64,000 bases of DNA from Verrucomicrobiia bacterium (GTDB lineage Bacteria; Verrucomicrobiota; Verrucomicrobiia; JABWAM01), in assembly GCA_020849895.1 (NCBI GenBank), contig JADZFN010000021.1, forward strand, positions 1 to 64,000. Reading direction: 5' to 3'. The notes under the pieces are model-generated. The model saw only the letters and a program-made list of their open reading frames with translations, did no database searches and was not told the origin of the DNA. Below, piece by piece: positions 1 through 64,000 of this stretch; the stretch's first letter is position 1, and each line of letters opens with the position of its first letter. Position numbers and translations under genes: made by a program.

Positions 1-104
1 ACGCCCAGCCATACGCCCGTGCGCCGGCGCAGGTTCCGGCTGCACGGGATGGACGGCAGGATCTCCACGTCCGACTCCCCTGCGGTGGATGAAGGGCCGC
101 GCAT
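1..104 (-). CDS. 5' end of the next gene of the conjugative operon, cut by the window edge
   Basis: An open frame starts with ATG at 104, three bases after the stop of the preceding minus-strand gene, and stays open to the window edge (34 codons). The tight spacing is typical of an operon. The visible residues (beginning MRGPSSTAGESDVEILPSIP) match no family I can name. In VirB/Trb operons the genes that follow the VirB2/TrbC pilin often include VirB3/TrbD and VirB4/TrbE, so a transfer function is possible, but that is inference from position only. Confidence 0.4.
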   Translation of the reverse strand, partial: MRGPSSTAGESDVEILPSIPCSRNLRRRTGVWLG

Positions 105-107
105 GGT

Positions 108-776
108 TCAGTCCCCAATGCCCAGGCTGCGGGACGCCTGCATGGCCCGGCCCCGGGGCGGAGGCGGGGGGCGGCGGATGAGGTCACGGGCACCCTTGGC
201 AGCGGGGGTCGGCCCACCCTTCGCGGGGCCGGAGGCCCGATCTTTGCTTTGGGAGGGCGCGGAGGGGTTTTCCCGGCCGGTGCGCTCGCGGGTAACTTCC
301 TTGGGTCCGCGCTCCTTCCAAGCCTCGCGATGCTTCTCGGCGGCCTTCACAATCTCGGGATCCTCCTTGAGGAGTTCGTAGGCGTGGCGGCGCAGACCCC
401 CGTTCTTCCGATCGAGGAAGATGGCGACCTGCTTGAACTCCTCAAGCGAGAGCACCTTTTCGCCGGGACCGGCCTTGAGGAGCTTCAAGAGCGGCTCGCG
501 CGCCTTGGGGAGACGCGCCTCCATGATCCGGTGGTCCCGCTGTGCCCTCCGGACGGCGGAGGCCTTCACGAGGTCCTTGTCGGCTTTGACAGCCTGGTAG
601 GCCTCCTTGGTGAGACCGCCACGGCGCGGATCCACGTGGTCCTTGATGCGGGCGAACTCGGGGTCGGTGAGGGCCTTGCCGGGGCCACGGTGCGTGAAGA
701 ACTTCATCAGCAGGTCGCGGTCCCCGGGGGCAAGACTCCTGCCTTCGGGGGTGGGGCTGTCGTTTGGGGGTGTCAT
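108..776 (-). CDS. Protein of unknown function with two internal ~55-residue repeats, conjugation operon
   Basis: A 222-residue, highly charged, soluble protein with no signal peptide. Residues about 23-75 and 95-148 are related to each other: both contain a hydrophobic start (LMKFF / LLKLL), then a GPGK-like turn, an acidic helix with F, a D..RGGL / DRKNGGL turn, and a final helix (AYQAVKADKDLVKA / AYELLKEDPEIVKA). The last 60 residues are proline-, arginine- and lysine-rich and look disordered. The start has a good ribosome binding site (GAAAGGA, about 8 bases upstream). It lies 22 bases downstream of the VirB2-like pilin gene on the same strand, so it is probably co-transcribed with the transfer genes. 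I do not recognise the family. Confidence 0.75.
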   Translation of the reverse strand: MTPPNDSPTPEGRSLAPGDRDLLMKFFTHRGPGKALTDPEFARIKDHVDPRRGGLTKEAYQAVKADKDLVKASAVRRAQRDHRIMEARLPKAREPLLKLLKAGPGEKVLSLEEFKQVAIFLDRKNGGLRRHAYELLKEDPEIVKAAEKHREAWKERGPKEVTRERTGRENPSAPSQSKDRASGPAKGGPTPAAKGARDLIRRPPPPPRGRAMQASRSLGIGD

Positions 777-798
777 GGGTGCGTCCTTTCGGTTGGGG

Positions 799-1083
799 TT
801 ACTTCAGGCCCGAGACGATGTCCTGGGCCTTGAAGATGAAGATGCCGCCCACCACGGCGGCGATGCCGCCGTAGAGGTCCTTGGTGCTGATGCGCATGCC
901 GCCGATGACGATGACGGCGATGCCGATGGGCTCGGTCGCATCGAGCATCAGGCGCTTGGCGCTGTCGAGCCAGGCGGCTTGGGCGGTTCCGACCGTGGAG
1001 ATCGCGATCGTGCAGAGGAGGAAGTAGATCTGCCGGCGCGCCTCGCGGAACCGGTGGAGAGTTTGCTGGAGGGAGGGTTTCAT
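799..1083 (-). CDS. TrbC/VirB2-like conjugative pilin
   Basis: A 94-residue protein with the layout of the TrbC/VirB2 major pilin family: a charged N-terminus, a first hydrophobic segment ending in an AQA-A signal peptidase type site (about residues 20-37), then two hydrophobic segments separated by a short loop (about 50-63 and 71-85; IGIAVIVIGGMRI and IAAVVGGIFIF). Such proteins form the pilus of type IV secretion systems in the inner membrane. Its ATG overlaps the stop of the relaxase gene by four bases (ATGA), so the two are translationally coupled. Length fits the family. The remaining VirB/Trb genes would lie to the left, outside the window. Confidence 0.8.
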   Translation of the reverse strand: MKPSLQQTLHRFREARRQIYFLLCTIAISTVGTAQAAWLDSAKRLMLDATEPIGIAVIVIGGMRISTKDLYGGIAAVVGGIFIFKAQDIVSGLK

Positions 1084-2216
1084 GGTTTGAACTCGGGGGA
1101 TGGACCGGCACGGCGCGGCCGACCGGCACGCTGGGGTTGAGGAACGTCTTTCCGCCGCTCGCGTTGGAGGGCGCCCATCATCCGGAGAGCCAGGCCGATG
1201 GCCTGTGGCCCCTGACGGGGAAGGATGGGGAAGAACTGATGTTCCGAGTGGTGATGGAGCGCCCGGGCTGCGGCCCGCAGCGCCCCGGCAAACTGACGCA
1301 TCTCGGGAGTCGCGCGGTTGTTCTCACGCGGACGAGTTTCGCGCGAGCGATGGCTCGGGAGATCTGGATCGAGATGTCGTTGAAGCTCCTTCTCGACGTG
1401 CTTGGCAAAGAGGCGCTTGATCGTGGTGAGGGGATCCGGCTCGGATCGCCCCTGATGGCCCTTGAGCCGGCTGACGGACCAGTCCACCTCCCGGCCGCTC
1501 TCATCGCGCTTGAGGACGACGAGATGGACGTGGGGATGACGGTCCGCGCCATCCGCGTGGACATGGGTGCCAGCGACCCAGCCGATGGAATGCCCCGGGC
1601 CGTGCTGCGCGCGTCGCCAGTCGGTGAACTCCTTGAGGGTCGCCGCGAGAACGCGACGGAGCACCTCGCGCTCATCGGCTCCCCGGGCTCGAAGCGAGAC
1701 CCAGATCGCCGGGTCGGGCGAGAATACGAGGTGCGTTCCCGCCGCGGAGCGAAGAGCGGGCCACTTCTCGGGACGGCCATTGGTCCACTCGCGCACGCGA
1801 CGCGAGTAGGCGTGAGGGGTTTCCTGCTCTCGCTGGGGTGGCAACCGAATGCCCCGCCGTTCCGCAAAGCGCCGCAACCGGATCATCCAGTGTCGGTAGT
1901 GCTCGTGGCTGGCGGGACCGTGCTGAGCGAGGTGTTCCTTGAAGACCCGGAGCGCGAGTTGTTCTTTCCGGGCCACGTCCGAGGCGGCAAGCGCGTGATC
2001 TTCCTGGGCCGCAAGCTGGGCAGCACGTCGCTGGATGAATCCCCCGAGCAGGATGTCCCCCTCCTTGGAGGTGTAGCCGTCGCTCTCGGGAAGGTCTTTT
2101 CCGCGATGCTCCGCCTCGAACCGACCACGACCCCGAGGGGTTTCGCGCCCGTAGCCGATGAGGCCCTCGGAGACTTCAACCGAGAAGTTGCCCAGGTTTT
2201 TGACGAGGTGGTTCAC
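1080..2216 (-). CDS. Relaxase / mobilization nuclease (histidine-triad type)
   Basis: A 378-residue protein that carries the relaxase metal-binding motif: HVHADGADRHPHVHLVV (about residues 217-233), the H-x-D...H-x-H arrangement that holds the divalent metal for cleavage of oriT DNA in the MOBP/MOBQ-like superfamily. The region before it (SPDPAIWVSLRARG, about 166-179) resembles the fold of MobA/TraI N-terminal domains. The catalytic tyrosine is expected near the N-terminus, where Y22 and Y48 are candidates; I cannot decide between them. The protein is short and has no helicase or primase domain. The start overlaps the stop of the upstream accessory gene (ATGA). An IncP-like nic site lies about 540 bp upstream of its start, which supports its role. 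Confidence 0.85.
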   Translation of the reverse strand: MNHLVKNLGNFSVEVSEGLIGYGRETPRGRGRFEAEHRGKDLPESDGYTSKEGDILLGGFIQRRAAQLAAQEDHALAASDVARKEQLALRVFKEHLAQHGPASHEHYRHWMIRLRRFAERRGIRLPPQREQETPHAYSRRVREWTNGRPEKWPALRSAAGTHLVFSPDPAIWVSLRARGADEREVLRRVLAATLKEFTDWRRAQHGPGHSIGWVAGTHVHADGADRHPHVHLVVLKRDESGREVDWSVSRLKGHQGRSEPDPLTTIKRLFAKHVEKELQRHLDPDLPSHRSRETRPRENNRATPEMRQFAGALRAAARALHHHSEHQFFPILPRQGPQAIGLALRMMGALQRERRKDVPQPQRAGRPRRAGPSPEFKP

Positions 2217-2662
2217 GGGAGTTGGCGGTGGCGGATCTTCCGCAGGACCTCAGCGCCGCGGGATTCCGCGGCGACGGAGGGCGGAGGCTGACGAGGGGAG
2301 GAGGCGTGACCGGTGGGCTCCCCGACGCCCAATGCCAAAGCGAGAAGGCCCACGAGACGCTGAACTTGGCCGGCAAGCTGTTCCTGGCCGGTCTGAAGGA
2401 CATGGAGGTCCTCCCCGTGGGACTCCTCGAGGAGGCAGAGGATCTCGACCCGCGAGGCGGAGTGTTCGAGAAAGGATCGGACCTGATGCAGTTCCTTGAG
2501 GACCCGGGACTCGGGGATCGCCTCCCCCTGTCCCTCCCACTTGGCGAGCAGGAGGGCGAAGAACTCGTCCCAGCTCCGACACCCGCTCTGCCGAAAATCG
2601 ACGGCCATCCGGGCGCGGATGCCCTCGCTCAGCCGAAGCTGGATGCGCTTCGTGTCGCTCAC
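2213..2662 (-). CDS. Putative relaxosome accessory / ribbon-helix-helix DNA-binding protein
   Basis: A 149-residue protein with a short basic beta-strand start (TKRIQLRLSEGIRARMAVDF) followed by two predicted helices, which is the layout of ribbon-helix-helix proteins. The middle (about residues 50-115) is helical and may form a coiled coil, and the C-terminus is proline-rich and disordered. It is the first gene of the relaxase operon and its GTG start is only about 90 bases from the predicted nick, as expected for MobC/TraJ-type accessory proteins that bind oriT. The stop overlaps the relaxase start by four bases. No family name is certain; the role is inferred from position and fold pattern. 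Confidence 0.65.
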   Translation of the reverse strand: MSDTKRIQLRLSEGIRARMAVDFRQSGCRSWDEFFALLLAKWEGQGEAIPESRVLKELHQVRSFLEHSASRVEILCLLEESHGEDLHVLQTGQEQLAGQVQRLVGLLALALGVGEPTGHASSPRQPPPSVAAESRGAEVLRKIRHRQLP

Positions 2663-2724
2663 GAAAGCCTCCGTGATGCGTGCGAAAGCCAGCTTGCTGG
2701 CAGGAGCGAAGTGCCACTCGTGCC

Positions 2725-2752
2725 AGTCGCCACGACAGGGCGACTATCCTGC
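2725..2752 (+). other. oriT core: inverted repeat plus IncP/RP4-type nic site
   Basis: AGTCGCC (2725-2731) and GGCGACT (2739-2745) form a perfect 7-bp inverted repeat around a 7-base spacer. It is followed directly by TATCCTG and then C. YATCCTG-Y is the known nic consensus of the IncP (RP4) family, cut after the G, which places the nick between 2751 and 2752 on the plus strand. In RP4 the accessory-protein-bound repeat also lies a few bases 5' of nic. The transferred strand would leave with the regulatory side first and the relaxase/pilin genes last, as in RP4. Confidence 0.7.
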
Positions 2753-2800
2753 TTTTCATCGAACCGCCGTTGACGCACATGGGCTCCGCGAGGGCGAGGC

Positions 2801-2821
2801 CCGTGACTGCCACGGTCACGG
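2801..2821. repeat. Second inverted repeat in the oriT region
   Basis: CCGTGAC (2801-2807) and GTCACGG (2815-2821) are perfect 7-bp arms around a 7-base spacer, the same geometry as the nic-proximal repeat 76 bases away. It may be a binding site for an accessory protein or an operator for the flanking minus-strand genes. Confidence 0.45.
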
Positions 2822-2989
2822 TCGTGGGAATACGCGGTCGTCTCGTCACGGCGCCGCCACGGTCCTGCCGAGGCGTGAGCCAGCCGCAGCAAATCGATCG
2901 GCTGTGGGATCAACCCCTCAGGGACCGCAAGGGATCGAGGGTCGTTGAGCATGGGGAAATTCATCGAAATGACTGGGCTCGGCTCCGGC

Positions 2990-3247
2990 TCAGCCCTGAC
3001 CGCGGGCGTACCGCTCGAAGGACCTACGGGCGCGCTCCAACTCGGTCTTCCAGTGGTTCTGGAGTGTCCGGCTCGCAAACTTCACCATCGGGAAGTCGAC
3101 GCCGGTCTGCCGGGAGAGCTCGGTGAGCTGGTCCTTGATCGTTTGGTAGATCTCCCGGGGCACGGGCAGTTGCATGTTGACGCAGGAACGCTTGGAGTCC
3201 TGCGGGAGGGGCGGTGGACGCCCCGGCGGGTGGAGGTCGTCGTTCAT
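2990..3247 (-). CDS. Small putative DNA-binding protein of the transfer region
   Basis: An 85-residue protein. After a proline-rich start the core reads NMQLPVPREIYQTIKDQL and then a second helix (VDFPMVKFASRTLQNHWK), a strand-helix-helix pattern like ribbon-helix-helix accessory proteins. I chose the ATG at 3247 because the upstream part of the longer open frame is arginine/proline-rich and shadows nothing recognisable. The gene lies on the far side of oriT from the relaxase operon, the place taken by traK-like genes in IncP elements. Function is inferred from size, pattern and position. Confidence 0.55.
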   Translation of the reverse strand: MNDDLHPPGRPPPLPQDSKRSCVNMQLPVPREIYQTIKDQLTELSRQTGVDFPMVKFASRTLQNHWKTELERARRSFERYARGQG

Positions 3248-3327
3248 GGGGTTCGTTGGTGAGGTTGGGACGCGCGCTCTGGCGTGCGGAGGGTCCCTCG
3301 TGGCGCGGGAACCGCGGCAAGGGGGAC

Positions 3328-3361
3328 GCTCCGCCCGGGAAGGTCCGTTGCGGGGCGGAGC
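3328..3361. repeat. Inverted repeat, possible terminator
   Basis: GCTCCGCCC (3328-3336) and GGGCGGAGC (3353-3361) are perfect 9-bp arms with a 16-base spacer, located just after the stop of the 502-residue winged-helix gene. No T-run follows on the minus strand, so a classical terminator is not proven. Confidence 0.35.
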
Positions 3362-3485
3362 CGAAGGGGCGCGGCTTGGTGTGGCCGCAGCCCAACGGAG
3401 AGACGGATCGGAGCGTCTCCTCGCGGAGATCCTCTCGTAGTGCCGGCCCAGGCCACACGAAGCCACGGGGGAAGGTGGGAGGGAC

Positions 3486-4994
3486 TCACGCGGGAACTCC
3501 GGTGCTGGTGGCCTGTGATGTGGCCGTGGTTGGACCGATGACGGACGGAGGACTGCCTTGAAGCGTCGCCTCCCGGCTCCTCTCCGCGAACCACGCCGCG
3601 ACTTCGGGCGCGAGGTGGAGGGCCTCCTCGTGGAGGCGCTGGTCCTCGGTAGCGTCCTTGCGCCGCTTCTCGTGCAGGCGCCTGCGCGTTTGTTCGCGTC
3701 GCTGTTCGACGGTCTTGCCATCCTTGGCAAGGGCACACCGCGCGAGGTAGATCGTCAGCGCGGGGGTCGCGAGCTCATGGCGCGAGCGCTCACCGCGATC
3801 CATTTCGTCGGTGGTGACCCCGTGGGTGTACTGCAGGGCCTTGCGGTAGGCGTCGAGAATGGCTGACTCGTCATGGCCGTCCTCCATCACCTGCTCGGCG
3901 TAGGAGCGGGCCGCGTGGAGGGCGTAGGCCACCTTGCAGTTGTCCCAGTGGAGCGACTCGAGCCGAGAGGCGACCGCGAAGGCTTTGCGGCGAAGGCTGG
4001 TCTGCGAGCGGGCGGTCTTTCGGCTCTCCTGCCTCGGGCCGGACGGGAATCGGGCTTGGCCGTTCATCGCGGACGGTCCGCTCGCGGGCCGTCCGCCGTC
4101 CCCTGCACGCCGAGCCCGGGAGGCGTTTGGACCGCGCGAACCCCCGCCCACCGTGTTCTTTACCTTCTCTGGATTCCCTTCATGGGATACCTTCCCCTCC
4201 CCCGGATGCGGAGTACCCCCCTCCGTATCCGGGGGAGGGGTGGACCCCGTAACCGGGAGGGCCCCCCTCGTTGCGGAGGGGGGCCCCTTGGACTGGGGCT
4301 TCTTCCAATCGGAATATGGAGTGAGAATGTAGAGAGTAGTGGCCCCGCGCCGTGCCTGCGCTCTGACCAGGTTCAACTGTCGGAGACAGCGTAGGCAGCG
4401 TCGCACGGTGTCTCCGTGCAGGCGGCAGGTCCGGGCCATGGACTTGATCGAAGGCCAAGCGCCATCAGTCCCGGCGCGGCGCGCGAGGTGGGCATAGACC
4501 CGGAACTGGTTCGCGGTCAGGATGTAATCGTCCAGTTCCGACCGGATGAACAGGACGTTGAAGGCATTCTCGCCGTGGAAAAGGCTCCTCTCATGCCCTT
4601 GCTTGCGACCGCGCTGACTACGTCGTGGATAGGGGTTGAAGTTCCAGCCTGTCTCCGGCAGTGAGGAGCGCTTGACTCTTTCCTCCGGGGGAATCGGTGT
4701 CCAACTCGAGAGAGGGGTGAGGGTGTAGAGGGTGGTGTGTCCCTTGCGGAGGCGTGTCTCGATCAGATTCAACTTACGGAGGCGGCCCACGCATTGGCGG
4801 ATGGTTTCCTCGCGCAACCGACAGGTCCGGGCCATGGACAGCACGGAAGGCCATGCGGCGTGACGGCCGGCCCGTCGGGCCAGGTGCGCGTAAACCCGGA
4901 ACTGGTTGGCCGTCAGAATGTAGTCGTCCAACTCGGCCCGGATGAAGGGGATGTTGAACGCGTCCTCCCCGTGAACGAGGTTCTTCATCGCCAC
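3486..4994 (-). CDS. Protein with two tandem winged-helix (HTH_36-like) domains, replication/regulation type
   Basis: A 502-residue protein. Residues about 7-95 and 139-231 are near copies of one winged helix-turn-helix domain; both contain DDYILTANQFRVYAHLARRAG and then W-P-S...SMARTCRL, which is the recognition-helix region. The two copies are also clearly similar at DNA level (around 4870-4990 and 4490-4600), so the duplication is recent. A disordered proline/glycine-rich stretch (about 240-330) leads to an alpha-helical, charged C-terminal domain (about 330-460) I do not recognise. HTH_36-type domains occur in plasmid and mobile-element replication or regulatory proteins. Its start overlaps the stop of the preceding 88-residue gene, which carries a third, more diverged copy. 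Confidence 0.75.
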   Translation of the reverse strand: MAMKNLVHGEDAFNIPFIRAELDDYILTANQFRVYAHLARRAGRHAAWPSVLSMARTCRLREETIRQCVGRLRKLNLIETRLRKGHTTLYTLTPLSSWTPIPPEERVKRSSLPETGWNFNPYPRRSQRGRKQGHERSLFHGENAFNVLFIRSELDDYILTANQFRVYAHLARRAGTDGAWPSIKSMARTCRLHGDTVRRCLRCLRQLNLVRAQARRGATTLYILTPYSDWKKPQSKGPPSATRGALPVTGSTPPPDTEGGTPHPGEGKVSHEGNPEKVKNTVGGGSRGPNASRARRAGDGGRPASGPSAMNGQARFPSGPRQESRKTARSQTSLRRKAFAVASRLESLHWDNCKVAYALHAARSYAEQVMEDGHDESAILDAYRKALQYTHGVTTDEMDRGERSRHELATPALTIYLARCALAKDGKTVEQRREQTRRRLHEKRRKDATEDQRLHEEALHLAPEVAAWFAERSREATLQGSPPSVIGPTTATSQATSTGVPA

Positions 4995-5251
4995 CCCCTT
5001 TGGACCAAGTCCAACTCACTAAAGTGGCTGAGCCAGCCCAATACGTTCAAACGATCCAAGCTCTTGCGAACAACCGCCTCGGGGATGAGACACGTTTTGG
5101 CGATGGTTGTGACGGAAGGTTCGGTGCCCTTGCCAACACAACAACTCAAATGTGCGTAAATGCGAAACTCCTCAGCCTCCAGACGTTCGTCATCCATCAC
5201 CTCGTCAGGAATGCCGAAAAAATTCGGCTTTTGGTTGTCGAGGGATCTCAT
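4985..5251 (-). CDS. Small winged-helix protein, third copy of the element's HTH domain
   Basis: An 88-residue protein almost entirely made of one winged-helix domain (EEFRIYAHLSCCVG, then PSVTTIAKTCLIPEAVVRKS) that aligns with the two domains of the next gene. It lies first in the minus-strand gene series of the element and overlaps the next gene by 10 bases. Base composition is clearly more AT-rich than the surrounding DNA, a sign of separate origin. Likely a DNA-binding regulator or replication accessory protein; exact role unknown. Confidence 0.65.
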   Translation of the reverse strand: MRSLDNQKPNFFGIPDEVMDDERLEAEEFRIYAHLSCCVGKGTEPSVTTIAKTCLIPEAVVRKSLDRLNVLGWLSHFSELDLVQRGWR

Positions 5252-5316
5252 GAGCCCCCTCCAGCCAAAATGGGTGTACCAAGTCCATTCTTTGGAGAAG
5301 CTAACGTTCTGAAAAT

Positions 5317-5340
5317 GGTATCCCGAGTGGTATACCCGAG
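5317..5340. repeat. Near-perfect direct repeat, possible operator
   Basis: GGTATCCCGAG (5317-5327) and GGTATACCCGAG (5329-5340) are direct repeats with a 12-base period; the second contains the palindrome GGTATACC. They lie 66-89 bases upstream of the first HTH gene, a typical place for an operator or iteron-like site. No protein binding can be shown from sequence. Confidence 0.35.
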
Positions 5341-5466
5341 GTGAAAATCACCAAGACCCTGCAAGAACGGCTTGGAGTCGTTATTTGCCGGTTTCCCCTC
5401 TGAAAAAGGAGAGTTTGAGAACCGCTGAGAGGACCCGAGACTTTGTGAAAAAACGCCTTGTTTTGA

Positions 5467-5505
5467 GCCCAAGGCAGACGCGCTACCAGGCTGCGCTACG
5501 GCCCG
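5467..5505 (-). pseudogene. 5' half of tRNA-Pro(TGG), broken at the anticodon loop
   Basis: Read on the minus strand from 5505: a 7-base acceptor strand (CGGGCCG), TA, a D-arm (GCGCAGCCTGGTAGCGC) and a 5' anticodon stem TCTGC leading into the loop CTTGGGC with anticodon TGG, all typical of bacterial tRNA-Pro. The 3' anticodon stem should be GCAGA, but the sequence continues TCAAA, and no variable loop, T-arm or 3' acceptor strand (CGGCCCG) is found in the following 200 bases. The gene is therefore cut in the anticodon loop, a common crossover point for tyrosine-recombinase integration. Confidence 0.75.
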
Positions 5506-5770
5506 ACCCGCCGGAGGGAACGGAACGATACGGCGGAGGGATGTCCTCGACAACCCGCAAATCTTCGGCCGCCGCGCAGACGGTGTCCCGGTTGAGGTCC
5601 TTTCAGAATTCAATGTTTGGAGTGATTTTCGGCGCAACGTGCATTCTGTAAATCCGCTCCTGGAGTTTCTTCGCCGCGGAGGCTGAGCGAAGCAAAGTCG
5701 GAGTGGAGAAGAGGCCCCAAGGGCGGGGGCGTGACAGGGGCGAGGGAGGAGGAAAAGCCCGGCGGACGCT

Positions 5771-7159
5771 TCACGCGCGAACGGGGCGTGAACGGGCCGT
5801 CGTGGCCGGCGGAATGGATGTTGCTGCCGCGGAGCGGCCGCAGCAGTTCTTGAATTTCCGCCCGCTGCCGCACGGGCAACGGACGTCGGGGCGGACCGTG
5901 GCGAGGCGGTCGCGTTCGCGAAACCGCTCCATGATCTCAGCCGGGGCGCGCCCCGTGCGGAGGAGGTGAGCCATCGCCTCCATCGCGGGGGCGACGTGAC
6001 GGAAGAACCGACGGTAGCCCGCGCACAGGACATTGAGACCGCCTTCGCCGTCAGGTGCGCGCAGGAAACGGTGTTTGGGACAGCCTCCGTTGCAGGCGAA
6101 GCGCACGTCGCATTCGCGACATTCGCGAGGGAGGGTCGCCTTTTTGTCGGCGCCGAAGCGGCGTTGCGCCTCGCCTCCGGCGAGCTCGGCGAGCGGCGTC
6201 TCCAGGAGGTTGCCGCGCCGCCAGGCGGGATATACGTAGTGGTCGCAGGCGTAGAGGTCGCCGTTGTGTTCGAGGGCGAGCGCGTCGCCGCATTCCTCGG
6301 CGAAGACGCACAGCCCTGGGCCTTCTCCCGCCCAGATGCCCAAGGCGACGTCGAACATCTGGACGAAGACCCGGCCCACGTCGCGGCGGACCCATTCCTC
6401 GAAGATCGCGACGAGGAAGGCGCCGTAGTCCTCCGCCTTTACGCTCCAGGGAGTCATGGCGGGGCGCGCGTCGCCTTTGCCGGGCGCAGGCGGCGTCGCG
6501 AAGTCGAGTCCAAGCCCCGCGGCATTCGCGTCGGGGAGACGCTCGACGAGCGGGATGAACTGGAGGAAGCCGGAGCCGGCTTCCTTGAGGAAACGGTAGA
6601 CCTCGAGCGGCGCGCGGGAGTTGTGCGCGCCGACGACGGTGAGCGTATTGAACTCGACGCCGTGTTTTTTCAGAAAGGCCAACCCCGCCATCACGCGGTC
6701 GAACGAGGACTGGCCGCCCTTGTCCACCCGGTGGCGGTCGTGGATCGCGCGCGGGCCGTCCACGCTGAGGCCGACAAGGAATTTCTCGCGCGCGAGAAAC
6801 TCGCCCCACGCGTCGTCGAGGAGCACGCCGTTGGTCTGGAAGGCGTTCGCGACGCGGCGGCCGTTTGCGTAGCGTTTCTCCAGGTCCACCGCGCGGCGGA
6901 AAAAATCCACGCCGAGCAGGGTGGGTTCGCCGCCTTGCCAGGCGAAGAGGACCTCGTTGCCCGGTTGGGCGTCGAGGTATTGGCGGATATAGGCCTCCAG
7001 GACGGTGTCCGACATGCGGAAGTTTCCTTCGGAGGGGTGGAGTCGCGATTTTTCGAGGTAGAAACAATACGAACACTTCAGGTTGCAGGCCGGTCCGATC
7101 GGTTTCGTCATGACGTGAAACCCGCGGCGGGGGGAGGAGGTCTGGAGGGACGGCGGCAT
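5771..7159 (-). CDS. Anaerobic sulfatase-maturating-type radical SAM enzyme with SEC-C tail
   Basis: A 462-residue radical SAM/SPASM protein. The cluster motif is C25-x3-C29-x2-C32 in the family-typical context GFHVMTKPIGPACNLKCSYC, followed by GGEPTLLG. Cysteine-rich SPASM ligands lie near residues 300-395 (CGDAL..., ECRECDVRFACNGGCPKH). anSME enzymes convert a cysteine or serine in sulfatases to formylglycine. The C-terminus carries an added SEC-C zinc motif (CPCGSGRKFKNCCG, about 428-441). I chose the ATG at 7159 because the longer frame adds a low-complexity leader; M17 is another option. No sulfatase gene is visible in the window, and the divergent neighbour is a phosphatase-superfamily protein. 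Confidence 0.85.
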   Translation of the reverse strand: MPPSLQTSSPRRGFHVMTKPIGPACNLKCSYCFYLEKSRLHPSEGNFRMSDTVLEAYIRQYLDAQPGNEVLFAWQGGEPTLLGVDFFRRAVDLEKRYANGRRVANAFQTNGVLLDDAWGEFLAREKFLVGLSVDGPRAIHDRHRVDKGGQSSFDRVMAGLAFLKKHGVEFNTLTVVGAHNSRAPLEVYRFLKEAGSGFLQFIPLVERLPDANAAGLGLDFATPPAPGKGDARPAMTPWSVKAEDYGAFLVAIFEEWVRRDVGRVFVQMFDVALGIWAGEGPGLCVFAEECGDALALEHNGDLYACDHYVYPAWRRGNLLETPLAELAGGEAQRRFGADKKATLPRECRECDVRFACNGGCPKHRFLRAPDGEGGLNVLCAGYRRFFRHVAPAMEAMAHLLRTGRAPAEIMERFRERDRLATVRPDVRCPCGSGRKFKNCCGRSAAATSIPPATTARSRPVRA

Positions 7160-7349
7160 CGAGAAACGAACCGGTAGCCCGGAATTTTCCACGGCACAAG
7201 CGGCGGAGGATGCGGCGGAGAAAGGGCGGCTCGCGGGAGACGCGAGTCCGCTCGATCCGTTTCGCACCCCCCCTCTTGCGCGCGCCTTCATCTCCGGATG
7301 CCGGTTTCGACGCTTTGCCTCCCGATCCCGCAGCGGTTATCCTCGCGGC

Positions 7350-8219
7350 ATGCAAGCGCTCTTCTCTCGCGGATGGTTCCTCGGACTTTTGTGGACGGCG
7401 GCGGCCTTCGCCGCACCAGTGGAACATGTGGTGATCCTCAGCCTCGACGGCGGACGGCCGGATGTTCTTCTTTCCGCCGAGACCCCCAACCTTCACGAGA
7501 TGGCGGACCGTGGCGCGTGGACTTGGTGGGCGCAAACGGTCAATCCCAGTATCACCCTGGTCTCCCATAGCTCGATGCTCACGGGGTGCCTGCCGCAGAA
7601 GCACGGGATTCACTGGAACAAATGGGCGCCCGAACGCGGTTATGCGAAAGCCACGACCTGTTTCGAAGTCGCCAAAGCCGCCGGTCTACGCACCGCCATG
7701 GTCGTCGCCAAACGCAAGTTCGAGCACCTCGCCAAACCGGGCAGCGTGGACCGGTTCCTGTGTGTCGAAGATGAGGCGCCGGTCGTCGCCGAGGCGGCGG
7801 CCCGGGTGATCCGGGAAGACAAGCCCCATCTCCTTTTTGTGCATTTCAAAGACGGGGATTCGGTGGGGCATGCGAAAGGCTGGGGATCTCGCGAGCAGCG
7901 CCAGGCCTTCGAAAAATGCGACGAGGGCGTGGGTGTGCTGCGCTCCGCGATCCGGGACGCCGGCCTTCAGTCCTCGACCCTCTTCGTAATTTCCGCGGAC
8001 CATGGCGGTCATGGAAAAACTCACGGCACGACCGACGTGCGGGACATGACGATTCCCTGGATCGCTTATGCGCCGGGTCTCGTGCCTCCGCATCAGGTCG
8101 AGTCTTCCGTGAGCACCTGCGATACAGCGGCCACCGCGGTGGCCGTGCTGGGGTTGAAACCGGATCCGTCCTGGGACGGCAAGCCGGTGGACGTCCTCTT
8201 CGAGTCGCCGAAGCCCTGA
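7350..8219 (+). CDS. Secreted alkaline-phosphatase-superfamily phosphodiesterase-like protein
   Basis: A 289-residue protein with a signal peptide (cleavage near A21/A22). The motif SLDGGRPDVL places metal ligand D33, TPNLHEMADRG follows, and T69 in NPSITLVSHSSMLTG is at the position of the catalytic threonine of type I phosphodiesterase/nucleotide pyrophosphatases. SADHGGHGKTHG near residue 220 gives the second metal-site residues. The sulfatase C/S-x-P-x-R motif is absent, so it should not need formylglycine. It is shorter than most family members (usually 400 or more). It faces the anSME-type gene; the 190-base gap should hold both promoters. Substrate unknown. Confidence 0.8.
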   Translation: MQALFSRGWFLGLLWTAAAFAAPVEHVVILSLDGGRPDVLLSAETPNLHEMADRGAWTWWAQTVNPSITLVSHSSMLTGCLPQKHGIHWNKWAPERGYAKATTCFEVAKAAGLRTAMVVAKRKFEHLAKPGSVDRFLCVEDEAPVVAEAAARVIREDKPHLLFVHFKDGDSVGHAKGWGSREQRQAFEKCDEGVGVLRSAIRDAGLQSSTLFVISADHGGHGKTHGTTDVRDMTIPWIAYAPGLVPPHQVESSVSTCDTAATAVAVLGLKPDPSWDGKPVDVLFESPKP

Positions 8220-8290
8220 CCTTTCTTCACGATTCCTGATCGCCGCCTTTTAAGCGATCGCGAGGCTCGGATGCGCCGCAGGAGGCGGCG

Positions 8291-9610
8291 TCAGGCGAGG
8301 TCGCGGAGGAGGGCGAGGGCGGCGTCCACGAAGAGCGTCCCGGTGCGGCAGTCGAAGACGGAGTTCTGGGCCTCGTACCCGCCCGCGGCGGCGGCCTCGG
8401 GCGTGACGATGTAGCCCTGCAACTCGCCGTTCGCGTAGCAGACCACGGAGGTTTTCATCGGCGCGCGCTTCTTGATCTCGAGGGCGTACTCCACGAAGAA
8501 CTCGCCCGGGAGGCCGACGATCGCCTGGTCCCCGATCCGCAGGACCTGGGCTTCCGAGGGGAGGTAACGGCGGAGGCGGGCCTGGAGTTCGCCGCTGGCG
8601 GCGAGCTTCGCGTAGAGGAGGGCCTCCATCGTCCCGAACGTCGTGCATTCCGCGGTCCGGACCGGGCCGTGCGGGGCGCCCTCACGCTTGAGGCGCTCGA
8701 AGTTTTCGAGGGCGGCCCTGTTGGCGGCCTCGGCGTCCGCGACGGAGGGCATCTTGCGCGGGATGGGGTTCACTTTGGCGATGCGGCCGGCGAGGACGGG
8801 GTCATGGGAGAAGTCTTTCGCCTTCAGCCCGGCGAGGGCGACGGTGACGGAGCGGCCGAGGATGCGCCCGAGGCGCTCGGCCTCGGCGAAGGTCTGGCCC
8901 TTCACCGAGTAGCGGGGGCTCTGGTTGCCCGCGGCGCCGTTGTGGTAGAGCACCGTGAGCCCGGGAAACGCGGCCCCGATTTCGTCGCGGGCGTAACCCG
9001 GGAAATCGGCGGAAACGAGTTTCGAGTCCTCGTGGAGCACCGTGGGATGCATCGCGTACACCATCGCGAGGGCGAGCGGGGACGAGTCCTTGAGGCGGCG
9101 GGCGTACAGCAGGCCGACTTCCGGGTCGCGAGGGGCGTCGGGGGAGAGGCGGTTGGTGCCGACGCCGCTGACCTGTGCGGAAGTCGCGGCCAGTTCGGCG
9201 GGCTCCGCCTTCGCGAAGGCCTCGATCGCCGCGTCGCTGACGGCCTGGTGATACTGGGCGATGTACTCCGGGTCGGGCGGGGGGATCGTGGGGTCGGCCC
9301 GGCTCGCGATGTAGTCCACGACGACGGGAGCGGAGTGGCCGTGGGTCGTGCTGATGAGCACGCACTCCGGCGGGACGCCGGTCTTCGCCCGGATGGCCTC
9401 GCGGCACTTGTGCGTGCCGTCAGGGCAGATGAAGAGCGCGTCGGCGGCGATGAGGATGACGGAACGGTCCCCGTTGCGGATCGCCATCGCGCTGGCCCAG
9501 AGGGGATCGTGCACCCCCGTGGAGGTGCGAGGGACGTAGGGGTATCCCCAGAGGAAGAGGGGCTTTTTCGGAGTGATGTCGCGCCGCGCGGCGCCGAGGA
9601 GGAGGCTCAT
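8291..9610 (-). CDS. Neutral/alkaline non-lysosomal ceramidase family protein (short form)
   Basis: A 439-residue protein with the start typical of the ceramidase N-terminal domain (LLGAARRDITP, then GVHDPLWASAMAI and ILIAADAL). TTHGHSAP near residue 87-94 is the zinc-ligand region, and HNGAAGNQSPRY in the middle matches the second conserved block. True neutral ceramidases are about 650-750 residues with a C-terminal Ig-like domain, which is absent. There is no signal peptide. Many such short bacterial proteins occur in Planctomycetes and Verrucomicrobia with unknown amide substrates. The next gene on the same strand is 168 bases upstream. Confidence 0.8.
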   Translation of the reverse strand: MSLLLGAARRDITPKKPLFLWGYPYVPRTSTGVHDPLWASAMAIRNGDRSVILIAADALFICPDGTHKCREAIRAKTGVPPECVLISTTHGHSAPVVVDYIASRADPTIPPPDPEYIAQYHQAVSDAAIEAFAKAEPAELAATSAQVSGVGTNRLSPDAPRDPEVGLLYARRLKDSSPLALAMVYAMHPTVLHEDSKLVSADFPGYARDEIGAAFPGLTVLYHNGAAGNQSPRYSVKGQTFAEAERLGRILGRSVTVALAGLKAKDFSHDPVLAGRIAKVNPIPRKMPSVADAEAANRAALENFERLKREGAPHGPVRTAECTTFGTMEALLYAKLAASGELQARLRRYLPSEAQVLRIGDQAIVGLPGEFFVEYALEIKKRAPMKTSVVCYANGELQGYIVTPEAAAAGGYEAQNSVFDCRTGTLFVDAALALLRDLA

Positions 9611-9778
9611 GGGGAAACGGATGCTGAAAGCCTGAAATTGGAATCTCGAACCAGGGTCCCAGGGGCAGTTGTCAGATCTCCGATCGCTGAAGACGGTCGC
9701 TTTGCATGGGCACTAGGCTTGACGATTCTCCCGTGTCCTTTGGGTCTTGGCGCGCTTCGCTCTTCCGGCTTCGCGCCT

Positions 9779-10927
9779 TCACACGGTTTCCGTGGTCCCG
9801 TTCTTGTGGGAGGCGAGGGCGGCGGTGAAGAGGCGGTGGCTGATCGCCGTCTCTTCGGGCGTGGCGCAGCCGGCGGCCGGCGTGAGCGGAGCGCCGTGAA
9901 CCGCCTCGTGGAAGAAGGCGGCGAGCATCTGCTGGATCGCATCGGGGAAGCCGAACTCGAAGATGTCGCCCGTGATCGTCTTGAACGCCGGCTCGAAGCC
10001 GACGTCCTCCTGCTGCCAGATCTGTTCGCCGCCCGTGTATTCGAGGAGCTCGAGGCGTTTCGGGTTCTTCGTGGAGAACTTCACGGCGCCCAAACAGCCG
10101 TAGATCTCGACATACCAGGTGTTCTTTTCGCCGGGGGCGATGCGCTGGGTGCGGAGCGTCCAGGGAAACGGTTCATTCGTGCGCGGGTCCACGGCATCCA
10201 CGAGCAGCGTGGCATTGTCCCAGGTCTCGCACGGGGCCATGCCGCCCTTGCCATCGGGCCGTTCCTTCACGATCTTCGAGAGCACGGCACGGACCTTGCG
10301 CGGGCGCCAGCCGGCGCGGAGAGGAACGTGGCAGGCGTGCATCCCGAGATCGCCCATCACGCCGTACTCGCCATTGATCCGGATCATGCGTTTCCAGTTG
10401 ATCGTCTTGTTCGGGTTCAAGTCGCTGGAGTGCAGGAATCCGGTGTTCACCTCGAAAATTCGCCCGAAAAACCCTTTCTCGATCAGTCGGAAGATCTTCT
10501 GGACGGGAGGGGCGAAGGGGAACTGCGAGGAGCAGCGGACGATTGTGCCTGGCGTTTTGCGGATCGCGGCGAGGATCGCATCGTTGGCCGCCTTGTCCAT
10601 CCCGAACGGTTTCTCGCCGAGAAAATGCTTCCCCGATTCGACGATCGCGCAATACATCTCCTTGTGGAGGCTGTGCGGAACGGCGCAATAGACCGCGTCC
10701 ACCTCCGGGTTGGCGAGGAGCTCGCGGAAGTCGGCGCAGACCTGCGTGATTGTCGGGAAGTTCGAGGTGAACCACTCGACGCGGCCCGGGGGCGGCGCCT
10801 TGTCGCAGATCGCCGTGATCACGGGGCGGACGGTAACGTCGGTGAGGTGGCACCAGCGAGCGACGGCGCTGGCGAGCTCCCGGCCCATGAGGCCGAGACC
10901 GATGATTCCGAAACGGATTTCTTTCAT
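9779..10927 (-). CDS. Gfo/Idh/MocA family NAD(P)-dependent oxidoreductase
   Basis: A 382-residue cytosolic dehydrogenase. The N-terminal Rossmann motif is GIIGLGLMGRELAS (residues 7-20), and the family signature GEKPFGMD puts the catalytic-region lysine at 106. The C-terminal part is the alpha/beta substrate-binding domain (GDLGMHACHVPLRAGWRP includes the conserved D..xxH). Such enzymes oxidise sugars, inositols or sugar acids with NAD(P). Substrate cannot be told from sequence. It lies on the same strand as the ceramidase-like and aminotransferase genes. Confidence 0.88.
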   Translation of the reverse strand: MKEIRFGIIGLGLMGRELASAVARWCHLTDVTVRPVITAICDKAPPPGRVEWFTSNFPTITQVCADFRELLANPEVDAVYCAVPHSLHKEMYCAIVESGKHFLGEKPFGMDKAANDAILAAIRKTPGTIVRCSSQFPFAPPVQKIFRLIEKGFFGRIFEVNTGFLHSSDLNPNKTINWKRMIRINGEYGVMGDLGMHACHVPLRAGWRPRKVRAVLSKIVKERPDGKGGMAPCETWDNATLLVDAVDPRTNEPFPWTLRTQRIAPGEKNTWYVEIYGCLGAVKFSTKNPKRLELLEYTGGEQIWQQEDVGFEPAFKTITGDIFEFGFPDAIQQMLAAFFHEAVHGAPLTPAAGCATPEETAISHRLFTAALASHKNGTTETV

Positions 10928-11059
10928 GGGAGCAGTTTTTTCTATGTGGCGGCGTGATCAGGCGGCGGCGGCGTCCTCCCCGGCGGCGCGGGACGGTCCG
11001 CTGTTGGGCGCAGCGGGCCTCTGCAGGCCATCGAGGGAACGACGCCGTTCACTTGGGGT

Positions 11060-12442
11060 TTAGCGGGTGTGGCCGAGTTCCTTGGCGGTTTCGCCGATGG
11101 CTTCCTCGATGAGGTCGAGCCCCTTGAGGAGCGTATCGTCGTCCATGACGATCGGCGGGCTCATGCGGAGGATGTGCCCGGCGGGAATCCAGGCGAGTCC
11201 TTTGCGAAAGGCCTTCTGGTAGACCCGCTTGCCTGCTTCGTTGAACGGTTCCTTGGTCTTGCGGTCCTTGACGAGCTCGATCCCCATGAGGCAGCCCTTG
11301 GCGCGCACGTCGCCCACGATGGGGTGGCGTTCCTTCATGCGTGTCATGTGTTTCAGGGCGAGTTGGCCGAGATGCTCCGAGCGGGCGAGGAGCTGCTCTT
11401 CCTCGATCACCTCGGTGCTGGCGAGCGCGGCGGCACAGGCCATCGGATTGCCCCCGTAGCTGCTCGAGGCGGAGATCGTCTCGAACGATTCCTTGTACGG
11501 CTCGCGCACGGCGACGCACGTGACGGGGAATCCGTTGCCAAAGCCCTTGCCGAGCGTGACCACGTCGGGCACGACGCCCCAATGCTCCAGACAGAGCCAT
11601 TTGCCGGTGCGCCCCCAGCTTGTGAGCACCTCGTCGGCCATGAGGAGGACTTTCTTTTCGTCGCAGAGCTTGCGGAGCTTCGGGAAGAAGTCGTCCGGCG
11701 GCATCACAGAGCCGCCCCAACCCTGGATCGGCTCGAGACAGAACGCGGCGACGGCGCCGACGGTGGCCTTGTCCATGTAGGCGGCGTAGAACTCAATGTA
11801 CTTGTCGGTGTCGATCTCCCCGTCCGGTTTCGTCCACCACGGGCGGTAGGCGTCGGGGCGGGGGAGCATGTGGGCGCCGGGGGCGCGCGTCGCGCCGTAG
11901 ACGTGGGAACGGATGTGGCCGAGCGAGACGGCGCCGTAGGTCTTCCCGTGGTAATCGTAGAAGGCCGAGAGCATCTCGTGCTTCTTCGTGGCGGCGCGAC
12001 AGACGCGGATGCCGGCCTCGACGGCGGCGGTGCCGCAGTCGTAGAGCTGGAATCCGTTGAGGTCTCCGGGGAGGACCGCGGCGAGCTTCTCGACGAGGCG
12101 CATCTTGATCTCCGTGGTGAAGTCGTGGCAGTTCATGCACCGAGCCGCATATTTCTGGACGGCTTCGGTCACCTTCGGATGGCAGTGGCCGAGGGTGGTC
12201 ACGTAGATGCCCGAGGAAAAGTCAATGTAGGTGTTGCCGTCGGCGTCCACGAGGGTGCAGGCGTGGCCCGAGTCGAAGACGACTGGGAACAGCTTCACCT
12301 GCTCACTGAGGCCCTTGAAGTACTTCGTGCAGCGGTCGTGGATCGCCTTCGATTTCGGGCCGGGCGACGGCGTCTTGAAGCTGGGGACCCGGGTGAGGTC
12401 GGTTTTCGCCCAAGCGGGCGCGGTGGGAGGGGGTGTGCTCAT
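11060..12442 (-). CDS. Class III (omega/acetylornithine-type) PLP-dependent aminotransferase
   Basis: A 460-residue aminotransferase. D270 in LLMADEVLTSWGRTG contacts the pyridine nitrogen and K299 in VVTLGKGFGNGFP is the PLP-binding lysine. The N-terminal DADGNTYIDFSSGIYVTTLGHCHP block is the classic class III start. I chose ATG at 12442 over the upstream ATG because the upstream part overlaps the DeoR gene and is basic/proline-rich. The DeoR-type regulator lies directly upstream (17-base gap), so this is a likely target or operon partner. Substrate could be an amino-sugar acid, beta- or omega-amino acid; not determinable here. Confidence 0.88.
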   Translation of the reverse strand: MSTPPPTAPAWAKTDLTRVPSFKTPSPGPKSKAIHDRCTKYFKGLSEQVKLFPVVFDSGHACTLVDADGNTYIDFSSGIYVTTLGHCHPKVTEAVQKYAARCMNCHDFTTEIKMRLVEKLAAVLPGDLNGFQLYDCGTAAVEAGIRVCRAATKKHEMLSAFYDYHGKTYGAVSLGHIRSHVYGATRAPGAHMLPRPDAYRPWWTKPDGEIDTDKYIEFYAAYMDKATVGAVAAFCLEPIQGWGGSVMPPDDFFPKLRKLCDEKKVLLMADEVLTSWGRTGKWLCLEHWGVVPDVVTLGKGFGNGFPVTCVAVREPYKESFETISASSSYGGNPMACAAALASTEVIEEEQLLARSEHLGQLALKHMTRMKERHPIVGDVRAKGCLMGIELVKDRKTKEPFNEAGKRVYQKAFRKGLAWIPAGHILRMSPPIVMDDDTLLKGLDLIEEAIGETAKELGHTR

Positions 12443-12459
12443 AAGTTGGGGAGACGAGT

Positions 12460-13218
12460 TCAGGGTTGGAGGAGACGGACGCCCGCGCGACGGAGCGCGG
12501 CGGCGTGTTTTCGGGAAAGCTCGCGGTCGGTGACGAGGCCGCTCCATCGGGTGATTCGACCGAAGCACATGAGTTCGGTGCGACCGATCTTGGAGCTGTC
12601 GGCGACGACATACACCTCGCGGGCGGCTCGGGCCATGTGCCCGAGCATGCGCGCGACTTCGGGGGACTTGTTATACGCCAAGCCGCGTATGTCCACGGCG
12701 TCGGCGCCGAGGAAGGCGAGGTCGGCGCGGACGTTCTCCAGGGTGGCCTCGGCGATGACGCCGACAAGATCGGGAGACTGGCGGCGGATTTGGCCGCCAA
12801 GAAGATACACGACGATCGCATCGCAGAATTGCAGCTCGGAGGCGATCGGGAGCGACGAGGTGAGGATCGTGAGGTCGCGGCGGGACTTGAGCTGCCGGGC
12901 GAGGGCCAGGGTCGTGGTGCCCGAGTCCATGAGGACGGAGCGACCGTCGCGGACGAGCGCGGCGGCGGCGCGGGCGATCGCCTCCTTGGCGTCTTGACGT
13001 TCGCGGGCGCGTTCGAGGAACTTGAACTCGAAGCTGATGCGCTCCGCGGCGGCGGCGCCGCCGTGGGTGCGGAGGACGCGCCCCTCGTCGGCGAGGGCCT
13101 GGAGATCGCGGCGGACGGTCATCTCGCTGACGCCGAACTTCCGGGCGAGCCGCCCGACGGAGCACTCCCCGAGAGTGCCGAGGGTCTCGGCGATTCCGGT
13201 GCGGCGGGAGGCGTTCAT
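12460..13218 (-). CDS. DeoR family transcriptional regulator
   Basis: A 252-residue regulator. The N-terminal winged helix has CSVGRLARKFGVSEMTVRRDLQ (split across about residues 18-39) and the DeoR signature RTHGGA. The C-terminal half is the sugar-isomerase-like effector domain (SGTTTLALARQL, LGADAVDIRGLAYN). Family members usually repress sugar-phosphate catabolic genes and respond to a phosphorylated sugar. The ATG at 13218 follows from the family start. It sits between the aminotransferase and the symporter on the same strand and probably controls both sides. Confidence 0.88.
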   Translation of the reverse strand: MNASRRTGIAETLGTLGECSVGRLARKFGVSEMTVRRDLQALADEGRVLRTHGGAAAAERISFEFKFLERARERQDAKEAIARAAAALVRDGRSVLMDSGTTTLALARQLKSRRDLTILTSSLPIASELQFCDAIVVYLLGGQIRRQSPDLVGVIAEATLENVRADLAFLGADAVDIRGLAYNKSPEVARMLGHMARAAREVYVVADSSKIGRTELMCFGRITRWSGLVTDRELSRKHAAALRRAGVRLLQP

Positions 13219-13337
13219 GGCGGAATGTTCGTTTCTGCTCGATTTTGTGTAAAATAAACAAGCGAAGGCGTCAAGCCGGATCCGGTTGGGGAGGATCGCT
13301 CCTCCGTCGGAGAGGCGAAGGAGGCTTGGCGGGGGTG

Positions 13338-14966
13338 TTATCTCGAAGCCGTTGCTTGAGGCGCCAGGGCCTCGCGGCGGGCGCGGGCGTGGGCGACCCG
13401 CTCGGCGGGCGTGCGGAAAAGGAGGGCCACCCCGAGGGTGGTCAGCGTGCCGAACATGATCCGCCACGGGAATTCGATGGTCGGCAGCCATTCGGGACGG
13501 GCAGGGCGCGCGCCGCCGGCGAGGACGAAAAGATCGCCCGGAAGATCGGCGAGTCCGGCGACGACCAGCAGCCCGCAGGCCATCGCGAGGAGGTTGCCGC
13601 GCTCGCTGCCGCGCGAACGGGTGAGCATCCCGACGAGGAAAACCCCGAGCAGCGAGCCGTAGGTGTAACCGAAGATGCCGAGCACGATCGGGATGATGCG
13701 CGAGCCGGGGATGACGATCACCGCCCAGGCCGTGGCGATCCCGATGGCGACGAGGAGCGCGGCGAAGCCCACGGTGCTCCAGCGCACGGCGCGCACCGCG
13801 CGGGCGTCGTCGGTGCCGGGGCGGAGGAACCAATCCTTGACGAAGCTCGTGGCGAGCGCGTTGAGGGCGGTGCTGAGCGATCCCATCGCCGTGGCGAGGA
13901 TGCCGGCCACGAGGAGTCCGCGCGCGCCGGGCGGGATTTCGTGGAGAATGAACCATGCGAAGACGTGCGGGTTTTTCGCGGGAAGGCGCGGGTCAGGGTT
14001 CGTCTGATAAAAGACCCAGAGCAGGACGCCGATGAGGAGAAATGCGAAGACGATCGGGAGATCGGCGAGGCCGGAGAGGACGAGGGCGAGGCGGCTGCGT
14101 CGGTGGTTTTTCGCGGTGAGCATGCGCTGGACCATGTCCTGATCGGTGCCGTGGGTCGCCATGGTGATGAAGGTCGAGCCGAAGACCGCCGCCCAGATCG
14201 TGTATTCGCTTTCGAGGACGCCCTTTACGCTCGCCCAAAGCCCGCCCGCATCCCTGCCGACGTCGAGAAAGGCGAGGTCGCCGGGGCGTTGGAGCAGCCG
14301 CATCGCGCCATCCCAGCCTCCGGGGATGCGGGAGAGCAGCACGCCGAGGGCGGTGCCCATGGCGCCCAGCATGACGCACGCCTGGATGAGGTCGGTCCAG
14401 ACCACGGCCTTGATCCCACCGGCGGCGGTGTAGGCGGCGGTGAGCGCCGTGATGCCGACGAGCGCGACGGCGTAGATGGCGAGCTCCTGGCCGGGCGCGG
14501 GGCGGGCGCCGGTTGCGGATTCGAAGGCGAGGACGAGGATGACGGCGGCGACGTAGAGGCGGGTGCCGCTGGCGAGCGCGCGGGTGGCGAGAAAGACGGC
14601 GGAAGCGGTGTTGCGCGTGGTCGGGCCGAAGCGGATTTCGAGGAACTCGTAGATCGAGACGACGCGGAAGTCGTAGTAGGGCTTGATGAACACGAAACCG
14701 ACGATCACGCGGGCGAGGACGGTTCCGAGGGCGAGCTGAGCGTAGGTGAAGTTGCGAAGCGCGTAGCCTTCGCCGGGCGCGCCGAGGAAGGTCGCGGCGC
14801 TGATCTCGGCGGCAAGGATCGAGGCGAGAACGGCCCACCACGGGATGCGGCGGTCGCCGACGGCGAAACCCTCGAGGGTGCGGTCGCGGCGGCCAAGAGT
14901 CAGCCCGATGGCGAGGATCGCGCCGACGTAGGCGGCGACCACCGCCGCATCGAGGAGAAAAGGCAT
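13338..14966 (-). CDS. Sodium:solute symporter (SSS family)
   Basis: A 542-residue polytopic membrane protein with about 13 hydrophobic segments. The N-terminus (AYVGAILAIGLTLGRRDRTLEGF..GDRRIPWWAVLASILAAE) and the block FLGAPGEGYA match SSS transporters, which move sugars, sugar acids, amino acids or organic acids together with sodium across the inner membrane. It starts three bases after the stop of the UxaC-like gene (same strand, order isomerase-symporter-regulator), so an operon is likely. The substrate may be that of the UxaC-like enzyme. Confidence 0.88.
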   Translation of the reverse strand: MPFLLDAAVVAAYVGAILAIGLTLGRRDRTLEGFAVGDRRIPWWAVLASILAAEISAATFLGAPGEGYALRNFTYAQLALGTVLARVIVGFVFIKPYYDFRVVSIYEFLEIRFGPTTRNTASAVFLATRALASGTRLYVAAVILVLAFESATGARPAPGQELAIYAVALVGITALTAAYTAAGGIKAVVWTDLIQACVMLGAMGTALGVLLSRIPGGWDGAMRLLQRPGDLAFLDVGRDAGGLWASVKGVLESEYTIWAAVFGSTFITMATHGTDQDMVQRMLTAKNHRRSRLALVLSGLADLPIVFAFLLIGVLLWVFYQTNPDPRLPAKNPHVFAWFILHEIPPGARGLLVAGILATAMGSLSTALNALATSFVKDWFLRPGTDDARAVRAVRWSTVGFAALLVAIGIATAWAVIVIPGSRIIPIVLGIFGYTYGSLLGVFLVGMLTRSRGSERGNLLAMACGLLVVAGLADLPGDLFVLAGGARPARPEWLPTIEFPWRIMFGTLTTLGVALLFRTPAERVAHARARREALAPQATASR

Positions 14967-14969
14967 CGG

Positions 14970-16256
14970 CTATTCGAGGAACCGGCGGAACGCGCCGCCG
15001 AAGAGATCTCGCACATCGCGGCGGAGGTCATCCTCGGTCACCGCCCAGCCCGTGCGGGCGAGATCGGCGTATTTATCCGTAAGCACATCCGTAAGAATGG
15101 CGCGGAAGTGACGCCACTTGTAGAGGAGCTGATCGAGCACGCGTGCGTCGGAATGTTGCGGAGTGACGCTGAGGCCGAGGAGTTCGAATCGCTCGCGCGT
15201 CATCTCCTCGATGATGCTGGGGTTGTTGAGGAACCACCAGCAGCCGAAGACGTGCAGGTTGGCGAACTTCCGGGCGACGATGCAGATCTCGTGCTGGTTT
15301 TCGCGGGAGAGCATCGTGACGAGGAACTTGTTGTCCGGATAGGCGGCGCAAAGGCGCTCCACGACACCGGGATCGGCGCGGCCGACGGAATCGCCCGCGA
15401 GGCGCAGGGACGGGTTCACGAGCTTTTTCACGCCGATCATCATCGCGAAGGGGAGGTTGTGCTCCCGGCATTCGGGGAGGATGGCCTCGACGAGGAGATG
15501 ATTGCGGAGGGTGTCGGATCCGGGCGTCTTGAGGTCGGGGAAGGCGAAGGTCGGCGGAAGCGAAACGGCGAGGTAGAGCGGCTTCATCCGCATGATCCAT
15601 TCGTGCAAGAAGCGGCGAGTCTCATCGAGGGTGCGCCGGCTGCAGTCGAGACCGACGTCGAACCCCCATTCGCGGAGGCGGGGTACGGCCTTCTCCCAGG
15701 TCATCAGGATGTCGTCGAGGCGCAGGGCGGCCTCGAAGCGCGCGTCGCGCGTCCCACCGCGCAGCCAGACCGGACGCTCCAGGTCGTCGAACGGATTGTT
15801 CGTCATGACGAGGCGCTCGACACCGGAGATTTCGAGCACTTTGTCGAGGTAGCGGTCGAGCGTCCACTTTGAGAAATGGGCGCGGAGGGCGGCGAGGTCG
15901 CGTTTCCGGACATCGAGGCCGAGGGCGTGCAGGCAGGTGAGCACGCCACGGCAGCTTTCCGAGATCGGGGAGTGTTCGAGAAAGAGGTGTTTCCAGAGGA
16001 GGTCGGCCTGTTCGGTTTTCGACATGGCCCAGAACTTTTCGGGCGGGAGGCGGTGGTGGCGGAAGCCCTCGGCGACGAGGTAATGGTAGACGAGGAGCTC
16101 GTCAATGCCCCAAAGGAGCAGTGGGCCGAACGACGGGGTGTAGAGGTGCGTGTGGATGTCGTCAATCGGCGCGCGCGCGACGAGATCACGGACGGCAAGG
16201 GGGATTTTCTCCGGCGCAAGGGCGCGGGTTTTCGGGGCGGAACGGAGGACGGGCAT
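14970..16256 (-). CDS. UxaC-like (glucuronate isomerase family) metal-dependent enzyme
   Basis: A 428-residue protein of the amidohydrolase superfamily, closest in pattern to glucuronate/galacturonate isomerase-type proteins. H35-x-H37 in IDDIHTHLYTP gives the first metal ligands; the family blocks WALLxY-like (LLWGIDELLVYHYL), KFLVTMLSRENQHE and FGCWWFLNNP are present. UxaC proper is about 470 residues. I chose ATG at 16256, which follows the usual start; the longer frame adds unrelated sequence. It is first in a minus-strand series with the symporter, regulator and aminotransferase, which suggests sugar-acid use. Whether uronates are the substrate is not certain. Confidence 0.75.
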   Translation of the reverse strand: MPVLRSAPKTRALAPEKIPLAVRDLVARAPIDDIHTHLYTPSFGPLLLWGIDELLVYHYLVAEGFRHHRLPPEKFWAMSKTEQADLLWKHLFLEHSPISESCRGVLTCLHALGLDVRKRDLAALRAHFSKWTLDRYLDKVLEISGVERLVMTNNPFDDLERPVWLRGGTRDARFEAALRLDDILMTWEKAVPRLREWGFDVGLDCSRRTLDETRRFLHEWIMRMKPLYLAVSLPPTFAFPDLKTPGSDTLRNHLLVEAILPECREHNLPFAMMIGVKKLVNPSLRLAGDSVGRADPGVVERLCAAYPDNKFLVTMLSRENQHEICIVARKFANLHVFGCWWFLNNPSIIEEMTRERFELLGLSVTPQHSDARVLDQLLYKWRHFRAILTDVLTDKYADLARTGWAVTEDDLRRDVRDLFGGAFRRFLE

Positions 16257-16570
16257 GGGCGCAACGTGCCAGAGCGGAGGAGAGGATTCAAGATCGAGGC
16301 GTGAGAATTTCCCTTCGGCGCGGCGGCGGCCGTACGGCGAGGAATGCGGCATCGAATCGCGTTTTACAGTCCGCTTTCGGAAGACGGGATCCCGAAGGCG
16401 TTCGGAGACGCACCGTCTCCCTTCCGACTCGCGCGCCGAGGAAGCGCCCCCTTTCACAAATGCCTACAAGAGATTCTCTAATGGATTCGAGGGGATTCTT
16501 TCTTGCGCGCTTCTAGGCTTGCCAAGGCGCGCGCCCGCTTCTAAATTCCTAATTCAAAAGGAGTTCGGCC
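16257..16570. other. Divergent intergenic region between the UxaC-like gene and the pilus-like locus
   Basis: A 314-base region that must hold promoters for both directions. On the plus-strand side a promoter-like pair is visible at 16519-16547 and a clear ribosome binding site precedes the first pilus gene. I see no RNA gene or repeat in the rest. Confidence 0.5.
16519..16547 (+). promoter_or_regulatory. Candidate sigma-70-like promoter of the pilus-like locus
   Basis: TTGCCA (16519-16524) and TAAATT (16542-16547) are separated by 17 bases, close to the -35/-10 consensus. The first ATG follows 23 bases downstream with AAAGGAG as ribosome binding site at about 16557-16563. Confidence 0.4.
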
Positions 16571-17188
16571 ATGTTCACCCGCTTCGTTTTCCTCGTGTGT
16601 TTTTTGACCGCCGGAACCTGGGCTTGGGCTCAGCAGCCCGTGGTCCAGATTAAAAAGATTGAGACCACGTTGGAAGCCGCACCCCGATATCAGGCGTCCG
16701 TCCAGATTCAAAAACCGCAGCCCGACTCGAACCGAAAATGGCTCATGGTGGAGGCGGAGCTCGAGACGCTGCCGGACTGGTGCGAGGAGCTCCAGGTCCG
16801 CTTCTACGTGGTCGCCAACTACGGGTCTCAGGCCCGCGAGCGTTCCCCCGACGGATTCGACATCCTTTCGGCGAACGTCGCGGTGGTGAACGTGCCCAAA
16901 GGACGGAAGAACGTCGTCCCCGTCTTCATGGATGCAAATACGGTCCGAAAATACGGGGCGATCAGCAAGGATCAGTTCGTGCCTCAGGTGGCGGTGATGG
17001 TCTATTACAGGGGAGTGCTTCAAGATACGCAGTGGATGACCAACGCCCGAAAGGGAGAACGCTTCTGGGAGCAGAAGCAGCCGATCGGCGGGGTGCTGCT
17101 GAATCTGTTGCAGTCGCCGTGGTGGCCCGCATTCAGCGAATACTACGAACAGGTGAAGCCGATGGGGGGCGGCGTCGCGGCGCCCTGA
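16571..17188 (+). CDS. Amuc_1102-like secreted protein of the pilus-like locus
   Basis: A 205-residue protein with a signal peptide (MFTRFVFLVCFLTAGTWAWA, cleavage near 20/21). The mature part is beta-rich (VQIQKPQPDSNRKWLMVEAELETLPDW, VAVMVYYRGVLQDTQW) and fits the small periplasmic beta-sandwich protein that accompanies the PilM-like gene in Akkermansia. A good ribosome binding site (AAAGGAG) precedes the ATG. It is the first of seven plus-strand genes. The assignment rests on gene order, size and fold pattern; its exact role in pilus-like assembly is unknown. Confidence 0.7.
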   Translation: MFTRFVFLVCFLTAGTWAWAQQPVVQIKKIETTLEAAPRYQASVQIQKPQPDSNRKWLMVEAELETLPDWCEELQVRFYVVANYGSQARERSPDGFDILSANVAVVNVPKGRKNVVPVFMDANTVRKYGAISKDQFVPQVAVMVYYRGVLQDTQWMTNARKGERFWEQKQPIGGVLLNLLQSPWWPAFSEYYEQVKPMGGGVAAP

Positions 17189-17225
17189 TTCGGCGCCCGA
17201 CGCCTTTTTTGCGCATCCTTTCCCG

Positions 17226-19016
17226 ATGGCCCTCCGGCGATTTCTCACGCTCGACATCGGCGCGAGCACTCTGAAGCTCGGAGAGTTCGTCTCCTCGTCG
17301 CCGGGCGACCTGCGCCTGGTGCATTTCGGGCGGGCGGAAATTCAGGCGGATCCGGTGGCGGATGCGGACCGCGGGCCTCAGATCACCGCCGAACTGAAGC
17401 AGATGCTCGGCGGCGGGGCGTTCAAGGAGCGGCGGGTGGCGGTCTCGGTTTCCAGCCAGGTGGTGCTCACGCGCTTCATGAAACTGCCGGCCGCAGATGA
17501 AGCGAAGATCCGTCAGATGGTGCGCTATGAGGCGGCGCAGAACGTGCCTTTTCCGATCGAGGAGGTGGTCTGGGATTATCAGGCGGCGGGCCGCGCGGAG
17601 CAGTCCGACCTCGAAATCGTCCTCGTGGCGATCAAGAGCGATCTTATCGAAGGGGTGAACCGTTGCGTGGAGGACGCAGGCCTGATGGTCGAGGTGGTGG
17701 ACGTCGCACCGCTGGCGATCTACAACGCCGCCCGTTTCAACTACACCTTTGGCGAAGAGAGCGAGGATCGCTGCACGCTGATGCTCGACATCGGCGCGCG
17801 GACGACCAATCTGATTTTCATCGAGCCGGGCAAGTTCTATATGCGCAGCATCCCGATCGCGGGCAACACGATCACCCAGAGCGTGGCGCAGGAGTTCGAG
17901 GTGCCGTTTGCGGAAGCCGAAGACCTCAAGAGGCGTCAGGGGTTCGTGGGGCTCGGCGGCGCGTATGAGGACCCGGAACTCGAATCCTCGGCGCGCCTGA
18001 GCAAGATCATCCGCAATGTGATGACGCGCCTCCACGCGGAGGTGGCGCGCTCGATCAACTTCTACAAGTCGCAACAGGGCGGGCATTCACCCTCCGCGCT
18101 GCTCCTGTGCGGGGGCGCCTCGATCACGCCTTACACGGATCACTTCTTCCGCGAGAAGATGGAGGTCGAAGTCGCGTACTTCAACCCCTTCAAGAATGTC
18201 CCCTTCGAAGTTCCCGCGGGAGAGCTCGAGAAGGCGGCTCACTCGCTGGGCGAGGTGGTCGGACTCGGCCTGCGCCTCGCGACGGAGTCCCCCGTCGAGA
18301 TCAACCTGATCCCGCCCACGGTCACGCGTCGCCGCCTGTTCGGCAAGAAGGTCCCGTACTTCGCGGTCGCCATGCTCGGGGCGATTTGCATGGTGCTCGG
18401 CTGGTGGGTCTACCTACAGAAAGTGACGCGGATCCTCGAAGGCTATACGGCGGAGGTTCGCAAGGAAGCCGATCAGCGCGCGGGCATCGAAGCCGGGCTC
18501 AAGAAGGCCGAAGACTTCGTTGCACTGACGAAGGTGGATGCGGGGCAGATCCAACAGGTCGTTCGCGCCCGGTATTTCTGGATCGAGTTTTTCAGCAAGC
18601 TCAACGAGTTGACTCCGAGAGATCTCTGGATCACCCAGTTCACGCCCGAGAACAACGGGCGCGCGATCTCGGCGTCGGGCGGCGCCGCCGCGCCGACGTC
18701 CGCCGCGCCGCGCCGCGGACCTCTCCGCAGGGGGATCATGATCGAGGAAGCCATGCCCGAACCTGGCGCGCCGCCGTCGGGCGGCGACACCTCGAGTGAA
18801 AGCAAAGGGATCACCGAGTTTGAAATTCGCGGCCTCTGTCTCAACGACCGCAACAGCAGCGAGCCGCTCCATCCGGTCGTGGTGTTTCGCGACGCGCTGG
18901 CGAAGTCGGGCTACTTTGCGGACGTTAAGATCCTTGAGGCCGTCAGCCCGCAGGAGTCCGACTGGACCTTCAGCTTCCTGCTCCGGGCCAAACTCAAGAC
19001 GCCTCTTCTCTACTGA
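17226..19016 (+). CDS. PilM-like actin-fold protein fused to a PilN-like membrane part (Amuc_1101-like)
   Basis: A 596-residue protein. Residues about 1-350 are the actin-like PilM fold: LTLDIGASTLKLGEF at the start, then the PilM block MKLPAADEAKIRQMVRYEAA (about 81-100) and a second phosphate loop LMLDIGARTTNLIFIEPG (about 186-203). A single membrane segment at about 378-398 (VPYFAVAMLGAICMVLGWWV) is followed by a coiled coil and a periplasmic domain of about 180 residues, the arrangement of PilN. Ordinary PilM is about 350 residues, so this is a PilM-PilN fusion. It would link the cytoplasmic platform to the inner membrane alignment complex. Confidence 0.85.
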   Translation: MALRRFLTLDIGASTLKLGEFVSSSPGDLRLVHFGRAEIQADPVADADRGPQITAELKQMLGGGAFKERRVAVSVSSQVVLTRFMKLPAADEAKIRQMVRYEAAQNVPFPIEEVVWDYQAAGRAEQSDLEIVLVAIKSDLIEGVNRCVEDAGLMVEVVDVAPLAIYNAARFNYTFGEESEDRCTLMLDIGARTTNLIFIEPGKFYMRSIPIAGNTITQSVAQEFEVPFAEAEDLKRRQGFVGLGGAYEDPELESSARLSKIIRNVMTRLHAEVARSINFYKSQQGGHSPSALLLCGGASITPYTDHFFREKMEVEVAYFNPFKNVPFEVPAGELEKAAHSLGEVVGLGLRLATESPVEINLIPPTVTRRRLFGKKVPYFAVAMLGAICMVLGWWVYLQKVTRILEGYTAEVRKEADQRAGIEAGLKKAEDFVALTKVDAGQIQQVVRARYFWIEFFSKLNELTPRDLWITQFTPENNGRAISASGGAAAPTSAAPRRGPLRRGIMIEEAMPEPGAPPSGGDTSSESKGITEFEIRGLCLNDRNSSEPLHPVVVFRDALAKSGYFADVKILEAVSPQESDWTFSFLLRAKLKTPLLY

Positions 19017-19038
19017 CCCGACGCGACCTCGCGAAGAC

Positions 19039-20076
19039 ATGAAGTTCATCCGACAACACCCCGTCTTCACCGCCCTCCTGGCGGGGTTTCTTCTTCTTTT
19101 CGGAGGGAGCCTCGCGCTCCTCTTGAAGACGATGCGGATCAAGGCGGCCGTGGAAGCCGAGCTCGAAGTCCAACGCGAACGTCGCGCGGCGCTCTGGGCG
19201 CGCAAACCGTTTCCGAAGCAGCCGAACGTGGAGATCGTTCAACGCAACGGGCGCGAAATGAAGGCCCTCGTGGATGGTTTCCTCGGGACCTTCCGAGGGC
19301 CGGAAATCAAAACCCCCGTGTTGGAGGAGCTTGTGGCGAAGGGGCGGATCCTGGTTGCCTGCCGCCAAATGTCCGAAGCGCTGTCCAAGGCCGAGGTGAA
19401 GCATCCCGAGAAGTTTCAGTTTGGTTTTGAGCGTTATGCGAGCTATCCCCCCAAAAAGGAATTCACTCCGCTTTTGCTCAAGCAGCTCGCCATCACCGAG
19501 GAATTGATGCGCCTGCTTGCCGAAGCCCGCATCCACGATCTCCTCGCCGTCCGCCGCGTGGAGTTCGAGGATGCCGATCCCGCCAAGCCGGCTTCCAGCT
19601 ACGATCCGAAGGCGGATCCTCTCATTTCCCAGAACGGAAAGTTCGAGTTCGTGAACCCGCCGAACTCCCTCTACTCGACGATGCCGTTCGATCTCGAATT
19701 CATTTGCGACACCGACGCTCTGAGGAAGTTTCTCGACGGCCTCTCCCGCTCGCCGCACCTCCTGATCCCCCGCATCATCACCGTGGAGAATGAGAAGAAG
19801 GAGCCAATGTCCTCCGTCGCCGCAGGCCGTGCAGCCGGCGAGAGTGGAGCGGCCTTTGCGCCGCCGCCTTCTTCGCCTGTGTCTCGTGGAGGAGCAAAAC
19901 CGCCTGTCGAGTCCGCCAAGGCGACGACGGTGGTGGATCCCAGCACGATTCGACCCGTGATGGGGGAGGAACGGATCAAGGTGGGAATCCGCCTGGACTG
20001 GCTTGATTTTCGCCATGCGGAAACGACGAAGGTCGAGGGGGGAACGCCTCGCAAGGAAAGGGGAGGCCCGCGATGA
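19039..20076 (+). CDS. Amuc_1100-like inner membrane pilus-alignment protein (PilO-like role)
   Basis: A 345-residue protein with a short cytoplasmic start, one membrane segment (about residues 9-30, TALLAGFLLLFGGSLALLL) and a periplasmic part that begins with a helix likely to form a coiled coil (KAAVEAELEVQRERRAALW). The periplasmic core has the PFDLEFICDTDALRKFLDGL block that resembles the ferredoxin-like fold of PilO and of Amuc_1100. A proline/alanine-rich linker (about 260-300) precedes the last strand. The ATG at 19039 is right after the PilM-like gene; the stop overlaps the next start by four bases (ATGA). Amuc_1100 is 317 residues, so length fits. Confidence 0.8.
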   Translation: MKFIRQHPVFTALLAGFLLLFGGSLALLLKTMRIKAAVEAELEVQRERRAALWARKPFPKQPNVEIVQRNGREMKALVDGFLGTFRGPEIKTPVLEELVAKGRILVACRQMSEALSKAEVKHPEKFQFGFERYASYPPKKEFTPLLLKQLAITEELMRLLAEARIHDLLAVRRVEFEDADPAKPASSYDPKADPLISQNGKFEFVNPPNSLYSTMPFDLEFICDTDALRKFLDGLSRSPHLLIPRIITVENEKKEPMSSVAAGRAAGESGAAFAPPPSSPVSRGGAKPPVESAKATTVVDPSTIRPVMGEERIKVGIRLDWLDFRHAETTKVEGGTPRKERGGPR

Positions 20077-21161
20077 TGCATTCCCTGAGGGCTTTCCTCG
20101 GACAGGTCTACGAGCGGCTTCTCGCCGTCGCCGTCCTGCTTTTGCTCGTCCTTTGTATGAGCTGGCTCGTGGTGCGGGTGAACAACCTCAAGACCGAGAT
20201 CAAGATGGATGTGGAAACCGCGCCGAAGGGCGCCGACGCGGTTTCCGCGGATCTGCTGGTGCTCAAGGAAGCCCGGGAACGCCTCGTCCAGCCGCCGGTT
20301 TGGGCGGAGAACAAGGACAGCCGTCTTTTCATCGCGCCACTCATGAGGGTGCTCGATCCGAACAATCCGATTCCCACCCGGACCGGTGATGTGAACTTCG
20401 AGGACCTGAAGACCTCCGAGGGGTTCACCTATCGCTGGCTCCATCAGTACGGCCTGCCGACGGATCGCCTCATCGCCAACGAGGACCCGGACCAGGATGG
20501 CTTCACCAACCGGGAGGAATGCGAGGCGGGAGCCAATCCGATGGATCCCTCGAGCCGGCCGGACGTCTCGCGCAAGCTGCGCATCGAGACGATCCTTCAG
20601 CGCCCATTCCCCTTCGTCTTCAAGGGCATCATCGAAGGTTCCACCCGCAAATTCAACGTGCAGCGCACCGACGGCACGAAGGCCCATTTCGTCGAGCTCG
20701 GCGGTGCGGTTCCGGACAAGACGTATCCCGGCTACAAGGTGATCCACTACACGGAGAAATTCGAAGACCGCCCAGACCCCAGCGTGAAGAGTCGTCCTGT
20801 CATCAAGGCGGACGTTTCAGAACTGACCTTGGAAAAGGAAAGCGAAAAGCCCGTGGTGCTCGTTCGGGATCGTCTGACCGCTTCGGGCGATCTCTCGGTA
20901 CGCCTTTATTTCATCCTTGAAGACCGCTTTTTCGTCGTGAGTCCTGGCATGGAATTTGCACTGCAAAATACTGTCTATCAGGTGGTTAGCATAAAAAGGC
21001 TTGACGATGGAACGCCCTCCGTCATAATCCGCCGCAAGGATTCTCCCGCCGAAATTTCGGTCCTTCTTCTCGATCGGAACGATCTCAAGCGCAATTTTTC
21101 AAATCCTGCCGATCCCTCTTTTTCTCCCCAGTCTCTTCCTCATCCCGCGCCACTTCCATGA
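20073..21161 (+). CDS. Amuc_1099-like pilus system membrane protein with a calcium-loop-like motif
   Basis: A 362-residue protein with one N-terminal membrane segment (about 17-36) and a periplasmic part. Residues about 137-160 contain DPDQDGFTNREECEAGANP, a D-x-D-x-D-G-x-x-x-x-E loop as in EF-hand-like, dockerin and thrombospondin-type-3 calcium sites. The C-terminal part has a PilP-like beta domain (FFVVSPGMEFALQNTVYQVV) followed by a proline-rich tail. It overlaps both neighbours by four bases, so it is translationally coupled to the Amuc_1100-like and secretin genes. A PilP-like connector between inner membrane complex and secretin is plausible. Confidence 0.75.
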   Translation: MMHSLRAFLGQVYERLLAVAVLLLLVLCMSWLVVRVNNLKTEIKMDVETAPKGADAVSADLLVLKEARERLVQPPVWAENKDSRLFIAPLMRVLDPNNPIPTRTGDVNFEDLKTSEGFTYRWLHQYGLPTDRLIANEDPDQDGFTNREECEAGANPMDPSSRPDVSRKLRIETILQRPFPFVFKGIIEGSTRKFNVQRTDGTKAHFVELGGAVPDKTYPGYKVIHYTEKFEDRPDPSVKSRPVIKADVSELTLEKESEKPVVLVRDRLTASGDLSVRLYFILEDRFFVVSPGMEFALQNTVYQVVSIKRLDDGTPSVIIRRKDSPAEISVLLLDRNDLKRNFSNPADPSFSPQSLPHPAPLP

Positions 21162-23695
21162 AACGCACCTCGAAAACCTGTTGGATCCTAGCCTCTGCCG
21201 TCCTGTTGACGGGGCTTGCGCCCTCCCGCGCGCAGGATGCCCGCGAAGCGAGCAAGGCCTCCGCACTCGAAGGCGCCAAGCTCTCGGAGATCGAACTGGT
21301 GCGACGCCAGGAGGCGCTGATTCGAGCCCAGCAATTGATCGAGCAGGCGCGCAAGCTCCAATCCGAACGCGAATACGCCGCGGCATTGGAGAAGTATGCG
21401 GACGCGAACAAGCTCGTGATCGCCGCACCGGCCAATGCCGACGAGCAGACGGCCATCGCCGAGGGGAGCCTTCGATGTCTTCTGGCTCTTTCCAAGGCTG
21501 CCTACGGCGAAAAGAAATATTCGGAAGCCATGTCTTTTGCGCAACGCGCGCATGAAGTGGATCCCGAGAATGACGACGCCCGCTCCCTGTATGAACGAGC
21601 TGCGAAAGCCGAGGAACGATCCGAGGAGAAGAAGCAGGAGACCGAACAAGCCGCGGCGGCCATTCCCAAGGAGATCTCCAATCCCGAATTCGTGGCCAAG
21701 CAGAAGCGCGTCCTCGAGCTCTATCGCGCCGCCGAGAACTACATGAAGAGCGAGCAGTTCGAGGAGGCCGAAGGTGCCCTGAAAGACATCCTCAAGATTG
21801 ACCCCTACAGCGCCACCGCCTACCACCGCCTCCGCGAAGTCCAGCACGGCAAGTTCAAGAAGCTCGAAGCGGCCCGAGGACAGACGGAAACGGAGCTGCT
21901 CGGCGACGTCCAGCAGCGGTGGCGGCTGCCCATCCGCCGCGACAAACAGACCATCCAGCTCGCCTCCAAGGACGGGGAGGGCGTGGAGACCGTCGGCAGC
22001 AAGATGGAGATCCTCCAGAAACTCAACTCGCTGGTGATCAAAAAGATCGAGTTCTCCGACACGCCGATCATGAGCGCGATCACCTATCTCATGGAGGAGA
22101 GCCGGGCCGTGGACCCGAAGCATGAAGGGGTCAACATCATTCCGACTTTCCTCAAAAGCCTCGCGCCGGTCCCGATGACGACGCCCGCGCCCGCGCCGAT
22201 GCCGGGCGTTGAAGGCGCCGCGCCCGCGCCGGGCGTCGAAGCGACGGCACCTTCCGCGGATCTCGCCGCGCTCAACCAGCCGAAGGTGAGCCTCAACATC
22301 CGCAACGTGACCCTCCTCCAGGCCGTGAAATACCTGACCGAGGTCACGGGCCTCAAGTACCGCATTGATACCGATTCGGTGAAGATTGTCAGCGCCAGCG
22401 AGGCGCTGGCCAGCAGCAGCCTCCAATCGCGCAGCTACACCGTCAAACCCACTCTTTTCAAGTCGGTCGTCGAGCGCACGGACACGGGGGGAGCCTCCAC
22501 CACGCGCGGCGCCTCGGGGGGATTCACCGGCTTGACCGGTGACACGCGCGTCACAGCCGAGACCGACGCGAAGAAGTTCCTCGAGGAGTTCGGCATTGAT
22601 TTCAAGAGCGGCGGCAGCGCCAAGTATATCGAGAGCCTCGGACTGCTCATCGTCACTCAGACCAACGAGGTCCTGGACCAGATTGACGAGATCATGCTGA
22701 AGCTCAACAAGACGGCGCCGCAGGTCACCATCGAAGCTAAATTTATTGACGTGCGCCAAAGCGACCTCGAAGAGCTTGGGTTCGAGTGGGCGTTCGCACC
22801 GGCCACCCAGTCCCAGTATACGATCGAGTCCGGCCGCGGCACCGCGCTGCCTGGCATTCCGATCGGCGGACCGTATCGCGGCTTGGGCAACCCGCTTACC
22901 GGCGGCCTCCGCCAGAGCATCTCCGCCAGCGCGCTCGACGCCTTGCTGGGAGGGGTGTCCGGCGGCACGGTGAACACGATTCTCAGCATTACCGGCGTGC
23001 TCACCAACCCCCAGCTTCAGGTGATGATTGATGCGCTGTCGCAGAAGGGGTTGACCAACCTGCTTTCCGCGCCGCGCGTGACCACCGTGAGCGGCGATTC
23101 CGCCAAGATCATGGTCACCCGTGAATTCATCTATCCCTCGACCTACACCGATCCGCAGGTGCAGGCGGGAACCTCTTCAACGACCGGCGGCACCGCCGGC
23201 GTCGGGATCACCTCGCCCAGCCCGAGCGGCTGGACGACGCGCGAGATCGGCGTGATCCTCGACGTGAAACCGAACGTCAATCCCGACGACAACCTCACGA
23301 TCAATCTGACTCTTTCTCCCGAGGTTGTGGACTTCGAAGGCTTCATTAACTACAACACCTACGCGGTGGCCAACAGCACCCAGTTCACCTTCACCATCCC
23401 GCAGCCGGTCTTCAACAAGCGCCAGATCACCACCAGCGTGATCATCTGGGACGGTCAGACCGTGGTGCTCGGCGGCTTGATCCGCGAAGACACCACCAAG
23501 ACCAACGACAAGATCCCGTTGCTCGGCGATATTCCTCTCCTCGGGCGCTTCTTCCAGTCGAAGGTGGATTCCTCGAGCAAGCGGAACCTGATCATCTTCC
23601 TGACCGCGCGGATCGTGGATCCTTCCGGCAAGCCGGTGCGCGAGTTCACCGACGCCCGAATCACCGCCGCGCCCGCCGCGACGGAAACTCCCTGA
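21158..23695 (+). CDS. Amuc_1098-like type IV pilus/type II secretin with TPR N-terminus
   Basis: An 845-residue protein with a signal peptide (cleavage near SRA-Q). Residues about 45-240 form TPR-like helical repeats (YAAALEKYADANK, YSEAMSFAQRAHEVDPEN, FEEAEGALKDILKIDPYSATAYHRL). N-domains follow, then the secretin domain from about 525 to 835: VTIEAKFIDVRQSDLEELGF, LLSAPRVTTVSGDSAKIMV, REIGVILDVKPNV and the signature VVLGGLIREDTTKTNDKIPL, then PLLGRFFQS. Two low-complexity linkers (PAPAPMPG region near 345; glycine/serine-rich near 445) separate domains. It forms the outer membrane channel. TPR-secretin fusion is typical of the verrucomicrobial system; ordinary PilQ lacks TPRs. Confidence 0.9.
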   Translation: MKRTSKTCWILASAVLLTGLAPSRAQDAREASKASALEGAKLSEIELVRRQEALIRAQQLIEQARKLQSEREYAAALEKYADANKLVIAAPANADEQTAIAEGSLRCLLALSKAAYGEKKYSEAMSFAQRAHEVDPENDDARSLYERAAKAEERSEEKKQETEQAAAAIPKEISNPEFVAKQKRVLELYRAAENYMKSEQFEEAEGALKDILKIDPYSATAYHRLREVQHGKFKKLEAARGQTETELLGDVQQRWRLPIRRDKQTIQLASKDGEGVETVGSKMEILQKLNSLVIKKIEFSDTPIMSAITYLMEESRAVDPKHEGVNIIPTFLKSLAPVPMTTPAPAPMPGVEGAAPAPGVEATAPSADLAALNQPKVSLNIRNVTLLQAVKYLTEVTGLKYRIDTDSVKIVSASEALASSSLQSRSYTVKPTLFKSVVERTDTGGASTTRGASGGFTGLTGDTRVTAETDAKKFLEEFGIDFKSGGSAKYIESLGLLIVTQTNEVLDQIDEIMLKLNKTAPQVTIEAKFIDVRQSDLEELGFEWAFAPATQSQYTIESGRGTALPGIPIGGPYRGLGNPLTGGLRQSISASALDALLGGVSGGTVNTILSITGVLTNPQLQVMIDALSQKGLTNLLSAPRVTTVSGDSAKIMVTREFIYPSTYTDPQVQAGTSSTTGGTAGVGITSPSPSGWTTREIGVILDVKPNVNPDDNLTINLTLSPEVVDFEGFINYNTYAVANSTQFTFTIPQPVFNKRQITTSVIIWDGQTVVLGGLIREDTTKTNDKIPLLGDIPLLGRFFQSKVDSSSKRNLIIFLTARIVDPSGKPVREFTDARITAAPAATETP

Positions 23696-23723
23696 TCGCT
23701 CCTCGCTTAGGAAAAGCCGCTCC

Positions 23724-24593
23724 ATGAAGAAGCATCGCCTCGTCTTCGCCTTCGGAGGGTTAGGCCTGTTCGCAAGCGTCCTGTGGGTCTCCGCCCAGAA
23801 TCCAGTGCCGCCGGGCTATGCGGACCGCGTCCGCCAGTATCGGACCCAGGCGACCGGCATGTGGGGAGGCGAGAACGTGAACAATGGCACGCCGCGCACC
23901 GTCAGCACTTTTCTGCCGCCCGAAAACGACACCGCGCCTACCGTGATTACGGTGCCGAATACGGACACGATCACAACCAATTTGGTTTCCGCCGGTTCTC
24001 CCGACGGCATCTATGTCCCTCCGGGAACCAACGTGATCGTTTCGATAAGTCATGATACGGACATCCCGATCCGGGCGATGACGGTCACTGTGGTTTTTCG
24101 TTCGGAGTTTCCGCTGAAGCCCGATGGCCCCATTCAATTGACTTTGGCCAAGGACTCGGTGACTCCGGTTCTTCTCGGCCTCACTCCTTCTGGAGAAGAT
24201 GTGAGCACGGATCAAGCGGGAGGGTATGTGGGGACGGTCACCTTCGACCCCTTGGCGTTGAAGGATATCACCCAGTACGCAGATTTTATCAAATTCGAGG
24301 CGGACGTGACAGCCACCGTCAAACTGTCCGGTGGCGCGGACTATTCCAACTTCACAACGAACCAGAACACCAAAGGGACCTGGTCGCTGAAGTTTGCTAA
24401 TCCAGCAACCTCCACCAGTTCCAACTCGTTGCATTCCTTCACGATCAATGTGACTTCGGATCCGAAGAGCATCGTGGTCGGTGGCAAGGTCTACGATCTG
24501 AGGTCTCGCAAGGTGCAGGTCGCGAATCCGAGCAAATTTAATGCCGATGGTACGGAGGTCTTTCCAATCCCGCGCTCCGCGAGCGAACGGTGA
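23724..24593 (+). CDS. Secreted protein of unknown function in the pilus-like operon
   Basis: A 289-residue protein with a signal peptide (MKKHRLVFAFGGLGLFASVL..., cleavage near VSAQN). The mature part is rich in threonine, serine, valine and aspartate and looks all-beta (VIVSISHDTDIPIRAMTVTV, HSFTINVTSDPKSIVVGG), like an adhesin or cell-surface beta-sandwich. Glycine/threonine runs (NTDTITTNLVSAGS) suggest surface exposure. It begins 28 bases after the secretin stop and its last 53 bases overlap the prepilin gene, so it belongs to the operon. I do not recognise the family. A pilus-associated or secreted substrate is possible but not shown. Confidence 0.7.
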   Translation: MKKHRLVFAFGGLGLFASVLWVSAQNPVPPGYADRVRQYRTQATGMWGGENVNNGTPRTVSTFLPPENDTAPTVITVPNTDTITTNLVSAGSPDGIYVPPGTNVIVSISHDTDIPIRAMTVTVVFRSEFPLKPDGPIQLTLAKDSVTPVLLGLTPSGEDVSTDQAGGYVGTVTFDPLALKDITQYADFIKFEADVTATVKLSGGADYSNFTTNQNTKGTWSLKFANPATSTSSNSLHSFTINVTSDPKSIVVGGKVYDLRSRKVQVANPSKFNADGTEVFPIPRSASER

Positions 24594-25092
24594 GGGCCTG
24601 ACTCTCGTCGAGGTGTTGCTCGTGGTGGCGATTCTTGGAATGCTCGCCGCCTTGGGCATCCGGGGCCTTGAGGCTTACAAGGATCGTGCGCGCATGGTCA
24701 AATGCATCAGCAATGTTCGCGCCTTGGCCAACGGCTTGAACATTTACGCGACGGATCACGAGGGGCAGCTTCCTGCGCTCACCGAGGACAACCTTTCCGT
24801 TGATTTTTCCCAAAGCTCTGGCGCGCTGGATCTTCGGTTGGTTCTCGGCCAGTACGACATGGCGTTCTGGTCCATGACTTGTCCTTCGGATCCGAGGAGG
24901 TTGAAGGATCCGAGACCGGAAAATCCGACGTATCTTTCCTATCTCTATCTCCTGCAGACGGGGGGTGACCTCGGCAAGTTCGATCAGCCGATCCAATTGG
25001 TCCGGGAGGCGGGCTACCACCACGGCCGCGTCCAACATTGGAAAGCGATCACGGGTTATAGCGACAGCCACATCGAGATTGATGCTTGGTAG
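24541..25092 (+). CDS. Type IV prepilin / pseudopilin
   Basis: A 183-residue protein with a class III signal: a basic leader (RSFQSRAPRANGEG), then LTLVEVLLVVAILGMLAALG. Prepilin peptidase would cut after the glycine at 18, leaving L+1 and the conserved E+5. The membrane/assembly helix is followed by a helix-strand head with YATDHEGQLPA, frequent in verrucomicrobial pseudopilins, and two cysteines that may form a disulfide (about 55 and 119). The gene overlaps the end of the secreted-protein gene by 53 bases, so its translation is probably coupled. It is the only pilin-like gene in the locus; assembly ATPase, platform protein and prepilin peptidase are not in the window. Confidence 0.85.
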   Translation: MPMVRRSFQSRAPRANGEGLTLVEVLLVVAILGMLAALGIRGLEAYKDRARMVKCISNVRALANGLNIYATDHEGQLPALTEDNLSVDFSQSSGALDLRLVLGQYDMAFWSMTCPSDPRRLKDPRPENPTYLSYLYLLQTGGDLGKFDQPIQLVREAGYHHGRVQHWKAITGYSDSHIEIDAW

Positions 25093-25110
25093 AGTTGTCG
25101 GTCGAAAGCG

Positions 25111-26736
25111 TCAGCGTGTGAACGCGCACCAAACCCTGGCCTCGTTGCGTCCGACAAAGGTCCGGCATCGGAGCGGCATCAGGTCCTGTTCCCGCGCGAT
25201 GCGGACCGCGACGCTCTCCTTGAATGCGGTGTTGTCGAGGAGCTGGAGCGTTTCCTGGAGTCCTGAACTGCTCCAGTAGCCGTCCGGCGTTAGGCGAAAA
25301 TCGTGGGTCGTGATCCAAAGCGCGCCGACCTCCGCGTCGCGCATGGCGCGCGCGCATTCTTTCGGAGGACGCGCCGCAAGCTCCGCCCAGAGCGGATCGG
25401 GGCGATGCATCGTCGCGGTCGTGAGGCGTCTCGTCCAGGCCTCCAGGAAAAAGCCGTAGGTTGGCGAGCAGGCGATGCGACGTTCCGCTGGCAGAACGTC
25501 CGCGATTTCCCGTGCGGCGGCGGCGAGGAAATGAGGGAACACCGGAGCAGGCGGGGGAAGGGCGGTGAACGCGGCGAAGAGCGCAAGGACAACCGCCCAA
25601 CCGCGCCGCGGACGGCAGAGGGAGGCGAGAAAGGGAAGCAGGAGGAGCGCGCCGGTGAGCTGGAGGAGAAAGGCAGGACGAAACACCCGCAGCGAGAGCG
25701 CCGCCAGCCCGATGGCAAGCCAGGCCAGGGATTTCGACCCTTTCCGAAGATGCCAAATGGCGAGCCCGATCCAGAGGAGATTGATTCCGTGGAAGATCGT
25801 GAAGAAAGAGACGCCAAGAGGAAGAAGGTCCCCAGAAAGCATTTGCCGTTGCCAGACCAGGTTGACTCCGCGCACAGCCAGCGCCAGATGTGCCCACGCA
25901 CGAAACAGCGGTTCGTAAAAAAGCCATGCGGCGAACACGGCGCCCGCCAGCGCGATGTCGAGCCTTCCGAACGAAACGAGGATTTTCGGCGGATGCGTGG
26001 AATTGCCGAGCGATTTTTCCTGACTTTTGTCGCCCGGGAGAACTGACGGAATCCCTCGCCCTCTCTCGAAGCGGGGCGCGAGGCGCCGCCATGCGAAACG
26101 CAATGCGATCCACAGCGCTACGCCGACGCCTTCCGGGCCGATCACCACGGCTTCCGCGAGACACGCGACGGCGACAAGGTTGGGGCGCGCGCGGCGGCCG
26201 TCCAGCCAGGGGAGAAACCCCTGCAGCGCGCCGAGCAGGACGAGCTGGCCGACTGTGAAGTGGGTGAAGGACGCCACGGAGAGCGTTGCCTGATGCGGCA
26301 GAAGCGCGAAGAGGAGTCCCGCTGAGAAACGGAGCCCGAATCCCGGCGGTCTGTTGTGGAACGCAGGGACAAACGCCTCCAGCCGCGCGGCAAGGAGAAA
26401 GGCGGATGCGGCGTTGCAACACGCGGCGAGCGCGAGGAACCAGGCCATGCCTCCTGCCGTGGAAAATCCCGCGGCAGGGGCCGCGAGCCAACGGGTGACG
26501 TCGAGAAAGGAGAGCGGTTCCCAGCCTCGTGCGACCAGCAGGTAAAACCAGAGATCCGGTCCCTGGGTGGCCAGCGCACCGTGTGCGCGAACGTAGCGCA
26601 GGTTCAGGATTCCGAAAAGGACGAGCGTCGCCGCCGCCGCCGTGACACCGGCGCCTGCGCGCACCGTCGCTTTCGGTCCGCATAAGCCTTCGTGCGAAGG
26701 AGAATCCCGGCAGGGGCGTGGTGTGCGCGAGCCCAT
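25111..26736 (-). CDS. Polytopic membrane protein with GT-C-like layout, function unknown
   Basis: A 541-residue protein with about 10-11 hydrophobic segments between residues 30 and 430 and a soluble C-terminal domain of about 110 residues (IADVLPAERRIACSPTYGFF ... GYWSSSGLQETLQLL). This order, membrane part first and an extracytoplasmic tail last, is that of GT-C glycosyltransferases (STT3/PglB or PMT type). I see no clear WWDXG motif; a D-x-W-like GPDLWFYLLVARG sits in the first loop. It converges on the prepilin gene with an 18-base gap. Glycosylation of the pilin-like proteins is a possibility suggested only by position. Confidence 0.55.
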   Translation of the reverse strand: MGSRTPRPCRDSPSHEGLCGPKATVRAGAGVTAAAATLVLFGILNLRYVRAHGALATQGPDLWFYLLVARGWEPLSFLDVTRWLAAPAAGFSTAGGMAWFLALAACCNAASAFLLAARLEAFVPAFHNRPPGFGLRFSAGLLFALLPHQATLSVASFTHFTVGQLVLLGALQGFLPWLDGRRARPNLVAVACLAEAVVIGPEGVGVALWIALRFAWRRLAPRFERGRGIPSVLPGDKSQEKSLGNSTHPPKILVSFGRLDIALAGAVFAAWLFYEPLFRAWAHLALAVRGVNLVWQRQMLSGDLLPLGVSFFTIFHGINLLWIGLAIWHLRKGSKSLAWLAIGLAALSLRVFRPAFLLQLTGALLLLPFLASLCRPRRGWAVVLALFAAFTALPPPAPVFPHFLAAAAREIADVLPAERRIACSPTYGFFLEAWTRRLTTATMHRPDPLWAELAARPPKECARAMRDAEVGALWITTHDFRLTPDGYWSSSGLQETLQLLDNTAFKESVAVRIAREQDLMPLRCRTFVGRNEARVWCAFTR

Positions 26737-26785
26737 GCGAATCTCAACTGGAAAACCGTGAATCGTGAACCCGCATCCCGTCTTC

Positions 26786-29569
26786 TTATTTCCCGTTGCG
26801 GAACGGGCGGTTCAATTCATCAATCCGAGCGCGCAGGCGGGTGGCGACCTCCCGCAGGCGGTCTTCGTCGGCGATCTTTCGCCCTTCGCGATCCGTCAGG
26901 TAAAAGGCGTCCATCGCGGCGCCTTTTTCGGTGGTGATCCGGGCGAGGCCGACGTCGAGGTTGGCGCGGCTGAGCTCGTCGAGCACGTGATAAAGCAGCC
27001 CGAGACGGTCGGGGGTGACGATTTCGAGAATGGTCGCCCGATCCGAGTCCTCGTTGTCGAACGTGATCCGGGTGGGAAAGAGTTCCTCGCCCTGATGCGG
27101 CATCCGCCGCATCGAGGCGTATTCCTCATGAATCACCTCGGGAAGCGCCTTCTCGAGTTTGCCCTCCAAAAGCGCGCGGAGAATCTCGCGCATCCGCGCC
27201 AAACGGGCTTCTTCCCGCACGGCGCGATGGTCGAGGTCGCATACATGGAATAAGTCCAAGGCGAGGCGATCGCCCCGGGTGTAGATGTCGGCGCTCAGGA
27301 TGTTGATGCGTGTCGCGGCGAACGCGCCGGCGATCCGCGCGAAAAGCCCGTGGCGGTCCCAGGAGCAGACGGCCACCTCCGTGTAGCCGCGGTCCACGAA
27401 AGGTCGCCAACGAACCACCGCGGCGGCATCTTCCTCGCGGCCGCCTGCGAGGCCTTCGAGAAACTCGTGAATCGTCTGAAGATGCGCGTCGAGTTCGTCG
27501 GGTTCGACGCGCGTCCAGTATCGCGCGGGCATGAGGGCGAAATGGGCGTCGAGTTCGTCGTCGGGGATCCGCGCGGCCGGCGCGGAGGCCAGGGTCTTCC
27601 GGAGCTCGATGCGGCGGGCGTCGGCGTCCACGCGCGCGACGCCGCTCGTTTCCAGCGCTTGCGCGGTTTCCTGATAGAGCTGCCAGAGCAAAGTCTGCCG
27701 CCACTCGTTCCACGCGCCGCTCCCGACCGCGAGGCCGTCCACCCACGTGAGGAGGTGGAGCATGTCGAGCCGAAGCCGCGAACCGACGAGCCGCATGAAA
27801 TCCTCGATCACCTCGGGATCCTCGAGGTCCCGTCGGGCGACGAGGGACGCCATCGTCCCGTGGTGGTCCACGAGCCAAAGGAGGACGCGCGCGCTCTCGC
27901 GGTCGAGGCAGAGACGGCGGGCGACGCGCGCCGCGCATTCCGCGCTCGCCTCGCTGTGGCGTCGGACGCCGGTGGCCTTTCCGGTGTCGTGGAGGAGGAG
28001 AGCGAGATAGAGGAGGTGCGCGTCTTCGAGAGGACGGAAGATGCGGCCGTAAGCGGCGGCGGCGCCCTCCTGCGCTTCGAGCGTTTCGTCCAGTTTTTCG
28101 ATGGCGACGAGGGTGTGCTCGTCGGCCGTGTAGCGATGGTAGAACTCATGCTGCACGAGGCAGTCGAGCCGTCCGAATTCGGGGAGATAAGCGCCGAGGA
28201 ATCCGCACTCATGCATGGCGCGGAGGATCCGTCCCACTTCCCCTTTGGAACTCATGATGGAAAAAAAGATTTCCCGGGAGCGCGTGGAGTAGAGAAACTC
28301 CCGGGTGACGAGTTTGAGGTTCTGACGCACGCGGCTGAGGACGTCGGCGCCGAGCGCCGCGACGTGGACCTGCGCGGAACGGAAGGCCAGCAGGATCTCC
28401 CGCGCGTCGCGGGGGAATTCGGAAGCGGAGGTGCAGACGAGCGTGCCGTCGCGAAGGAGGAGCCCTCCTTCGACGGGTTGTGCGCGGGATTTTTTTCCGA
28501 AGAAACCTCCCAAGCCCGCCCGGCGACGGCTCTCGCGGGCTTCCGCGCCGAAACGCCGTCCGAGCGCCTCGGTCAGCACGAAGATGTCGCGTCCGTGGCG
28601 GTAATAGTCGCGCATGAACTCTTCGATGCGCACCAGGACGTTTCGTTGGCGGTGGCCGAGCGCCTCGGCCACCTTCGGCTGGATCGCGAGCGGCAGGTCG
28701 TCGTTCGCGCGGCCGTGCATGTAGTGAAGCTGGTTGCGCACCCGCATCAGGAAGTCGTAGGCCCGCTGGAGACGGCCGGCTTCCAGCTTCAAGAGATGTC
28801 CGCCCCGGACGATCTCGCCAAGCGTTCGCGCACCCCAGCGCGCCCGCGCGATCCAAAGGAGATTCTGGACGTCGCGCAAGCCGCCGCAGCCGTTTTTGAC
28901 GTTCGGTTCCTGGACGAAGACGGTGTTCCCAAACTTTTCGTGCCGTCGAGCCTGGTCCACGGCGCGGGCTTCCACGTAGGCGTCGGCGTGCCGGCGGCCT
29001 TCGCGCGCGAGCGCTTTGTCGAAGGTGGCGTAGGCCGCTCCGTCGCCGTGGAGGAGGCGGGCCTCCAGAAGCGCGGTGCCCGATTTCATATCCTGCGTGA
29101 CCGTGGCGAGGCATTGCTCCCGCGTGCGCGTCGCGTGGCCGATTTTCAGGCCCAGGTCCCACAGCGCGTAAAGGATTTGTTCCACAGTGGCGTTCGCCCG
29201 GGAAAGTTCCGGTTCCTTGGCGGTCCCGAGGAGGAAAAGCAGATCCACGTCGCTGAACGGATTGAGCTCTCCGCGGCCGTAGCCGCCGGTGGCCACGAGG
29301 CAAAAGGACGGAGCGCTTGCGCCGCGGGCGCCCGTTTCCCGGAGCGTCGCGGCGACGAGGGCGCGCAGCAGGACGTCCATCAGGCGGCTGCGGGCGGCGG
29401 CGAGTTCGCATCCGCCCGCGCCCGCCGCGTGCCAGCTCTGAAGGCGGCGCGTCTCGAGAGTCAGATACTCCTGAAACCTGCGCAGGCGCGCCGTGCGATC
29501 CGTTTCCGCGACACCCTCGCGCAAAGCGGCGATCGCGCGGCGGGAGGGATGGGCGAGGGAAGGCTTCAC
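26786..29569 (-). CDS. glnD: [Protein-PII] uridylyltransferase / uridylyl-removing enzyme
   Basis: About 927 residues. In order: the nucleotidyltransferase domain with GGYGRGELNPFSDVDLLFL (about 97-115), the PII-uridylyltransferase helical domain, the HD domain (LLHDTGKATGVRRHSE, near 530), and two ACT domains at the C-terminus (SWDRHGLFARIAGAF; VTPDRLGLLYHVLDEL). GlnD senses glutamine and modifies PII proteins to control nitrogen assimilation. A terminator of the upstream gene lies at 29649-29687, so translation must start below it; the GTG at 29569 with AAGGA about 11 bases upstream is the best candidate. No glnB, amtB or glnA is adjacent. Confidence 0.9.
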   Translation of the reverse strand: MKPSLAHPSRRAIAALREGVAETDRTARLRRFQEYLTLETRRLQSWHAAGAGGCELAAARSRLMDVLLRALVAATLRETGARGASAPSFCLVATGGYGRGELNPFSDVDLLFLLGTAKEPELSRANATVEQILYALWDLGLKIGHATRTREQCLATVTQDMKSGTALLEARLLHGDGAAYATFDKALAREGRRHADAYVEARAVDQARRHEKFGNTVFVQEPNVKNGCGGLRDVQNLLWIARARWGARTLGEIVRGGHLLKLEAGRLQRAYDFLMRVRNQLHYMHGRANDDLPLAIQPKVAEALGHRQRNVLVRIEEFMRDYYRHGRDIFVLTEALGRRFGAEARESRRRAGLGGFFGKKSRAQPVEGGLLLRDGTLVCTSASEFPRDAREILLAFRSAQVHVAALGADVLSRVRQNLKLVTREFLYSTRSREIFFSIMSSKGEVGRILRAMHECGFLGAYLPEFGRLDCLVQHEFYHRYTADEHTLVAIEKLDETLEAQEGAAAAYGRIFRPLEDAHLLYLALLLHDTGKATGVRRHSEASAECAARVARRLCLDRESARVLLWLVDHHGTMASLVARRDLEDPEVIEDFMRLVGSRLRLDMLHLLTWVDGLAVGSGAWNEWRQTLLWQLYQETAQALETSGVARVDADARRIELRKTLASAPAARIPDDELDAHFALMPARYWTRVEPDELDAHLQTIHEFLEGLAGGREEDAAAVVRWRPFVDRGYTEVAVCSWDRHGLFARIAGAFAATRINILSADIYTRGDRLALDLFHVCDLDHRAVREEARLARMREILRALLEGKLEKALPEVIHEEYASMRRMPHQGEELFPTRITFDNEDSDRATILEIVTPDRLGLLYHVLDELSRANLDVGLARITTEKGAAMDAFYLTDREGRKIADEDRLREVATRLRARIDELNRPFRNGK

Positions 29570-29648
29570 GTGAGGAGATTCCTTACCCCAGCACGCCGCC
29601 CGACGCCACTCCTTCCCAGGATCTCCTGCAATACGATCGCTTGAACGC

Positions 29649-29687
29649 AAAAAAACGACCCGATCCCGCTCGCGCAGGGTCGGGTCG
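29649..29687 (-). terminator. Rho-independent terminator of the outer membrane protein gene
   Basis: On the minus strand CGACCCGA pairs with TCGGGTCG (8 bp, extended by further GC pairs) and is followed by seven T residues. It lies 26-64 bases after the stop of the outer membrane protein gene. Confidence 0.85.
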
Positions 29688-29712
29688 GATTGAGAGGAGG
29701 AACGGCTCGTGG

Positions 29713-30615
29713 TCAGAAGCCCCACACGGCCTGCGCGAACACCGAGCCAAGGGCGGCTTCAGCCATCTGATTGTTGCTGCCCGAATATTTGCCGTAAAGG
29801 CTGTCGAATCCCAAACGGACTCCCCACTCCTTGGAGAAGTTGTAGCCCGTATAGAGCTGGCCTTGGATCGCCCACCAATCGGACAGCGCCGAGGCGGCCG
29901 GCGTGAGGCCCACATACCACGAGCGCGAAATGTTGATTTTCGCGTCGAAGCCGGCAAGCCAGGTCGCGGTCCAAGCGGTGTCGTTTTTGCTGAAGGATGA
30001 GGATGGATAGCTCGCCGGAACCCCAGGAGCCGCCGGATTGGCCAACGCGAATGACGTGCCGGTGCCCTTGATTTCAGCCACCAGCGATTTTCCTCCGAAG
30101 AAAGGCATCACCTTGAAAGTCTTGTCCTTGTAGAGGTCGTAGCCAACCACGTAATCCACTTGGTGGAGTTCCGCCTCCGACTTGAAACTCGTCCCTTTTG
30201 CGAACGCGCTGCCCGCGAACGAGATATCCGTCGGGAGAGTCGTTGTTTTCGAAGTCTGGTCGTACTTGTAGCCGAGAGCCAAATGCCAGTTCTTTGTGAA
30301 CTGCCAGTCCACATCGAGTTGAGCGCCGACGTTGACGTCGTCGAGACCGAGATCGCGGCGAAGATCCACTGTGTCTTTGGGGGTGCGTCCGACTGCAGAG
30401 GCAATCGCTTGCGAACCGAGGCGGAAAGATCCTGCAGTTTCGGTCACGCGCGGCCCGATGCGAACCTCAAGTTCTCGGTCCGCAGGCAACTCGCTCACGA
30501 ATTTCCTTTTTAATGCCAAGGACGTCTTCGGTTTGACGCGCAAAGCATCATCCGCGTGAACCGCAGGCAACGCCAACCCACCCACCAGCACCGACAGAAG
30601 AATCTTAAATTTCAT
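29713..30615 (-). CDS. Outer membrane beta-barrel protein
   Basis: A 300-residue protein with a signal peptide (MKFKILLSVLVGGLALPAVHA, cleavage after AVHA). The mature part alternates polar and hydrophobic residues in many amphipathic strands (NWHLALGYKYDQTS, WYVGLTPAASALSDWW, LYTGYNFSKEWGVRLGFDSLYGKY) and ends in phenylalanine (FAQAVWGF), the outer membrane insertion signal. This fits a barrel of about 12 strands. The gene stands alone between two terminator-like hairpins with its own AT-rich promoter region, so it is probably independently and strongly expressed. The porin or receptor function is not determinable. Confidence 0.8.
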   Translation of the reverse strand: MKFKILLSVLVGGLALPAVHADDALRVKPKTSLALKRKFVSELPADRELEVRIGPRVTETAGSFRLGSQAIASAVGRTPKDTVDLRRDLGLDDVNVGAQLDVDWQFTKNWHLALGYKYDQTSKTTTLPTDISFAGSAFAKGTSFKSEAELHQVDYVVGYDLYKDKTFKVMPFFGGKSLVAEIKGTGTSFALANPAAPGVPASYPSSSFSKNDTAWTATWLAGFDAKINISRSWYVGLTPAASALSDWWAIQGQLYTGYNFSKEWGVRLGFDSLYGKYSGSNNQMAEAALGSVFAQAVWGF

Positions 30616-30704
30616 GGTTCTTTCTAAGATTTTGGGATTGAAGCACTTAAGTAAATATTTGCCCTTTGCACCTTTCGCCCTATTGAGTCTATTTGCGCGA
30701 GAAT

Positions 30705-30710
30705 TGTCAA
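30705..30710 (-). promoter_or_regulatory. Candidate -35 element for the outer membrane protein gene
   Basis: A perfect TTGACA on the minus strand, preceded by an AT-rich stretch, about 90 bases upstream of the ATG at 30615. A matching -10 (CTCAAT or TCAATA, 17-18 bases on) is weak. Confidence 0.35.
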
Positions 30711-30713
30711 ATT

Positions 30714-30736
30714 AAAAAGATCTTTTGGATCTTTTG
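30714..30736 (-). terminator. Hairpin with T-run after pyrD
   Basis: AAAAGATC and GATCTTTT (8-bp perfect arms, 5-base loop) followed on the minus strand by TTAATTT. It lies 45-65 bases beyond the pyrD stop. The stem is AT-rich, so it may be a weak terminator or a palindromic operator near the next promoter. Confidence 0.5.
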
Positions 30737-30780
30737 AAAATGCTGAGAATGGACTGCAAAAGAGATCGGACGCCTCGATT

Positions 30781-31869
30781 TCAGTTTTCTCCGCCAACGG
30801 CCGCAGAGATCGAAGAAAACCCTTCTGCAGCCAGACGGTCGCGCAGGCCGGCGGCGAGGTTTCGTGCGGCGGCAGGCCCTTCGTAGACGAACGCAGTATA
30901 GATCTGCACCAGCGTGGCGCCGGCGCGGAGGCATTCCCAGGCGTCCTCGGCGTTGGCGATTCCGCCAACGCCGACGATTGCGAGGCGGTTGCCGGCGGCG
31001 CGGTGGATCCGTCGGACGACATCGAGGGCGCGTACGCGCAGGGGGCGTCCGCTCATGCCGCCCTCCTCGGTGCGGCGCGGCGCGTCTGCGGGAATTCCTT
31101 CGCGCGAGGTGGTGGTGTTCGTCGCGACGATTCCCGCGAGGCGATGATCGAGACATTGCGCAACTGCGGCGTCGAGCTGATGATCCTCGAGATCGGGCGC
31201 CACCTTGAGGAGGAGGGGGCGGCGGCCTTGATTCCTTTGCTGGAGGCGATCGAGGATCTCGGCGAGGCGGGTGCCTTCCTGGAGTTGGCGCAGACCGGGC
31301 GTGTTCGGTGAGCTGACGTTGATCACGAAGTAATCGCCGAGGTCCTTAAGCGTGTCATAGAGGGCCATGTAGTCCGCGACGGCATGCGGCATGGGGGTGA
31401 GCCGGTTTTTACCGAGGTTGATGCCGATGGGGAATGCGGGGCGACGACCGCGTTCGCGCAGCCGCAGGAGGCGGGCGCGCAGGGCGGCGGCGCCGCCGTT
31501 GTTGAAGCCCATGCGGTTGATGAGCGCCTCCTGCTTCACGAAACGAAACAGGCGCGGGCGCGGATTGCCTGCTTGGGGGAGCGGCGTGACGGTGCCGACT
31601 TCGACAAAACCGAAACCGAGCGCGTGCCAGAGCGGGAGGAGGCGGGCGTCCTTGTCGAACCCGGCGGCGAGACCGACGGGAGTCGGGAAATCGAGGCCGA
31701 AGGCGCGGACGCGCAGGGAGGACGCTTCGACACGGAAGCGCCCGGCGAGGGCGCGGAGGAGGGGAGGCAATGCCTGCGCCGCGCCGAGCCCCGCAAAGGC
31801 GACGTCGTGCGCCGTCTCCGGGGGGAGTTGGAAGGCGAGCGGCCGCAGGCTCTTCCAGAGTACGGACAT
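30781..31869 (-). CDS. pyrD: Dihydroorotate dehydrogenase (quinone), class 2
   Basis: A 362-residue enzyme of pyrimidine synthesis that oxidises dihydroorotate to orotate with FMN and passes electrons to quinone at the inner membrane. The N-terminal amphipathic extension (MSVLWKSLRPLAFQLPPETAH) is the class 2 membrane anchor. Motifs: FPTPVGLAAGFDKDA, NRMGFNNGG, FVINVSSPNTPGLRQLQ with the catalytic serine, LLLKVAPDL and IVGVGGIANAEDAWE for FMN phosphate. Length is as expected (about 340-365). The DUF971 gene stops three bases upstream of its start. Confidence 0.95.
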   Translation of the reverse strand: MSVLWKSLRPLAFQLPPETAHDVAFAGLGAAQALPPLLRALAGRFRVEASSLRVRAFGLDFPTPVGLAAGFDKDARLLPLWHALGFGFVEVGTVTPLPQAGNPRPRLFRFVKQEALINRMGFNNGGAAALRARLLRLRERGRRPAFPIGINLGKNRLTPMPHAVADYMALYDTLKDLGDYFVINVSSPNTPGLRQLQEGTRLAEILDRLQQRNQGRRPLLLKVAPDLEDHQLDAAVAQCLDHRLAGIVATNTTTSREGIPADAPRRTEEGGMSGRPLRVRALDVVRRIHRAAGNRLAIVGVGGIANAEDAWECLRAGATLVQIYTAFVYEGPAAARNLAAGLRDRLAAEGFSSISAAVGGEN

Positions 31870-31872
31870 GGA

Positions 31873-32178
31873 TCAGGAAGGCTCGACGCCGAGCTGGCGG
31901 AGCAGGTCGTAGCCGTAAAGACCGGTGGAATGTCCGTCCGCCCACCCGACCTGCAGCGCGTAGCCTCCGATCCTCTCGATCCGAGACGCCTCGAAGCTCG
32001 CGGAAGACAGAGGAACCTCCGGCCCACGCAGGCGGCGGCCCATGACGTCTGTTTCGCCCTGGCACGTGGCGCACGGACAGGCGCGGCGGAGCCGTTCGAG
32101 CCCGATGTAGCTCTCTGTTCCGTCGTCCCAGACCACGGCGAGTTCCTGTTGGATCACTTCGTAGCGGGAAATCTGCAT
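31873..32178 (-). CDS. DUF971 domain protein
   Basis: A 101-residue protein made of one DUF971 domain, the small zinc-binding module also found at the N-terminus of gamma-butyrobetaine hydroxylase. Key features: WDDGTESYIGLERLRRACPCATC with cysteine ligands, GGYALQVGWADGHSTGLYGYDLLRQL at the end (split here by ordinary residues). Bacterial single-domain members are often near iron-sulfur or Mrp/ApbC genes; here it sits between uppP and pyrD with 3-base gaps on both sides, so it is co-transcribed with them. Function unknown. Confidence 0.85.
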   Translation of the reverse strand: MQISRYEVIQQELAVVWDDGTESYIGLERLRRACPCATCQGETDVMGRRLRGPEVPLSSASFEASRIERIGGYALQVGWADGHSTGLYGYDLLRQLGVEPS

Positions 32179-32181
32179 GGC

Positions 32182-32985
32182 CTAAAGATAGCCGTTGGCG
32201 AGCATTCCGAGCAAGATCGCCCCCGCGACGATCCGGTACCAGGCGAAAGGCTCGAACGTGTGGCCCTGAACGTAACGGATAAACCATTTGACGACCGCAT
32301 AGGCGACGACGAAGGAAACGACGAGGCCGACGCCGATCTGGAGGGCAAGAGAGGGCGCAAGGTCGTGGCGATATTTCCAAAGCTCGTAGACGGCCGCGGC
32401 GGTCATCGTCGGAGCGGAGAGCAGGAAAGTGAATTCGGTCGCTACGCCGCGGCTCAAGCCCACGGCCAGGCCAGTCATGATCGTGGCGCCGGAGCGAGAA
32501 ACTCCGGGACACAAGGCGAGGCATTGGCCGAAGCCGACCGCCCACGCGAGGCGCCATGGGAGGCGCTCGATGTCGTTGACGCGAACGGCGGGCTTGAGCC
32601 CCTCGATGAGGAGGATCGCGATACCGCCGCCGATGGACGCCCACGCGATCGCGTGCGCCGAAAAGAGGTGCTCTTTGATCCAGTGATGGCCGAGCGGACC
32701 GATTAACAGCACGGGGAGAAAGGCTGCAACGACCTGCCATCCGAGACGGGCCGCCGAAGGCGAGGACGCGCGCGTTCCGGGGATCATCGCGAGGAAACGC
32801 CGGCGGAAGAGCCACCACACCGCGGTGAGCGCGCCGATCTGGATGGCGACCGTGAACACCTCCGAATCGAAGCCAAGCAGTCGTTCGACGACGAGCAGAT
32901 GACCGGTCGAGGAAATCGGCAAAAACTCCGTCAATCCTTCGACGATTCCCAAAAAGGCTGCTTTTGCGAGTTCGATCAGGGTCAT
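32182..32985 (-). CDS. uppP: Undecaprenyl-diphosphatase
   Basis: A 267-residue integral membrane enzyme (BacA type) that dephosphorylates undecaprenyl pyrophosphate to recycle the lipid carrier of cell wall and polysaccharide synthesis. The two active-site blocks are EGLTEFLPISSTGHLLV (about 14-30) and GVSRSGATI (about 152-160). About eight membrane segments. I chose ATG at 32985 (MTLIELAKAAFLGIVEG), the family start; the longer frame adds a proline-rich leader. It is first in the uppP-DUF971-pyrD series. Confidence 0.95.
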   Translation of the reverse strand: MTLIELAKAAFLGIVEGLTEFLPISSTGHLLVVERLLGFDSEVFTVAIQIGALTAVWWLFRRRFLAMIPGTRASSPSAARLGWQVVAAFLPVLLIGPLGHHWIKEHLFSAHAIAWASIGGGIAILLIEGLKPAVRVNDIERLPWRLAWAVGFGQCLALCPGVSRSGATIMTGLAVGLSRGVATEFTFLLSAPTMTAAAVYELWKYRHDLAPSLALQIGVGLVVSFVVAYAVVKWFIRYVQGHTFEPFAWYRIVAGAILLGMLANGYL

Positions 32986-33184
32986 GAAGGCGAAGAATGA
33001 AACGCAACCACCGAGGGAAGGCGAATCAAAAGCACCGGGCGGACACGGCACGGAGGCGCAGGGTCCGTTTTGACCTATTGAACCGGATTTTCACTGAAAC
33101 GGAAAAGGTTTTCCCTTGCGGAGAGGGAGTGCGGCGCACACGCTTTGCGCCCGAATTTTCGGACGCCGAGCCGCCCCCTGTCGC
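32986..33184. promoter_or_regulatory. Divergent promoter region between uppP and smc
   Basis: A 199-base spacer that must hold promoters for both genes. No clear consensus pair stands out. Confidence 0.4.
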
Positions 33185-36100
33185 ATGTATCTCCAAAGCA
33201 TTTCTCTCGTGGGTTTCAAGAGTTTCGCGGACCGGACGGTCCTGGAGTTCACGCCCGGCGTTACGGCGATCGTCGGGCCGAACGGCTGCGGCAAGTCGAA
33301 CGTCTCCGATGCGATCCGGTGGGTGCTCGGCGAACAGTCGGCGCGGGCGCTTCGTGGCGGCGAGATGGCGGATGTGATCTTCAACGGCGCCGATGGGCGC
33401 CCGGCGCTGTCGCTCGCGGAGGTGAGCCTGACCTTCGCGGGATGCAAGGAGGTCCTGCAGACGGGTCAGATCGCCGGAATCGCCGTGAATTTCGACGAGG
33501 TGACCGTGACGCGGCGGATTTTCCGCGACGGAAACTCAGAGTATTTCATCAACAAGACGTCTTGTCGGTTGCGCGACGTTCAATCGCTGTTCATGGACAC
33601 CGGGATCGGGCGGTCTTCCTATTCGATCATGGAGCAGGGGAAGATTGACAAGATCCTCTCCTCGCATCCCGAGGATCGCCGTTCGGTGTTCGAGGAGGCG
33701 GCCGGCATTACGCGCTACAAGTCGCAGAAACGCGAAGCCGCGAGAAAGCTCGAATACACCGAGGCCAACATGACGCGCCTCTCGGATACGATCCGCGAGG
33801 TGAAGCGGCAGATCGGGAGCCTTCAGCGGCAGGCGGGCAAGGCGCGCCGCTATCAGGCGCTCTCGGCCGAGATGCGCCACCTCGACACGCAGGTCGCGCG
33901 CCGTCGTTACGAGGAGATCCAGGCGGCCTGCGAGGAAGCCCGCCGGGCGCTTGACGAGGCGCGCGATCGTCTCGTGAAAGGGCGCGCGGAGATCGAAGTG
34001 GACGAACGGGCGGTGGCCGAGCTGCGCGTTCGCGCCGAGGAAGCGGAAGTCCGGCGTCAAGGGGTGCATCAGAAGCGGCGCGAACTCGAGGTGCAGCTCG
34101 AGCGGTGCCAGGAGCGGGCGTGCGCGACACGGGAGCGCCTTGGGGAGGTTCGGGCGGGAATCGAGGCGGCGGAGCGCGAACGCGGCGAGACGCGGGAACG
34201 CCTCGCAGAGACGCGCGCGCACGAAGCAGGGTTGCGGCAACGGATCGAATCCTTGAAGGCTGAACGCGACCGCCGCGAAGGCGAGCTGACGAAAGCACGG
34301 GCGGACCTCGACGCCGCGCTGGCGGTCGAGCGCGAGCGGGAGGCGCTCATCCAGAAGCGGCAGGAGGAAGCGCTCAACGCCGAAGGCGAGGTCGTCAATC
34401 TCCGCAACCAGGAAGCTGGGCTGGAGCGGCAGAGGCAGGAGCAGGCGCTGGCCTCGCAGAAGCTTTTCGCGGAGCAGGGTGCGGCCCGGGAACAGTTGCG
34501 CGTCCTGCGGCAGCGTCAGGAGGCGCTGCAATCGGAGATCGAGGCGTTCAAGCTGACGTTCGAGAGCAGCCGCCACGCGCTCACGGGAGGGGAAGACGCC
34601 CTTCGGGAGGCCGACCAGAAATGCGCCGCGCTTTCGGCCGGATTCGCCGATCTCCAGACCGCGCTTTCGGAGAAACGCTCGCGGCGCGAGGTGCTCCGCC
34701 AGCTTCACGACACGTATGAGGGCTATTCCGAAGGCGCGCGGGCGCTCATGGGTGGGCATTACGCCGAGGTGGACGCCTCGGTGCGCCACGCCATCCTCGG
34801 TGCACTCGCCGACCTCCTCGAAGTCGAACCGCGCTACGCCGTGGCCATCGAGGCGGGACTCGGACAGGGGCTCCAGGCCCTCGTGCTTTCTGAATCGGAT
34901 GCCGCGCTCCGGTTGGTCGAAGCCCTTCAACGCCGCAACCTCGGGCGGGCCACATTCGCCCTCAAGGAGGAGGAGGAAGGGCTGGCCGGAGTGCCGTCCT
35001 CTCCGCGGCCGCGTCCGGACGGAGCGCTGTGCTGGGCGACCGACGCGGTGCAGTGCCGACCGCCGGTCCATTCCCTCGTCCGCAACCTGCTCGCGGACAT
35101 GGCGATCGTGCCCGACGTCCGGACGGCGCTCGACCTGCATCGCAAGGATCCGGGGCTGACGCTCGTCACCGTGGAGGGCGACGTGCTCGATCACCACGGC
35201 ATCTTGTGCGCCGGTTCCCCGAAAGCGCTGCCCTTGCAGGTGCTCGGGCGTCGCAACGAGATCGTGGCGCTCGACGCGGAGATCGCGGAACGGGAAACAC
35301 GACTCCGCGAACTCAGCGCGGAAAAGGGCGAATGGGAAGGGCGCCGCGCCGCGGCGCGGCAGGCCGTGGGCGACCATCAGACCGAGGTGCGTTCGCGCGA
35401 GAGCGATCTGTCGGGCAAGCAACTACGGCTCCATGCGCTCCATGCGGAAATCCGTGATGCGGAATCGAAGATCGCTGCGTCCGAGGCCGAGGCGCGGGAC
35501 TTGGAACAGCGCCGTTCGGAGACCGCTTCGGAACAGGAGCGCGTGCGCGCGGCAGTCGGAACGGCAGTCGAACGGCAGGCGCGCGGGCGCGAGGAGTTTT
35601 CCGCTGCGAAAACGGGCGCGGACGAGGCTTCGGCGGAGAGCCGGCAGCGGCAAACCGCCGTTGCCGACCTTCAGGTGGCGATGGCGACGACGGCCGAGCA
35701 ACTCGCGTCTCGAGAAGGAGAGATCCGTCTCGTCGAACAGCGCGCCGGGGAGTTCGAGCAGTTGATCCGGGTCCGGGAAGAGGGCCTCCGCGAGGCTCAG
35801 AGAAAGCAGGTTCAATGGGAAGGGGAGATCGCGGAAGCCGGGCATCGTTCCGAAGGTCTCCAGGCGTCTCTGCGCGGCGTCGGTGAGGAGGAAGTCGCGG
35901 CGGATCGGGAAAAGCAAGCTGCGGCGACGCGAATCGAAGAGGCGTCGGAAAAGCTGCGCGAGACGCGCGAGCGCGTGGAAGAGACGCAGCAGGCGCTGAC
36001 CGATCTCGAGGTGCGCCTGACGGAACGCCGGGCGGCCGCCGCGCATCTGGCCGAGCGCATCCAGCGGGAGCATTCCACCGACTTGGCCACGGTCGTGCTC

Positions 36101-36991
36101 CTTCCGTTGAAGGGTCGGGGCGCGCCGGCGGAGGCGCTCCCGCCTGAAACGGCGTCCGCCGACGAATCGTCCGAACCGTCTTCGGGAGTGGGCGATGCGG
36201 CGGCGGCCGCTTATGCGCCAGCAGCGGAGCTTCCGTTCGACACGTGGGACGGCGTGGCCGCGCGGGCGGAGGAAGTGCGCGCGAAACTGGAATCTCTCGG
36301 CCCCGTCAGCCTCGAGGCCGTGCAGGAATATCAGGAGCAGGAGGACCGCCATCGTTTTCTCACCCAGCAGTTCGAGGACCTTTCCGATTCGAAAGACAAT
36401 CTCACGGCGCTGATCCGCAAGATCAATGTGGAGACGCGGCGGATGTTCGGCGAGACCTTCGAGAAAATCCGCGTCAACTTCCTCCAGGTTTTCACGGAGC
36501 TTTTCGGGGGAGGGAAGGCCGATCTCGCGCTCCTGGATGGCGACGATCCGCTCGAGTGCGGCATTGACATCGTGGCGCGGCCGCCGGGCAAGCAGCTCCA
36601 GAACATCAGCCTGCTTTCCGGCGGCGAACGCACGATGACGGCAGTCGCGCTCCTCTTCGCCATCTACATGGTCAAGCCGAGTCCGTTCTGCGTCCTCGAC
36701 GAGATGGATGCGCCGCTCGACGAATCGAACATCGGACGCTTCATCGGGATGCTCCAGCGGTTTCTGGAACAGTCGCAGTTCCTCATCATCACCCACAACA
36801 AGCGCACGATCGCGATGGCGGATGCGCTTTACGGAGTGACCATGGAGGAACGGGGGGTTTCGAAGATCGTCTCCGTACGATTCCGTCCGAAGGGGGAGCC
36901 GCCCGCGGGCGAAAAAAGTCCCGCGAAGGCGCCCGTGGAGATCGGGTTCGCGAAGGCCGAGGAGAACGGCGGCAACAGCGAAAATACCTGA
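33185..36991 (+). CDS. smc: Chromosome segregation protein SMC
   Basis: A 1268-residue SMC ATPase for chromosome condensation and segregation. Walker A is GPNGCGKSN (31-39); the Q-loop region ADVIFNG follows. Two long coiled coils (about 170-505 and 690-1020) flank the hinge (about 510-690; GGHYAEVDASVRHAILGALADLLEVE). The ABC signature is LLSGGERTMTAVALLF and Walker B is PFCVLDEMDAPLDE near the end. Around residues 975-1020 a proline/alanine/serine-rich, acidic insert (LPPETASADESSEP region) interrupts the second coil before the head. ATG at 33185 gives the family start MYLQSISLVGFKSF. scpA and scpB are not nearby. Confidence 0.95.
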   Translation: MYLQSISLVGFKSFADRTVLEFTPGVTAIVGPNGCGKSNVSDAIRWVLGEQSARALRGGEMADVIFNGADGRPALSLAEVSLTFAGCKEVLQTGQIAGIAVNFDEVTVTRRIFRDGNSEYFINKTSCRLRDVQSLFMDTGIGRSSYSIMEQGKIDKILSSHPEDRRSVFEEAAGITRYKSQKREAARKLEYTEANMTRLSDTIREVKRQIGSLQRQAGKARRYQALSAEMRHLDTQVARRRYEEIQAACEEARRALDEARDRLVKGRAEIEVDERAVAELRVRAEEAEVRRQGVHQKRRELEVQLERCQERACATRERLGEVRAGIEAAERERGETRERLAETRAHEAGLRQRIESLKAERDRREGELTKARADLDAALAVEREREALIQKRQEEALNAEGEVVNLRNQEAGLERQRQEQALASQKLFAEQGAAREQLRVLRQRQEALQSEIEAFKLTFESSRHALTGGEDALREADQKCAALSAGFADLQTALSEKRSRREVLRQLHDTYEGYSEGARALMGGHYAEVDASVRHAILGALADLLEVEPRYAVAIEAGLGQGLQALVLSESDAALRLVEALQRRNLGRATFALKEEEEGLAGVPSSPRPRPDGALCWATDAVQCRPPVHSLVRNLLADMAIVPDVRTALDLHRKDPGLTLVTVEGDVLDHHGILCAGSPKALPLQVLGRRNEIVALDAEIAERETRLRELSAEKGEWEGRRAAARQAVGDHQTEVRSRESDLSGKQLRLHALHAEIRDAESKIAASEAEARDLEQRRSETASEQERVRAAVGTAVERQARGREEFSAAKTGADEASAESRQRQTAVADLQVAMATTAEQLASREGEIRLVEQRAGEFEQLIRVREEGLREAQRKQVQWEGEIAEAGHRSEGLQASLRGVGEEEVAADREKQAAATRIEEASEKLRETRERVEETQQALTDLEVRLTERRAAAAHLAERIQREHSTDLATVVLLPLKGRGAPAEALPPETASADESSEPSSGVGDAAAAAYAPAAELPFDTWDGVAARAEEVRAKLESLGPVSLEAVQEYQEQEDRHRFLTQQFEDLSDSKDNLTALIRKINVETRRMFGETFEKIRVNFLQVFTELFGGGKADLALLDGDDPLECGIDIVARPPGKQLQNISLLSGGERTMTAVALLFAIYMVKPSPFCVLDEMDAPLDESNIGRFIGMLQRFLEQSQFLIITHNKRTIAMADALYGVTMEERGVSKIVSVRFRPKGEPPAGEKSPAKAPVEIGFAKAEENGGNSENT

Positions 36992-37042
36992 GAGGGTGTT
37001 TGAAAATTCGACAGAGGGCAGGCCAATTTTCAAACACCCTCT
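36991..37042. terminator. Long perfect inverted repeat between convergent smc and ispF
   Basis: AGAGGGTGTTTGAAAATT (36991-37008) and its exact complement (37025-37042) form 18-bp arms around a 16-base spacer. It starts in the smc stop codon and ends 24 bases before the ispF stop, so it can serve as a bidirectional terminator. No external T-run is present, although each stem ends with AATTTT/AAAATT next to the loop. It may instead be a dispersed repeat element. Confidence 0.7.
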
Positions 37043-37066
37043 GAGGCCGGACGCGCGTCGCGCGCT

Positions 37067-37543
37067 TCATTCGGTGTCCACGCAGGCGACGGCGAGGGCG
37101 ACGACGCCCTCCTTGCGCCCGACGAACCCCATCCATTCGCAGGTGGTCGCCTTCACGGCGATGCGGCCGGCGGGGATCCCGAGGACGCGGGAGAGGTTTT
37201 CCAGCATGACCGGCAGGTGAGGCGCGAGCTTCGGTTCCTGGGCGATGAGCGTGGCATCCACGTTGTGGATCGCAGCCTTCCGCGCCGCGAGCGTCTCCCG
37301 GACCTTCGCGAGCAGATGGAGACTGTCGGCGTCCTTCCATCGGGCGTCCGTGTTGGGAAAAAAATGACCGATGTCGCGCTCGCCGACGGCGCCGAGCAGG
37401 GCGTCCATGATCGCGTGGACGAGGGCGTCGGCGTCCGAATGTCCCGTAAGGCCGCGGGGGTGGGGGATGACGACGCCGCCCAGAATGCAGGGGCGGCCTT
37501 CTTCGAAGGCGTGAACGTCCACGCCGAGTCCGACTTTGATCAT
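37067..37543 (-). CDS. ispF: 2-C-methyl-D-erythritol 2,4-cyclodiphosphate synthase
   Basis: A 158-residue enzyme of the MEP isoprenoid pathway that makes MEcPP from CDP-ME 2-phosphate. Metal ligands D9 and H11 are in GLGVDVHAF; the GHSDADALVHAIMDALLGA block holds the third histidine; HFFPNTDARWKDADS and the C-terminal ATTCEWMGFVGRKEGV are family signatures. Start overlaps the ispD stop by four bases. Length is normal. Confidence 0.96.
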   Translation of the reverse strand: MIKVGLGVDVHAFEEGRPCILGGVVIPHPRGLTGHSDADALVHAIMDALLGAVGERDIGHFFPNTDARWKDADSLHLLAKVRETLAARKAAIHNVDATLIAQEPKLAPHLPVMLENLSRVLGIPAGRIAVKATTCEWMGFVGRKEGVVALAVACVDTE

Positions 37544-38238
37544 GAGGTTTTTTCTCGTTGCGAAAGGATCGTCTCCGCGAGGAACACGTCCTCCGGGGAG
37601 GTCACTTTCAAATTGGTCGCGTCGCTCTCGACGATCTGCACTTCGTGGCCGGCGCGTTCGGCGGCGGACGCGTCGTCGGTGACGAGGACCCGTTGGCGGA
37701 TGAGCGGCGCGTAAGCGTCCCGGATGATGACGAAACGGAACGCCTGCGGCGTTTGGGCGGCGCGGAGGAGGGTGCGGTCGAGCGTTTCGACGATGCGCGG
37801 ATCTTCCGGCGAGCGGATCCGTTTGATCGTGTCGTGGACGGGCGCCGCCGGGATTGCCGCGCCGTGTTCCGCTGCGGCGGCCGCGCAGCGCCGGATCAGG
37901 TCGGGGGTGACGAGGGCGCGCGCGGCGTCGTGGATCAGGACGATTTCAGGCGGAGGGACGAGGGCCTGGAGACCGTTCCAGACGGAATCCTGGCGTTCGA
38001 CGCCGCCGGGAACGATGGCCGAGATCCTGGTGAGGCCCCAGGAGGAAGCGAGGCGGGTGTATTCGGGGATCCGGCCGGGGCGAGCGACGAGGACGATCCG
38101 GTCTACCGCTGCGCACGCCTCGATCGCGCGCAGGACGCGGCGCAGGAGGGGTTCGCCCCGCACCTCGATCAAAAGCTTGTCTCCGCCTCCCATCCGCCGG
38201 CCGCTTCCGCCAGCGAGGAGGATGACCGAGGCGGTCAT
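37540..38238 (-). CDS. ispD: 2-C-methyl-D-erythritol 4-phosphate cytidylyltransferase
   Basis: A 232-residue nucleotidyltransferase of the MEP pathway (CTP plus MEP to CDP-ME). The CTP-binding start is LLAGGSGRRMGGGDKLLIEV with the catalytic arginine and lysine; IVPGGVERQDSVWNGL and LIHDAARALVTPDLI are further family blocks; TDDASAAERAG near 185 binds MEP. It overlaps both neighbours by four bases (ATGA), between the PIN/TRAM gene and ispF. Confidence 0.95.
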   Translation of the reverse strand: MTASVILLAGGSGRRMGGGDKLLIEVRGEPLLRRVLRAIEACAAVDRIVLVARPGRIPEYTRLASSWGLTRISAIVPGGVERQDSVWNGLQALVPPPEIVLIHDAARALVTPDLIRRCAAAAAEHGAAIPAAPVHDTIKRIRSPEDPRIVETLDRTLLRAAQTPQAFRFVIIRDAYAPLIRQRVLVTDDASAAERAGHEVQIVESDATNLKVTSPEDVFLAETILSQREKTS

Positions 38239-39254
38239 CGCAGATTCTCCGCGTGCGAGGAGGCGAGCTCTCCGAAGGCCATGCGTCCGGCGGAGGTCAT
38301 GATCGAGCTGGTGATGACGACCTCGATTTCGCGCCCGATCATTTCCCGCGCATGGTTGACGACGAGCATGGTCCCGTCGGCGAGGAAGCCGACCCCCTGA
38401 TGCGGGTCCTTGCCCTCGCGAATGAGGCGGAGCATGAGGCGCTCGCCGGCGATCAGCGGGATGCGCAGGGCGCCGGCAAGCTGGTGGACGTTGAGTACGC
38501 GCACCTTCTGGATTTCGGCGATGCGTCCGAGGTTGTAATTCGTGGTGACGAGACGGGCTTGATAAAGCGATGCGAGATGGAGGTAGCGGGCTTCGTTCGA
38601 GGCGGCATTTTCGTCGGATTCGTGGACGCTCATCTCGAGGTTGGGCAGGGCGCGCAGCTCGTTGAGCAGGTCGAGGCCGCGGCGGCCTTTCTGTCGCCGC
38701 GCGGAGTCCGGGCTTTCTCCGAGGTCCTGGAGCTCCTTCAGGACGAAACGCGGCACCACAAGGGTGCCTTCCACATAACCGCTCTTGCAGAGGTCGGCGA
38801 TGCGTCCGTCAATGATGGCGCTGGTGTCGAGGATCCAGGTGAAATCGGCGGGCCGCGAGCGCATGAGGCGCACGTAGGGGATGATGAGGCTGAACTCGTC
38901 GCGGTTGCTCCGCAGGGCGAGCATGGTGCCCAGATAACCGAAGACGAGGTAGATCACGAGGCGAATGACCCATTCCATGTCCTCGCTGACGTGCTTGAAG
39001 AGGCCCGAGGCCAGCACGAGCGTAGCCAGTACGCAACCCAGGATCAGCCCGAAGGTGGCGCTGGAAAACGCGCGCAGGGAAATCCCTTTCATCAGGCGGT
39101 CGGCGAGGATCACCCCCAAACCCAGCGCCAGGCCGAGAAACGCGCCGAGCCAGGGCTGCTCGCTCCAGCCTTCAACGATCCGCGCGATATACCATCCGGC
39201 GACGCCGCAGCCGGTGAGAAACAGGGTCCGGAACAGGAGGAGGGTCTGCTCCAT
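38235..39254 (-). CDS. PIN/TRAM domain membrane protein (YacL-like)
   Basis: A 339-residue protein with four N-terminal membrane segments (about residues 5-110), a PIN nuclease-like domain from about 140 (WILDTSAIIDGRIADLC with two acidic ligands, VTTNYNLGRIAEIQ with another aspartate-equivalent region) and a TRAM domain at the end (about 275-325; GKDPHQGVGFLADGTMLVV). Homologues in Firmicutes (YacL) also lie next to ispD/ispF, as here. The likely role is RNA cleavage or binding at the membrane; not proven. Two bases separate it from the MCE gene, and it overlaps ispD by four. Confidence 0.9.
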   Translation of the reverse strand: MEQTLLLFRTLFLTGCGVAGWYIARIVEGWSEQPWLGAFLGLALGLGVILADRLMKGISLRAFSSATFGLILGCVLATLVLASGLFKHVSEDMEWVIRLVIYLVFGYLGTMLALRSNRDEFSLIIPYVRLMRSRPADFTWILDTSAIIDGRIADLCKSGYVEGTLVVPRFVLKELQDLGESPDSARRQKGRRGLDLLNELRALPNLEMSVHESDENAASNEARYLHLASLYQARLVTTNYNLGRIAEIQKVRVLNVHQLAGALRIPLIAGERLMLRLIREGKDPHQGVGFLADGTMLVVNHAREMIGREIEVVITSSIMTSAGRMAFGELASSHAENLR

Positions 39255-39256
39255 GG

Positions 39257-40021
39257 TCAGGGCGGGCGCATGCCGGGCGCAGGTTTCTTCGGGTCGGGAT
39301 AGCGTTCGTCGCCTTTCTCGCGATAGAGCAGCCCGTGCACGCGCCAGTTGTGGATCAGGCGCTTGAGCTCGTCGTGGAGTTCGGGGTCGTTGAGGAGCTT
39401 GCCGAAGGTGCCTTCGCCCTTCTGAACGCGCGCGAGGATGACGTTCAGCCGGTCGGCGCCACCCTGCAGTTTGCCGCCGAGCTCGGAGAAGCTGCGGATG
39501 CCGCTCTTGAGGTCGGTGAGGGTTTTCGCGTCGAGCATGGCGTCCGAGAACTTGTCCACCGCCGTATTGAGCTTGCGGATGGCTTCGCCGGCCTGCGCGG
39601 CGGCGTCGGTGAAGTCGAAGGGATCGGTGCCTCGGAGTCGTTCGCCTCCCTTGAGGAGCGGTGCGGTCGAGGAGACGGGGAGCACCACGATGTGTTTGTC
39701 GCCAAGGAATCCCGACTGCTTGATGAGAAAACGCGCGTCGTCGCGGATACCGGTCCGGTCGAACAGATCCACCTCCACCTCGACGCCGGCGCCGTTCTCG
39801 TGCAGACGGATGCTCCCGACCTTGCCCACAGGAACGCCCGCGAAAAGGACCTGCGCGCCGCGCACGAGACCTCCGGCGTTGGCGAATTCCACCGTGATGG
39901 GGTATCCGCCGCGGAAGCGGTCACCCACCTTGCCGAAGTGCAGGATGAGGGAGCAGGCCACCAGAACGCCGACAAAAACAAAAATTCCCACTGTCCGCTG
40001 AATTCGACGTTCGTCGTTCAT
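39257..40021 (-). CDS. mlaD: MCE domain (MlaD-like) substrate-binding protein
   Basis: A 254-residue protein anchored by one N-terminal segment (RTVGIFVFVGVLVACSLIL), followed by the MCE domain (about 38-115; YPITVEFANAGGLVRGAQVLFAGVPVGKV) and a helical C-terminus. MlaD hexamers carry phospholipid between inner membrane ABC transporter and periplasm. It follows MlaF and overlaps it by four bases. MlaB, MlaC and MlaA are not seen here. The C-terminal 130 residues are longer than in E. coli MlaD (183 residues), with a helix rich in K/R at the end. Confidence 0.88.
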   Translation of the reverse strand: MNDERRIQRTVGIFVFVGVLVACSLILHFGKVGDRFRGGYPITVEFANAGGLVRGAQVLFAGVPVGKVGSIRLHENGAGVEVEVDLFDRTGIRDDARFLIKQSGFLGDKHIVVLPVSSTAPLLKGGERLRGTDPFDFTDAAAQAGEAIRKLNTAVDKFSDAMLDAKTLTDLKSGIRSFSELGGKLQGGADRLNVILARVQKGEGTFGKLLNDPELHDELKRLIHNWRVHGLLYREKGDERYPDPKKPAPGMRPP

Positions 40022-40791
40022 AAGGTTTTTTTTGCGCCTTCCCCTCCGTCGCCTCCGTCGCGCTCTTCCGAGACGCCGCGGATGAAGTTGCGCACAATCG
40101 GGTCGGAGCTCTCTTGTATCTCACGCGGGGCGCCCGAAACAAGGATTTTACCCCGATGCAACATCGCGATGCGCTCGCCCACCATGTAGGCGCTTGTCAT
40201 GTCGTGGGTGACGACGATCGAGGTGACGTGGAAGCTGTCGGACATCTTGAGGATGAGGCGGTTGATCGAGTCGGCCATCTGCGGGTCGAGCCCTGTGGTG
40301 GGCTCGTCGTAGAGCATGATGCGGGGGCGGCTGATGATCGCGCGGGCGAGACCGATGCGCTTGCGCATCCCGCCTGAGAGCTCCGCGGGCTTCTTCCCCT
40401 CCTGACCGGTCATCCCGACGACGTCGAGCACCTGCGCCACGCGCTCGCGGATTTCCTTCGGGCTCGCGGTACGGTGCTCGAGGAGGCTGAACGCGACGTT
40501 GTGGAAGACGTCGAGTGAATCGAAAAGGGCGGACCCCTGGAAGAGCACCCCGATCCCCTGACGGATCGGGTTCAAGTCGCGTTCAGGGAGAGGGACGAGG
40601 TCCCGTCCGTCAATGCGCAGGCTGCCGGTGTCCGGCTTCAGCAGCCCCGCAATATGGCGGAGGAGGACGCTCTTTCCGCAGCCACTGCCGCCGATGATCA
40701 CGAGACGCTCCGAGTCGGCGACCGCGAGGTCCACCCCTTGAAGGACCGGCGTCCCGAAGAACGATTTTTTGAGTCCGGCGATCTCGATCAT
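40018..40791 (-). CDS. mlaF: ABC transporter ATP-binding protein, MlaF-like
   Basis: A 257-residue ATPase. Walker A GGSGCGKSVLLRH (about 34-46), Q-loop GVLFQGSALFDSLDVF, signature LSGGMRKRIGLARAI (about 139-153), Walker B IMLYDEPTTGLDP and the switch histidine in VVTHD. The motif around FQGSALFDSL is typical of the MCE-associated subgroup. It energises retrograde or anterograde phospholipid transport with the permease and MCE protein. Overlaps both neighbours by four bases. Confidence 0.93.
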   Translation of the reverse strand: MIEIAGLKKSFFGTPVLQGVDLAVADSERLVIIGGSGCGKSVLLRHIAGLLKPDTGSLRIDGRDLVPLPERDLNPIRQGIGVLFQGSALFDSLDVFHNVAFSLLEHRTASPKEIRERVAQVLDVVGMTGQEGKKPAELSGGMRKRIGLARAIISRPRIMLYDEPTTGLDPQMADSINRLILKMSDSFHVTSIVVTHDMTSAYMVGERIAMLHRGKILVSGAPREIQESSDPIVRNFIRGVSEERDGGDGGEGAKKTL

Positions 40792-41573
40792 GGGGGGATG
40801 ATCTTGCTGAGGAGCATCGTGACGAAGAAGTTGGTGATGAGGATCGCGATGGAGGAGTTCACGACCGCTTCGGTGGTGGCGCGGCCGACCCCTTCAGCGC
40901 CTCCCTCGCAGTGGAGGCCCTCGCGACAACTGATGAAAACGACGAGGAAGGCGAAGATGAAGACCTTAATCAGCCCCGTGTAGATGTCCTTGTCCTCTGT
41001 GTAGATATACATGTTGTGGAGGAAGTAGGCGCCGTCAATGTTCAGCACCTCGACGCCGACGACGTAGCCGCTGAAAATCCCGATTGCGATGGACATCGCG
41101 GTGAGGAGAGGGAGCGAGAAGGCGATGGCGACCATGCGCGGGACGACGAGGTATTCGATCGGCAGGACGGCCATCGAACGGAGGGCGTCAATCTGTTCGG
41201 TCACGCGCATCGTGCCGATCTCGGCGGCCATCGCGGCGCCGACGCGCCCTGCGATCATGAGCGAGGTGATGATCGGGGCGAGCTCGCGCGAGAGCGCGAT
41301 CGAGACGGCGGGTCCCGTCGAGGTGTCCATCCGCACCTTGTGGAATTGGAAGTAGCTTTGCGCGGAGAAGACCATCCCGATGAACGCACCGGTGAGCAGG
41401 ACCACGGGGAGGGAGCGCACCCCGATATTCCAGGTCTGAAACGCCGTTTCCCGCCAGCGCGGACGCATCGTGACGAGGGCGCGGAACGATTCCGCCGCCA
41501 GCATGCCGACGCTGCCGAGGTAATCCACGAAGCGCAGCGTGCCGGCGCCGAACCGCTGGAAAAAGCGTTCCAT
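40788..41573 (-). CDS. mlaE: ABC transporter permease, MlaE-like
   Basis: A 261-residue membrane protein with five to six hydrophobic segments. The family start MERFFQRFGAGTLRFVDYLG supports ATG at 41573; the block TGAFIGMVFSAQSYFQF and VGAAMAAEIGTMRVTEQIDALRSM (in two parts) is the MlaE signature. It is the first gene of a six-gene series (mlaE, mlaF, mlaD, PIN/TRAM, ispD, ispF) in which neighbours overlap by four bases or lie two bases apart. Confidence 0.93.
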   Translation of the reverse strand: MERFFQRFGAGTLRFVDYLGSVGMLAAESFRALVTMRPRWRETAFQTWNIGVRSLPVVLLTGAFIGMVFSAQSYFQFHKVRMDTSTGPAVSIALSRELAPIITSLMIAGRVGAAMAAEIGTMRVTEQIDALRSMAVLPIEYLVVPRMVAIAFSLPLLTAMSIAIGIFSGYVVGVEVLNIDGAYFLHNMYIYTEDKDIYTGLIKVFIFAFLVVFISCREGLHCEGGAEGVGRATTEAVVNSSIAILITNFFVTMLLSKIIPP

Positions 41574-41718
41574 CCGGCGGGCACGATAGGAGAGCGGAGA
41601 GGGCAGGGCAAGCACGGCCCGGTCCATTCCACCGCTCCACCTCGGCCCGGAGGGAAACGGCAGGAGGCGGGTCCGGACTCCCCGATCGCGGGGGGTTCTG
41701 CTAGGCTCCGCGGTGGCG

Positions 41719-42540
41719 ATGATCAGCGCAGCCGTCTTCACTCTGAACGAGGAGATCCATCTCCCGCGCTGCCTCGAATCGCTCCGGGAATGCGACGATG
41801 TGGCGGTCGTGGACTCCTTCAGCGCGGATCGGACCCTCGAGATCGCGCGCGCGGCCGGCGCCCGGGTCTTCCAGCATGCGTTCACGGGTTTCGGCGATCA
41901 ACGGACGTGGGCGTTCGCGGAAATCTCCTTTCGTCATCCGTGGGTGCTGGTGCTCGACGCGGACGAGCGGGTGACGCCGGAGCTCTGGGCGGAGATGCTC
42001 CAAAAAACGGCGACCGCGTCTCGGGACGTCGGAGCGTTCCGCTTGAAACGCCGGTTCTTCTGGGAAGGCCGCTGGCTACGGCGGGCGAACCTATACCCCT
42101 CGTGGATGGTGCGCCTCGTGCGGCCCGAACGAGTGCGTTACGTCAATCGCGGCCACGCCGAGACGCAGGAAGTGGACGGACGCGTGGCCTCGCTCGATGA
42201 AGATCTTCTCGACGAGAATCTGAAAGGGATCGCGGAATGGCGGCGGCGGCAGGCGCGCTACGCGGAGGAGGAGGCGCGTTTCGAGGCGTCCGACGCGGGG
42301 CCGCTGCGCGCGAGCCGCCTGTTCTCGGCCGATCCGCTCGCGCGCAGGGCCGCATGGAAACGCCTGGCCCGACGGTGCCCGGTGCGCGGCATGGGCTATT
42401 TTTTGTATTCGGGCGTCCTTCGCGGAGGATTTCTGGATGGATGGACTGGGTTGCGGTTTTGCCTCGAAAAAGCCCGGTTCCAGAGACAGATTCAGCGGCG
42501 CGCCGCCGAACTCCGGCGCGAACGAGCCGCATCGCGATGA
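41719..42540 (+). CDS. Family 2 glycosyltransferase, WaaE/KdtX-like
   Basis: A 273-residue soluble GT-A transferase: ISAAVFTLNEEIHLPRCL at the start, VVDSFSADRT, and the metal-binding LVLDADERV (D-A-D). The HAETQEVDG block near 150 fits the WaaE/KdtX subgroup that adds sugars to LPS core. A GTG six bases upstream (41713) is an alternative start. It is divergent from mlaE and overlaps the methyltransferase gene by four bases. Probably acts in LPS or surface glycan synthesis. Confidence 0.88.
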   Translation: MISAAVFTLNEEIHLPRCLESLRECDDVAVVDSFSADRTLEIARAAGARVFQHAFTGFGDQRTWAFAEISFRHPWVLVLDADERVTPELWAEMLQKTATASRDVGAFRLKRRFFWEGRWLRRANLYPSWMVRLVRPERVRYVNRGHAETQEVDGRVASLDEDLLDENLKGIAEWRRRQARYAEEEARFEASDAGPLRASRLFSADPLARRAAWKRLARRCPVRGMGYFLYSGVLRGGFLDGWTGLRFCLEKARFQRQIQRRAAELRRERAASR

Positions 42541-43205
42541 AAGCCCAATGGATCAAGGATCTCGTCCACGGCACGTTGGGCGAACTGTCGGTGTTGAACC
42601 GGATCCGGCTCCTCGCCTTCGGACGTGGAAAACTGCGCGCGCGCCGCGCGGACGGCAAACTTTGGGTCCATCTCGGTTGCGGGCGGCATTACATCGAGGG
42701 GATGGTCAACGTGGACGTTAATCCGTTCGTGCGTTCGGAAGTGTGGCTCGACCTGCGCAAGAGGTTGCCGTTTTCGGACGGCAGCGTGGATGCGATCTAC
42801 TGCTGCCACACACTGGAACATTTTTTCGAGCCGGACGCGCGGGCGATCGTGGCCGACGGTTTGCGGACGCTGAAACCGGGAGGAGGAATTCGGATCGTCA
42901 CTCCCGATCTGCGCAAGGCGGCGGAAGCCTATCTGAGAGGCGATGCTGCGTGGTTTCCGGATTTTCCCGACCGGCGGCGTTCGGCGGGGGGACGGATGGC
43001 GAACTTCCTCTTCTGCCGCGACCAGCACCGCCTCGCGTATGATTTCGGTTTTTGGGAGGAAATTCTTTCCTCGTCGGGTTTCTCGGAGGTCCGCGAGAAG
43101 GGGCCTCACGAGTCGGACGTTTTTCCCGCGGCGGAGCTCTCGAGGTTCGAGTACGAGACTCCCGAGAAACCCAGCTCGGTGTTCGTCGAGGCGTTTCGTC
43201 CCTGA
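42537..43205 (+). CDS. SAM-dependent methyltransferase
   Basis: A 222-residue class I methyltransferase. LWVHLGCGRHYIEGMVNVD is the SAM-binding motif I region with acidic residue at the end of the next strand; LPFSDGSVDAIYCCHTLEH is motif II-like, and LRTLKPGGGIRIVTPDL is motif III. This subgroup often occurs in polysaccharide clusters. The ATG overlaps the glycosyltransferase stop (ATGA), so the two are coupled and may modify the same glycan. Confidence 0.88.
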   Translation: MKAQWIKDLVHGTLGELSVLNRIRLLAFGRGKLRARRADGKLWVHLGCGRHYIEGMVNVDVNPFVRSEVWLDLRKRLPFSDGSVDAIYCCHTLEHFFEPDARAIVADGLRTLKPGGGIRIVTPDLRKAAEAYLRGDAAWFPDFPDRRRSAGGRMANFLFCRDQHRLAYDFGFWEEILSSSGFSEVREKGPHESDVFPAAELSRFEYETPEKPSSVFVEAFRP

Positions 43206-43247
43206 AGGGAGGCGCAGCCTTTTTTTGCGATCGGACGGCGGGGGATC

Positions 43248-44111
43248 TCAATCGCGCGATTCCCGCAGGAAATCGAGAAGGGTTTCTCGCCAGGGACGGA
43301 CCGCGTGGCCGGTGAGCGTTTCGTAACGCGCGGTGTCGAGGACCGAGTAGGGCGGACGTCGGGCGGGGAGGCCGAGTGAGGCGGAGGAGATCGGCTCGAT
43401 CGCGCGGCAGCGGACGGGGAGGCCGAGGCGATGCGCTTCCTCGACGAGCGCCGCGGCGAAATCGAACCACGAAAGCTCTCCGCGGTTGGAGAAGTGCATG
43501 AGGCCCTCGGCGCGGCGGGCGACGAGGGCCTCGAGCGCCGTGGCGAGATCGGAGGCATACGTGCAGTTGCCGATTCGGTCGTTCGCGACGCGGAGTGTCT
43601 CATCAGAGGCGATCATTTTGCGGAGACGGCAGAGGAACGTCCTGCCTCCGCGGTCGAACACCCAGGCGACGCGCACCACGAGGGCCGAAGGGTCTTCGGC
43701 GAGGACGCGGCGTTCGCCTTCGAGCTTCGAGGCGCCGTAGACGCTGAGGGGGCGCGCGAGGTCGTCCTCGCGATAGGGGCGCCGGCGCGCGCCGTCGAAG
43801 ACGTAGTCGGTGCTCACGTGAACGAAACGGAGGCCGCGCGCCCGGCAGGCGGCGGCGGCGCGCGCCGGCGCCGCGGCATTCACCTCGAATGCGCGCTCTC
43901 GTTCGGTTTCACAGCGGTCCACGGCGGTCAACGCCGCCGCATTGAAGACGCAGGCCGGACGATCGCGGTCGAGCACGGCCTCGAGCGCGGGGGTGTCGCA
44001 GAGGTCGAGCGCGGCGTGCGGTGCGGCAACACAAGGCATCCCGAGCGCCGCGTAATGGCGGACGAGCGCGCCACCGAGGATGCCGCCGGCGCCGAGGACC
44101 AACCGGCTCAT
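43248..44111 (-). CDS. rmlD: dTDP-4-dehydrorhamnose reductase family protein
   Basis: A 287-residue short-chain-dehydrogenase-type enzyme. The NAD(P) motif is LVLGAGGILGGALVRHY; VFNAAALTAVDRCE, VHVSTDYVFDG and the catalytic SVYGASKLEGE (Y-x3-K) are family signatures. RmlD makes dTDP-L-rhamnose; rmlA, rmlB and rmlC are not adjacent, so it could be another NDP-sugar reductase. It converges with the methyltransferase gene, 42 bases apart. Confidence 0.85.
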   Translation of the reverse strand: MSRLVLGAGGILGGALVRHYAALGMPCVAAPHAALDLCDTPALEAVLDRDRPACVFNAAALTAVDRCETERERAFEVNAAAPARAAAACRARGLRFVHVSTDYVFDGARRRPYREDDLARPLSVYGASKLEGERRVLAEDPSALVVRVAWVFDRGGRTFLCRLRKMIASDETLRVANDRIGNCTYASDLATALEALVARRAEGLMHFSNRGELSWFDFAAALVEEAHRLGLPVRCRAIEPISSASLGLPARRPPYSVLDTARYETLTGHAVRPWRETLLDFLRESRD

Positions 44112-44151
44112 GGAGCGGACCGTCGGGCGTTTCGCCGGCCGAGGATCGCGC

Positions 44152-44925
44152 TCATGGATCCGTCCGGGCGCCTTCCTTCGTTTGGGGCGACGGAAGGTCC
44201 ACTGTTTCGGCGAAGATCGGTCCGAACCAGGTGTCCACGAGACAAAGCCCGAAGGCGGCGCCGATCGGAATCGTGTAGAAGAGGGAACAGGTCACCGAGT
44301 TGACGCCGGCGAGGAATGCGGAGGCGAGGAGATAGTCCGAAGCGCGTGCACGGAAACGCCGCCAGTTTTCCGCGTAGTTGAGCGCCGCGGAAAGCACGGA
44401 GGCGCCGTCGAGCCAGCGGCAACAGGCGACGGCGCAGAAAGGGACGGCGGCCCACAAGCCCGCACCCGCGGCGAGGCCGAGGAGGCCGTCCGGAAGACCG
44501 AAACTCCATCCAAGGACGGACCAGACGGCGGTTGTCCAGACGGCCACGGGCAGGATGAGCGTGAAGAGGGACAGCACGAGTTTGACGGCGCCCTCGCGGG
44601 CGTAACGAGGAAGCACGGCGAGGCTCCAGTCCGGCAATTGCCTGCCCTGACCTGTGCGTGCGCGGCGCAGGACCTCGAACGTGAACCCGAGCGGGAACCA
44701 GAACGTGAAGGCGTTGAAGATCACAAGCCAAGGGAAGGCGGCGCGCGCCCACGCGGGGCCCGTGCCCGAGAACCATCCGGGGGCGAACGCGACAACGAGC
44801 GGATTGATGAGGAGGATGCCGGTGAGGAGGAGCTTGGGGAACCATTCGGGATCGCCCAGCACCAGGGCAAATCCGCGCCGCAAATCGGAAAAACGAAAGG
44901 AGGCCGCAGCCGGTCGGTCGGTCAT
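44152..44925 (-). CDS. DUF4013-like polytopic membrane protein
   Basis: A 257-residue protein with about six hydrophobic segments (LLTGILLINPLVV, FPWLVIFNAFTFWFPLGF, LVLSLFTLILPVAVWTTA, LLGLAAGAGLWAAVPF, YLLASAFLAGVNSVTCSLF). The start FSDLRRGFALVLGDPEWFPKLLLTG (in parts) resembles DUF4013 proteins: a cytoplasmic helix followed by the first membrane pair. Function unknown. Same strand as the SirB1-like gene (13-base gap) and rmlD (40-base gap). Confidence 0.8.
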   Translation of the reverse strand: MTDRPAAASFRFSDLRRGFALVLGDPEWFPKLLLTGILLINPLVVAFAPGWFSGTGPAWARAAFPWLVIFNAFTFWFPLGFTFEVLRRARTGQGRQLPDWSLAVLPRYAREGAVKLVLSLFTLILPVAVWTTAVWSVLGWSFGLPDGLLGLAAGAGLWAAVPFCAVACCRWLDGASVLSAALNYAENWRRFRARASDYLLASAFLAGVNSVTCSLFYTIPIGAAFGLCLVDTWFGPIFAETVDLPSPQTKEGARTDP

Positions 44926-44937
44926 CGCTCGACAAGA

Positions 44938-45780
44938 TCAGCCGTTGAGCGCCCGCAGATACTGACGGATGCGCGCGAGGCGGGGGCGGTCCTCCTCGAG
45001 TTCATAGACGCGCGAAAGGTTCATGAGCATCCGCAGGAGGATTTGACGGTGCGAGGCGGGGGCGAGATGCGCTTCGCGGAACTCCTGGCCTCGGGAGGCC
45101 ACGATCTCGCGGCAGGCCTTTTCGTCGAGGAGTTGACCCTGATGATACGGGTCGTAGAACTGATGGCGCCAGCTCACGATGAAGTGGCCTGGCAGGGCCA
45201 CTCCCTGCACGTCGAAATCGAGCCGGCGGCCGATCAGAAGGTAGAGCAGGGAAAGCGTGAGCGGAATCCCCAGCCGCCGCTCCAGCATCCGGTTCAGATA
45301 GGTGTTTTCCGCTTCGTAATAATGGTCGCGATTTCCACGGAAGCGGTGCTTCTCGTGGATGACCTGGGAAAGGGCGCGGATCTCGGAGGGACTGCCGTCG
45401 CGTCCGAGAGCCAGGCGGACGTCGCCGGCCATTTCGTCGAGGAGCCGGCGATAAGGCGCCATGTCGGTGGCGGGGTATTCTGTGGAAGCAAGCAGAAAGC
45501 AGGCCTCCTCGAGTTCGGCGTTGGGGTCGGCGCGCAAGCGGGCGCAAAAGTTGAGGAAGGCTTGATGGCTGCTTCCGCGTTTCAGGCGGTGGAGCACATC
45601 GAGGAGATGCGCCTCCGCCGGCGTCCCGTGCAACTCCTTGATCCACTCCTCGTATTGGGGTGCCGCCTCGTTTCCTCGGTCGAAGAGCTGATCCTTGATC
45701 AGTTGGAGCGTTGAAGGATCGTCATCCGACAGGAGACGGAAGAGCGAGTTTTTTTGCTTTTCGGAAAGCATGGCGCTCAT
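44938..45780 (-). CDS. SirB1 family transglutaminase-like protein
   Basis: A 280-residue protein of the SirB1 / transglutaminase-like core 2 family. The block NTYLNRMLERRLGIPLTLSLLYL followed by RRLDFDVQGVALPGHFIVSW holds the transglutaminase-like fold; the usual catalytic cysteine position is serine (PLTLSLLYL), common in this family and suggesting no protease activity. The C-terminal end is TPR-like (LLRMLMNLSRVYELEED). Role unknown. Two ATGs (45780, 45771) can serve. Confidence 0.82.
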   Translation of the reverse strand: MSAMLSEKQKNSLFRLLSDDDPSTLQLIKDQLFDRGNEAAPQYEEWIKELHGTPAEAHLLDVLHRLKRGSSHQAFLNFCARLRADPNAELEEACFLLASTEYPATDMAPYRRLLDEMAGDVRLALGRDGSPSEIRALSQVIHEKHRFRGNRDHYYEAENTYLNRMLERRLGIPLTLSLLYLLIGRRLDFDVQGVALPGHFIVSWRHQFYDPYHQGQLLDEKACREIVASRGQEFREAHLAPASHRQILLRMLMNLSRVYELEEDRPRLARIRQYLRALNG

Positions 45781-45881
45781 CGGGTTGCATCAAGCTAGCA
45801 TTCGGCGCGCGGCGCGACAAGGCGGGAGATCGCCTTGTTGGAAGATCTCGCGGACCGAGAGGAACCTCGGCCGCGCCCCCG

Positions 45882-46286
45882 TCAGCCGAGGCGAAAATGG
45901 ATTTCGGAAACGCCCAGCTCCGGAAAACGCCGGGAGATCGCGGTGAGGATCGCGCGTTTGTGTTCGAGCGCGATGAGGTGCAGCCAGGTGGAATGATTGA
46001 CGAGGACGAGCAGGCGTCCTTTCTTCAGGCTGGCGGGATGGCAATGGGCGGCCAGTGTGGCGCCGACGATTTCAGACCATGCGGTTTCGAGGATTTTTTC
46101 CTCGCGGTGAGAGGCGCCCGAGATCCCCGAAAGCACCGCGCGGAGCGCATCGGTGAAGGCGCGGGACGGAAGTCTCTCCCGGTCGCTCCAATCCGCGCCC
46201 CGGAGGGAAGCGAGCAGGGAACGCCGCTTCTCCGCGTCTTTCGAACGACGGAGGGGATACAGCTTGCGACGCAGCTCCGGCGTCAT
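45882..46286 (-). CDS. DUF721 / DciA-like protein
   Basis: A 134-residue protein with the DUF721 core at about residues 48-134: AWSEIVGATLAAHCHPASLKKG, then LLVLVNHSTWLHLIALEHK and ending at the C-terminus. DciA proteins help load the replicative helicase in bacteria that lack DnaC/DnaI. The N-terminal 45 residues are basic and unique. It lies 15 bases before the ferredoxin stop is passed, on the same strand. dnaA/gyr genes are not near, so identity rests on the domain alone. Confidence 0.8.
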   Translation of the reverse strand: MTPELRRKLYPLRRSKDAEKRRSLLASLRGADWSDRERLPSRAFTDALRAVLSGISGASHREEKILETAWSEIVGATLAAHCHPASLKKGRLLVLVNHSTWLHLIALEHKRAILTAISRRFPELGVSEIHFRLG

Positions 46287-46301
46287 GGCCGGGACGGGAA
46301 A

Positions 46302-46535
46302 CTATTGGCCGTCGTTGCCGATGGCCTCGACGGGGCATCCTTCCATCGCCTGCTTGCACTGGGCTTCTTCCTCGGCGTTCTCCGGCTGTTTGGCGACGTA
46401 GGAATAGCCGCCTTCATCGCTGCGGGCAAAATTGTTCGGCGCGGTCTCGCGGCAGAGGTCGCAGTCAATGCATTGATCGTCGACGTAATATTTGCCGGGG
46501 ACGTTTTCCTTATGTTTGTTGGCAAAAACAGCCAT
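46302..46535 (-). CDS. 4Fe-4S ferredoxin (single-cluster type)
   Basis: A 77-residue ferredoxin. C22-x2-C25-x2-C28 (CIDCDLC) and C67 followed by proline (EGCPVEAIG) bind one [4Fe-4S] cluster, as in small ferredoxins of Desulfovibrio or Bacillus type; C60 may form a disulfide. The insert between the halves (GGYSYVAKQPENAEEE) is typical of this subgroup. I chose ATG at 46535 because upstream codons do not match ferredoxin. It transfers electrons in the cytoplasm; partner unknown. Confidence 0.9.
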   Translation of the reverse strand: MAVFANKHKENVPGKYYVDDQCIDCDLCRETAPNNFARSDEGGYSYVAKQPENAEEEAQCKQAMEGCPVEAIGNDGQ

Positions 46536-46710
46536 GAATGAGCTCCTGGTTGAGGTTCTGAGGGGGAAGAGAAGTGAGGCCACTGTAGCAGAGCGGAAAC
46601 GGTCTGCAAACGGAAAAAGCCCGTACGGAGTGCGCCTTGTCGCGCGAGAAGGGTTCTCGAGCAAGCGGAAAGCGCTTCAGAGACCGGCGGCGTTTTTCGA
46701 TTCCTCTCGC

Positions 46711-49232
<2,522 letters not shown>

Positions 49233-49259
49233 CGGGCGGACGCTCCGCTCGCGAGCGGA

Positions 49260-50261
49260 TCAGAACTGCCGTAGGAAGCGGAGGTCGTTCTGGTAGAAGA
49301 GGCGGATGTCGTCAATGCCGTGGAGGATCATCGCGAGGCGCTCGATCCCCATGCCGAAGGCGAATCCCGTCCAGCGTTCAGGATCGTAGTTCACCGCCTT
49401 GAAGACGTTTGGGTCCACCATGCCGCACCCGGCGATCTCGAGCCATTCCTTGCCGCGGAGGCCGAGCGCCTCGGCGGAGCAATCAATCTCGAAGCTCGGT
49501 TCCGTGTAGGGAAAGAAGTGCGGGCGAAGGCGGGTGCGCGCGCACGGCCCGAGCAGTTCCTTGAAGAAATGCTCGACGGTGCCCTTCAAGTCGGCAACGG
49601 ACACGTCTTCGTCCACGTAAAGCCCCTCGATCTGGTGGAAGCAGGCGCTGTGGGTGGCATCCACTTCGTCGCGGCGGAAAACGCGCCCCGGTGCCACGAT
49701 GCGGATCGGAGGCGGATGGCTTTCCATCACGCGGATCTGGACGGTGCTCGTCTGGGTGCGGAGCAGGCGGCCGTCCTTGAGGTAGAGAGTGTCCTGCAGG
49801 TCGCGCGCGGGATGATCGGCCGGTGTGTTCAGCGCGTCGAAGCAATGCCAGTCGTCCTCGATTTCCGGCCCTTCAATGACCGTAAAGCCCAATCCGTGAA
49901 ACACTTTGACGATGCGATCGAGCGTCTGGGTGAGCGGATGCTTGCGGCCGAGGCGCGGGCGGCGTCCCGGGAGGGTAAGGTCGAGGTCGGCGGGAGCGGA
50001 GGAAGCGCTTGCGGCCAGCTCGGCGCGGCGTTTTTCGAACGCGGCGGCGACCGCCGCCTTGACCTCGTTGGCGAGTTTTCCGAGCGCGCCGCGCCGGTCG
50101 GCGGGCGCTCCGCCGAGTTGCTTCATCAGCTCGGGCAAGGCGCCTTGACGCCCCAGATAACGCACGCGCACGGCTTCGAGAAGGTCCGCGTTGCCGGTGG
50201 CGGCGAAGTCGGACGGCGCTTTCGCCGCGAGGTCGCGGAAGCTCTGTTCGAGAGGATGCAT
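49260..50261 (-). CDS. pheS: Phenylalanyl-tRNA synthetase alpha subunit
   Basis: A 333-residue class II synthetase subunit. N-terminal coiled coil (about 1-85), motif 1 region FHGLGFTVIEGPEIEDDW, then the TLYL..LLRTQTS block, motif 2 (IVAPGRVFRRDEVDATHSACFHQ, in parts) and motif 3 GFAFGMGIERLAMI. ATG at 50261 follows from the family start. PheS works only with PheT in an alpha2-beta2 enzyme; pheT is not next to it on either side, unlike in most bacteria. Confidence 0.96.
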   Translation of the reverse strand: MHPLEQSFRDLAAKAPSDFAATGNADLLEAVRVRYLGRQGALPELMKQLGGAPADRRGALGKLANEVKAAVAAAFEKRRAELAASASSAPADLDLTLPGRRPRLGRKHPLTQTLDRIVKVFHGLGFTVIEGPEIEDDWHCFDALNTPADHPARDLQDTLYLKDGRLLRTQTSTVQIRVMESHPPPIRIVAPGRVFRRDEVDATHSACFHQIEGLYVDEDVSVADLKGTVEHFFKELLGPCARTRLRPHFFPYTEPSFEIDCSAEALGLRGKEWLEIAGCGMVDPNVFKAVNYDPERWTGFAFGMGIERLAMILHGIDDIRLFYQNDLRFLRQF

Positions 50262-50466
50262 CGTGCGTGCGTTTCCATAGGCGGCGGAAGGACGCGATGC
50301 AAGCGAGCCTTCCAAGATCGGAGAATCAAAAGGTCGGAAGGAGATGCGTCCCAGTCTCCTCCGTCTGGAAGCGATTCGTGGCGCGCAGGCGGAGGCGTCT
50401 GCGCCGCGCGGTTTCCTGTCCTCGAACGGCGGCCGACAAATCCTTCGCGCGCTCGCCTTTCGGCGA

Positions 50467-50712
50467 TCAAGAGGAGATTTCCACCTGCTTCAGGCGGGAG
50501 GCGAGGCCCGCAACGATCCGGAGCCGAGAGCGTCGGACGCCGAAATGCTCGGCGAGGAGGCGGATGAGCGCTTCGTTTGCGGCGCCCTCCACGGGCGGCG
50601 CGGTGAGACGCGCCTTGAGCGTGCCGTCGGCCATTTCGAGCACCGCGTTGGCGGCGGCGCGCGGAACGACCCGGACCTGAAAGCGGCGGAGAAAAGGGGT
50701 GGCGTCGGGCAT
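50467..50712 (-). CDS. DUF167 (YggU-like) protein
   Basis: An 81-residue protein matching DUF167: RFQVRVVPRAAANAV, then LKARLTAPPVEGAANEALIRLLAEHFGV and RIVAGLASRLKQVEI. Widespread and of unknown function, often near cell-division or yggT genes, which is not the case here. Length fits. Confidence 0.9.
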   Translation of the reverse strand: MPDATPFLRRFQVRVVPRAAANAVLEMADGTLKARLTAPPVEGAANEALIRLLAEHFGVRRSRLRIVAGLASRLKQVEISS

Positions 50713-50828
50713 GGGAGGCGGCGGTGTTTGGGGATTTTCGGAAGGGGAAAAGGCCCGCGCGATTCCGCCCGGGACTTCCTCCGGCGTTCCGAATGACAGA
50801 AGCCCGTCGCCGTGGCAATCTTGGTTTC

Positions 50829-51893
50829 ATGGCGTGTCTGCGAACCGAGATTCTCTGGCGGCTGCGCCGCGGGGCGGCGGCATGGACACCGGCGACGCGG
50901 AGACGGATCGAAGCGCGCCTCCACGCGGAGCAGGCGCGGGAGAATCCCGTCTATCGCGCCTGGCTTCAGGCGAACGGCAGCGGAAAGCGTCCCGTCGCCC
51001 TTCCGGTGGCGGCGTGGCGGGAAGCGCGCGTCTTCACCGGACGCGGCAAGCCCGGAGCTCGGTTCGTATCGAGCGGCACGACGTCGGTGGCGAGGGGGCG
51101 TCATGATTTCCGGGACTTGGCGGTCTACGAGGCGAGTGTCGTCGCAGGATGGGCTTGGGCCGCGTCCGAACGGGCGCGCCTCGAACGGGTTCCGCCGAAA
51201 ACAGGAGGGTCCCAGGCGTGTCCGCAGTTCTTCGCGATCATGGCGCCTCCGTCGGAAGCGCCGCACTCATCGCTCTCGCGGATGCTGGAGATTCTCATGC
51301 TGCGGTTCGGCGGCGGACGCGGTTTTTGGGCGTTGCGCCGAGGAAAATGGGATTGGGCGGGTTTGTCGAGACGGCTCGGAGACCTTCGGAAAAAGGAGAG
51401 GAATGCCGTGGTTTTCGGGACGGCGTTCGGCTGGGTGCGTTTTCTCGACGCCTGTGCGGCGCGACGGACGCATTTTTCTCTGGGGCAACACGCGCTCGCC
51501 TTCGAGACCGGCGGCACCAAGGGCAGGAGCCGCGAGGTGTCGCGCGAGGAATTGCACGGCCTGATCTCCGGGACGCTGGGGATTCCGCACGGCAACACGC
51601 GCTCGGAGTATTCGATGTGCGAACTTTCCTCGCAGGCCTGGTCGTTCGGCGACGCCCTGAGGTTTCCTCCGTGGTGTCTCGCGCGCGTCGCGCCTTTCCT
51701 CGACAGCGGGACGCATCTCCCGAATGGCGTGGGCGTGCTCGAAATCCACGATCTTGCCAATACGGATTCCTGCGCGTTCGTGCGGACGGAAGACCTTGCG
51801 GTCGCCGTCGGAGGCGGGTTTGCGCTCGCGGGCCGCGCGCCGCGCGCCACGCTGAAAGGATGCTCGCTGGCGCACGAGGGAGGCGCTGGATGA
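50829..51893 (+). CDS. LuxE-like acyl-protein synthetase family protein
   Basis: A 354-residue protein. VSSGTTSVARGRHDF near residue 82 and FETGGTKGRSREVSREELHG near 225 match the LuxE/acyl-protein synthetase family, in which a fatty acid is activated with ATP and passed to a protein thiol. The C-terminal block HLPNGVGVLEIHDLANTDSCAFVRTEDLAV (in parts) is the usual LuxE tail with a typical D-L-A-N motif. No LuxC reductase or LuxD is adjacent, so the role is not bioluminescence; related proteins occur in surface-glycan and lipid clusters. The ATG at 50829 gives a normal length. Confidence 0.75.
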   Translation: MACLRTEILWRLRRGAAAWTPATRRRIEARLHAEQARENPVYRAWLQANGSGKRPVALPVAAWREARVFTGRGKPGARFVSSGTTSVARGRHDFRDLAVYEASVVAGWAWAASERARLERVPPKTGGSQACPQFFAIMAPPSEAPHSSLSRMLEILMLRFGGGRGFWALRRGKWDWAGLSRRLGDLRKKERNAVVFGTAFGWVRFLDACAARRTHFSLGQHALAFETGGTKGRSREVSREELHGLISGTLGIPHGNTRSEYSMCELSSQAWSFGDALRFPPWCLARVAPFLDSGTHLPNGVGVLEIHDLANTDSCAFVRTEDLAVAVGGGFALAGRAPRATLKGCSLAHEGGAG

Positions 51894-51896
51894 GAT

Positions 51897-51915
51897 CGCT
51901 GCTCTTCGAGCAGCG
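51897..51915. terminator. Hairpin after the LuxE-like gene
   Basis: CGCTGCTC and GAGCAGCG form perfect 8-bp arms with a 3-base loop, four bases after the stop. There is no T-run, so termination is only likely. Confidence 0.4.
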
Positions 51916-52043
51916 GGCTCGGCGCGAAAAAGCCGTCTTCTTGCCGCGCATCGCTTCTTCAAGGAAAAATCGCGATGTGCCGGCCAGGTCCCGCAGGAGA
52001 TATTTTTATGCCTTGCGTTAAAGGTTCGCGCTAGAGTGCCGCC

Positions 52044-52913
52044 GTGACCTGTCGCGCGGATATTCTGCAAGGCGATTGTCTCGAGACGCTCGCGCGGTTC
52101 CCTGAAGGCCACTTCGATCTCGTCGTCACATCTCCACCCTATGCCGACCGCCGGGCGCGCATCTATGGAGGCGTCAAACCGGAAGATTACGTGAACTGGT
52201 TCCTTCCCCGCGCCGACCAGTTCCGCCGCGTGCTTAAGGACTCCGGTTCGTTCGTGTTGAACATCAAGGAGAAGGTGGAAAACGGCGAAAGACATACCTT
52301 TGTGATCGAGCTGATCCTCGCCCTGCGCAAACAAGGCTGGCTCTGGACGGAGGAATATCTCTGGCACAAGCGCAACTGTCATCCGGGACGATGGCCGAAC
52401 CGGTTTCGGGATGCGTGGGAGCGCTGCCTCCATTTTACCCGGAACCGGCGGTTCAAGATGAATCAGAAAGCGGTCATGGTCCCGATGGGCGATTGGAAGC
52501 ACAAGCGGCTCCGGTCTCTTGGAAAGAACGACGTGGTGCGTTTCGCGTCACAGGTGGGCAGCGGCTTCGGGAAAAACGTCGCCAACTGGAAGAACCGGGA
52601 AAAGGCCTTCCCTTCCAACGTGCTCCATCTCGCGACCGAATGCGGCAATAAAGCGCACAGCGCCGCTTTTCCCAAAGCCCTGCCGGAATGGTTCATCAGG
52701 CTCTTCACCGATCCCGGCGACCGGGTGCTGGACCCCTTCGTGGGGTCGGGAACGACCTGCGTGGTCGCGCGATCTCTCGGACGCCATTCCGTCGGCATTG
52801 ACGCCGACCCGGGCTTCTGCGCAATTGCGAAACGCGCGATCGCCGGGTCCCCGACGGAAGCCTCGCTCGCCTTCGAGGCCCCGCCGCCCGCTCCATCGGC
52901 GCTCGCGCGCTGA
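52044..52913 (+). CDS. DNA methyltransferase, beta-class (m4C or m6A), orphan
   Basis: A 289-residue methyltransferase. The catalytic motif IV TSPPY is at about 29-33 and the SAM-binding motif I ([10 protein letters not shown]) near 231, so motif order is IV before I, the beta class. TSPPY is most common in N4-cytosine enzymes, but N6-adenine is possible. The middle (about 60-215) should hold the target recognition part. Start is GTG at 52044. No restriction endonuclease gene is visible on either side, so this is probably a solitary, regulatory-type methyltransferase. hisF follows 13 bases downstream. Confidence 0.88.
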
Positions 52914-52926
52914 CGCTTTTCCCCGC

Positions 52927-54273
52927 ATGCTCGCCAAACGCATCATTCCCTGTCTCGACGTGAAGGACGGCCGTGTGGTGAAAGGGACGAAGTTCCTGAA
53001 CCTGCGCGACGCCGGCGATCCGGTCGCGTGCGCCGAGGCCTACGACCGCCAAGGCGCCGACGAACTCGTGTTTCTCGACATCACGGCCTCATCGGACAAC
53101 CGCCAGACGATGGTGAACGTGGTCGAGCGCACGGCCGACCGCTGCTTCATGCCGTTGACGGTCGGAGGCGGGGTCCGGAGCGTCGAGGATGTCCGCCTCA
53201 TGCTCCGCGCGGGCGCCGACAAGGTGTCGCTCAACACGGCGGCGGTGGCGCGGCCCGATCTCGTGCGCGAAAGCGCGGACCGCTTTGGCCGTCAGTGCAT
53301 CGTGGTTGCCATTGACGCAAAACGCCGCGTTCCCGCGGCGGCGGACCGCGGCGGCCCCGCCTCCGGCTGGGAGGTCTGGACGCATGGCGGACGGACGCCG
53401 ACGGGGCTCGACGCGATCGCGTGGGCCCGGCGCGTCGAGGCGCTCGGCGCGGGGGAGCTGCTGCTCACGAGCATGGACACCGACGGCACCAAGGAGGGCT
53501 ACGACCTCGCGCTCACGCGCGCGGTCAGCGACGCCGTGTGTGTGCCCGTGATCGCGAGCGGAGGGGCGGGGGAGCTTTTCCATCTGAGCGACGTTCTCAC
53601 GAAAGGCGGAGCGTCGGCCGTGCTCGCGGCCTCGATCTTTCATTTCGGACGGTTCACCGTCGCCGATGTGAAGCGTCACTTGCAGGCGCAGGGGATCGCG
53701 GTGCGCCTCGATGACCAGGAGGCGGCGGCTTCCGCGAAACCCGTCCTGCAGATCGTCGAGGAAGACGCGATGCCCGCTGCGCTCGACACGGCGATCCGCC
53801 GCGCGCTCTGCGAGTGTTTTCCCGAAGACACGGCGGCGTTCGCCAGGACCCGCGCGTGGCATGGCTCCGCGCCGTTCTTTTCCGTAGTCGTCGGCGAAGG
53901 GCGCCGGGTGACGGGCCATGTCGGCGTGGTCGCGCGGGAGATCTCCGTGGGCGGCGCGCGGGTGCGTGTCGCTGGAATCCAGAACTTCGTGGTCGTGCCC
54001 GACCGGCGGAAAACGGGTTTGTCCCGCGAGTTGATGGAGGCGGCGATGCGCGAGGCGGGAGGACGCGGGATTCCCTTCGGTCTGCTCTTTTGCGTCCCCG
54101 CCCTTGAACGGTTCTACGCTTCGCTGGGCTGGAGGACGTTGCCCGTTCGCGCGCGGATGCTCTTCGAAGGTGCGGAGACGGAGGTCCCGTCCAAGAACAT
54201 CGCGATGGGCCTCGCCCTCGCGGAGGAACCGTTCCCCGAAGGAGAACTCCATCTTTGCGGACCGGACTGGTGA
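52927..54273 (+). CDS. hisF: HisF (IGP synthase cyclase subunit) fused to a GNAT acetyltransferase domain
   Basis: A 448-residue protein. Residues 1 to about 255 are His[21 protein letters not shown] with the catalytic aspartate at 11, [26 protein letters not shown], the second catalytic aspartate in VVAIDAKRR, and the phosphate loops [11 protein letters not shown] and PVIASGGAG. The HisF fold normally ends near 255 ([15 protein letters not shown]). The same frame continues through a linker (about 258-281) into a GNAT-like domain (about 290-440; [34 protein letters not shown] as acetyl-CoA loop, [22 protein letters not shown]). No stop separates them; an internal ATG at 53770 could allow separate translation. 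HisH is not adjacent. Confidence 0.9.
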
Positions 54274-54298
54274 CGAGAACGACGGAAGGCGGTTCTCG
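54274..54298. terminator. Hairpin after the HisF-GNAT gene
   Basis: CGAGAAC and GTTCTCG (7-bp arms, 11-base loop) directly follow the stop codon. No T-run is present. Confidence 0.35.
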
Positions 54299-54299
54299 C

Positions 54300-54464
54300 T
54301 CAGCGGACCGTCAGCGCTCGGGCCATTCCTTCCGGGTCGGCGGGAGAAAGGACGAAGGTCTCTTTCTCGAAGCGCAGGGCGACCGTGGATCGGAGATCGG
54401 TGACCCACGCGCGATAGGCGCGCCAGAGTCTTCCGTTGGAGATCGGCGCTGGATTCGAAATCAT
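54300..54464 (-). CDS. Small ORF resembling the C-terminal end of a bacterial PH domain
   Basis: 54 codons starting MISNPAPISNGRLW and ending VLSPADPEGMARALTVR. The segment VALRFEKETFVLSPADPEGM resembles the last strand and helix of bacterial PH-like proteins. A whole domain would need about 60 more residues upstream, and that DNA encodes the cyclase C-terminus in another frame. It is therefore either a small gene or the remnant of a decayed gene. No clear ribosome binding site. Confidence 0.35.
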   Translation of the reverse strand: MISNPAPISNGRLWRAYRAWVTDLRSTVALRFEKETFVLSPADPEGMARALTVR

Positions 54465-54520
54465 GGAAGGAGGACGGTATGAGATTTCGCGCGAAGCGCG
54501 CGGAGATCGAAGGGGCCGGG

Positions 54521-56617
54521 CTATTTTCGGTCGAAGACAAAAACGCCGTCCCACTGGTCCGGCGGCGCCTGCGCACGGAACGCTTCGCATCGGGCTTTGA
54601 AGAGCGCAGCGCTCGTGTGGTCGGGGCGGATTTTCAAGAGCTCCTCGAAGCGTTCCGCCGCGTGATCGAAGCGGCGCGCGAGATACTCCTTGAACGCGCG
54701 CTCGAAGAGGTCGCGTTCCGCGCGGAGGCCGTCCGCGAGCCCGGCTTCTTCGCCGAGCAGCTCGAACAGTTCCACGGGCGCGCGGCGTCCGTAGACGACC
54801 ACGCGGTCCACCGTCCTCCATGCGAACGCCGCGCCCCCGGCGTGGCGGACCGCCGCTGTAGCGAGGATCGAGGTGCCGTAGGTCTTGTTCAATGTCTCGA
54901 TGCGGCTGGCGAGGTTCACCGTGTCGCCGAGGGCGGTGTAGGCGAAACGCTCGGCGGTGCCGATGTTGCCCACCACGGCTTCCCCCGTGTGGAGCCCGAT
55001 CCGAGCGGCGAGAGGCGGGAGGCGGCGCATCGCGCGCGCTGACGCGATTTCGGCGAGGCGGCGCTGGGTGTCGAGCGCGGCGAAGCAGGCGCGCGCCGCG
55101 TGGTCGGGCAGATCGTTCGGTGCGTTGAACAGGGAGAGCACGCCGTCGCCGAGGTATTTGTCCACCGCGCCGCCCGCGCCGTGGATGGCTGCGGTGACGA
55201 CTTCGAGATAGTCGGAGACCATGGCCACCACCTCATCGGCTTCCCGGGACTCGCTGAGCCGGGTGAAATCGCGAAGGTCGGAGATGAAGATCGTGAGGGC
55301 GCGCATTTCGCCGCCGAGCTGAGCGGCGCGACTCGTGCGGAGGATGTCGCGGACGATTTCGGTCGGCACGTATTTGCCGAAGGAATGGAGGCTCGATTTC
55401 ATGCGGTCCACGGACTCGCCGATGACGGACACCTCCCGCACGAAGGAGCGCGGCGAAGGCTCGGGCGAGATGCGGAACTCGCCGATGCCTGCGAGGCCGC
55501 GGCTGATGCGGTGGAGCGGGGCGGAAATCCTCCGGGAAAGCACGGTGGCGGCGACGAGGGTGACGGCCAGCGCGGCGATGGTGATGCCGCCCGAGACCGC
55601 CGCGTTGCGATAGGCGGGGTTGAGAAAGTCCGAACTGGGTAGGATCACGGCGGCCGTCCAGCGGAGGCCTCCGCTCGCTTCGAAACGGGCGATTGTGGTG
55701 CGATAGGTGGAGCCCTCGAATTCCGAGCTGAACGAAACCGGCGAGCCGACGGGGACGTCCGCGAACGCGGCGCGGTTTTCGGAAAGCGCGTCGGCGAGGG
55801 TCTCAACGGCGCGTTGCACGCCGGGTTGGGCGGGCGACACGACGACGCGCCCCACTTCGTCGAGGAGAAAGACGGCGCCGCGAGGGCTCGGCCGAAGCTG
55901 CGCGAGAAAGACGCCGAGCGTGTTCAAGGGATAGTCCGCTCCAAGGACGCCCGCAGGCGGCGCCAGGGGGTCCCGCCTCAGGGGGAGAGCCGCGGTGATG
56001 CCGCGCCGCCCGTCAATGTAGTCGTACGGCTCGGTCCAGACGAGCGCCCCCGTTTGCATCGCGCGTTGAAACCATGGGCGAGTGCGCGCGTCCATTCGCT
56101 GCGCGGGCGACGGATGCGGCGCGGGCCTTCCGTCGGAAGATAAAAGGCGCAGGTGCTGAATGCCGCCGTCGCGCGAGGGGTCGGCGTCCACGAGCAGGAG
56201 GTTGTTCTCGGCGTCGCGGCGGGCGCCGAAGAACGCGCCGCTGGCCGCGTCGCCCCAGTAGAGTCCCGAAAGATACGGGCGCCAGCGGAGGCGCTCCGCA
56301 AGGGCGTGCGCCAGGCCTTCCCGCTGCGCAGCGTCGAGGGTGGAAGGGGTTTTCTGGCTTTTTGCGATCGAGGAAATTTCCGCGAGGAGCATCGGTGCGC
56401 CGCCGAACAGCGACTCGGCTTGGCGGGTGACCGCACGGCAAACGCTGACGCAGTGCGCGGTCGTCAGGCTTCGAAGCGAACTTCGCGCCATGAAAAACGC
56501 GGTTGTGGCGAGGGCCGACACCGTCCCGAGCAGGGCCACGAGGACCAGGCCCAGGATGGCCGTGCGCAGGTCCACCTGCAGAGGGCCTCGAGGAGCTGCG
56601 GAGAGGCGGGAGGACAT
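54521..56617 (-). CDS. Adenylate/guanylate cyclase with Cache sensor and HAMP domain
   Basis: A 698-residue membrane protein. N-terminal membrane segment (about 18-42), a large periplasmic double-Cache-type sensor (about 50-330; YLSGLYWGD, RPWFQRAMQTGALVWTEPYDYIDG), a second membrane segment (about 335-358), a HAMP linker (RRISAPLHRISRGLAGIGEF) and a class III cyclase domain (about 438-610; LTIFISDLRDFTRLSE, KYLGDGVLSLFNAP, GLHTGEAVVGNIG, YTALGDTVNLASRIE). The tail is TPR-like (AFKEYLARRFDHAAERFEELLKI in part). It would make cAMP (or cGMP) in response to a periplasmic ligand. ATG at 56617 chosen; the upstream frame is low-complexity. Confidence 0.92.
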   Translation of the reverse strand: MSSRLSAAPRGPLQVDLRTAILGLVLVALLGTVSALATTAFFMARSSLRSLTTAHCVSVCRAVTRQAESLFGGAPMLLAEISSIAKSQKTPSTLDAAQREGLAHALAERLRWRPYLSGLYWGDAASGAFFGARRDAENNLLLVDADPSRDGGIQHLRLLSSDGRPAPHPSPAQRMDARTRPWFQRAMQTGALVWTEPYDYIDGRRGITAALPLRRDPLAPPAGVLGADYPLNTLGVFLAQLRPSPRGAVFLLDEVGRVVVSPAQPGVQRAVETLADALSENRAAFADVPVGSPVSFSSEFEGSTYRTTIARFEASGGLRWTAAVILPSSDFLNPAYRNAAVSGGITIAALAVTLVAATVLSRRISAPLHRISRGLAGIGEFRISPEPSPRSFVREVSVIGESVDRMKSSLHSFGKYVPTEIVRDILRTSRAAQLGGEMRALTIFISDLRDFTRLSESREADEVVAMVSDYLEVVTAAIHGAGGAVDKYLGDGVLSLFNAPNDLPDHAARACFAALDTQRRLAEIASARAMRRLPPLAARIGLHTGEAVVGNIGTAERFAYTALGDTVNLASRIETLNKTYGTSILATAAVRHAGGAAFAWRTVDRVVVYGRRAPVELFELLGEEAGLADGLRAERDLFERAFKEYLARRFDHAAERFEELLKIRPDHTSAALFKARCEAFRAQAPPDQWDGVFVFDRK

Positions 56618-56696
56618 CGGCCTCCATGCTAACGCATGCGCCCGCTCCGGCAACCCCGATGACGGGCGACGCCGGTCCGATCCGGCGGAGGCGCTT

Positions 56697-57428
56697 TCAG
56701 TCCAGCGTCTTGCGCTGGGCAGCAAGGAGGTCGGCGACGCCTTTGCGGGCGAGGGCGAGCATGGCCTCAAGCTCGGCGTCGGTAAAGGTGGCCTCCTCCC
56801 CGGATCCCTGCACCTCGATGAAGCGCCCTCCTTCGGTCATCACCACATTCATGTCCACGGAGGCCTCCTTGTCCTCCGCGTAACAGAGGTCGAGAAGCGC
56901 CCGGCCGTTCACGATTCCGACGCTCACCGCGGCGACGCGTTCTTTGAGCGGGCTTTCGGCGAGGAGCTTCGCCTTCAGGAGCTTGTGGAAGGCGAATTCG
57001 AGGGCGACGCAGGCGCCCGTGATCGCGGCGGTGCGCGTGCCGCCGTCGGCCTGGAGGACGTCGCAGTCCACCCAAAGCGTGCGCGCGCCGAGTTTTTCGA
57101 GGTCCACCACGGCGCGGAGCGAGCGACCGATGAGACGCTGGATTTCTTGCGAACGCCCGTCGAGACGCCCCTTGGAAATGTCGCGCGGCTTTCGCTCGCG
57201 GGTGGAGTAGGGGAGCATCGAGTATTCGGCGGTCAACCATCCGCCCGAGACCTTTTGCTCGCGCATCCAGCGCGGCACGGATTCCTCGACGCTGACGGCG
57301 CAGATGACGCGCGTCCTGCCCGATTCGACGAGGACGGACCCCGCGGCTTCAGGGGCGATCTTCGGTCGGAAGCGGATGCAGCGGAGCGCGTCGGGTTTGC
57401 GGCGGTCGGGGCGGGTGGCGGCGGTCAT
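56697..57428 (-). CDS. rph: Ribonuclease PH
   Basis: A 243-residue phosphorolytic 3'-5' exonuclease for tRNA 3' trimming. Signatures: GRTRVICAVSVEESVP, GGWLTAEYSMLPYST, EIQRLIGRSLRAVVDL, LWVDCDVLQADGGTRTAAITGA and the C-terminal VDMNVVMTEGGRFIEVQGSGE (in parts). All active-site arginines and the QADGG phosphate loop are present. Length is typical (about 240). Confidence 0.95.
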   Translation of the reverse strand: MTAATRPDRRKPDALRCIRFRPKIAPEAAGSVLVESGRTRVICAVSVEESVPRWMREQKVSGGWLTAEYSMLPYSTRERKPRDISKGRLDGRSQEIQRLIGRSLRAVVDLEKLGARTLWVDCDVLQADGGTRTAAITGACVALEFAFHKLLKAKLLAESPLKERVAAVSVGIVNGRALLDLCYAEDKEASVDMNVVMTEGGRFIEVQGSGEEATFTDAELEAMLALARKGVADLLAAQRKTLD

Positions 57429-57502
57429 GGCGCGAGCGTGCCGCCGCGCATGAGACGAATCAAGCGCCCCAATCTCCTCGGCATTTTTGGATCGCCCCAA
57501 TG

Positions 57503-57523
57503 GAGTCTTCACGGAAAAGACTC
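57503..57523 (-). terminator. Hairpin after the DUF2334 gene
   Basis: GAGTCTT and AAGACTC are perfect 7-bp arms with a 7-base loop, located 76-96 bases past the DUF2334 stop on the minus strand. It may separate this gene from rph. No T-run. Confidence 0.3.
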
Positions 57524-57598
57524 TTGGGACGATTGGGAAGGCGGAGAAGGGCGGCGTCCGCTTCGAGCGGAGACTCCGTGGTTGAGCGGATCGGGCGT

Positions 57599-58360
57599 TC
57601 AGGCGAACCGGGCGGAAACCCAGTTCCCATAGGGTTCTGGGCGTCGAGATTCGAGCGCGGCTGCGACCGTCCGAAGGATCTGTTTCCAGACGGCCGGAGA
57701 ATTCAGATCGGTCGGATGAATCCCGATGCGCATCGGTTCGGCCTTGCGCAGGCGCCGCGCGAGGAGGGCGTTCCAGGCAAGCGAGGCGCCCCGACGCCAC
57801 GGAGTCCGCGTGCTCCAAACGCAGGAGGGGGCAGGGATCCGCGTGCCCGAAGGGAGATGCACAATCTCGGTGCGGGTCGTGGTGTAAAGGAGCTCCGCTG
57901 CGCGCAGCGCCTCTTCGACCTGTGGATTGAGGAGCCACGCGGGTGCGACGAACCCCTTGGCGCGCAAGCCGTGCGTCGCAAGATCGGAAAGGCCCTGCTG
58001 AACAAGAGGGAACGCGGTTTCCCGATCGAGGGCGAAGAACTCAGCCTCTCGCGCCGTGTAGAGTTCTTCGTAAAACCATCGGCGGAGGCCGCCTTGGAAG
58101 GGACGTTTCGCCGGCTCCTTGGGAAGCGCGTGACACCAGCCGTGAAGGACGATTTCGTGGCCTTCATCCTGCCAGCGCCGCAGCCAACCGACGAGGGCGG
58201 GATGCTGGTCGAGGCGCCCGACGTCGCGGTGGCACGGGATCACGAGCAGACTCAAACGCGCTGCCCCGAGGCGCGTCATCTCGTTCACCTGACGCTGTAC
58301 CGCGTGGAGGTGAAACGGCGAAATGTCATGGATCGAAACGATGAGAGAGCGCGGAGGCAT
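57599..58360 (-). CDS. DUF2334 / polysaccharide deacetylase-like protein
   Basis: A 253-residue protein of the NodB-related DUF2334 group. LIVSIHDISPFHLHAV supplies the first aspartate-histidine region, VIPCHRDVG follows, and GHEIVLHGWCHALP is the H-x-x-x-H-like metal block; MRIGIHPTDL near the end holds another histidine. An ATG 12 bases upstream (58372) is equally possible. No signal peptide. The target polysaccharide or glycolipid is unknown. It lies between ribD and rph on the same strand. Confidence 0.85.
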   Translation of the reverse strand: MPPRSLIVSIHDISPFHLHAVQRQVNEMTRLGAARLSLLVIPCHRDVGRLDQHPALVGWLRRWQDEGHEIVLHGWCHALPKEPAKRPFQGGLRRWFYEELYTAREAEFFALDRETAFPLVQQGLSDLATHGLRAKGFVAPAWLLNPQVEEALRAAELLYTTTRTEIVHLPSGTRIPAPSCVWSTRTPWRRGASLAWNALLARRLRKAEPMRIGIHPTDLNSPAVWKQILRTVAAALESRRPEPYGNWVSARFA

Positions 58361-58430
58361 TGCAGAGGACATCTTTTCGAAGATGGAGGGCGAGTGCGAC
58401 TGTTTTGTGGGAATCCTTCGCCCCGCCCCT

Positions 58431-59591
58431 TCAGAGCCGCGCGCGACGGAGTCTCCGCACGATTCGCCCGCGGGCGAGGAGATCGGAGCCGACGCGCGCA
58501 AGGTGAAGCTTCGAGACGAGGGGGCCGAGGCGCCAGCGGCGGAAACCCGCGCCGGCCACCGCGCGCGTTGCGTGCGCGCCGCCGAGGATTTTCGGCGCGA
58601 TGAAGAACGCGGCTTCATCCACGAGTCCGGCTTCAAAAAAGGATGCGAGGATTTCACCGCCGCCTTCGACGAGGAGGCGGATCATTCCTTCCCGTGCAAG
58701 CGCGCGCAGCGCGGCATGCAGGCTCACGCGCGCCGAGGGCGACCCTTTGCTCGAGGGGAGGCGCACCACACGCGCGCCCGTGCGGGTGAGGCGCGCGACG
58801 CGCGCCTCGGGCGCGCGAGGGCCGACTAGGATCCGGACGCGCGAGGGGTCCGCGCCGATCAATCGGGAAGAGGGCGGGGTGCGCGCGAAGGAATCGAGGA
58901 CCGCGCGGAGCGGTTGTTGGGCGAGCGGACGGCCGCGCGCGTCGCGCGCGGTAAGCGCGGGATCGTCTGCGAGGAGGGTGCCGATTCCGACGAGAACCGC
59001 GTCCGAGGTCGCACGGAGGCGATGGGCGGCCTCTCTCGCCTTTTTCCCGGTGATCCAACGGCTGGCGCCGGCGGTCGTGGCGATTTTTCCGTCGAGACTC
59101 ATCGCGGCCTTGGCGATCACCCACGGATGCTTCTCGACCATCCATCGGTTCCACGCCTCGTTAAGCGCCGCGCATTCGGCAGCGAGAGGATCGCGTTCGA
59201 CGCGGACGCCCGCGCGGCGGAGCCGGCGAAGGCCGCGCCCCGCGTGCGCGGGGTTCGGATCCACGGCGCCGACCACGACCCTTCGGAGGCCGGCGGCGAG
59301 GATGGCGTCGGTGCAGGGGGGGGTGCGACCGTGGGTGGAACAGGGTTCGAGAGTGACGTGCAAGGTGGCGCCGCTGAGGCGGCGATGGCCCCGCCGGGCG
59401 GCGTCGCGAATCGCCTCGATTTCGGCGTGGGGCTGGCCGGCGGCGCGGTGCCATCCTTCTCCGAGAATGCGTCCGTCCTGAACGATCACTGCGCCGACGC
59501 AGGGATTTGGCGAGGTCCGTCCGATTCCCCGTTTCGCCAGCGCGAGCGCGCGGCGCATGAAGGAGCTGCGAAGTTCGGAAGCGGAGGGCAC
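58431..59591 (-). CDS. ribD: Riboflavin biosynthesis deaminase/reductase
   Basis: A 386-residue bifunctional enzyme. The N-terminal deaminase domain has zinc ligands H55 (PHAEIEA, with catalytic E57), C84 and C93 (LEPCSTHGRTPPC). The C-terminal reductase domain starts near 155 (PWVIAKAAMSLDGKIAT) and has LLVEGGGEILASFF. Both steps lead from the GTP cyclohydrolase II product to ribityl-aminouracil phosphate. Other rib genes are not in the window. A short spacer separates it from the divergent DUF5069 gene. Confidence 0.95.
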   Translation of the reverse strand: MPSASELRSSFMRRALALAKRGIGRTSPNPCVGAVIVQDGRILGEGWHRAAGQPHAEIEAIRDAARRGHRRLSGATLHVTLEPCSTHGRTPPCTDAILAAGLRRVVVGAVDPNPAHAGRGLRRLRRAGVRVERDPLAAECAALNEAWNRWMVEKHPWVIAKAAMSLDGKIATTAGASRWITGKKAREAAHRLRATSDAVLVGIGTLLADDPALTARDARGRPLAQQPLRAVLDSFARTPPSSRLIGADPSRVRILVGPRAPEARVARLTRTGARVVRLPSSKGSPSARVSLHAALRALAREGMIRLLVEGGGEILASFFEAGLVDEAAFFIAPKILGGAHATRAVAGAGFRRWRLGPLVSKLHLARVGSDLLARGRIVRRLRRARL

Positions 59592-59736
59592 GGGAGGGAC
59601 GGGGCGCCGGGTCAGCGTAGCTCAAGACGGCGCGAACGCCGAATGGATTTTCGGCTGCTCTCCGCGAAGATTTGCATCCGGCGTCGGGCGCGGCATATTG
59701 GCTCGCTCGTTTCACCTCCTCACTCCCCTCTTCGCC

Positions 59737-60189
59737 ATGGCCAAAATCATTGCCTTCGACCTCACGAAACGTCCGCCCCGCAGTCCTCGCGCGCGCCTGG
59801 GGGGTTACGCCATCCTCCCGCGCATATTGGACAAAGGGCGCGCGGTGATCGCCGGCACGAACGGCGAATACAACTACGCTTGCCCGCTCGATCTGCTTTT
59901 CCTGCGGTATGTGGGGGTGGACGCCGAGAAGCTCAAGGCGCGACTTGCCGCGGGCGACGGCGACGGCGAAATCCTCGCGTGGATCCGTAAAAACGCAACG
60001 AACGCCCGCGCGGATGAGGAGATCGCCACGTGGACGGCCTACATGGATCGGCGCGCGCCCTCCTCGGTGGAGTTGCGCGCCTATTTTCACGATCTGCATG
60101 CAAAACTCGCTCCGGCGCGCGACGACATCGTCACCTGGTTCGACCTTCTCGACCTCGATGATCATGCGTCGTTCGGAGGCCCGGTTTGA
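59737..60189 (+). CDS. DUF5069 protein
   Basis: A 150-residue soluble protein that fits DUF5069: the start FDLTKRPPRSPRARLGGYAILPRILDKGRA and the middle YNYACPLDLLFLRYVGVD are the conserved blocks (quoted in parts of one stretch), with WTAYMDRRAP and DIVTWFDLLDLDD later. Members occur mainly in Verrucomicrobia, Planctomycetes and relatives; function unknown. The FMN reductase gene begins six bases after its stop, so the pair forms an operon. Confidence 0.82.
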   Translation: MAKIIAFDLTKRPPRSPRARLGGYAILPRILDKGRAVIAGTNGEYNYACPLDLLFLRYVGVDAEKLKARLAAGDGDGEILAWIRKNATNARADEEIATWTAYMDRRAPSSVELRAYFHDLHAKLAPARDDIVTWFDLLDLDDHASFGGPV

Positions 60190-60195
60190 AAGTTT

Positions 60196-60735
60196 GTGAT
60201 CCTCGTCGTTTCCGGGACAAATCGCGCGGGCGGCAACACACGGAAGGTGGCCGACCGGGTCTTGAGCGCCTTTCGCGAGGCGCAGATTTCCGCGGAGCTT
60301 CTCGATCTGACAGAACTCCCGTCGGAACTCTTCGCGCCGGACGCCTACGAAACCAAGCCTGCGGCCTTCGGCCGCTTTGCGCGGGCCGTGCTGGAATCGC
60401 ACGGCCTCCTCGTTGTGACGCCCGAATATCAGGGGAGCCTACCGGGAGCGCTCAAGTTGTTCTTGGACATGCTGCCTGCGCCGGAGGCCTTCGAGGGGCG
60501 ACCGGTGGGGTTCGTCGGGCTGTCGGCAGGAGGGAGCGGCGGGGTCCGCCCTGTGGAGCATCTCCAGCAGATCTTCAGCCACGGCAGAGCGCACCTTTAT
60601 CCCGAACGGGTGTTCCTGCCGCGCGTGGATGCGCTCCTTGGAGAGGACGGCCGGTTTCGCGATGCTCGCCTGGAAGAACGCTTGCGGCGGCAGGCAAAGG
60701 GGTTTGCGGAGTTCGTCCGCCGCCTTCGGTCCTGA
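60196..60735 (+). CDS. NAD(P)H-dependent FMN reductase
   Basis: A 179-residue flavodoxin-fold protein. The FMN phosphate loop is SGTNRAGGNTRKVAD near the start and the second FMN block is VVTPEYQGSLPGALKLFLDM (P-E-Y-x-x-S motif). LSAGGSGGVRPVEHL is the third loop. Such enzymes reduce FMN or quinones and azo dyes. GTG at 60196 is the only start that keeps the loop. Next to ribD across a divergent region, so a flavin link is possible. Confidence 0.9.
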   Translation: MILVVSGTNRAGGNTRKVADRVLSAFREAQISAELLDLTELPSELFAPDAYETKPAAFGRFARAVLESHGLLVVTPEYQGSLPGALKLFLDMLPAPEAFEGRPVGFVGLSAGGSGGVRPVEHLQQIFSHGRAHLYPERVFLPRVDALLGEDGRFRDARLEERLRRQAKGFAEFVRRLRS

Positions 60736-60860
60736 AGGCTTTCTTCGGAGGCCTATTCTTCGGACTTGCGCGATGCGGAGTCGTATCTTATGGAAAGCGC
60801 CCGCCAGTGTCCGTGCGAAACCCGCGGCGCTTGGCCGAGTGAACCCGCTTGCCCTGATCC

Positions 60861-61514
60861 ATGGCGAACATCTTCCCGCGCGAGGCGAATCGCGTCTTTC
60901 CTCAGATTGTAATCGGGGTGTCGCTGGTCGGCGCGATTGTGGTGGGCGCCCTTTGGTACTACTTCACGCCCAAGTATGTGCGCGTGGGTTACATGCCGGT
61001 CCAGCCGGTCGCCTTCAATCACGAACTGCACGTGACGCAGCTCGGGCTCGACTGCCGCTACTGCCACCAGAACGTGGAGCGTTCGGCGAACTCGACGATT
61101 CCGAGCACTCAGACGTGCATGGCGTGCCATCAGAACGTCAAGACGGACAGTCCGAAGCTCGCGGCGTTGCGCGAAAGCTGGCAGACGGGCCTGCCCGTGC
61201 GTTGGGTGCGCGTCCACAAGGCGCCCGACTTCGTCTATTTCAATCATTCGGCGCACGTGAACCGCGGGGTCAGTTGCGCGCACTGCCACGGTGCGGTGAA
61301 TCACATGCCGGTCTTGTATCACGATCAGCCGCAAAGCATGAGTTGGTGCCTCGAATGTCATCGCGATCCCGCTGCGAAAATCCGGCCGCCCGACAAGGTC
61401 TTCGATCTCGACTGGCGCGCGCCTACCCCCGAAGCCCAACGCGAGCTGGGCGCGAAGCTCGTCAAGGAGTGGGGTGTCAACCCGCCCGTGACGTGCGCGG
61501 GATGCCACCGATGA
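60861..61514 (+). CDS. actA: Alternative complex III subunit A, pentaheme cytochrome c
   Basis: A 217-residue protein with one N-terminal membrane segment (about 14-34) and five C-x-x-C-H heme sites: CRYCH (65-69), CMACH (86-90), CAHCH (139-143), CLECH (163-167) and CAGCH (212-216). This matches ActA of alternative complex III, the quinol:electron acceptor oxidoreductase that replaces cytochrome bc1 in many Bacteroidota, Chloroflexi and Verrucomicrobia. Located in the inner membrane facing the periplasm. ActB starts 94 bases downstream. Confidence 0.93.
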   Translation: MANIFPREANRVFPQIVIGVSLVGAIVVGALWYYFTPKYVRVGYMPVQPVAFNHELHVTQLGLDCRYCHQNVERSANSTIPSTQTCMACHQNVKTDSPKLAALRESWQTGLPVRWVRVHKAPDFVYFNHSAHVNRGVSCAHCHGAVNHMPVLYHDQPQSMSWCLECHRDPAAKIRPPDKVFDLDWRAPTPEAQRELGAKLVKEWGVNPPVTCAGCHR

Positions 61515-61608
61515 AGATGCTGGAAGATGGAAGCCGGAATCCGAAATCCCTGATGCCCCGCCCGATTCTCTCCTCCCGCTTCACGCACCGAACTTGCCGC
61601 TTTCTTCC

Positions 61609-64000
61609 TTGAACCCTTCCTTCCTGCATCCTCCCGCGGACGCGACCGGCAAGCGCTACTGGCGCAGTCTGGAAGAGACCGCCGACACGCCCGAATTCCG
61701 CGAATGGCTTGAACGCGAGTTCCCCGAAGGCGCTTCCGAGCTGGAGATGGACGGGATGTCGCGCCGCAACTTCCTGCGGGTCATGAGCGCCTCGCTCGCG
61801 CTGGCTGGGATCGGATTGAGCGGATGCCGCCGTCCCGAAGCGCACCTCGTGCCCTATACGAAGACGCCCGAATGGCTCGTGCCGGGACGCAACCTGCGCT
61901 ACGCGACCTTCATGCCGCGCCGCCGCGGAGGGATGCCGCTCCACGTGACGACCTACAACGGGCGCCCCACGAAGATCGAAGGGAACCCCTTGCATCCGTG
62001 CAGCGGCGGAGCGACGGACACCTTCGCGCAGGCTTCGGTGCTGGAGCTGTACGATCCCGAACGCTCGCGCGCCTATGTGAAGAACGGCGCCGCTTCGTCG
62101 GAAGCGGCCTTCTTCGCCGAGATCGAGCGGCTGCGCGCCGATTGGGCGGCGGACCGGGGGCGTACGCTCGCGTTCCTCGTGGACGGCACGGATTCCCCCA
62201 CGCGCGAGCGGCTGCGTCGCCTCCTCCAGGCGAAATACCCCGAGGCGGTCTGGTGCGTCGAGGAGCCTCTCTCGCCCGGACACGACGTAGCCGCTTGCGA
62301 AATCGCCTACGGCCCCGGTTTAATCCCCGCGTTCCAGTTCGACAAGGCGGCGGTGGTGCTTTCGCTCGACTGCGATTTCCTTGGCAACGAGGACGAAGGC
62401 GGGCTTGCCGCGGTGCGCGCGTTCACGGGGGGACGCAAGGTGGAAAAACCTGGCGATAAGATGAATCGCCTTTACGCCGTCGAATCGCGCTACACGCTGA
62501 CGGGAGGCATGGCCGACCATCGCCTGCGCATGCCCGCGAACCAGATCGGCGCCGTCGCCTCCGCCCTCGTTCGAGAAATTTCCGGCTTCGCGTCCGGCGG
62601 AAAACCGCCGGTCGAGAGCGGCGCTTCTCCCGCGTGGATTCGCGAGGCGGCACGCGACCTTTGGGACCATCGCAGGCGCGCGCTGGTGGTGGCCGGGCTG
62701 CTCCAGCCTCCGGTGGTCCACGTCCTCGCCGCGATGCTCAACGAGGTGCTTGGGAACACGGGGAACACCGTGAAATTCATCCGTCGCGAGCGCGCGCCGG
62801 CGCCCGGCCTCGCGCAGCTTGCCGCCCGCATCCGCGAGGGGAAAGTGGGGACGCTTTTCATTCTCGGAGGAAATCCGGCGTACAACGCCCCAGCCGACCT
62901 CGGCTGGGAGAAGCTTCAAGGCTCGGTCAAGACCGTGATCCGTTGGGGGCTGCACGAGGACGAGACTTCGGCGCGGAGCGCGTGGCACGTGCCGGCGGCG
63001 CACTACCTCGAGGCGTGGGGCGACGGCCTCGCCCGGGACGGATCGCTCCTCTGCGCCCAGCCGATGATCCTGCCTCTCTGGGGAGGGCTTTCGGAGATCG
63101 AATTGCTGGCGCGGATCGCCGGCCTGCCGCGCCCCGAGGGGCCGGAAGCGGTGCGGACGACCTTCCGCGAACGCGCGGGGAAAGGGTCCGACGCCTTTGC
63201 GTTCGATCAGGCGTGGGAGCGCTTCGTGCACGACGGTTTTCTTGGAGAGAGCGCGGCGGCGTTCGTCGCGCGGCGCGCGGACCTGCGGCGCTGCGCGGAT
63301 TTTGTCGCCGCGCATCCGATGCCGGCGGCCGGCGAGGGAATTGAACTCGTTTTCGCGCCGGACGCGAGCGCTGACGATGGGCGCTGCCTGAACAACGCCT
63401 GGCTGCAGGAAGTCCCCGACCCCGTGACGAAGCTGACGTGGGAGAACGCCGCGCTGGTGAGCCCGGCGACGGCGCGCGCCCTCGGTCTCTCGAGCCGGAA
63501 CGTGAAGGGCGTGCTCAACAGCGACGTCGTCCGGATCGCGCTGGGAGGGCGTTTCGTGGAGGCGCCGGTGCTGGTTGCGCCCGGGCACGCCAATCACTCG
63601 ATCACCCTTCCGCTGGGCTACGGCCGCTGGAAGGTGGGCAAGGTGGGCGAGGGCAGCGGCTTCAACGCCTGGGCGTTGCGCGACGGGACCGCGGGGTTCG
63701 CCCTCGGAGCGCGCGTGGAACGGACTGGGCGCGTCGCGAAGCTCGCCGTCACTCAGGAGCATGGCGCGATGGAGGGGCGCGCGCTCGTCCGCGAGGCGCC
63801 GCTCAAGATTTTCGAGGAGGATCCGGAGTGCGTGGACAAGATGACGGACGAGGCGCACATGCCGCCGCTGCGTTCGGCCTACGAACATCCGAAAATGGAC
63901 GCGCCGCACCAGTGGGCGATGTCCATTGACCTGAATCGCTGCACGGGGTGCAACGCCTGCGTGATCGCCTGCCAGAGCGAAAACAACATCCCGATCGTGG
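61609..64000 (+). CDS. actB: Alternative complex III subunit B (molybdopterin-oxidoreductase-like plus Fe-S domain), incomplete at window edge
   Basis: About 797 residues are visible and the frame stays open to the edge. The start is TTG at 61609; no ATG lies upstream in frame, and the early block GKRYWRSLEE..EFREWLEREFPEGA is the usual ActB N-terminus. SRRNFLRVMSASLALAGIGLSGC is a Tat-type signal with a lipobox-like end. Residues about 85-720 resemble molybdopterin enzymes but without cofactor ligands known in ActB. The iron-sulfur domain begins near 770 with LNRCTGCNACVIACQSENN. ActB passes electrons between clusters and hemes. The rest of the operon (actC onward) lies outside. Confidence 0.9.
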   Translation, partial: MNPSFLHPPADATGKRYWRSLEETADTPEFREWLEREFPEGASELEMDGMSRRNFLRVMSASLALAGIGLSGCRRPEAHLVPYTKTPEWLVPGRNLRYATFMPRRRGGMPLHVTTYNGRPTKIEGNPLHPCSGGATDTFAQASVLELYDPERSRAYVKNGAASSEAAFFAEIERLRADWAADRGRTLAFLVDGTDSPTRERLRRLLQAKYPEAVWCVEEPLSPGHDVAACEIAYGPGLIPAFQFDKAAVVLSLDCDFLGNEDEGGLAAVRAFTGGRKVEKPGDKMNRLYAVESRYTLTGGMADHRLRMPANQIGAVASALVREISGFASGGKPPVESGASPAWIREAARDLWDHRRRALVVAGLLQPPVVHVLAAMLNEVLGNTGNTVKFIRRERAPAPGLAQLAARIREGKVGTLFILGGNPAYNAPADLGWEKLQGSVKTVIRWGLHEDETSARSAWHVPAAHYLEAWGDGLARDGSLLCAQPMILPLWGGLSEIELLARIAGLPRPEGPEAVRTTFRERAGKGSDAFAFDQAWERFVHDGFLGESAAAFVARRADLRRCADFVAAHPMPAAGEGIELVFAPDASADDGRCLNNAWLQEVPDPVTKLTWENAALVSPATARALGLSSRNVKGVLNSDVVRIALGGRFVEAPVLVAPGHANHSITLPLGYGRWKVGKVGEGSGFNAWALRDGTAGFALGARVERTGRVAKLAVTQEHGAMEGRALVREAPLKIFEEDPECVDKMTDEAHMPPLRSAYEHPKMDAPHQWAMSIDLNRCTGCNACVIACQSENNIPIV

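Follow-up and report, generated by a model that had tools for sequence, protein, structure and literature searches.

What does a locus of the kind that encodes Amuc_1100 in Akkermansia build, and can a pilin gene attached to it tell us? The Akkermansia locus has been described as a pilus-like cluster (PMC5332112). Under the name MUL2 it has been found with the same gene order in Akkermansiaceae; other Verrucomicrobiales often keep it too, Chthoniobacterales less so (PMC13174399). A related locus lies in the 64,000-nucleotide stretch of Verrucomicrobiia DNA analyzed here (the window), where seven closely packed plus-strand genes span positions 16571–25092, between a divergent minus-strand gene (14970–16457) and a convergent minus-strand gene (25111–26736). 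The first five, at 16571–23695, form the Amuc-type core. They are separated by 37 bp (1102/1101) and 22 bp (1101/1100) or overlap by 4 bp (1100/1099 and 1099/1098). A gap of 28 bp follows the 1098-like gene, before a sixth gene for a 289-residue protein, and the frame of the seventh, a prepilin gene, overlaps the 3′ end of the sixth by 53 bp. Promoter and terminator scans of the locus gave little above chance. Because third positions are rich in G+C, long frames also stay open on the strand opposite probable genes, for example at 13245–15872 on the plus strand; these were not counted as genes.

The preliminary description had proposed an Amuc_1102-1101-1100-1099-1098-like gene order, and NCBIfam models did match the five proteins in that order on one strand. 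The core comprises a 205-residue 1102-like (MUL2A) secreted protein with a signal peptide-like N-terminus (16571–17188; NF042424 Amuc_1102_rel, E 4.4e-9), a 596-residue 1101-like (MUL2B) protein (17226–19016; NF045709 Amuc_1101_fam, E 2.5e-150), a 345-residue 1100-like protein with an N-terminal membrane anchor (19039–20076; NF038287 Amuc_1100_fam, E 1e-37), a 362-residue 1099-like protein, also with an N-terminal membrane anchor (20073–21161; NF042425 Amuc_1099_fam, E 3.1e-23), and an 845-residue 1098-like protein (21158–23695; NF042912 Amuc_1098_fam, E 1.5e-153). A profile of the 1102 family (A5) matched the Amuc_1102 structure 7dsz with an E value of 1.2e-50. Only the 1099-like protein passed its NCBIfam equivalog cut-off (83 vs 50 bits), which makes the window locus a distant syntenic homologue and not a curated equivalog. 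The other four scored below theirs (1102, 36 vs 55; 1101, 502 vs 650; 1100, 130 vs 180; 1098, 513 vs 750 bits), as would be expected at such a distance from Akkermansia. Judged by these matches, the five core genes are related, distantly but clearly, to Amuc_1102, 1101, 1100, 1099, and 1098 in the same order.

This order was constant in 52 loci besides the window, drawn from its relatives and the phylum, some of them without detected end genes. Addition of 80 loci from named GTDB records and removal of duplicates gave 121 distinct loci, of which 69 were complete; most others lacked only an end gene, either at a contig end or through non-detection of 1102, and two had no detectable 1099. Wherever contigs were readable, none of the 121 showed a rearranged core, bearing out the expectation that the order is conserved across Verrucomicrobiota, and this recurrence places the core match far beyond chance. 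The five-gene order was also present in Chthoniobacterales, Kiritimatiellae, and Lentisphaerae records of our survey. One locus (L107) carried an extra 1099-like gene upstream of the five-gene set, and the Amuc_1098-type secretin was tandemly doubled at the locus end in nine scattered lineages (L067, L082, L087, L113, L187, L212, L225, L241, and L251).

A structural comparison of the 345-residue protein with Amuc_1100 had also been suggested, and it came out in favor of the match. The AlphaFold (AF2) model, built from an alignment with 50 relatives, had a pLDDT of 83, and its best ten Foldseek matches in the PDB were all Amuc_1100 entries (6laf, 6lad, and 6kny; E 7e-11 to 2e-9; TM normalized to target 0.71–0.84). 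Next came Pseudomonas aeruginosa PilO (2rjz; probability 1.00, E 1.2e-3), together with one chain of 3jc8, a type IVa pilus machine model (E 0.012); the AF2 model resembled PilO structures and not a GspM structure. A profile of 51 Amuc_1100 relatives matched the Amuc_1100 structures with an E value of 7.6e-62, and the commonest Pfam match among those relatives was T2SSM_b, seen weakly in 7 of 51. By sequence, the protein had no significant match to a PilO model. The locus of genome G037 served as a positive control: it encodes a protein very close to Amuc_1100 (540 bits to 6lad), and G037 is accordingly Akkermansia or close to it. On the modeled fold, the Amuc_1100 member of the locus looks like PilO, an internal machine part. 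This conflicts with its published location, as Amuc_1100 has been described as an outer-membrane protein and reported on pili (PMC5332112, PMC10688800), in the 2023 review by personal communication; the same review names 1098 as PilQ (PMC10688800). Our literature search, which covered few subscription papers, found no paper assigning Amuc_1100 to PilO, and we claim no priority.

The PilO-type fold also bears on whether this is a host-interaction locus centered on an immunomodulatory Amuc_1100 protein. Recombinant Amuc_1100 has published TLR2 activity (PMC5332112), but a fold of this type belongs to a machine part, and Amuc_1100-family matches occur, nearly always singly, in 302 of 388 Verrucomicrobiota genomes. 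Moreover, the closest named relatives are uncultured MAGs, among them one from groundwater. We therefore regard a host-interaction role as highly improbable, and a locus this widespread does not imply the host action that the preliminary description mentioned for Amuc_1100.

The remaining core proteins were compared with the other parts of a pilus base. The 1101-like protein scored 168 bits against the PilM model TIGR01175 (cut-off 133) and 136 bits against PF11104, but only 20 bits against GspL. A single membrane helix at residues ~375–398, seen by hydropathy, joins the PilM part to a PilN-like part, for which the closest conventional pilus protein of the same genome was PilN (hhalign E 0.0013 over 200 columns); the match of this part to PF05137 (E 0.014) was under the cut-off. 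In hhalign comparisons with the genome's own conventional PilN, PilO, and PilP, each core protein paired best, though weakly, with its expected partner, 1100 with PilO and 1099 with PilP. The 1099/PilP similarity was not significant, whether by Pfam matches of relatives, structure profile search, or hhalign, and the 1099 profile found no PilP or GspC structure, so that 1099 is a candidate for the PilP position whose PilP role is unproven. This protein also contains a TSP3-like, calcium-binding-like loop with the motif DPDQDGF (DPDQDGFTNREE; window 20484–20549, residues ~138–159), and TSP3_bac was matched in 21 of 52 relatives of Amuc_1099; the protein at the PilP position might thus be calcium-dependent. 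The 1098-like protein, with TPR, STN, and secretin domains, is on its domain matches certainly a secretin (PF00263, 142 bits). It scored alike on GspD and PilQ models (TIGR02515 PilQ, 141 bits, below the cut-off of 284), and its assignment as PilQ is by context.

We then looked for the rest of a pilus machine. The pilB, pilC, and pilD genes that the preliminary description recommended seeking were all found, together with pilT. PilB (646 bits) and PilT (467 bits), both above cut-off, are adjacent on contig C66, which also carries the only prepilin peptidase found, PilD; a second PilB is on C67, a second PilT-family ATPase on C22, and PilC on C26 and C45. The genome (G000, 2.8 Mb) further encodes a GspD-GspF-pseudopilin set on C36 and ~44 dispersed prepilin-type N-termini (N_methyl matches). 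Some other genomes of the phylum have hundreds of prepilin candidates. A second, conventional operon lies on the minus strand of C69 (L166; 2539–7413) and encodes PilM (390 residues), PilN (233), PilO (187), a PilP-like protein (188), and a secretin (704). Few genomes of the class have two PilM-based bases as the window's genome does, and its motor genes can therefore be tied less firmly to the window locus alone.

Across the phylum, PilT was detected in 374 of 388 genomes and PilM in 348. Of the 99 same-class genomes in the PilM listing, 95 had exactly one PilM by manual count, and in the retrieved loci it was the copy beside Amuc_1100. Genomes without detectable PilM mostly lacked Amuc_1100 too, for example those listed from families f8 and f14. 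Nine of the 14 genomes without detectable PilT also had no Amuc_1100. Among the 374 genomes with PilT, 77 had no Amuc_1100 match; in some of these the protein has probably diverged beyond the reach of the model. On the family, fold, and profile matches, the fixed order, the usually single PilM, and the motor genes, we read the five-gene core as the type IV pilus base of the phylum, of PilM-N-O-P-Q type, and not as a host-interaction system; we hold this reading to be quite likely. Besides the published location of Amuc_1100, three points count against it: the motor genes could instead serve the PilMNOP-secretin set of C69 or the GspD/F/pseudopilin set of C36; five of the 14 genomes without detectable PilT keep Amuc_1100; and the PilP position is filled by a protein without significant PilP similarity.

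As a pilus base, the core would form the envelope-spanning part of a type IVa-like pilus machine, in which 1101 would supply PilM and PilN, 1100 would supply PilO, 1099 would sit at the PilP position, and 1098 would be the PilQ secretin pore, with 1102 as a small secreted part specific to loci of this kind. We infer that this base works with the PilB and PilT of C66; together with these and with PilC and PilD, also encoded elsewhere in the genome, it may polymerize pilin fibers and retract them through the outer membrane.

The two genes behind the core were also as first described, a secreted protein followed by a prepilin. The 289-residue protein (23724–24593) has a signal peptide-like start, is lineage-restricted, and gave no Pfam, NCBIfam, or PDB match. 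The prepilin, of up to 183 residues (24541 or 24547 to 25092), has the cleavage/methylation motif GEG|LTLVEVLLVVAILGML with Glu5 and a hydrophobic helix by hydropathy. It scored over the cut-off of TIGR02532 (17.8 vs 16.3 bits) and just under that of PF07963 (20.6 vs 21.2 bits).

The top NCBIfam match of the prepilin, GspG, scored 34.6 bits against a cut-off of 88.85. This fits an alternative in which the locus encodes a machine devoted to secretion or uptake, either similar to type II secretion or for MUL2-like glycan uptake, that uses a short pseudopilus, with the prepilin as pseudopilin and the 289-residue protein as cargo. The equal scoring of the secretin by GspD and PilQ models is consistent with this, as is the reported involvement of MUL2 in mucin/glycan accumulation in Akkermansiaceae (PMC13174399). 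The 1101-like protein is, however, far closer to PilM than to GspL, the 1100 fold matches PilO and not a GspM structure, the genome has a separate GspD/F/pseudopilin set, and most loci have no prepilin. A secretion or uptake machine is therefore quite unlikely in our estimate.

Returning to the core as a pilus base, we asked whether the attached prepilin reveals its product, as had been suggested. The arrangement of secretin, secreted protein, and prepilin, with abutting or overlapping ends, recurred in two genomes of the same family, G003 (L078) and G004 (L079), and was missing in a third, G002 (L077); in G001 (L076), also of this family, the contig ends and the region is unreadable. In G008 (L089), from another family, an equivalent secreted protein and prepilin follow the secretin and are followed in turn by coaE and rho. 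The pair was thus present in three of the four readable genomes of the window's family and in one distant genome; no other sampled locus with enough flank had it, including that of the Akkermansia genome G037 (L094). With the pair missing in nearly all relatives, even within the family, and with the numerous prepilin-like N-termini and second PilMNOPQ operon of the genome, the linked pilin is no guide to the general product of the system. In L078 (8885–9634) and L079 (14418–15206 and 15502 onward), but not in the window, secreted proteins that by eye resemble FecR-type repeats directly follow the prepilin.

Similarity within the pair was uneven. The prepilins of the family were mutually best matches, with 105 bits for L078 and 100 for L079 against 67–73 bits for the best others, but the window's prepilin (P0007) was barely over background (76 vs 74 bits). 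We also considered the G008 prepilin as a specific relative of the family's prepilins, and rejected this at 63.7 bits, within background, so that the G008 pair is analogous in arrangement, with homology not demonstrated. A phylum-wide search with the prepilin profile returned mostly generic prepilins, and we drew no conclusion on orthology from it. In the PilM tree, the window's family formed one supported group and G008 stood apart on a long branch, a placement compatible with one or two origins of the pair. The 289-residue protein did not match the proprotein convertase P-domain PF01483, and its positional counterpart in L089 did so weakly (E 0.03). Treatment of the four secreted proteins as P-domain homologues was abandoned, as leave-one-out HMMs missed the left-out member each time (E up to 10), and matches of the A1 model were self-matches. 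An AlphaFold model of the 289-residue protein with its three positional counterparts had a pLDDT of 31 and no usable fold, too poor to confirm the first description of this protein as beta-rich. The secreted proteins are not demonstrably homologous; either they are unrelated, or they diverge very rapidly, as could happen to an exposed adhesin.

The pair is thus a small lineage-specific addition whose role is unproven. We tentatively propose that its products are a minor pilin specific to the lineage and a secreted partner linked to it in translation, which the machine might pass through or display, the partner perhaps as a tip or surface-binding subunit; this is plausible, though somewhat short of an even chance. 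The overlapping ends and common strand of the two genes, their equal position in G003 and G004, and the mutually best prepilins of these genomes speak for it. Alternatively, and compatibly with the core as a pilus base, the two genes could have arrived late, at a site behind the operon that tolerates newcomers, and be unconnected with the pilus base. The restricted distribution and the absence from G002 fit such arrivals, as do the non-homologous secreted proteins at the site, the near-background score of P0007, and the many dispersed prepilins. Yet the same architecture appears in genomes of two families, no promoter-like site was found on the plus strand inside the pair, and the G003 and G004 prepilins match the family's models well over background. 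Late arrival of the pair is possible but doubtful. A more specific arrangement, in which the window's family runs two machines with different fibers, an Amuc-type base with its own dedicated pilin and the fast-evolving secreted partner as an exchangeable tip adhesin beside a separate PilMNOPQ machine, seems to us unlikely.

These results assign the locus of Amuc_1100, a candidate probiotic effector, to a conserved, phylum-wide pilus base. If the pilus-base reading is true, Amuc_1100 would be part of a machine and act on the host only incidentally, and the report of its presence on pili merits direct scrutiny. A lineage whose base comes with a pilin adds one more case, of modest weight, to the question of which pilins the base uses.

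Overall, the core is a genuine, well-conserved, known machine, and the tail of two genes is lineage-specific. With Amuc_1098–1102 (MUL2) of Akkermansia muciniphila, the window locus shares the same five families, order, strand, and predicted 1100 fold, but it is distant, carries two added genes, is not beside coaE/rho, and stands in a genome with a second PilMNOPQ operon. Relative to the type IVa alignment complex PilMNOPQ of Pseudomonas and Myxococcus, it has PilM, PilN-like, PilO-like, and secretin components in the same order, whereas PilM and the PilN-like part are fused as one protein, the PilP slot holds a protein without significant PilP similarity, and an extra 1102 gene stands in front. 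Finally, the window's prepilin has the same N-terminal cleavage/methylation motif with Glu5 as type IV prepilins and GspG-like pseudopilins, but its body fits no named pilin.
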